From a virus, in the IMG/VR virus record IMGVR_UViG_3300042731_004523, positions 1-23,922 of that record: a stretch of 23,922 nt of DNA; one strand, written 5' to 3'. Position 1 is the stretch's first letter, and each line of letters opens with the position of its first letter. The notes beneath the pieces are model-generated. The model was not told where the DNA came from and searched no databases. It was given only the letters and a program-made list of their open reading frames with translations. The position numbers and the translations under genes were made by a program. Shown one piece after another: positions 1 through 23,922 of this stretch.

Positions 1-1
1 C

Positions 2-634
2 GACCAGCTCATTGCCTACGATTGGACCCTAGCGGCGCGCAACGTCGAACCGGTCGACGGCAAGGCAGTCTTGGGGGTCGACGTGGCCCGATATGGCGAT
101 GATGACACCGTTCTGGCGCATAAGCGCGGCAATGCCATCACCAAAATCGAGTACCACCATGGCCTATCGCTCGAGCGCACCGCCGCCCTGGTACGATCAC
201 GGATTGTCGACGGCCCAATTGATGTCCGCAATGTCCTGATTGATGCGGTTGGAATCGGCGCTGGTGTGGTCGATATCCTGCGTTCGCAAGGCTATCGCGT
301 GACCGAGGTCATCAGCGGCGCCAAGGCCATCGAATCGCGTGGTGATACGTTCCGATTCAACAACCTTCGAAGCCAGATGTGGTGGCATACTCGCGAGCAA
401 TTGCGTCTGGGCCAGGTTTGCTTCGAGGTCGACGACCCCAGGCTACGGGAAGACTTGACCGCGCCTAGGTATCTGGTCACCGGAGATCGTATCATCCGGG
501 TCGAGAGCAAAGACGATATCAAAAAGCGAATCGGCCGGTCTACTGACGCGGCTGACGCGGTTGTGTATGCTTTGTCTCAGGGTATACATATGGCAAAACT
601 CGAAAGGTTCCGGAGGCTTGCGAAATGGGATTAG
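2..634 (+). CDS. terL: Terminase large subunit, C-terminal nuclease part (5' truncated by window edge)
   Basis: This is the C-terminal 210 residues of a phage DNA-packaging motor. The frame is open from base 2, so the N-terminal ATPase domain lies outside the window. What remains looks like the RNase H-fold nuclease that cuts concatemeric DNA. It has a first acidic strand, GVDVARYGDDDT, near the left edge, a second strand around LIDAVGIGAGVVDIL, and a final acidic helix, STDAADAVVYAL, near the C-terminus. The order and spacing of these three acidic motifs are typical of large terminases. The gene overlaps the portal start by 10 nt, as expected in a packaging operon. A TTG at 71 could be misread as a start, but conserved coding sequence continues upstream of it. 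The family assignment is strong; the subfamily is not resolved. Confidence 0.9.
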   Translation, partial: DQLIAYDWTLAARNVEPVDGKAVLGVDVARYGDDDTVLAHKRGNAITKIEYHHGLSLERTAALVRSRIVDGPIDVRNVLIDAVGIGAGVVDILRSQGYRVTEVISGAKAIESRGDTFRFNNLRSQMWWHTREQLRLGQVCFEVDDPRLREDLTAPRYLVTGDRIIRVESKDDIKKRIGRSTDAADAVVYALSQGIHMAKLERFRRLAKWD

Positions 635-2124
635 CGTATACGAGCAAAATCGTGGATTCGAGCGGTCGGCATTTGCGCGTGGTCAGTGACGGCTGGGAAA
701 ACGCTTATACCGGCCACCGGACCGCTCGCGACAAAACGCTGGCGAATCAGATCAAATCGGTCGACCCGAGCACCAATTGGCAGGAATACGAGGATACCTA
801 CCATGGCGACGACCTCGCCGCCCGGTGCGTCGATGAGCTGGTCGCAGATATGCTCAGAAAGTGGATTCGTCTGCAGGTAGTGATGACCGACGAAACCGAT
901 TCGGAAATCAACGTCAAGGCCGCCAACGACATGATGGCGGCGCTCGATAAGCTCAAAACGCGTAGCCGATTGAAAGAAGCATTGACCTGGGCCAGGGTGT
1001 TCGGTGGCAGCCTGATTTTCATTGGTGCGGATGACGGCGGTGGTGGTGACATCGAGGCGATGGCGCAACCGCTGCGCGAAAACGCCATCCGGTCAATCAA
1101 GTTTTTGGAGGTGTACGATCGCTGGGATGTGCAAATTGCAACAGAATACAGCGACCCACTTGACGAAAAATTCGGCCAGCCTGAGACGTATCGCATCCGG
1201 TCTAATGGCAGCCTCACCGGCGTCGCCAATGAAACAACCATTACCATTCACGAATCCAGGACCATCCGGTTCGACGGTGTCCGGGTCAATAAGCGTCGCA
1301 AATTGCGCAACGGCGGTTGGCATGATTCGGTTTACGTTCGCCTCAATGAGGTCCTGTCGGAATTCGGCATAGGCTGGTCAAGCGCCGCGCACCTCTTGGC
1401 GGATTTCGCGCCGATGGTTTTCACGTCGCCAGGATTGGCGCTGACTCTGGCGACCGATGGCCAGCAAACCGTCCTGGACCGCATGACAAATATGGATATG
1501 TGTCGGTCGACCGTCAGGATGGTGCCGATTGACGAAGGCGAATCGCTCGAGCGCAAGGCGACGCCGGTGACAGGACTTGATTCGTTGCTGACCCTGTTCA
1601 TTTTGCGATTTTGCGCGGCGGCTCATATGCCGGTGACCAAGGCCTTTGGCCAGAGTCCAAGCGGGCTCAACACCACCGCCGAAGGCGATTTGACATTTTG
1701 GTATGACTACGTTGCCGGGCATCAGGACGAGGATTTGCGCGAGCAACTCGAGTACCTCATTCGGTTGCTTTTTCTGGCAAAGGACGGACCGACCCGGGGC
1801 CAGGAGCCCAAATCGACCGCGCTGGAATTCGAAAAGCTGTGGCAGCTCGCGCAGGACGAAGAGGCCACCGCGCGCAAAACGCAGTCCGAAACCGATAACA
1901 ACTACATCGATACCGGTGTTTTGACTCCGCAAGAGGTCGCGATGTCCAGGTTCGGCGGTGAGCGCTACAGTTTCGAAACGCAGCTCGATATGGAAATGCG
2001 GGCGGCTGAGGCCGAGGCCGAGGCCAAGCCTGAAATTGAGCCTGGACCGATTGAATTGCAATCGCAGCCGATGGCCATTGAAGGCCAAGCCGAATTGTTT
2101 GGCGAGGCCGGCGATGAGCAATGA
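625..2124 (+). CDS. Portal protein (DUF1073 family)
   Basis: This 499-aa protein would form the dodecameric portal ring at the unique capsid vertex, through which the terminase threads DNA and to which the neck attaches. The hallmark is the segment TKAFGQSPSGLNTTAEGD at about residues 337-354, followed by YVAGHQDEDLREQLEYLI. This motif is characteristic of DUF1073 (PF06381) portals. The C-terminal about 50 residues are rich in Ala and Glu (AEAEAEAKPEIEPGP) and probably disordered. The ATG overlaps the terminase end by 10 nt, and a GGAGG stretch at 611-615 serves as ribosome-binding site. PF06381 is also named for similarity to anti-CBASS Acb1 proteins. I see no phosphodiesterase domain here, so a purely structural role is favoured. 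Confidence 0.9.
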   Translation: MGLAYTSKIVDSSGRHLRVVSDGWENAYTGHRTARDKTLANQIKSVDPSTNWQEYEDTYHGDDLAARCVDELVADMLRKWIRLQVVMTDETDSEINVKAANDMMAALDKLKTRSRLKEALTWARVFGGSLIFIGADDGGGGDIEAMAQPLRENAIRSIKFLEVYDRWDVQIATEYSDPLDEKFGQPETYRIRSNGSLTGVANETTITIHESRTIRFDGVRVNKRRKLRNGGWHDSVYVRLNEVLSEFGIGWSSAAHLLADFAPMVFTSPGLALTLATDGQQTVLDRMTNMDMCRSTVRMVPIDEGESLERKATPVTGLDSLLTLFILRFCAAAHMPVTKAFGQSPSGLNTTAEGDLTFWYDYVAGHQDEDLREQLEYLIRLLFLAKDGPTRGQEPKSTALEFEKLWQLAQDEEATARKTQSETDNNYIDTGVLTPQEVAMSRFGGERYSFETQLDMEMRAAEAEAEAKPEIEPGPIELQSQPMAIEGQAELFGEAGDEQ

Positions 2125-2296
2125 ATTTTGCCGCAAGCGCTTTACCGAGCCGATAGACGTACGGCTATATCAGGCTCGCGAACATTTGGCCAACTCGCGC
2201 CGCCTGATTGATCAGGGAGAGCCGCAAACCGCGTTGTGGTCGATAATGCAGGCGGTGATCAATTTGCAACGTGTAAAGAGGCGGTTGGATGGCTAG
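2114..2296 (+). CDS. Small helical protein between portal and head morphogenesis gene, unknown
   Basis: A 60-residue protein beginning MSNEFCRKRFTEPIDVRL. I do not recognise its family. The sequence is almost entirely predicted helix and strongly basic at the C-terminus (INLQRVKRRLDG). Its start overlaps the portal end by 11 nt and its stop overlaps the start of the next gene by 8 nt, so translation is probably coupled through all three. I chose the ATG at 2114 rather than an earlier in-frame ATG at 1958, because the earlier stretch lies wholly inside the portal gene and reads as low-complexity basic shadow sequence. The position suggests a head-assembly accessory role, but that is only inference. 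Confidence 0.6.
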   Translation: MSNEFCRKRFTEPIDVRLYQAREHLANSRRLIDQGEPQTALWSIMQAVINLQRVKRRLDG

Positions 2297-3851
2297 TCAA
2301 ATCGCGATGGCGCTGGCGATGCGCCCAAACCGGCGCCGCCTGCGCCGACCTCGACCGCTTCGGTATCCGCTCCAAATCGAGCGCGACTATGCGGCCGAAT
2401 TGCGGGCCATTGCCGACCAGGCAATCGACGCGGTCAACCAGCGCATCCTGCCGCAACTAAACCGCTGGGCCGAGCTGGCTGGCGCCCGGACCGACCAGAT
2501 AGGCGATTGGACCGATGAGCTAGAGTTTTCGTTTGAGGAAATCCGGCGCGATTTCGCTCGGGTCAATGGCGAGCTGCGACAGGTAGCGGAAACGGTCGCG
2601 ACCAGGACGTCGACTTTCAACCGCGTCCAAGTCGGACGGCAAATATCTGCAGTCGTCGGCGGCAATTTGCTGCCAATGACCGACGACAGCGACACGATCA
2701 AAGGTTTCATTAATGCGAACGTCCAGGCCATCAAGTCGATACCAGAGCAATACCTGGGCAAGGTCGAGCGCATCATCAATGACGGTTACCGGTCAGGCAA
2801 GCGGGCGGCCAGCCTGGACGACGCTATCGCCGAGGTCGGCGGCGTAACCAAACGCAGGGCCAACTTCATTGCTCGCGATCAAATCGGCTCGCTCAATGGC
2901 CAGTTGACCAGGCGCCGGCAAAAGGCGCTTGGCGTCGATGAGTACATCTGGCGCACCTCGCTCGATGAGCGCGTTAGGCATAGCCATGCGCGATTGGAGG
3001 GAACCCGCCACAGCTGGGACGACCCGCCAACGGTTGGCGCCCGGCAAGTACATCCTGGCGAGGATTACAATTGCCGCTGTACCGCTGAGCCAGTGATTGA
3101 GGGTATTGAGCCTGAGGAAACCAGCTCCGCCGATGTACCGGCGCCGTTGGCGAAACGCCCGCGCGCCCGCGCGCCCGCGCGCGAAGCCAAGCGCACCAGG
3201 ACGCCGCTATCAGAAGCGAGGGCTGTGGTCGAAGACCCAAGGCGCGAGCGCAGCCAAGCAATCCGCGACATCCCGACCAGCGCCGAACCGACGTGGGCCA
3301 CAATGCCACGGACCGGCAAAAAGAAATTGCTGGATACAAAGCAAGCGCTGCGTATGGAAGTCTCCCGGGTCCTGGACCAGAGCCCAGCGACTAGAGAGGT
3401 AGCGACAACTGCGCAGCGACTTGACCGGATCTTATGGAACTGGGTCCACGGCGCGAAACGGAAAACGTCAATCGAGACCAAGCTGGCTGCAATCCGAGAA
3501 TTCCAATTGCGAGGAATCGCCTATAACCCTCGCAATTTTAATGTTGCAGAAATCGATATCAATCGCACCGCCAAAGACTTGCGGGCCTTGTACAATGCAA
3601 CGCAGGCCCATTACGCCGCGCGCGGCATCAAAACGAAACGGGTTTTTCGCGGCGTCAAGCAAGCCACCGGCCAGCGCGGAGCTGTCGAAGCCTGGACCAC
3701 AAAACGCGAAATCGCCGAAAAGTTTGCCGGCCCGAACGGCAGAGTGTCGGAGGAAATAGTACCGGTCGAGCGCATTCTGGCCGCCCATGATGGTCCATAT
3801 TGGCTCGATGGCCTATTTGGCGACCAAAAAGAGATTATTGTATTATACTAA
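2289..3851 (+). CDS. Mu gpF-like minor head protein fused to an ADP-ribosyltransferase-like C-terminal domain
   Basis: This 520-aa protein has two recognisable parts. Residues about 30-270 are a MuF-type head morphogenesis domain: long helices, then TSLDERVRHSHARLEG (about 223-238) and HPGEDYNCRCTAEPV (about 255-269), the usual C-terminal MuF signature. A Pro/Ala/Arg-rich linker follows (about 280-305), then a helical region (about 340-445). The last about 75 residues look like an R-S-E class ADP-ribosyltransferase: VFRG with Arg454, EAWTTKREIAEKFAG (about 467-481, the STS-like strand), and DQKEIIVLY at the C-terminus, giving a Q-x-E pair (Gln513, Glu515). MuF-toxin fusions, including ADP-ribosyltransferases, are known in temperate phages. 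The start at 2289 has AAAGAGG seven bases upstream. The MuF call is strong. ART activity is inferred from motifs, and the substrate is unknown. Confidence 0.82.
   Translation: MASQIAMALAMRPNRRRLRRPRPLRYPLQIERDYAAELRAIADQAIDAVNQRILPQLNRWAELAGARTDQIGDWTDELEFSFEEIRRDFARVNGELRQVAETVATRTSTFNRVQVGRQISAVVGGNLLPMTDDSDTIKGFINANVQAIKSIPEQYLGKVERIINDGYRSGKRAASLDDAIAEVGGVTKRRANFIARDQIGSLNGQLTRRRQKALGVDEYIWRTSLDERVRHSHARLEGTRHSWDDPPTVGARQVHPGEDYNCRCTAEPVIEGIEPEETSSADVPAPLAKRPRARAPAREAKRTRTPLSEARAVVEDPRRERSQAIRDIPTSAEPTWATMPRTGKKKLLDTKQALRMEVSRVLDQSPATREVATTAQRLDRILWNWVHGAKRKTSIETKLAAIREFQLRGIAYNPRNFNVAEIDINRTAKDLRALYNATQAHYAARGIKTKRVFRGVKQATGQRGAVEAWTTKREIAEKFAGPNGRVSEEIVPVERILAAHDGPYWLDGLFGDQKEIIVLY
3157..3180 (+). 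repeat. Three tandem copies of an 8-bp repeat inside the MuF-ART linker
   Basis: The unit GCCCGCGC occurs three times without interruption at 3157-3164, 3165-3172 and 3173-3180, followed by a partial GCG. It encodes part of the Arg/Pro/Ala linker between the MuF domain and the ADP-ribosyltransferase-like domain. Because the unit is not a multiple of three, gain or loss of one copy would shift the frame before the ART-like domain. The repeat is plain in the sequence; any switching role is speculation. Confidence 0.85.
3817..3846 (+). promoter_or_regulatory. Sigma70-like promoter candidate before the small acidic gene
   Basis: TTGGCG at 3817-3822 is followed by an 18-bp spacer and TATTAT at 3841-3846, matching the sigma70 consensus at 4/6 and 5/6 positions. 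It lies within the last codons of the MuF-ART gene and would start transcription just before the small gene at 3872. The surrounding run is locally AT-rich in an otherwise GC-rich region. This is a pattern match only. Confidence 0.25.
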
Positions 3852-3871
3852 GGAAAAGAAAGGGTTGACCA

Positions 3872-4066
3872 ATGATTATTGAAATAGTCAAAGACGTTGA
3901 AGGCCGCGAAATCAAACTGTACCGGCCGGAAAACGCCGCCGATGTGGCGGAAATCAAGCGCATGGCCGACGCTGGCGAGCTCGATGACAGCGAGTCAATG
4001 GCCGACAATCGCGATGATATCACCGAGCAAGACCTGGTTGATGCTGGCGTCCTAGCGCCGGATTGA
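3872..4066 (+). CDS. Small acidic protein downstream of the MuF-ART gene, unknown
   Basis: A 64-aa protein, MIIEIVKDVEGREIKLYRPE onwards, ending DLVDAGVLAPD. I do not recognise its family. It is strongly acidic, with clusters such as DDSES and DNRDDITEQD, has no membrane segment, and looks helical in the middle (NAADVAEIKRMADAGE). The ribosome-binding site is a modest AAAGGG ending seven bases before the ATG. It sits alone between the ADP-ribosyltransferase-like fusion and a regulatory-looking gap, and does not overlap either neighbour, unlike most genes here. It could be a small head protein, a regulator, or an antagonist of the ART-like domain. The last idea rests on gene order and acidity alone. 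Confidence 0.6.
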   Translation: MIIEIVKDVEGREIKLYRPENAADVAEIKRMADAGELDDSESMADNRDDITEQDLVDAGVLAPD

Positions 4067-4067
4067 C

Positions 4068-4082
4068 ATTGACCAGGTCAAT
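4068..4082. promoter_or_regulatory. Perfect 15-bp palindrome, operator-like
   Basis: ATTGACC-A-GGTCAAT is a perfect inverted repeat with 7-bp arms around one central base. It starts two bases after the stop of the small acidic gene. The half-site TTGACCA also occurs just before that gene at 3865-3871. The symmetry suits a dimeric DNA-binding protein. It is too short, and lacks a T-run, to be a convincing terminator. Confidence 0.35.
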
Positions 4083-4140
4083 TACGGTTATCAGCCATAC
4101 ACTGCCATATGTTTAAATCGGTAGTAATCACCTAAAAGTA

Positions 4141-4170
4141 TTGACATAACCTAGCTTTTTCCAAACTAAT
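4141..4170 (+). promoter_or_regulatory. Promoter candidate for the protease-scaffold-capsid block
   Basis: A perfect -35 hexamer TTGACA at 4141-4146 is followed by an 18-bp spacer and ACTAAT at 4165-4170, a 4/6 match to the -10 consensus. A transcript would begin roughly 20-25 bases before the protease ATG at 4201. It lies in the AT-rich gap, where a promoter is expected. The weak -10 keeps confidence low. Confidence 0.3.
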
Positions 4171-4210
4171 GCACCAAAATGTAGCAAGAGGTGCACCGAA
4201 ATGGAGCAAG
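4170..4210 (+). repeat. Imperfect direct duplication (22-bp period) spanning the protease start codon
   Basis: Copy 1 at 4170-4188 is TGCACCAAAATGTAGCAAG and copy 2 at 4192-4210 is TGCACCGAAATGGAGCAAG, identical at 17 of 19 positions. The ATG in copy 2 (4201) is the protease start. The ATG in copy 1 (4179) is followed at once by TAG, making a start-stop. It looks like a duplication of the translation-initiation region, or a pair of binding sites. Confidence 0.75.
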
Positions 4211-5625
4211 TTAGGCGTTGGGATGCGGGCTCGGTTGGCGAGGTCGAACGGACGGACCAGGGATATCTGCGATGCCCGGCGACCATTACGCGTACCGGTG
4301 TCTTTGCGTATCAGCAGCCTGGCGGCAAGGTGCGCCGCGAGCTGCGTTTGCCGGCCGAGGTGTTCGATGCGGCCGCGATGCGCTCATTTGGCCTTGCGCC
4401 GCTGACCAACGGGCATCCGCCGGTGATGCTCAGCACGCGCAATACCGCGCGGTATCAGGTCGGCAGTGTGGTCGAGCCAAGACAGGATGGCGACCATGTT
4501 GCCGCCTATGTCCAAATCACCGATGCAGACGCCATCGAGGCCGCCGAGGCCGGGCGGCGCCAACTCAGCTGCGGATATACCTGCGATCTCGAAACGCGTG
4601 CAGGCATCACGGATGGCGCCGATGGCGTTCCGGCCGGCCTGCACTATGACGCAATCCAACGCAACATTCGCGGCAACCATGTCGCCTTGGTCGATAAGGC
4701 GCGCGCCGGCTCGACCGTGCAGCTGCGGCTCGATGGTGCCGATGCGTTTCAGATCGAATCAGATGAGCTGCGCTTTGACCGTGACCCAACGACCATCCAA
4801 ACGCTGATTTTCGATAAAACCAAGTATAGCGCGAGCGAGGCCGCGGCCTGGGCCAAAGACCACGGTTTCACGGTCGCGAGCAATCCCGGCGTCGATGAGA
4901 CAGAGGATTCTGTTCGGATCCGTCAGCGGTCGCCGTCGCAATTCGAAACCGGGTCGTTTCGCACGATCGATCTGGCACCTGGCATCAAAGCCGTAATTGG
5001 CAGACCAAAGAAAACAGACGGGGCCAGCAACGGCCCATTGGGAGATCAAAGCATGGAATCCAAGATCAGGATTGACGGCGTATCCTTTGAGTGTACGCCG
5101 CAAGTTGCCGAGGCCGTTGGCAAGGTCCAGGCTCGTTTGGATGAGCTGGAAAAGGCTGCGGCTGATGTGAAAAAGCAACTGGCCGAGCAAAAGGCCCGCG
5201 CTGATGCGGCCGAAGAGAGCCTGGTGGCCGAGAAAAAGGCGCGTGCCGATGCGACCTCGCCGGAAAAAATCCGCGAGGCAATCAACGCCCGGCTGGCTCT
5301 CGAACGCGCGGCGGCGCCGATCTTGGGCGATGAGGTCAAGTTTGACGGCATGGCCGATGCCGACATCAAGGCCGCGGTGGTCGTTGCTTGCGCCCAGGAT
5401 AAAGACTTGGCCAAGCAAAGGCTCGACGGTTGCGAGGATGCATACCTGCAAGCCAGGTATGACGCCGCAATCGAGGCGCACGCGAATTCCGAAGAGCGCA
5501 ACGACGCCCTGGGTGAAGCGCGCCGGGCCGGAAACAATACCAACCGCGCCGATGCTGCCAGCGATGCGCGGCAACGGATGATTGAGCGCAACTACAAACT
5601 GGGTCGCGATCCCCTGTCGCACTGA
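4201..5625 (+). CDS. Prohead maturation protease with C-terminal scaffold (DUF2213 family)
   Basis: This 474-aa protein should process and scaffold the procapsid. Residues 1-170 fit the DUF2213 protease-like domain. Candidate catalytic residues are His72 (LTNGHPP) and Ser123 (RQLSCGYTC), matching the H...S layout of prohead proteases, and a conserved RNIRGNHVALVDKARAG follows at about 155-170. A separate module lies at about 200-268 (FDKTKYSASEAAAWAKDHGF ... VDETEDSVRIRQR ... GSFRTIDLAPGIKAVIGR); I recall this pattern recurring in phage head proteins. After a flexible link, residues about 285-474 are charged and coiled-coil (DELEKAAADVKKQLAEQKAR), as in scaffolds. The ATG at 4201 lies in the second copy of a direct repeat, with AGAGG upstream at 4187-4191. 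The family call is strong; the catalytic residues are by analogy. Confidence 0.85.
   Translation: MEQVRRWDAGSVGEVERTDQGYLRCPATITRTGVFAYQQPGGKVRRELRLPAEVFDAAAMRSFGLAPLTNGHPPVMLSTRNTARYQVGSVVEPRQDGDHVAAYVQITDADAIEAAEAGRRQLSCGYTCDLETRAGITDGADGVPAGLHYDAIQRNIRGNHVALVDKARAGSTVQLRLDGADAFQIESDELRFDRDPTTIQTLIFDKTKYSASEAAAWAKDHGFTVASNPGVDETEDSVRIRQRSPSQFETGSFRTIDLAPGIKAVIGRPKKTDGASNGPLGDQSMESKIRIDGVSFECTPQVAEAVGKVQARLDELEKAAADVKKQLAEQKARADAAEESLVAEKKARADATSPEKIREAINARLALERAAAPILGDEVKFDGMADADIKAAVVVACAQDKDLAKQRLDGCEDAYLQARYDAAIEAHANSEERNDALGEARRAGNNTNRADAASDARQRMIERNYKLGRDPLSH
5053..5625 (+). CDS. Nested in-frame scaffold protein from an internal start in the protease gene
   Basis: ATG at 5053 (Met285 of the protease) is preceded by GGGAG at 5040-5044 with eight bases between, as good a ribosome-binding site as those of the annotated genes here. 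Initiation would give a 190-aa protein starting MESKIRIDGVSFECTPQVAE, then a coiled coil and a basic C-terminal end. This is the arrangement of phage lambda, where scaffold Nu3 is made from an internal start in protease gene C. The site and spacing are seen directly; production of the short form is inferred. Confidence 0.5.
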   Translation: MESKIRIDGVSFECTPQVAEAVGKVQARLDELEKAAADVKKQLAEQKARADAAEESLVAEKKARADATSPEKIREAINARLALERAAAPILGDEVKFDGMADADIKAAVVVACAQDKDLAKQRLDGCEDAYLQARYDAAIEAHANSEERNDALGEARRAGNNTNRADAASDARQRMIERNYKLGRDPLSH

Positions 5626-5648
5626 CCGTCAACGGAGGCCAACTAACC

Positions 5649-6116
5649 ATGACCCAAACCAGCTATAGCACCGAAGCCGCCCGCGCCTTTGCGGGCATGC
5701 TGGCGACCTCCGATGCCGAGGTCAAATCCAGCATTTCTCGAGCCAATGAGGAGTCCAGCGCCGTCGCCTATGGCAAGCCTGTAGTGGCAGGCACCGATGG
5801 CGAAACGCAATTCTTGTTGCCATCTGGCGAAGGTGATGTTTTTCTCGGCTGTACCGTGCACCGCCACGGATCCCAAGATCCAACCGATGATGGCATTGCC
5901 AGCGGCGAGGTCGCCGAAATCCTGCGACGTGGTCCAATCTGGGTGATCGCCAAAACCCAAGTCGCGATCGGTGACGATGTCTATTGGGACCATACGACCA
6001 ATCCCGGGACGTGGCGCAACGATTCAACGACCGCGGTCCAGGTTCCTGGCGCAAAATTCATGGTGCCGACATCCGGCGCCAACCAGCTGACCGTCATTGA
6101 CTTCAACGTGCCGTAA
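5649..6116 (+). CDS. Capsid decoration / structural cement protein
   Basis: A 155-aa protein that reads as a compact beta-rich virion protein. Features are KPVVAGTDGETQFLLPSG, a long run of short strands (GPIWVIAKTQVAIGDDVYWD) and an acidic-aromatic middle. The pattern 'ripple in a tyrosine-poor small protein directly before the capsid gene' fits the structural cement (DUF2190-like) proteins that stabilise expanded capsids. The ATG follows GGAGG (5634-5638) and the gene sits between protease and major capsid, the normal place for a decoration protein. The exact family is not certain; a capsid spike or stabiliser of another family remains possible. Confidence 0.7.
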   Translation: MTQTSYSTEAARAFAGMLATSDAEVKSSISRANEESSAVAYGKPVVAGTDGETQFLLPSGEGDVFLGCTVHRHGSQDPTDDGIASGEVAEILRRGPIWVIAKTQVAIGDDVYWDHTTNPGTWRNDSTTAVQVPGAKFMVPTSGANQLTVIDFNVP

Positions 6117-6142
6117 CCAGCGGCGGATTAGGAGATCGAATC

Positions 6143-7063
6143 ATGTCACGTTTCGTAAGGCTGGATGCGGCCGAAAGCGCTTTCTTTCGCAGAGAGCTCG
6201 AATTCATCAAGGCAAAAACCTACGATATCAAATATCCAAATCTAATGAGTAGAATGTTCGTTCCGGTCAGCAATGAGGTGCCAAGCGGTGCCGCTGAGGT
6301 AACCTATCAGCAATTCGACCGGGTCGGACGCGCCCAAATCATCAAACCAGGTGCGACCGATCTGCCACGGGTCGACGTGTTTGGCACCGAATTTTCGCGC
6401 CCGGTACGCTGGGGCGGTGTTTCGTATGGTTACAATCTGATCGAAATCCGCCAGGCGATGATGGCCGGTCGACCGCTCGACTCCAAAAAAGCGGCGGCTG
6501 CACGGCGAGCGCAGGAAGAGTTGATCGATGAGGTCGCAGCCATCGGTGCGCCCGACTGGGGTATTACGACCGGATTCATCAACAATGCCACCTTGGTTGC
6601 CGCAGTCGAGGCGGCAACTGGCGCCTGGGACGCACCAGCGACCACCGCCGACGAAATCATCGGTGATGTGCAGGTGTTGTTTTCTGCGATCGTCAACGCG
6701 ACCGAGGGCATGGAGCGGCCGAATACGTTGCTTATCCCTGATTCGCAATATGCGGCATTGGCGACCAGGCCGCGTTCAACGACCAGCGACACAACGATTC
6801 TCAATTTCCTCTTGCAAAGCATCCCAGGCTTGACCGCAATCGAGCCATGGTGGCGGCTTAAACTGGCCGGAGCCGGCGGCGCCAGCGATCGCGCGATCAT
6901 GTACAACCGATCGCCAGATTATCTGGAACAGGACATCCCGAACGAATTTGAACAGCTGCCGGTGTTTCAGCGCGGCACCAATTTCGAAATCGAGACATTG
7001 GTCGCGACGGCCGGAACGGCGTGGTACTATCCTCTTTCGGCGCGGTACATGGACGGAGTCTAG
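6143..7063 (+). CDS. Major capsid protein (DUF2184-type)
   Basis: A 306-aa protein that would form the icosahedral head shell with an HK97-like fold. It starts MSRFVRLDAAESAFFRRELE, with the Asp/Glu-rich N-terminal helix typical of this group, then FIKAKTYDIKYPNLMSRMFVPVS, the SAAE-like strand EVTYQQFDRVGRAQIIKPGA and RPVRWGGVSYGYNLIEIRQAMMAGRPL. A P-domain-like stretch, PNTLLIPDSQYAALATR, and a terminal TAWYYPLSARYMDGV complete it. These match DUF2184 (PF09950) capsid proteins. A GGAG ribosome-binding site lies at 6130-6133. It follows the cement gene and is followed by a hairpin-rich gap, which may set its high expression apart from the neck genes. Confidence 0.88.
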   Translation: MSRFVRLDAAESAFFRRELEFIKAKTYDIKYPNLMSRMFVPVSNEVPSGAAEVTYQQFDRVGRAQIIKPGATDLPRVDVFGTEFSRPVRWGGVSYGYNLIEIRQAMMAGRPLDSKKAAAARRAQEELIDEVAAIGAPDWGITTGFINNATLVAAVEAATGAWDAPATTADEIIGDVQVLFSAIVNATEGMERPNTLLIPDSQYAALATRPRSTTSDTTILNFLLQSIPGLTAIEPWWRLKLAGAGGASDRAIMYNRSPDYLEQDIPNEFEQLPVFQRGTNFEIETLVATAGTAWYYPLSARYMDGV

Positions 7064-7074
7064 GGGCAAAACCG

Positions 7075-7098
7075 ACCAGGCAAGACTTTCCTCCTGGT
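7075..7098 (+). other. Small stem-loop after the capsid gene
   Basis: ACCAGG at 7075-7080 pairs perfectly with CCTGGT at 7093-7098 around a 12-base loop. It directly precedes a much stronger hairpin at 7107-7140, so the two may act together. On its own the stem is weak. Confidence 0.35.
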
Positions 7099-7106
7099 AC
7101 GGGCAA

Positions 7107-7140
7107 GGCGGCTGGTCTGGATTGGGCTAGGCCAGCCGCC
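7107..7140 (+). terminator. Strong GC-rich hairpin after the capsid gene (attenuator or mRNA-stability element)
   Basis: The arm GGCGGCTGGTCTGG at 7107-7120 pairs with CTAGGCCAGCCGCC at 7127-7140. This gives a 14-pair stem with two G-T wobbles and a six-base loop, ATTGGG. The outer nine pairs are perfect. There is no T-run after it, so classical intrinsic termination is doubtful; partial termination or protection of the capsid mRNA 3' end is likelier. The next gene has its own strong ribosome-binding site just downstream. Confidence 0.5.
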
Positions 7141-7157
7141 GATTCAACGGAGGTGAA

Positions 7158-7529
7158 ATGCTTATAATTTGCAATATCGCCAACGGTTTGCGGTTGTCGC
7201 AGCTGCAGCTCGAGCCAGGCGAGAATATGATTGATGACGATCTTTGGACCGATGTCGCCGCGGAGATTCATCCTCGATGGCTGGCTGACTTGACGACGCG
7301 AGTTGGCTGTCGACCACCGCAACTCGAATTGCGGCGTGATTGTCAGCTATCGAATTCGGGTTTTGATGATGGCCCAGCGGCGCCGCAATTGAACGCCAGG
7401 GACAAAATCGCCATGGTCGAGGTCGCTGATACGCTGGATGCTCTTGATGTGCTGGCGCACAATGAAACTCGAAAAACCGTGTTGATTGCGATCGAAAGGC
7501 GGCTTGGAGAGCTGGCCGATAGAGGTTGA
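7158..7529 (+). CDS. Unknown protein, first of the neck gene block
   Basis: A 123-aa protein beginning MLIICNIANGLRLSQLQLEP. I do not recognise it. It has a hydrophobic N-terminal strand (LIICNIANGL), a central region with WTDVAAEIHPRWLADL, a polar stretch, and a C-terminal helix pair (DALDVLAHNETRKTVLIAIERRLGELADRG). A very good ribosome-binding site, GGAGGTG at 7149-7155, precedes the ATG by two bases. It follows the hairpin after the capsid gene and ends two bases before the next start. Position between capsid and DUF4054 connector suggests a head-completion or virion protein, which the sequence itself does not prove. Confidence 0.65.
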   Translation: MLIICNIANGLRLSQLQLEPGENMIDDDLWTDVAAEIHPRWLADLTTRVGCRPPQLELRRDCQLSNSGFDDGPAAPQLNARDKIAMVEVADTLDALDVLAHNETRKTVLIAIERRLGELADRG

Positions 7530-7531
7530 AC

Positions 7532-7897
7532 ATGAGCTTGACGGTTGCCGACATCAAGAATCGGTTCTCGGAATTCGAGTCGGTCGATAGCGTTGTCGTG
7601 CAGCGTTGGCTTGATGAGGCGGCTCGCAATCACAATGCTACCCAATGGGGCGAAAAATCGGATGATGGCTTGGCCTGGTTGACGGCGCATTTTTTGACAG
7701 CCTTCGCATCGACCTCTGGCGGTGGCGGTGGGTTTGGCCCCGGTCCATTGACGGCGACCGCTGAGGGCCAGACCAGCGCGAGCTGGTCGCCGTTGACCAT
7801 CCCAAAAATCTTCGCCAAAAACGATCTCGGGACGACGCCCTACGGGCGGCGATATCTGAGTCTACTGCAGACGCTTTTCGTCACGCGGTGCACTTGA
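7532..7897 (+). CDS. DUF4054-family head-tail connector protein
   Basis: A 121-aa protein starting MSLTVADIKNRFSEFESVDSVVV. The helical N-terminal half (VQRWLDEAARNHNATQWGEKSDDGLAWLTAHFL), the Gly/Ser/Ala-rich middle with FGPGPLTATAEGQTSASW, and the C-terminal TTPYGRRYLSLLQT are the pattern of DUF4054 (PF13262). These are adaptor proteins that join the portal to the tail in contractile-tailed phages. I chose the ATG at 7532 over an in-frame TTG at 7526; AGAGG at 7521-7525 is spaced correctly for it. The stop overlaps the next start in a TGATG. Confidence 0.82.
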   Translation: MSLTVADIKNRFSEFESVDSVVVQRWLDEAARNHNATQWGEKSDDGLAWLTAHFLTAFASTSGGGGGFGPGPLTATAEGQTSASWSPLTIPKIFAKNDLGTTPYGRRYLSLLQTLFVTRCT

Positions 7898-8496
7898 TGG
7901 CCAAACGGATCAAAATCATCGACCGCGGCTGGGGCAGAATCCAGCTGGCCCTGCGCCGCCTCGATGGCTACAACGCGACCATCGGCTTGCACCAGCCGGA
8001 GGCCGGCCGTCCAGGCGAAGGCGATATCGGCAACGTTGGTCTCGGCGTGGTGCATGAATTCGGTGTTACAATCGACCATCCAGGCGGTACGCCGTACATG
8101 GTTTCGTGGTCGACCGCTGGCCGCAGCGGCGGCATGGTCGGCGGCAATGTCACGTTCCTACGCAAAGGCGACCCGCGCGCAATTGGCGTGACGCAACCGC
8201 ACAAAATCACCATCCCTGAACGCTCTTTCATGCGCTCGAGCTGGGATGCCAAGGTCAGGACTTACGACCGACTCATGGCGAAACAAGCTGGCCGGGTCAT
8301 TGATGGCACGGCATCGCCTGGCCAAGCGGTCGGATTGGTTGGCGAAAAAGTCAAATCGGACGTAATCAACCGAATCAATCGTGGCATCCCGCCACCATTG
8401 CGCGCGAGCACTATCCGTCGCAAGCGATCGAGTAAGCCGCTCATAGATACCGGGCAGCTAAAGCAAGCGATCAAGGTCGAGGTGCACCGCCGATGA
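7897..8496 (+). CDS. HK97 gp10-like / virion morphogenesis-type tail completion protein
   Basis: A 199-aa protein, basic overall. The recognisable elements are ATIGLHQPEAG, then GDIGNVGLGVVHEFGV, a PERSFMRSSWDAKV stretch in the middle, and a C-terminal RKRSSKPLIDTGQLKQAIKVEV. Together these are the usual signatures ('HEFG ... PERSFLR ... LIDTGRL') of phage neck and tail completion proteins of the gp10 / virion-morphogenesis group. I prefer the ATG at 7897 (TGATG overlap) over a GTG nine bases earlier. Its place between the DUF4054 connector and the head-closure-like gene agrees with this role. Confidence 0.75.
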   Translation: MAKRIKIIDRGWGRIQLALRRLDGYNATIGLHQPEAGRPGEGDIGNVGLGVVHEFGVTIDHPGGTPYMVSWSTAGRSGGMVGGNVTFLRKGDPRAIGVTQPHKITIPERSFMRSSWDAKVRTYDRLMAKQAGRVIDGTASPGQAVGLVGEKVKSDVINRINRGIPPPLRASTIRRKRSSKPLIDTGQLKQAIKVEVHRR

Positions 8497-8843
8497 TTTT
8501 TGACCAGCTGCGCCAGGCCAATCAAACTTGGTACCAGACTTCGTTCCAGCTAATCAGGACCAACGGCTTTTTCGAGCGCGGTGTCTATCGTCGCATTGAT
8601 TCGCAGGTGACTTGGCATAAAGGCAATGTGCAACCTGCGTCGCAGCGTGCAATCGAGCGCCTACCTGAGGGCGCTCGAGCCGATGGCGCCATTGTGCTTT
8701 TTACCGATATCGCCTTGCGGACATCTGAAGCGTCTGACTATCCGGCCGACCGAATTGTTTGCCTCGGCACCGAATATGAGGTCAGCCAATCAGACGGTTG
8801 GTCATCACATCGACGCTACACCTGCACAAAGGTAGGCCAATGA
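8493..8843 (+). CDS. Probable head closure / neck protein
   Basis: A 116-aa protein with an N-terminal amphipathic helix (MIFDQLRQANQTWYQTSFQL), a set of short strands (GFFERGVYRRIDSQVTWHKG) and a C-terminal beta-hairpin-like GTEYEVSQSDGWSSHRRYTCTKV. The ending resembles head-closure and stopper proteins, where an 'x-Y-x-V-x-x-x-x-x-W' strand pair is common. I cannot place it in a named family. It is coupled to both neighbours by ATGA overlaps and sits between the gp10-like and tail-terminator genes, which is where a closure protein is expected. Confidence 0.55.
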   Translation: MIFDQLRQANQTWYQTSFQLIRTNGFFERGVYRRIDSQVTWHKGNVQPASQRAIERLPEGARADGAIVLFTDIALRTSEASDYPADRIVCLGTEYEVSQSDGWSSHRRYTCTKVGQ

Positions 8844-9442
8844 GCGCGCCCGCATTCGTCCCTATCGGTTGGCGCTCAATCCGCGACACTCTTTTAGCGT
8901 GGTTCGGCGAGGTCACTGGATGCGAAACGATCTGGGCCGACCAGGCGGCACCGCAGCCGAGCTATCCATATGCAACGCTGAATATCTTGCCAGGCCAGCT
9001 CGGGCTCGGTGTCTTGGATGAGGCTCGGATCAACGCGGATGGCAGCCTGACAATTGTCGGGCCCCGCGATTTCGTCCTGAGTTGCCAAATCCATGTTGGA
9101 CCGAGCGATTCGGACGATCCGTCCTGCGACGCCAGGACCAGGGCGGATGCGGCGATTGCCAGCTTGGCAATCCCCCAATATCTTCAGCTATTCAGAGCCG
9201 TCAATCTCGGCCTGCGCGAGCGGGGCCAGCCTGAGATGATAGATATTGTCGTTGGCACGCAATGGATCAAACGCGTGCAAGTCGATATTCGGTTCGGCAC
9301 CATGAGCCAGGTCGATGTCGACGCCTGGCCCGATCTCGCCGAGGTCAGTTGGTTCGACAAGGTCGAGGTCAGTAGCGACATCCAAGGCTTGCAGAGTCCA
9401 GATCTCAATCTAGATGAGGAAATCTTAGATCCCAACGCATAG
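8840..9442 (+). CDS. Tail terminator-like protein (LIC_12616 family)
   Basis: A 200-aa protein starting MSAPAFVPIGWRSIRDTLLAWF. The segment GCETIWADQAAPQPSYPYATLNILPG (about residues 30-55) is the signature of the LIC_12616 family of neck proteins. After it come the two-strand core FVLSCQIHVG, a helix (ARTRADAAIASLAIPQYLQL) and the C-terminal strands QWIKRVQVDIRFG, a typical tail-terminator layout. The protein would cap the tail tube and dock the tail on the head. The ATG at 8840 overlaps the preceding stop; an in-frame ATG 42 bases upstream lies inside the preceding gene and is rejected. It directly precedes the sheath gene, as is usual. Confidence 0.75.
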   Translation: MSAPAFVPIGWRSIRDTLLAWFGEVTGCETIWADQAAPQPSYPYATLNILPGQLGLGVLDEARINADGSLTIVGPRDFVLSCQIHVGPSDSDDPSCDARTRADAAIASLAIPQYLQLFRAVNLGLRERGQPEMIDIVVGTQWIKRVQVDIRFGTMSQVDVDAWPDLAEVSWFDKVEVSSDIQGLQSPDLNLDEEILDPNA

Positions 9443-9453
9443 GAGCGTAGGCA

Positions 9454-10782
9454 ATGAGCACGATTGACAACCACGTAAGCGTCACCATCACGAAAGAAAC
9501 CGCGACGGTGTCACGCCTCGGATTCGGTACGCCCTGCGTGCTGACCTATCACACACGATTTCCAGAATTGTTTCGGACGTACGGCAATCTGACCGAAATG
9601 ACCGACGACAATTTCGTGACCACCGATTTGGCCTACAAAATGGCGGCGGCAATCTGGGCTCAATCGCCGAAGCCGCCGCAAATTGTCGTTGGACGCCGAG
9701 CGGTCGCGCCCTTGCGGACCGTGAAATTGACACCGCGCGCAAATCCACTGGCGAATACGGCCTATGCCGTCACGATCAACGGGACTGTGTTCAGTTTCAC
9801 TACGGATGCCACGCCAACTGTCGCCGAAATCACCGCAGGGCTTGTTGCACTTATTGATGCTGGTTCGGAAAACGTCGACGCGACCGACAACACAACTGAC
9901 CTGGAAATCGAAGCGGCAGACGCCCCAGGAGGCACGCCAACGGCCGGCGTACCGTTCACCATCGATTTCGATATGTCGTTGTTTCAATTTCAGGACGATA
10001 CCGTCGACACTGGTCTGGCAACCGAGCTCGCCAACCTACAGGCGGTATATGACAATTGGTATGGCTTGGTGGTTGACGAATGGGGTAAGGACGGCATTGA
10101 AGCGCTGGCCACTGCAGTCGAATCCGCAGGACCAAAAATTTATATCGCCGAATCGCAGGACGCCGGAATACCGACATTTGGCGCCATTGATATAGCCTCA
10201 ATCCTCAAGGGTTTGGCGCTCGATCGTACCGCGATTATTTTCAACCATGACCTCGACCCATCGCCAGCGGCGGCCTGGCTGGGCAAGCAATTGCCGACGA
10301 CGCCCGGCTCCACAACGTGGAAGTTCAAAACGCTCGCGACGGCGACACCATCGGAGTTGACTACCGCAGATATCGCGCGATGTGAGAGCAAAAATTGCAA
10401 CACTTACAGCGAGGTCGGCGGTATCAATATCACCGCCGAGGGCGTCATGGCCAGCGGTGAGTTTATCGACGTGACTCGGTTCATCGATTGGCTGACGGCC
10501 CGCATCAAAGAGAACGTTTTCCGTGCCCTCGCCGTCAATGATAAGATTCCATATACAAATCCAGGCATCCAGGCGATCGTGGCCGAAATCGAGGGCGTTT
10601 TACGGCAGGGCGTTTTCAACGGCGGCATCAACGGTGATGAGGATTTGATCGTCACCGCTCCATTGGCGGCTGACGTCGACGCCAACGACCGGGCCAGCCG
10701 GTTGCTTCCTGACATCGAATTCATCGCGACGCTTGCCGGCGCAATTCACAAAACCACCATCACAGGCAAGGTTGTTGCCTGA
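9454..10782 (+). CDS. Contractile tail sheath protein (DUF3383 family)
   Basis: This 442-aa protein should form the outer contractile sheath. The N-terminus MSTIDNHVSVTITKETATVSRLGFGTPC and the following TYHTRFPELFRTYGNLTEM are the typical DUF3383 (PF11863) start. The middle has a beta-rich insertion (ANTAYAVTINGTVFSFTTDATPTVAEI) of the kind found as a surface domain in this family. The C-terminal half (SKNCNTYSEVGGINITAEGVMASGEFIDVTRFIDWL and VNDKIPYTNPGIQAIVAEIEGVL) matches the conserved sheath core. An AGGAG ribosome-binding site lies at 9442-9446. The tube gene follows after 11 bases, which is the standard sheath-tube pair. Confidence 0.9.
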   Translation: MSTIDNHVSVTITKETATVSRLGFGTPCVLTYHTRFPELFRTYGNLTEMTDDNFVTTDLAYKMAAAIWAQSPKPPQIVVGRRAVAPLRTVKLTPRANPLANTAYAVTINGTVFSFTTDATPTVAEITAGLVALIDAGSENVDATDNTTDLEIEAADAPGGTPTAGVPFTIDFDMSLFQFQDDTVDTGLATELANLQAVYDNWYGLVVDEWGKDGIEALATAVESAGPKIYIAESQDAGIPTFGAIDIASILKGLALDRTAIIFNHDLDPSPAAAWLGKQLPTTPGSTTWKFKTLATATPSELTTADIARCESKNCNTYSEVGGINITAEGVMASGEFIDVTRFIDWLTARIKENVFRALAVNDKIPYTNPGIQAIVAEIEGVLRQGVFNGGINGDEDLIVTAPLAADVDANDRASRLLPDIEFIATLAGAIHKTTITGKVVA

Positions 10783-10793
10783 GCGAGGTAACC

Positions 10794-11228
10794 ATGACCG
10801 TTGCAACCTATCAACCTGATTTCGTCACGGTGGCCTTCGCCGGCATACCTATCACCGGCTTTGCGCCAGGGACATTCGTCAATGCTGCCAGGAACAACGA
10901 CAGCTGGAACCTATCCGTTGGCAGCGGCGGCGATGCAACTCGGGCCAAGTCAGGTGACAAATCCGGCCGCGTTACGATTACGTTACTCGGCTCGAGCGCA
11001 AGCAATGCTAGCCTCAGCGCTTTGGCTGCGGTCGACGAAAAAGCCGGAACCAGCGTTTATCCGTTGCTAGTCAAAGATCTGTCCGGTGCCGACGTCGTGA
11101 CGGCTGGTACAGCCTGGATTGTCAAACCGCCAGATCTGGACAAAAGCAACGAAGAGACCAATCGTGAATGGGTTTTTGAAACCGATAACCTGGAAATCGT
11201 CGCGGGCGGAAACGTACCGGTAACCTGA
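10794..11228 (+). CDS. Tail tube protein (DUF3277 family)
   Basis: A 144-aa protein for the inner tail tube. It has the family pattern of DUF3277 (PF11681): an N-terminal TYQPDFVTVAFAGIPITGFAPGTFVNAAR, then SWNLSVGSGGDATRAKSGDKSGRVTITLLGSSASNASLSAL with a 'DG-x-x-xRSK-x-N' -like segment, a small beta core, and REWVFETDNLEIVAGGN at the C-terminus. The size and the position directly after the sheath gene agree. The ribosome-binding site is GAGG at 10783-10787. It may form hexameric rings around the tape measure protein. Confidence 0.88.
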   Translation: MTVATYQPDFVTVAFAGIPITGFAPGTFVNAARNNDSWNLSVGSGGDATRAKSGDKSGRVTITLLGSSASNASLSALAAVDEKAGTSVYPLLVKDLSGADVVTAGTAWIVKPPDLDKSNEETNREWVFETDNLEIVAGGNVPVT

Positions 11229-11253
11229 CCACCAACCAACCAAGAGGGACGTA

Positions 11254-11733
11254 ATGAGCCAATTGGATAGCCAAACCAAAACCATCGGTGACCATCGATT
11301 TGAAGTGTTCAAGTTGCCACCGCTGACCGCCCAGGATGTATTGATTGATATCGGGCACGTCCTGGCGCCAGCGCTGAGCAAAGCGGTCAGTGTGATGGGT
11401 GAACCGAACAGTGGCAATTTGTTCGACCTCGATGTCGATGACCCGACGATTTCGGCAGGCATCACCGCACTTGCTCGCGGTATCACCAAAGAAAAAATGC
11501 GCGAGCTGGTCAACACCATGGCCGGAGTCTCGCATTGCGATGGCAAGCCATTGCCAAAGGTAATGGAAATCATCTTCAGGGGCGATTTGCCGCTGATGTA
11601 CCAATGGCTCTGGTTTGCGCTGGCGGTCAATTTCGGAAATTTTTCAAAGTGGCTGGGGTCCGCTATCGGCGACGTCTCAGGTCAAGCGGCGGCTGCCCAG
11701 TCCCGAAACACATCGAAAGATATTGGCCAGTGA
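11254..11733 (+). CDS. Tail assembly chaperone, first frame
   Basis: A 159-aa protein located between tube and tape measure, where contractile and siphovirus-type phages encode tail assembly chaperones (lambda gpG, Mu gp41). It has SQTKTIGDHRFEVFKLPPLTAQDVLIDIGHVLAPALSKAV, an acidic turn, and helices TISAGITALARGITKEKMRELVNTM. The C-terminus WLGSAIGDVSGQAAAAQSRNTSKDIGQ is low-complexity. A heptamer A-AAT-TTT lies in frame at 11637-11643, and the -1 frame from there is open to 11891, so a longer form is possible. The ribosome-binding site is GAGGG at 11244-11248. Role is inferred mostly from position. Confidence 0.72.
   Translation: MSQLDSQTKTIGDHRFEVFKLPPLTAQDVLIDIGHVLAPALSKAVSVMGEPNSGNLFDLDVDDPTISAGITALARGITKEKMRELVNTMAGVSHCDGKPLPKVMEIIFRGDLPLMYQWLWFALAVNFGNFSKWLGSAIGDVSGQAAAAQSRNTSKDIGQ
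11637..11643 (+). other. Slippery heptamer, possible -1 ribosomal frameshift site
   Basis: A-AAT-TTT is phased exactly as X-XXY-YYZ in the chaperone reading frame (codons GGA AAT TTT TCA), 90 bases before that frame stops. Slipping back one base would join 130 codons of the first frame to 82 codons of the -1 frame, a 212-aa product ending at 11891. The -1 frame stays open throughout. No strong downstream stem is obvious by eye. -1 frameshifting in tail chaperone genes is well established. Confidence 0.4.
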
Positions 11734-11891
11734 TGAGCTTGGTCGTGAGACAAATCGCAACGTATCGGGAGGTGACAGAGTATTGGGACATTGACGAATT
11801 GCACGCGATGCGTGAAATCCTCGACATCCAGGACGATTTGGAGGCTGAATTCATCGCCCAAATGAAGGCAAAGCAAAGGCAGCGCGGATGA
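11733..11891 (+). CDS. Second tail assembly chaperone frame (own start or frameshift extension)
   Basis: A 52-aa open frame starting MSLVVRQIATYREVTEYWDI, with helical DELHAMREILDIQDDLEAEF and a basic tail AKQRQRG. Its ATG overlaps the preceding stop as TGATG, which allows coupled re-initiation. It is also the C-terminal part of the -1 extension described at the slippery heptamer. In either case the sequence fits the second tail chaperone element (gpT-like) between tube and tape measure. The acidic-aromatic helix YWDIDELHAMREILDI is typical of such tails. Which route is used cannot be read from the sequence. Confidence 0.6.
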   Translation: MSLVVRQIATYREVTEYWDIDELHAMREILDIQDDLEAEFIAQMKAKQRQRG

Positions 11892-13609
11892 TTGTCAGGG
11901 AATTATTGACCAGAATCGGCTACAAGGTCGACCGCAGGAGCGAGCAACGGGCGGCGCTGAGCTTTGATAAGCTCAAAAATGCGGCTGGCAAACTCGGACT
12001 TGCGCTCGGCGCCGGTGCCGTCGCCATCGGCTTCAAGCGCATGGTCGACGCTGCCTCTGATGTCGAGGAAACGATGAACGTCGTTACTACGGCGTTTGAG
12101 GATCAAGCCGATTCGGTCTTGCGCTGGGCGAAAGAATCTGGCGAGGCCTCCGGTCGCAGCCAATACGCGATGCGCGAATATGCTGCGACCCTTGGCGCCG
12201 TAGTTGGGCCCACCCTGGGCTCGGCCGAAGCAACGGCTGACCTGTCGACCAATATGGCGCAGCTCGCGGTCGACCTTGGATCATTTTTCAACGCGACGGA
12301 TGATGACGCGTTGCAGGCCCTGCGCGCCGGCTTGATTGGTAGCAGTGAGCCTATGCTGCGCTTTGGCGTTGATATGCGTACCGCCGCGCTCGATGCCTTC
12401 GCCTTGCGCGAAGGCATGGGTAAGACAATGAAACAAATGTCTTCGCAAGAGCAAATCTTGCTTCGATATCGTTTCATTCTCGACCAGACCAAAAAAGCGC
12501 AAGGCGACGCGGCCAAGACCGCAGATAGCTATGCGAATCTGATCAAACGCCTACAAGGAAATTTACAGGATCTGCAAGTCAGCATTGGCAAAGAATTCAT
12601 CCCAGCCGCGTCTGATGCGGTCAAAACGCTCAGCGACCTCGCAAAGACCATGAAAGAGCCATTGGCGCTTGCGGCTCGAGCCATGGTCAATGCATTCAAG
12701 TTTGCGCGCGCCGTTGTGATTGGCCTGGTCGAATGGTATAGCAAGCTCAGCGGTGCCATGAAGGTCGCCGTTGGGCTGGCGCTATTTTTCGCCGCGGCGT
12801 TCTTTACCCCTTGGCTGGTCGGGTTCCTGCTACTGGTTGCGGCAATCGGCGGCGTGATTGTCATCCTCGATGACCTTTGGGCGGCTGCGACCAAAGGTGA
12901 GGGCGTTTTTGCGGGCCTATTCGCCGAATTCAAATTGCTCGCCGAGCAAAACGATTCCTACGTGACCGCGACGCGCCTCAGTCTGCAGACGGCGCTCGAC
13001 TATTGGATTCACTACTTTACCGGCGTCGAGCATGGCAGCTGGCGCATCGGCGAGGCAATCCGTGGAGCGTTTCGCAGCGCCGGCACGTTCATCTTCGATA
13101 TTCTTGGCCTGTGGGGCTCCTATCTTGGCACCTTTGCCCGTGACGCAATCGTCCGATTCGGTGAAATCAGCCAAGGTATCGGCGAGGCAATCGACGCCAT
13201 CATCGAATGGATTGGCAAACTTGGCACCGCGATCGCCGATTACGTGACTGGAAAAATTGACGCCCTCATCGAATTGATTGGCAAGCTTGGCACCGCAATT
13301 TCGGAATTTTTCACCGAAAAAATCGACGCTGCCCTGGGAGTCGCAAAGGACTTTTTCGGTGTCATTGGCGACCTCGATAAATTTTTCGGATTGACCGGAC
13401 CAGAGGCAATCCAGGTCCCGGGTTCTCCCGCGGCCGCGCGCGCGCGAGGTGAGGTCAATTCGCAGCAAAGCATCGAAATCAATATCAATGCGCCAGGCGC
13501 CGATGGTTCGGCTATCGCAGGTGCGGTTGCCCCGGCCGTAGGTCGAGCTGCGGCCGATGGCAACCGCCGCACCGCTCAGCAATTGCTGTTAGGAGGCGCG
13601 ACGCCATGA
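11888..13609 (+). CDS. Tape measure protein
   Basis: A 573-aa protein filling the tail lumen and setting tail length. The N-terminus is helical and basic (YKVDRRSEQRAALSFDKLKNAAGKLGLALG). The next region, about 60-260, is the helical tail-length/TMP core (VDAASDVEETMNVVTTAFEDQADSVLRWAKESG). Hydrophobic segments follow at about 291-328 (VAVGLALFFAAAFF, VGFLLLVAAIGGVIVIL), as expected for membrane insertion on ejection. Two copies of a 22-residue repeat carrying IGKLGTA and KIDA lie at about 439-482, and the C-terminus has an Ala/Gly-rich tail. At the common rule of about 1.5 angstrom per residue the tail would be near 85 nm, a rough inference. The ATG overlaps the chaperone stop. Confidence 0.88.
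   Translation: MIVRELLTRIGYKVDRRSEQRAALSFDKLKNAAGKLGLALGAGAVAIGFKRMVDAASDVEETMNVVTTAFEDQADSVLRWAKESGEASGRSQYAMREYAATLGAVVGPTLGSAEATADLSTNMAQLAVDLGSFFNATDDDALQALRAGLIGSSEPMLRFGVDMRTAALDAFALREGMGKTMKQMSSQEQILLRYRFILDQTKKAQGDAAKTADSYANLIKRLQGNLQDLQVSIGKEFIPAASDAVKTLSDLAKTMKEPLALAARAMVNAFKFARAVVIGLVEWYSKLSGAMKVAVGLALFFAAAFFTPWLVGFLLLVAAIGGVIVILDDLWAAATKGEGVFAGLFAEFKLLAEQNDSYVTATRLSLQTALDYWIHYFTGVEHGSWRIGEAIRGAFRSAGTFIFDILGLWGSYLGTFARDAIVRFGEISQGIGEAIDAIIEWIGKLGTAIADYVTGKIDALIELIGKLGTAISEFFTEKIDAALGVAKDFFGVIGDLDKFFGLTGPEAIQVPGSPAAARARGEVNSQQSIEININAPGADGSAIAGAVAPAVGRAAADGNRRTAQQLLLGGATP
13200..13335 (+). repeat. 66-bp direct duplication in the tape measure gene
   Basis: ATTGGCAAACTTGGCACCGC near 13211 recurs as ATTGGCAAGCTTGGCACCGC 66 bases later. 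The downstream parts (GGAAAAATTGACGCC and GAAAAAATCGACGCT) repeat with the same period. At protein level this is a 22-residue unit with IGKLGTAI and KIDA. Partial divergence suggests an old in-frame duplication that lengthened the protein. Confidence 0.75.
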
Positions 13610-14211
13610 GCAGCCTTTTGACCATACCCTATCAAGTGGTAATCCAGGCGGCGGATAGTCAAATTGCATTCGACTGCACGGTCAAAGAGCGCCATAGTCA
13701 CAAGTTGACCGTGACCGACCATCCTGTCGAGGAGAACGCGTCAGTTGCGGACCACGCACGCAAAGAGCCGGATAGCCTAGACCTGCAGGGCATCATCAGC
13801 AACCAGCCGATTTTGCTCAATGCCGCTGAGGATTTGCAGCCATCGGTGCCAGGTACTGACCCGAAAAATCGCGCCAAGGCAGCGTACATCGAATTCTGCC
13901 GATTGCAGGACACCGTCGCCTTGCTCACCGTCAGCACCGAAATGCGCGTTTATCAAAACATGGTCATCGAGTCGATTGCGGTCGACCGCGACAAGATGAC
14001 ACGCAATATCCTCGATATCGGTCTGAGTCTGCGCCCATTTCGGACGGCCAGCGTCGAAACCGTCGCAGCGCCAGAGCCGATTGACCCAGTACACAAGGTT
14101 AAACGCGACCAGGGGCGCAAGCAGACCAAACCAGCCAAGCCGGAGGTTGAGACGAAATCGAACAGCCTATTTGAGAGCATAAGCAACGCACTTGGACAGG
14201 TAGGTGGGTAA
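13606..14211 (+). CDS. Baseplate hub-associated protein with Dit-like N-terminal domain
   Basis: A 201-aa protein whose first about 150 residues match the Dit-like domain found in contractile phage and tailocin-type particles: IPYQVVIQAADSQIAFDCTVKERHSHKLTVTDHPVEENASVADHA, followed by PDSLDLQGIISNQPI and RAKAAYIEFCRLQDTVALLTVSTEMRVYQNMVIESIAVDRDK. The remainder is a lysine-rich, probably flexible tail (KRDQGRKQTKPAKPEVETK). It would sit at the tube end and begin baseplate assembly. The ATG overlaps the tape measure stop (ATGA), and the next gene starts two bases after it. Confidence 0.75.
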   Translation: MSSLLTIPYQVVIQAADSQIAFDCTVKERHSHKLTVTDHPVEENASVADHARKEPDSLDLQGIISNQPILLNAAEDLQPSVPGTDPKNRAKAAYIEFCRLQDTVALLTVSTEMRVYQNMVIESIAVDRDKMTRNILDIGLSLRPFRTASVETVAAPEPIDPVHKVKRDQGRKQTKPAKPEVETKSNSLFESISNALGQVGG

Positions 14212-14213
14212 CC

Positions 14214-14540
14214 GTGGCAGTGCTCGAGATTCCAACCCGAATTGATTTGGCCGTTTATGATTTCACCATTGAGCTCGATGAGATCATCTATCGGCTGTCG
14301 CTGTACTTCAATCGACGTTCAAACCATTGGTACTTCAACGTCGCCGATATCGATGGCAACCAATTGCGCTCCGGCATCAAGCTGGTCTGCAATTGGGCCC
14401 TATTTCTGCAATGGGTCCAGCAAGGGCGCTTGGATGGCGATATCCTGGCGACCAATCCGGAAAGCGATGACGATCCGGATCGAGACACGCTAGGTACGCA
14501 AACCGTGCTAGCATACAACGAGGGCGTCGCCATTGGGTAA
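14214..14540 (+). CDS. Baseplate plug protein (Pam3 gp18-like)
   Basis: A 108-aa protein with a GTG start (14214) preceded by GGTGGG. The sequence LEIPTRIDLAVYDFTIELDEIIYRLSLYFNRRSNHWYFNVADIDGNQLRSGIKLV matches the small plug domain described for cyanophage Pam3 gp18 and related simple myoviruses: a compact beta structure with the 'W-x-x-x-ADxDG-x-x-L-x-x-GIxLV' stretch. It sits between the Dit-like gene and the hub gene, exactly where such a plug is found. The C-terminus is acidic (NPESDDDPDRDTLG). Its stop overlaps the start of the hub gene. Confidence 0.75.
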   Translation: MAVLEIPTRIDLAVYDFTIELDEIIYRLSLYFNRRSNHWYFNVADIDGNQLRSGIKLVCNWALFLQWVQQGRLDGDILATNPESDDDPDRDTLGTQTVLAYNEGVAIG

Positions 14541-15375
14541 GCTATTCAATCGGACGTTCGCCCTGAACCTGGGAGGCACGCTGGTTTCGAGTGAAACCAC
14601 CGATGGCGCTCGCAACGAAATCCTCCGGGTCACGTTTCAAATCGAAAAGAGTCTGACAGAATCGGCCAATACCGCCGAGATATCGGTCTACAACCTGGCC
14701 GAGCAAACCAGGGCCAAGGTAACCGAAAAAGCTCTATTGACCACGCTGGAGGTCGGATATTCTGGCCAATCCAGCATCATTTTCAGGGGCCAACTAGAGG
14801 CTGGAACCAACCAGCGCGATGGCGTTGACTGGGTAACGTCATTTCAGTCGACCGATAGCGGCAAACAGCTGCGCGAGTCGCGCATCAACGTCAGTTTCAA
14901 AACGATCAGCGCAACCGAGGCGATGCAAAAAATCGTTAATGCGCTCGGCGTCGGCATCGGCAATGCCAGGGACAAAATCGCTCAAGGCAATATCAGGGGC
15001 GCGCTGGATGATTTCAAAAATGGCCTGGTCTTGAGTGGACCGACCAAACGTGAGCTGACGCGGCTGACAAAAACGCTTGGGTATGGTTGGTCAATCCAGG
15101 ATGGCCAGCTGCAATTGCTCGCCGCCCGCGACGCTATCGAGCCCGGTGACGCGATCGTGCTCAATCCTGATACCGGCCTAATCGGCAGCCCGGAGTCCGG
15201 CGAGAATGGCATCATCGAGGCGCGCGCCTTGCTAATCCCGCAACTGACACCTGGCCGCGTGGTCAGGCTTGAATCTAGGCAGATTGAGGGGTTTTACCGG
15301 GTCGAAAAGGTAGCGTATCAAGGCGATACGCATGGGCAGGATTGGTATGCTGATTTGGAGTTGAAACCGCGATGA
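14533..15375 (+). CDS. Baseplate hub protein (gp27 / late-control D-like)
   Basis: A 280-aa protein with a TTG start at 14533, preceded by GAGGG. It begins GKLFNRTFALNLGGTLVSSE and shows the hub-type opening of short strands (RVTFQIEKSLTESANTAEISVYNLAEQTRAKV), then DWVTSFQSTDSGKQLRESRINVSFKTISATEAMQKIV, a pattern shared with gp27-like hub domains (the 'DG-x-x-L-x-x-S/T' turn). LGYGWSIQDGQLQLLAARDAIEPGDAIVLNPDTGLIGSPE lies in the middle. The C-terminus ends in a strand set with YLEL-like ADLELKPR. Its neighbours are the plug and the spike. The TTG start is supported by spacing, but no ATG alternative is close by. Confidence 0.75.
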   Translation: MGKLFNRTFALNLGGTLVSSETTDGARNEILRVTFQIEKSLTESANTAEISVYNLAEQTRAKVTEKALLTTLEVGYSGQSSIIFRGQLEAGTNQRDGVDWVTSFQSTDSGKQLRESRINVSFKTISATEAMQKIVNALGVGIGNARDKIAQGNIRGALDDFKNGLVLSGPTKRELTRLTKTLGYGWSIQDGQLQLLAARDAIEPGDAIVLNPDTGLIGSPESGENGIIEARALLIPQLTPGRVVRLESRQIEGFYRVEKVAYQGDTHGQDWYADLELKPR

Positions 15376-16124
15376 CCAGGACGCCCGACTTGGCAGACAT
15401 CATCCGCCAGGCCATCGAGGATAGGCTGGCGGATTTGCACGTCATGCTGCCAGGCCGTATCGCCTCGTATGATGCGACCACCCAAAAGGCCGATGTCGAG
15501 CCGCTTATCCGCCGCCTGCAGTCGACGGTCGACGGCGAGATTGCCGAGGATTTGCCGGTGATCCCTGGGGTCCCGGTGGTATTTCCTCGGACCCAGACGT
15601 TTCGTATCACCATGCCAGTCGCGGTTGGCGATCGTTGCATGCTGATTTTTTGCGAGCGGTCGACCGAGACCTACCAGCTCGGCGACGGGCGGCGCGGTGA
15701 TGATTCGACTTTGATCAAGCAATCCGACCCAGGCACTTTCGAAATGCATGGCCTGACCGACCCGGTCGCCTTGCTTGGCTGGTACAACGACGCCGAGGCG
15801 CTGACAACGCCTGACCCAGACGATATGGTCCTCGGTGAAATCGCTGGCCCAGTGGTTCACATCGGCAGCGACCAGATCAATTTGTACCAGAAAAGCGGCA
15901 GCGGTCACGATTTCGTTGCTCTGGCTGACAAGGTGGAAACCGAGCTAAAAAAAATTACAGCTATGACCGACGCGATCTGGCCGCTTATGACCGGGACGCC
16001 AATTATCAGCGAACCCGGCAATGGCTCGCCATCGGCATTCCAGGCAGCATTGGCTATTGCCCTGGGCGCTGTCTTGCAACCATCGATTAGCAAACCCGCC
16101 GCAACGAAGGTCAAAGCAACATGA
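15372..16124 (+). CDS. Baseplate central spike (Gp138 N-terminal-like)
   Basis: A 250-aa protein likely to form the membrane-piercing spike below the hub. The N-terminal segment VMLPGRIASYDATTQKADVEPLIRRL, then PVIPGVPVVFPRTQTFRITMPVAVGDRCMLIFCERS, matches the Gp138 OB-fold domain (PF18352). Residues about 165-200 (GPVVHIGSDQINLYQKSGSGHDFVALADKVETELKKI) are a beta-strand and helix end seen in these spikes. The C-terminus is Ala/Pro-rich and basic. The ATG overlaps the hub stop as ATGA. No separate lysozyme domain is apparent in it. Confidence 0.82.
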   Translation: MTRTPDLADIIRQAIEDRLADLHVMLPGRIASYDATTQKADVEPLIRRLQSTVDGEIAEDLPVIPGVPVVFPRTQTFRITMPVAVGDRCMLIFCERSTETYQLGDGRRGDDSTLIKQSDPGTFEMHGLTDPVALLGWYNDAEALTTPDPDDMVLGEIAGPVVHIGSDQINLYQKSGSGHDFVALADKVETELKKITAMTDAIWPLMTGTPIISEPGNGSPSAFQAALAIALGAVLQPSISKPAATKVKAT

Positions 16125-16489
16125 GTGATTTCAAACTCGACCCAGTGACCGGCGACCTCGACCTGAGCACAGGCGATTTGCAATTCGTCACCGGCGCCGA
16201 TGCGGTCGCGCAACACTTGCTCATCCGTTTGCGTTTCTACCTCGGCGAATGGTTTCTCGATACCAGAGTTGGCATACCTTACTACAGCCAAATCTTGGTC
16301 AAAAACCCGAATCTGGCAGCCATCCGAACGACCTATCGCCAGGCGATCCTGTCGACGCCAGGCGTGGAAACGCTCGAGCGCATGGATTTGGAATTCGATG
16401 CCGCAACGCGCGAGCTTGCGCTGGATTTTAGCGCCAGGCTTGCAGGCGAGACAGTCGCGCGCGACTTTAGCGAGGTATTCATCCTATGA
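16121..16489 (+). CDS. Baseplate wedge protein, gp25-like (DUF2634-type)
   Basis: A 122-aa protein with the gp25/DUF2634 layout: MSDFKLDPVTGDLDLSTGDLQFVTGADAVAQHLLIRLRFYLGEWFLDTRVGIPYYSQIL, then a helical stretch RTTYRQAILSTPGVETLERMDLEFDAATRELALDFSARL. The FYLGEWFLDTRVGIPY motif (about residues 40-56) is the most telling. The protein would hold the first sheath ring on the baseplate. It overlaps both neighbouring genes by ATGA. Confidence 0.88.
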   Translation: MSDFKLDPVTGDLDLSTGDLQFVTGADAVAQHLLIRLRFYLGEWFLDTRVGIPYYSQILVKNPNLAAIRTTYRQAILSTPGVETLERMDLEFDAATRELALDFSARLAGETVARDFSEVFIL

Positions 16490-17673
16490 GCTCATTCGGC
16501 GTACTATCGACGGGATTCAATCCGAAACTGATTGCCGACGTCCTGACGGATATCGAGGCGCGGCAAAAGGCGGATTTCGGCTCAACCATCAATGTCGGCG
16601 GCGAATCCGTGATCGGCCAGAACAACGCGACTTTCGCCGCCGCGGTCGCCGAGGCCTGGGAAGTCTTGCATGCTGTCTACCGGTCAATATACCCAGACAG
16701 CGCGACTGGCGAGGCGCTTGACAACGTCTGCGCCATCACAGGCGTTGTTCGCAATCCGGCGACCAAGTCAACAATCACCCTAGATTGCACCGGCACCAAT
16801 GGCACCTACCTAGCCACAGGCCGCGTGATTTCAGTTGACGCAACAGGCGAGCGCTTTGTCTCGGTCACGGATGGGACCATTGCGGGCGGTACCGTGGCCA
16901 TTGATTTCGAGTCGGAAGAGTATGGACCCGTGCAATTGCTCAATGGTCAGGCTTTGACCATCGAGACACCGGTCGCCGGCTGGTCAGGTGTCGACGCAAA
17001 CGAAGATGCCGTTCTAGGCGATGAGCTCGAAACCGATGCCGAGCTGCGCCTGCGCCGCCTGTCATTGCTGCGATTCCAAGGCGCTGCGACTATCGAGGCA
17101 ATCCGCGCTGATTTGCTTGATGTCGACGGCGTATTGCAAGTTTATGTGTACGAAAATGTCAGCATGATCACCGACGGACGCAATTTGCCGCCAAAGAGCA
17201 TTGAGGCGATCGTGCATTCGGAGGCCGGTACGCCAACGGCCGATATCGCCGAGGCGCTTTTCCTGACGAAACCGGCCGGGATTGAGACCTATGGCCATGC
17301 CCCAAACAATGTCAGTGAAACGGTGACCGATTCGCAAGGTGTCAATCATACGATCAACTACACTGAACCAGATGATACGCCAATCTACATTCGGGCCGAT
17401 ATCAAATATGATCCGGCCAGCTACCCGACCGACGGTGATACGCAAATCAAGGCAGCGCTTAAAGCGCTTGGCGATGAGATCTTGCTAGGTGAAACAGTCT
17501 ACTATGAGCGATTTCAAGCTGAGGTATTCGCCATCGACGGCGTGGTCGATTGCCCGGTATTCTACCTAGACACGGTATCGCCGCCAACCGGTACCAGCAA
17601 TTTGACCTTTACCACGCGCGAGCTGGCGACTTTTGACACCGGCGACGTTACGGTCAACTCGAGCCCGGTATAA
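16486..17673 (+). CDS. Baseplate J-like wedge protein
   Basis: A 395-aa protein of the gpJ family (PF04865-type). It begins FGVLSTGFNPKLIADVLTDIEARQKADFGSTINVG, continues with a helix (AAAVAEAWEVLHAVYRSIYPDSATGEALDNVCAITGVVR) that carries the 'A-x-GxxLDxxA-x-x-x-G' signature, then strand-rich domains with SVTDGTIAGG and YGPVQLLNGQALTIETPVAGW. A typical DELETDAELRLRRLSLLRFQGAATIEAIRADLLDVDGVLQVYVYEN follows. The fold would contact the DUF2612 wedge protein encoded next. The start codon overlaps the gp25-like stop. Confidence 0.88.
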   Translation: MSSFGVLSTGFNPKLIADVLTDIEARQKADFGSTINVGGESVIGQNNATFAAAVAEAWEVLHAVYRSIYPDSATGEALDNVCAITGVVRNPATKSTITLDCTGTNGTYLATGRVISVDATGERFVSVTDGTIAGGTVAIDFESEEYGPVQLLNGQALTIETPVAGWSGVDANEDAVLGDELETDAELRLRRLSLLRFQGAATIEAIRADLLDVDGVLQVYVYENVSMITDGRNLPPKSIEAIVHSEAGTPTADIAEALFLTKPAGIETYGHAPNNVSETVTDSQGVNHTINYTEPDDTPIYIRADIKYDPASYPTDGDTQIKAALKALGDEILLGETVYYERFQAEVFAIDGVVDCPVFYLDTVSPPTGTSNLTFTTRELATFDTGDVTVNSSPV

Positions 17674-17675
17674 CA

Positions 17676-18314
17676 ATGGCAACGCAACCAACACCACCGC
17701 CAGCCTTCACCGCCAACGCCAGCATGGTCGCCGATGCGATTCGGCGCCTGATTTCTCAATTTCGTTCCGGCACTTCTGGCGAGCCTATCAATGATTTTGA
17801 AAAGCTGGTTCGGTCATACGTCGACGAATTGCAAGCGCTTGATACCGCGGCGACTGATTTGCTGGTCCTGACCACATTGGACGGCGCTGAGGGCGTGCAG
17901 CTCGACGGCCTGGGTCAAATCATCGGGCTCGAGCGCAACGGCCTTGATGACGACCTCTATCAGTCTCTTTTGCGCGCGTATATCCGCGTCAATACTAGCG
18001 CTGGAACGATCGAGCAGATCAACGAAATCGTGCGCCTGGCGACGAATACCAGCGTGGCGGATCAATTTTTTCGATTGAACGAAGGCAGTCCGGCGGAGTT
18101 TGAAGTGCAATGCACCGGTCAATTGGGTACCGGCCTCGGCGCCATTGCGGCCGAGGCAATGTACCAGGGCAAACCTGCAGGCGTGCACGGAGTTTTTATC
18201 TACTGGGAAACCACTTCGCCATTCGTATTTGACGGCGGCGCTGTCTTTGATGGCGGTTACTTTTTCGCCGCTGCGATTCGAAATCGTGGCGCCCGCGAAT
18301 CGGAGATCTTGTAA
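17676..18314 (+). CDS. Baseplate wedge protein (DUF2612 family)
   Basis: A 212-aa protein of the DUF2612 family (PF11041), which in simple contractile tails takes the role of the second wedge protein. The helical N-terminal half has DAIRRLISQFRSGTSGEPINDFEKLVRSYVDELQALDTAATDLL, then EGVQLDGLGQIIGLERNGLDDDLYQSLLRAYIRVNTSAGTIEQI. The motif QLDGLGQIIGLER is distinctive. The C-terminal half is beta-rich (GVHGVFIYWETTSPFVFDGG). The next gene, a fibre, begins at the last base of this stop (TAATG), so the fibre probably attaches through this wedge. Confidence 0.85.
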   Translation: MATQPTPPPAFTANASMVADAIRRLISQFRSGTSGEPINDFEKLVRSYVDELQALDTAATDLLVLTTLDGAEGVQLDGLGQIIGLERNGLDDDLYQSLLRAYIRVNTSAGTIEQINEIVRLATNTSVADQFFRLNEGSPAEFEVQCTGQLGTGLGAIAAEAMYQGKPAGVHGVFIYWETTSPFVFDGGAVFDGGYFFAAAIRNRGARESEIL

Positions 18315-20275
18315 TGGTAGAGCCGAGACCGACCAAACTGCCGATCTGGAATACTGGCGGAAGCAACCGAACCGACCCGCTGTCCGCAAAGAAAATTCTC
18401 GGCTGGGTTCTGAGCGAAGCGCCACCATCGAGCTATTTCAACTGGCTGCAATACTACTCTGGCGCTTGGTTTACCTGGATATCAGAACGATTGCTAAAGG
18501 GCGTCAACGAAACCGATCTAACAGTCAATGCGTTGCAGCCTGATACGTCGGGCGCAGGCGGAACGCTGAAGCTTGAAGGCGGCGACGCCAACACATCGGG
18601 CGCGGGCGGCAATGTCGCCATCACAGCCGGTGCGACAGTTTCTGGCGATGGTGGTGATACGGTAATCAGTGGCGGCGCCGGTTCAACAACCGGTGGCAAT
18701 GTTAACCTTACCGGTGGCGGCTGCACCGGCACCGGTCCTGGCGGTCATTTGGTGCTATCCGGTGGCGCACCAACGGACGGATCTGGCGGTGATATCACAA
18801 TATCAGGCGGAACTGGTGTTGGTTACGAGGGCGGCGACGTTGATATTACGGCCGGGGGCAGCGATACAAATGCTGGCGATATCACGGTAACCGGTGGCGC
18901 CAATACCGCCTCAGGCCCGGGTGGCAATGTTACAGTCGAGGGCGGCGCCGCAGCCAATGGCACAGCTGGGTACCTGATACTCAATGGCGGCGTTGGCAAC
19001 GGCGTTCAGGGCGGAAATGTATCGATCAATGGCGGCGATAGCGATATTGCAGCCGGTGATATCAAAATAACGGCTGGCGATAATACCAGCTCAGGCACTG
19101 GTGGCGATGTGGAATTGACGGCCGGCGAAGGTATAGGTGCCGCTGGCGGCGCAGTTAGCATCAATGCAGGCGAAAGCGACACATCCGCAGGTAACATATC
19201 GATTGAGGCCGGCGTAAACAATACCAGTGGCAACGGCGGAGCTGCTACCATATCCGGTGGTGCCGCTACGGTTGGCACCGGTGGCGCCGCAGCGTTGATT
19301 GGCGGTACGGTAAATTCAACTGGCGCCGGTGGGAATGCCTCGACCAGAGGCGGCGATGGTTCTGGTACAGACCAAAATGGGGGATATGCATACCTTCAAA
19401 CTGGAAAAAGCACTGGCCAGGGTGGCAGCCTCGTTGCGTTGCAAGTGTCAGAGTCAGAATATAGCGGCTCTGGCAGTGGTTCATATGTCAATGCCTGGTC
19501 CACATACATCAACGCCAACGGGAATTCCGGCAACAAAGACGTTGCCATCAATCGGCACGCGCGTTTCACTGATTCTGCTGATACTACCCGCGGCAATATC
19601 CGCCTGGTTGCGAAGCCGGAACCTACCGGACCATCGGACGGTGATGTCTACAATGACAGCGTGACGCATCAAATTGGCTACTATAATGGTACGCGATACC
19701 ATAATCTGAATCCGACCGTTTACAATATATCGGACGATGCGGTCACCGGTCAGAATCCAGCCGCCTTAGCTGGTACGGCCTATGTCCTCAATGAGGTACC
19801 ATACGGAGGCGTAGTTAGTACTACCCCGTTGCGGCATATCATACCGGCGAATACCCTCAGAGTAGGCTCGATAATACGGGTCAGAGCGATAATGCAGTTA
19901 ATAGATGATGGCGGTGGTTCAACATACCCCACACCGAAAATTTACATCGGATCAATCGGCGCAGGGCCATCGCCGTATACATCGCCGACCGGAGTCCAAA
20001 TCCTCGCATTTTCAAGGGCATCGTTGATATGGAATTCATGCGGAGTTGAATGCGAGTTGCGGGTTAGATCTTTGGGCCCATCCGGCAACGTCGATTTGAG
20101 CTGGCGAGCAACCTATGATGAATCGTCATCGGTGAGGCCAGTCAACAACCACAGCATTGTCAACACCTCGACCCTGGCAACGAACGGTGCGCTTGATGTT
20201 TTTGCCGTCGCATTATTCGGATCTTCGGTCGGCTGGCAAGTCGATTTGACTCAATTCGTTGTCGAGATTCTCTAG
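18314..20275 (+). CDS. Tail fibre with about 20 glycine-rich repeats
   Basis: A 653-aa protein. Residues 1-60 (PTKLPIWNTGGSNRTDPLSAKKILGWVLSEAPPSSYFNWLQYY) look like the N-terminal attachment domain found on many phage fibres. Residues about 77-376 are about 20 units of 14-16 residues with the form G-x-GG-x-V-x-I-x-GG (GAGGNVAITAG, GGDITISGG, GGNVSINGG), alternating hydrophobic strands and Gly turns. This would suit a beta-solenoid or a glycine-rich sandwich shaft. After it come KPEPTGPSDGDVYNDSVTHQIGYYNGT, a common fibre linker, and a C-terminal beta domain of about 200 residues with FAVALFGSSVGWQVDLTQFVVEIL. The C-terminal part is the likely receptor contact. No chaperone-type domain is visible. 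Confidence 0.82.
   Translation: MVEPRPTKLPIWNTGGSNRTDPLSAKKILGWVLSEAPPSSYFNWLQYYSGAWFTWISERLLKGVNETDLTVNALQPDTSGAGGTLKLEGGDANTSGAGGNVAITAGATVSGDGGDTVISGGAGSTTGGNVNLTGGGCTGTGPGGHLVLSGGAPTDGSGGDITISGGTGVGYEGGDVDITAGGSDTNAGDITVTGGANTASGPGGNVTVEGGAAANGTAGYLILNGGVGNGVQGGNVSINGGDSDIAAGDIKITAGDNTSSGTGGDVELTAGEGIGAAGGAVSINAGESDTSAGNISIEAGVNNTSGNGGAATISGGAATVGTGGAAALIGGTVNSTGAGGNASTRGGDGSGTDQNGGYAYLQTGKSTGQGGSLVALQVSESEYSGSGSGSYVNAWSTYINANGNSGNKDVAINRHARFTDSADTTRGNIRLVAKPEPTGPSDGDVYNDSVTHQIGYYNGTRYHNLNPTVYNISDDAVTGQNPAALAGTAYVLNEVPYGGVVSTTPLRHIIPANTLRVGSIIRVRAIMQLIDDGGGSTYPTPKIYIGSIGAGPSPYTSPTGVQILAFSRASLIWNSCGVECELRVRSLGPSGNVDLSWRATYDESSSVRPVNNHSIVNTSTLATNGALDVFAVALFGSSVGWQVDLTQFVVEIL
18542..19442 (+). 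repeat. Glycine-rich repeat array in the fibre gene
   Basis: About 20 tandem, diverged units of roughly 42-48 bp encode G-x-GG-x-V-x-I-x-GG cassettes. GGTGGC- and GGCGGC-like words recur throughout. The units are never identical, so this is an old expansion rather than a fresh copy-number tract. Unit length varies by whole codons, keeping frame. Confidence 0.85.
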
Positions 20276-20283
20276 GTGCGGTC

Positions 20284-20601
20284 ATGGCAGACTTCGCAGA
20301 ATACTTGACCAGGACCGAGCATTTGCTGATCGTCTGTGCGGTTTGGGTCAGCATTGGCACCGTCAATCGAGTCTTTCCGGATTTGACCGAGAACCCGACC
20401 TGGGCGCGGTTGCTGCCGATCATACCTTTGATTTTTTGCTCGGCGGTGGTCTGGGTTCCCGGTGCCGTCGAAGGCAAACCATTAACTAGAATCATGCTCG
20501 GCCTGGTGTTGGGCGCGATGGCGGCGCATGGCCACAAAATTCTAAAGCAAAGCATATTCGGCAATGACAGGCGTATTCGCGACCATCCTCCGAGGCTCTA
20601 A
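20284..20601 (+). CDS. Small membrane protein, holin candidate
   Basis: A 105-aa protein with hydrophobic segments at about 14-28 (LLIVCAVWVSIGTVN), 43-60 (LLPIIPLIFCSAVVWVPG) and 68-82 (LTRIMLGLVLGAMAAHG), and a basic C-terminus (NDRRIRDHPPRL). Size, two to three membrane segments and a charged end are holin-like. It heads a group of small overlapping membrane protein genes after the fibre gene. No family is recognised, and a holin role is inferred from size and place. Confidence 0.5.
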   Translation: MADFAEYLTRTEHLLIVCAVWVSIGTVNRVFPDLTENPTWARLLPIIPLIFCSAVVWVPGAVEGKPLTRIMLGLVLGAMAAHGHKILKQSIFGNDRRIRDHPPRL

Positions 20602-20944
20602 ATGGCTGTTACGACATTGGTACATTCCGTTGTTTGCGCTGGTCGCGGTTGCCGGTTGGTTGCTGGGCCAGCGCAAGCAATTACCCACGGAGTCAATCGG
20701 TGATGAACTGGCGGCGATTCGACGAAGGCAAGGCATCGACCAGCTGGCCGCAGAAAAAGGCGCCAGTATCGCCAATGCTTTTGCCGACCAACGATATCAC
20801 CGGACCTTGCGCGCGCTCGATGAGAAACAACGCCGCAAGGCTGAGGATTTGCGCCGCCATCCTGGCAAGCGCCTTGACTATCTGCGCCGCGTCGAACAGC
20901 GTTTACGCAACCGAGCCAACGATAACAAGCCTGGCCCAGGGTGA
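20564..20944 (+). CDS. Single-span membrane protein with charged helical tail, i-spanin-like candidate
   Basis: A 126-aa protein with one N-terminal membrane segment (WYIPLFALVAVAGWLLG, about 19-35) and a long basic helical domain (ELAAIRRRQGIDQLAAEKGASIANAFADQRYHRTLRALDEKQRRKAEDLRRHPGKRLDYLRRVEQRLRNR). This N-in membrane anchor plus periplasmic coiled-coil layout is like inner-membrane spanins (Rz). It overlaps the preceding gene by 38 nt and the following one by 125 nt, each in another frame. The ribosome-binding site is weak. The spanin idea is inference. Confidence 0.45.
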   Translation: MTGVFATILRGSKWLLRHWYIPLFALVAVAGWLLGQRKQLPTESIGDELAAIRRRQGIDQLAAEKGASIANAFADQRYHRTLRALDEKQRRKAEDLRRHPGKRLDYLRRVEQRLRNRANDNKPGPG

Positions 20945-21278
20945 CCCAGCGCCTTTCGATGGCGATCTCTATCCGGTCGACGTTTCGATCCGCTGGGCGC
21001 TCGAAATTGAAGGCTGCGCCGAACGCGCGGCGCTCGATCTGGACCACGAAAAACAGCTGCACGCGATTGAAATCGCCAAGCAATTGGCCCTGGCTGAGGC
21101 GAACGATCTCGCCAATAAACGCCGCCTTGAATTGTTGCAGGCCGAGCTAAAGACAGTCAATGCATGGTATCGGTCACCGGTTTTTGTCGCCGCCGTGTCT
21201 GCAACGGCTGCCACCGGAGTATTGATAGTGGCGGCTGTACTGGTGCAGTCTGTCATACAGGTCGAGGTGATACGGTGA
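20820..21278 (+). CDS. Exported protein with signal peptide and C-terminal membrane anchor, lysis-cassette candidate
   Basis: A 152-aa protein starting MRNNAARLRICAAILASALT. The N-terminus is a signal peptide with a likely signal peptidase I site after SVYA. Then comes SLAQGDPAPFDGDLYPVDVSIRWALEIEGCAERAALDLDHEKQLHAIEIAKQLALAEANDLANKRRLELLQAELK, a short conserved-looking head plus coiled coil, and a C-terminal membrane segment (VFVAAVSATAATGVLIVAAVLVQSVI). I recall 'GDPAPF-x-G' heads with coiled coil and one membrane helix in other phage lysis regions, but no named family. Its start overlaps the previous gene out of frame. No ribosome-binding site is clear; an upstream start is possible but reads as shadow sequence. 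Confidence 0.5.
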   Translation: MRNNAARLRICAAILASALTICAASNSVYATEPTITSLAQGDPAPFDGDLYPVDVSIRWALEIEGCAERAALDLDHEKQLHAIEIAKQLALAEANDLANKRRLELLQAELKTVNAWYRSPVFVAAVSATAATGVLIVAAVLVQSVIQVEVIR

Positions 21279-21631
21279 CCGAGCTATTTCAGCAGATGGC
21301 GAACGTGGCGGTGGGCGGGATTCTCGCGCTGCTCATCATCCGCGAAGTCTTTGACTTTATTCGACGGCGCAATGGCGAACGTCGGCGCCGAGATACGCCG
21401 CCAGGCAAGTCATTGCATTCAACGGACGCTATCATCGATCGCTTGGACCGAATCATCGACCGCCTCGATGAGCTCGCCGATTGCATGCGCGAGGCTAGGC
21501 GCCAGGCCGAGCTCAACGGCGAGGCGCAGGACCGTATCAAACGCCATATTGGCCAGCTCGAACAGACCCTCACCATCATCGAAAAAACCGTCCGGCATCG
21601 GCAGAGCGAGCCGTTGCCGCTGAAAACTTAG
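21275..21631 (+). CDS. Single-span membrane protein with coiled coil, lysis-cassette candidate
   Basis: A 118-aa protein with a GTG start at 21275 (GTGA overlap), preceded by GAGGTG. It has one membrane segment near the N-terminus (VAVGGILALLIIREVFDF), an Arg-rich patch (RRRNGERRRRD), and a coiled coil (DAIIDRLDRIIDRLDELADCMREARRQAELNGEAQDRIKRHIGQLEQTLTIIEK). The layout is like XhlA-type lysis accessory proteins or spanins in reverse. It closes the small membrane-protein group. An upstream ATG at 21164 lies inside the preceding gene and is not preferred. Confidence 0.5.
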   Translation: MTELFQQMANVAVGGILALLIIREVFDFIRRRNGERRRRDTPPGKSLHSTDAIIDRLDRIIDRLDELADCMREARRQAELNGEAQDRIKRHIGQLEQTLTIIEKTVRHRQSEPLPLKT

Positions 21632-21639
21632 GAGCTACG

Positions 21640-22044
21640 ATGTCAAGCTTTGGCAATTTTCTCGAGAATGAACTACTCGACCACGTATTTGGTGCAGCCG
21701 CCTACAGCGCGCCAGCTACGCTTTACCTGGCGCTTTCGACCTCTGACCCGACCGATGATGGCAGCGGGATTTCAGAGCCAAGCGGCGGTTCGTATGCGCG
21801 CCTTGGCGTGGCCAACAATCTGACTAACTTTCCAGCCGCGGTTGGCGGTTCAAAAAGCAACGGGACGGATTTCACGTTTGTTACTGCCACAGCCGGCTGG
21901 GGCGTCATCACCCATATGGCGATTTACGACGCCGCAGTCGCAGGCAATATGTTGGCCCATGCCGCTTTGGCCAGTTCGAAAACGATCGACAACGGTGACA
22001 CCGTCATTTTTGAGACCGGCAATCTGACCATCACCCTGGATTGA
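21640..22044 (+). CDS. Virion/tail-fibre-associated protein (Gp80-like)
   Basis: A 134-aa protein starting SSFGNFLENELLDHVFGAAAYSAPATLYLALSTSDPTDDGSGISEPSG, then GGSYARLGVANNLTNFPA. This opening is very common in a family of phage proteins labelled tail fibre or Gp80-like: 'FxNYLENxxLDHxF ... PATLYxALSTxDP'. The rest is beta-rich (WGVITHMAIYDAAVAGNMLAHAAL). It starts nine bases after the preceding stop with AGGAG in front, and continues the accessory virion gene block. Its exact place on the particle is not known to me. Confidence 0.7.
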   Translation: MSSFGNFLENELLDHVFGAAAYSAPATLYLALSTSDPTDDGSGISEPSGGSYARLGVANNLTNFPAAVGGSKSNGTDFTFVTATAGWGVITHMAIYDAAVAGNMLAHAALASSKTIDNGDTVIFETGNLTITLD

Positions 22045-22048
22045 TACC

Positions 22049-22309
22049 ATGGCGTTTTTGGATGACATTGACCGAAAAGACGTTTGGGCCACATTCATGG
22101 CCGCAATGGAGCACATCGATCGCCCATCCGGAATGACCAAGGTCGATTTCCGAGCGGCTGTCAACGCCATGGATGTGTTCATTGCGGACAATGCTGCGAC
22201 CATTAACAATGCATTTCCGCAACCTGCGCGCTCGGCATTGACTAATGTTGAAAAAATCGGCGTGTTCGCATGGGTGGCGCTCAAGCGCTATGGCAAGGAG
22301 GTCCTGTAA
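22049..22309 (+). CDS. Small helical protein of the accessory virion block, unknown
   Basis: An 86-aa protein: AFLDDIDRKDVWATFMAAMEHIDRPSGMTKVDFRAAVNAMDVFIADNAATINNAFPQPARSALTNVEKIGVFAWVALKRYG. It is fully helical and I recall similar small proteins ('KADLRAAVNAxDDW ... LPEPARSALT') beside Gp80-like genes, but no function is known. The ATG is five bases after the preceding stop and the stop overlaps the next start (TAATG), so it is part of the same operon. Confidence 0.65.
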   Translation: MAFLDDIDRKDVWATFMAAMEHIDRPSGMTKVDFRAAVNAMDVFIADNAATINNAFPQPARSALTNVEKIGVFAWVALKRYGKEVL

Positions 22310-22803
22310 TGGCTTCTGGTCAGACTTTGCTGGTGTTTACGCCTCAGGCTGGCGTACCACCATTGACGAATTTTGCGACGCTCGATGTCAGAAACAACCA
22401 TACTGTATGGGATTTCGACGCCGCGGTCGCCGAGGCGTTGCATTTTGAATCGGTATTGCCGCGCAACTATGATGGTGGCGGGATTACTGCGACCATTATC
22501 TGGTCCGCAGCGACCGCGGTCAGCGGCGTCACCCGTTGGTTGGTATCGTTCGAACGACATCAAGAGGATGTCGATGATATCGATGCCGATTCGTTCGCCA
22601 CAGCCCAGGCCGTAAACGCGACCGCGCCCGCGACCAATGGCGCGCGCGCGTACGATACCGTGGCATTCACGGATGGCGCTCAAATTGACAATCTGGCCGA
22701 AGGAGAATCATTCCGGCTGCGGATTCAACGGGATGCGACAAATGCCTCCGATACAATGGTTGGCGATGCTGAGCTGGCGCGCATCGAGCTGCGCGAGACT
22801 TGA
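22309..22803 (+). CDS. Beta-rich accessory virion protein, unknown
   Basis: A 164-aa protein starting MASGQTLLVFTPQAGVPPLTNFATLDVRNNHTVWDFDAAVAEALHFESVLPRNYDGGGITATIIWSAATAVSG. The 'A-x-x-DxRNxHxVLDFD ... LPRxYxGGG' pattern recurs in phage structural proteins of unknown name. The rest alternates strands (VTRWLVSFERHQED; FRLRIQRDATNASDTMVGDAELARIELRET), consistent with a jelly-roll. AAGGAGG at 22295-22301 fits the ATG at 22309 well; an in-frame ATG at 22270 lies inside the preceding gene and is rejected. Probably a tail-tip or fibre-associated component. Confidence 0.65.
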   Translation: MASGQTLLVFTPQAGVPPLTNFATLDVRNNHTVWDFDAAVAEALHFESVLPRNYDGGGITATIIWSAATAVSGVTRWLVSFERHQEDVDDIDADSFATAQAVNATAPATNGARAYDTVAFTDGAQIDNLAEGESFRLRIQRDATNASDTMVGDAELARIELRET

Positions 22804-22817
22804 TAGGGGTTTGAGCT

Positions 22818-23922
22818 ATGGCGCGATCATTTATTGCTGCATCTAGCCAGTATATCCAGGTCAATAGCGCGCCATCTATCAACCTTGGTTCCGTAGATTT
22901 CACTGTTTTAGCTTGGGTCAGATTCCCGACCGAGCCCCCAGATAACTCAATGATCGTCGGCAAGCGGGCTGGCGGGTTCGATGGCGATGAGGGTTGGGAG
23001 TTGAAAATTGACAAAGGCGGAGATCCAAGCGTTCGTTGGGACGTCGAAACCGATACCACTGGCCGCCAACGTGCCGAGGCGACCATCGGTGCATTGACCG
23101 ATGGCAACTGGCATTTGCTCGCCGGAGATCGCGACACCGATTTGCGGCTTCGTCTTTGGTTCGATGGTGCCGTGGTAAATACCAAAGCCGCAACCACCAC
23201 TGGCAGCGTCAACACCACGACACCGATGGTCGTTGGCGCGGCCTACGATACGCCAACGCCAACCAGTTATCTGACCGGCGAAATCGGACCGGTGTTTATT
23301 TGCGATCGGATTCTGAGCGATGGCGAGCATGCATGGCTTGCAAAGCGATTTTCTGGTCTTTTCTTGCGGCCGACACCGCGGTTTTTGCTCCAACTGATTT
23401 CGCGAGCCGCCGCCAATGAGCCAGACATTGGTGGCGGATTGCTCGGCGCCTTAGGCAATGGCCCGGAAATCGTCGACAATCCGCGGTTGATCTATCCTGC
23501 TGACCCGTACGTCGGCCAAGATCTTTGGTACGAACGTGCAACGGCGACCATCGCCGGTCAATCGTCGCTGACTGCGATCCAAACCAGGGGCCGCACCGCC
23601 AACGCCGTGATAGCCGGCCAATCCGCATTGACGGCATCAGTATCTGTCAGGGTACCGATTGCAGCGACCATCGCCGCGCAATCGACGATCAGCGCAGACA
23701 TCATGCCGGACGCGGCGGCTCGAGCCGCCATAACGGCGCAGTCAACAGTCAGCGCAGCGGCCAATATCAGGGCGTCGGTTGGCACGATTCCCATTGCTGG
23801 CCGGCTGACCATATCGCCTCTGCTTTCGGCCAAGGTACCGGTGGCGGCAACCGTCGCCGCGCAATCCAGCGTTACTTCAATCGCATCGCCCCGCGCTGGC
23901 GTCGCAGCGACTATTGCCGGCC
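22818..23922 (+). CDS. LamG/concanavalin-like protein with 20-residue repeats (3' truncated by window edge)
   Basis: The frame from ATG 22818 is open to the right edge (at least 368 codons). Residues 1-180 look like a LamG-type lectin-like jelly roll: FIAASSQYIQVNSAPSINLGSVDFTVLAWVRFP, GWELKIDKGG, GNWHLLAGDRD, LRLWFDGAVV, then LTGEIGPVFICDRILSDGE. A linker (RPTPRFLLQLISRAAANEP) leads to a set of about seven repeats of 20 residues, such as TIAGQSSLTA, VIAGQSALTA, TIAAQSTISA, AITAQSTVSA, TVAAQSSVTS. This order is known in phage and bacterial surface proteins. It would suit carbohydrate binding plus an extended stalk, which is inference. No ribosome-binding site better than AGGGG at 22805-22809 is seen. 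Confidence 0.78.
   Translation, partial: MARSFIAASSQYIQVNSAPSINLGSVDFTVLAWVRFPTEPPDNSMIVGKRAGGFDGDEGWELKIDKGGDPSVRWDVETDTTGRQRAEATIGALTDGNWHLLAGDRDTDLRLRLWFDGAVVNTKAATTTGSVNTTTPMVVGAAYDTPTPTSYLTGEIGPVFICDRILSDGEHAWLAKRFSGLFLRPTPRFLLQLISRAAANEPDIGGGLLGALGNGPEIVDNPRLIYPADPYVGQDLWYERATATIAGQSSLTAIQTRGRTANAVIAGQSALTASVSVRVPIAATIAAQSTISADIMPDAAARAAITAQSTVSAAANIRASVGTIPIAGRLTISPLLSAKVPVAATVAAQSSVTSIASPRAGVAATIAG
23547..23922 (+). repeat. 60-bp-period repeats at the right edge
   Basis: Seven units of 20 residues (one unit of 21) repeat the core I-A-x-Q-S-x-h-x-A (h hydrophobic) with variable 10-residue spacers. Units begin near 23547, 23607, 23667, 23727, 23790, 23850 and 23910, the last cut by the window. 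DNA copies are diverged but the word GCGCAATC or close relatives recur. The array may continue beyond the window. Confidence 0.8.

Follow-up and report, generated by a model that had tools for sequence, protein, structure and literature searches.

The window analysed here, a stretch of 23,922 nucleotides from a virus (IMG/VR record IMGVR_UViG_3300042731_004523), carries a probable tail-fibre gene whose product contains a long glycine-rich repeat array between a baseplate-anchor module and a C-terminal beta-rich domain. Judged from sequence, the repeat is real, regular, widespread and uncatalogued in phage fibres, and we estimate a probability of about one half that the array forms a length-variable trimeric beta-helical shaft, with interlacing of the T4 gp5 kind as the most likely arrangement. 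The relevant genes and protein segments are as follows.

11888-13609: tape-measure protein, upstream of the fibre gene
14533..15375, + strand: baseplate hub, E217 gp41-like (phrog_196, 2.9e-57; PF22759, 1.4e-7)
15372-16124: protein with PF18352, between the hub and wedge-1 genes
16121..16489, + strand: baseplate wedge subunit, wedge-1 position (phrog_120, 1.4e-30)
16486..17673, + strand: Baseplate J, wedge-2 position (PF04865, 3.8e-20; phrog_6, 7e-58)
17676..18314, + strand: DUF2612/baseplate protein, wedge-3 position (PF11041 and baseplate PHROGs)
18314..20275, + strand: tail-fibre gene P0001, 653 aa (open frame; L002 and L003 are full-length relatives in the same gene position)
18314..18538, + strand: N-terminal baseplate-anchor module, residues 1-75 (conserved in relatives; one predicted helix, 41-61)
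18557..19429, + strand: glycine-rich repeat array and proposed shaft, residues 82-372, 19 units of 14-17 residues (motif counts, periodicity)
19430..19714, + strand: transition region, residues 373-467, with the GDVYNDSVTHQIGYYNGTRYHNL motif (alignment A1; low pLDDT)
19715..20272, + strand: C-terminal beta-rich domain and probable receptor-binding knob, residues 468-653 (alignment; AF2 strands)

The product of the ORF at 18314-20275 is very probably the tail fibre of a contractile-tailed phage, because of its place in the gene order and because it has an anchor module common to tail-fibre PHROG proteins; both bear out the earlier note, which had called it a tail fibre. The gene lies directly downstream of the hub, wedge, baseplate J and DUF2612 genes, a place next to baseplate genes that is expected of a fibre gene. 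In phage 7-7-1, for which the baseplate has been solved, the genes for the hub, the spike and wedges 1, 2 and 3 are followed by the trimeric tail-fibre gene gp108, which, like the window gene, comes right after three wedge genes (gp111-109; PMC12796354). The layout of 7-7-1 gp015 is also similar, with an anchor, a beta-helical middle and a jelly-roll C-terminus (PMC12796354), although by sequence the window protein matches no PDB chain. The anchor occupies the N-terminal 60-75 residues (KPxWNTGGxNRTxPxxxxKxxGWxLxxxPPSSYFNW) and is common to the relatives L002, L003, L010, L011, L012 and L013 and to the annotated myovirus ctfzr933, whose fibre was detected with an HMM of the module at 5.2e-12, indicating a fibre-homologous N-terminus. 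N-termini of the relatives match tail fibre PHROGs 7389, 2126 and 2282, and L012 and L013 join the same anchor to different middles and tips. The fibre of Myoviridae sp. ctfzr933 (MW202455, L070:8830-9864) itself matches tail fibre PHROGs and is encoded by the second gene downstream of baseplate J; in contrast to the window protein, it lacks the glycine repeat shaft and ends in a different tip (Gp53-like_C). The window protein obtained no family score in Pfam, PHROGs or NCBIfam searches, tblastn of the full protein and of its N-terminus against annotated phages found nothing, and no relatives were found when GTDB genomes were searched by sequence. Rfam and tRNA scans were empty.

The array had been described as about 20 units of 14-16 residues, with GG turns and alternating V/I, over some 300 residues, and this description proved accurate, the count being 19 and the spacing reaching 17 at the end. 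The units follow the motif [AG]Gx(hyd)x(hyd)x[GA]G, of which the strict form is GG-[DN]-hyd-x-hyd-x-[GA]G-loop: a GG (sometimes AG) corner is followed by x-V/I-x-I/V-x, then by another GG or AG, and finally by a loop of about 5-9 residues that are small or polar. Start-to-start spacings are 16, 15, 14, 16, 15, 15, 14, 16, 15, 15, 14, 16, 15, 14, 16, 15, 16 and 17 residues, the last two units, where the spacing is 16-17, being degenerate. A stricter regular expression detected 17 motifs, whereas 5000 shuffles that kept the composition of the region gave 0.58 on average and never more than 5. Glycine autocorrelation reached z values of 6-8 at lags of 15, 45 and 60, and the spectral peaks fell at 7.5 residues for glycine (power 29.8; 99% shuffle limit, 8.8) and at 15.2 residues for hydrophobic residues (power 17.5; limit, 8.2). 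Since the glycine period of 7.5 lies within the hydrophobic period of 15.2, each unit of about 15 residues is, on this periodicity, composed of two half-units, each nearly the length of the 8-residue strand found in triple-stranded beta-helices of the T4 gp5 type. At the DNA level, no tandem repeat was reported by TRF in the array region at score 30 and direct repeats were only 60-77% identical, suggesting that the repeats are old; recent tandem duplication of the DNA was accordingly rejected. We also considered the 45- and 60-residue superperiods as a sign of three-fold geometry and rejected this, because other arrays did not generally have an excess at every third unit; block duplication in the lineage of the window would explain them better.

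The spread of the repeat was surveyed by searching IMG/VR contigs and MAG contigs for DNA patterns of two adjacent units. The same repeat was present in IMG/VR contigs and in a few MAG contigs, amounting to about 35 non-duplicate ORFs with at least 4 units and up to 40 units. The search pattern demanded V/I at two places, so the frequencies of V/I there are no evidence, but two features of about 230 units were not forced by the motif: position 10, in the second half-unit, was hydrophobic in 0-4% and favoured G/S/A, and units of 15-17 residues had G two residues before the next unit. Unit length varied from 14 to 19 residues across arrays. Glycine and hydrophobic periods in other long arrays were 8.0/15.9 (L043), 7.6/15.3 (L035), 7.5/15.1 (L003), 8.0/15.9 (L011) and 8.4/16.4 (L050), while L021, L016 and L045 had no clear glycine half-period. 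In L016, L017 and L021 the repeat takes a serine/threonine-rich form (SGxVxIxTG...), which retains the hydrophobic period of about 16, has no clear glycine half-period and reaches 40 units in one viral protein of 1008 aa. The MAG contigs with the repeat pattern (L036-L042) bear the labels TM6, Kaiserbacteria, Bacteroidales and Dehalococcoidia, and may represent either prophages or cellular proteins. A separate, independent fibre or spike domain is present in several carriers, namely Mtd_N (L019, L058), K1-lyase_C (L024) and Peptidase_S74 (L037), and the N-terminus of L046 is a borderline match to T4 gp9/10. None of the models in Pfam, PHROGs or NCBIfam describes the repeat, these libraries giving isolated marginal matches only, and a literature search found no paper describing it. 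The L019 array used as a tblastn query against annotated phages also gave nothing; like the tblastn searches with the window protein, this one may miss repeats of this kind because of the low-complexity filter.

Among relatives with the same anchor, the number of units, whose comparison the earlier note had proposed, varies: 19 in the window, 17 strict units in L003 (634 aa), 9 in L011 (536 aa) and 4 in L002 (431 aa). L002 aligns well with the window protein outside the array, including the knob, and the main difference is the missing units. The recurrence of the same segment in many phage fibres, at copy numbers that differ, gives it the look of a building block of adjustable length.

The two-level period is what would be expected of a rod in which hydrophobic and small-residue strands alternate with glycine corners between them. 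In the model that we favour, the N-terminal module would attach to the outer wedge of the baseplate, the array of 19 units would form a slender rod, and the C-terminal beta-rich knob would contact the host. Each unit would contribute two short strands of about 7.5 residues separated by GG corners, the first hydrophobic ([DN]-V-x-I-x) and the second small or polar (x-[GSA]-x...-G-x), and three chains would interlace into a triple-stranded beta-helix like that of the T4 gp5/VgrG spike, each strand bonding to strands of other chains. Gain or loss of units would change the length of the rod and leave the anchor and knob untouched, and unit number would thereby set the stand-off of the knob from the baseplate. 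That unit number sets fibre reach, as had been suggested for this array, is plausible. The repeat, its two periods, the fibre-type anchor, the gene order, the variation in copy number and the modular reuse are observed, whereas trimerisation, the interlaced fold, the rod function and the effect on length are inferred. Scaled from the gp5 rise (100 Å for 23 strands), and provided that the array is an interlaced trimer, the shaft would be about 17 nm long in the window, 4 nm in L002, 16 nm in L003 and 8 nm in L011.

Several observations link the array to T4 gp5/VgrG (PMC4576200). Both have glycine at intervals of 7.5-8 residues and hydrophobic strands, and in both N/D takes a constant position within the repeat, albeit in a different register; there is also a weak profile match to a gp5/VgrG spike. 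When the repeat profile was compared with all PDB sequences, the best match was the gp5/VgrG spike 9gtr (E 8e-4). The other six matches were all weaker than E 0.05 and included a further gp5, two chains of VgrG and one adenoviral fibre, so that 5 of 7 matches, most of them weak, were gp5/VgrG or adenoviral fibre trimers. A reversed-sequence control also reached 9gtr (E 0.39), indicating that the match is partly one of composition and pattern; T4 gp5 itself scored at shuffle level against the repeat profile. The profile signal is thus suggestive, a lead rather than proof. Against the gp5-like reading, the hydrophobic period is 15 rather than 8, which would leave one strand in two without a hydrophobic core residue. 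By the same measure, the T4 gp5 beta-helix has periods of 7.8-7.9 for glycine and 7.7-8.1 for hydrophobic residues, compared with 7.5 and 15.2 in the array, which further differs from T4 gp5 in its GG corners and in having no significant match to it. The setting also differs, a side fibre in the window and a central spike in gp5. The array agrees with the T4 gp5-type octapeptide helix (VxGxxxxx) in glycine spacing and departs from it in hydrophobic spacing, and we did not file it as such, although a gp5-like mode of working remains our leading idea.

Structure prediction bears on this reading and on a different, rather unlikely one, in which the chains fold separately, each into a narrow parallel beta-solenoid whose coils consist of one 15-residue unit (a hydrophobic face and a small/polar face joined by GG corners) and three such rods lie side by side in the trimer. 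The unit length suits a two-strand coil, and the variation from 14 to 19 residues is compatible with such a fold, as solenoids tolerate loop-length variation. An AF2 model of the whole protein from three sequences (pLDDT 43) contained strands spaced like the units, every 14-16 residues, with solenoid-like pairing in the array and extra short strands half-way, at a pLDDT of only 42-49. AF2 usually finds solenoids easily when it is given an alignment of repeats of the kind assembled here (A3; 44 rows of non-overlapping sub-arrays). With that alignment, a single chain of eight units was predicted at an even pLDDT of about 70 (pTM 0.44) without any DSSP element or compact fold, and the parallel solenoid put forward in the earlier note, modelled as a monomer, disappeared with the deeper input. 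The eight-unit model had no PDB fold match, and in BFVD it matched three phage proteins with low TM scores and rmsd values of 19-20 Å for the three best, suggesting that the modelled chain is extended rather than compact. The absence of DSSP elements fits a chain that pairs strands only with other chains, as in gp5, where the chains are unable to fold outside the trimer (PMC4576200), but it is ambiguous in that tool failure or disorder would look the same. A glycine-rich tether, flexible and mostly disordered, that links the anchor to the knob would agree with the 31% glycine of the array and with the failure of AF2 to build a compact domain; we regard it as distinctly improbable given the repeat-model pLDDT of about 70 and a strict V/I alternation and two-level periodicity that are conserved across many viruses.

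A triple beta-spiral of the adenovirus-fibre type, with one 15-residue repeat per step, would share with the array the repeat length of about 15 residues and the setting in a fibre shaft that is trimeric in adenovirus, and the adenoviral fibre 8on5 was among the weak profile matches. That match (E 4.2) is at noise level. In the triple beta-spiral both strands of a repeat must carry hydrophobic residues, whereas the array has them in only one half-unit, the second being almost free of them at position 10, and we consider this fold improbable. The glycine content also recalls the S16 gp38 and Pam3 gp24 adhesin tips, which are likewise glycine-rich beta-like segments of phage fibres, and the Pam3 fibre shares with the window protein an alpha-helical baseplate anchor (PMC9608196). 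In those tips, unlike in the array, glycine runs (GGGGxGG) form a lattice at the end of the fibre (PMC9608196). The longest glycine run in the array is 3 residues, occurring once (8 and 5 in S16 gp38), the glycine period is 7.5 rather than the weak 4.5 of gp38, there is no profile match to S16 gp38, and the array is not at the fibre tip. The glycine-rich packed sandwich that had been offered as the second possibility, taken here as a polyglycine-II sandwich, is accordingly disfavoured, and we hold it to be extremely doubtful.

Other known repeats were compared and rejected. The longest collagen-like G-X-Y run was 2 triplets, and the period-3 power was 4.7 compared with 31.3 at 7.5; profile scores against the T4 long and short fibre proteins (gp12, 34, 36 and 37) were no better than those of shuffles, in agreement with the initial impression that the array is far from collagen-like and T4 fibre repeats. 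The RTX beta-roll motif (GGxGxDxLx) had 0 matches, and there was no period-9 signal. On these comparisons, the array works like other beta-structured fibre shafts while failing the defining tests of the collagen-like, T4 fibre, polyglycine-II, RTX and triple beta-spiral classes. A bolder form of the interlaced trimer, which we advance tentatively, is that the array represents an uncatalogued beta-helix built of alternating hydrophobic and glycine/polar strands, and that it serves as an interchangeable, length-adjustable cassette in many otherwise unrelated fibres and spikes. That phage fibres contain glycine-rich beta repeats is in itself no surprise; an alternating-strand trimer, if true, would be more notable.

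Phage fibres are poorly annotated outside well-studied phages, and a repeat that occurs in dozens of fibre-like proteins and has no family-library model could make many hypothetical proteins recognisable as fibre shafts. The variable unit number at one gene position provides a natural length series for relating fibre reach to repeat count, and the array is a possible modular rod for protein design.

The C-terminal domain, the probable receptor-binding knob, resembles that of L002, is diverged in L003 (alignment) and is different in L011 (by inspection). AF2 predicted beta-strands in it with pLDDT mostly 50-70; Foldseek with the full-length AF2 model returned only non-significant matches, none below E 0.006 and mainly to lectin, jelly-roll, TNF-like and other beta proteins.

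Other features of the cluster were noted as well. Immediately after the fibre gene, a small, apparently hydrophobic ORF (20284-20601) has a marginal holin match (phrog_1129, E 0.087) and is possibly the start of a lysis cassette. The 134-aa protein encoded at 21640-22044 matches Pfam Gp80 (E 2.8e-42; podophage GP4 fiber I protein), although its relatives are classed in PHROGs as head protein; it may serve as a further adhesin or as a decoration component. The tape-measure gene contains, close to its end (13189-13329), a 66-bp tandem repeat (78% match over 2.1 copies), which encodes a 22-residue repeat that may be related to tail length. At 22818-23922, running off the end of the window, and at L002:8840-10474 and L003:9396-11531, a laminin-G-like lectin domain is followed by an Ala/Ser-rich array with a spacing of about 20 residues (e.g. 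AATIAGQSATTSxxTRxQPG), which is longer in L003 than in L002; the cluster has in it a second protein whose repeat count varies, and one that possibly binds surfaces.
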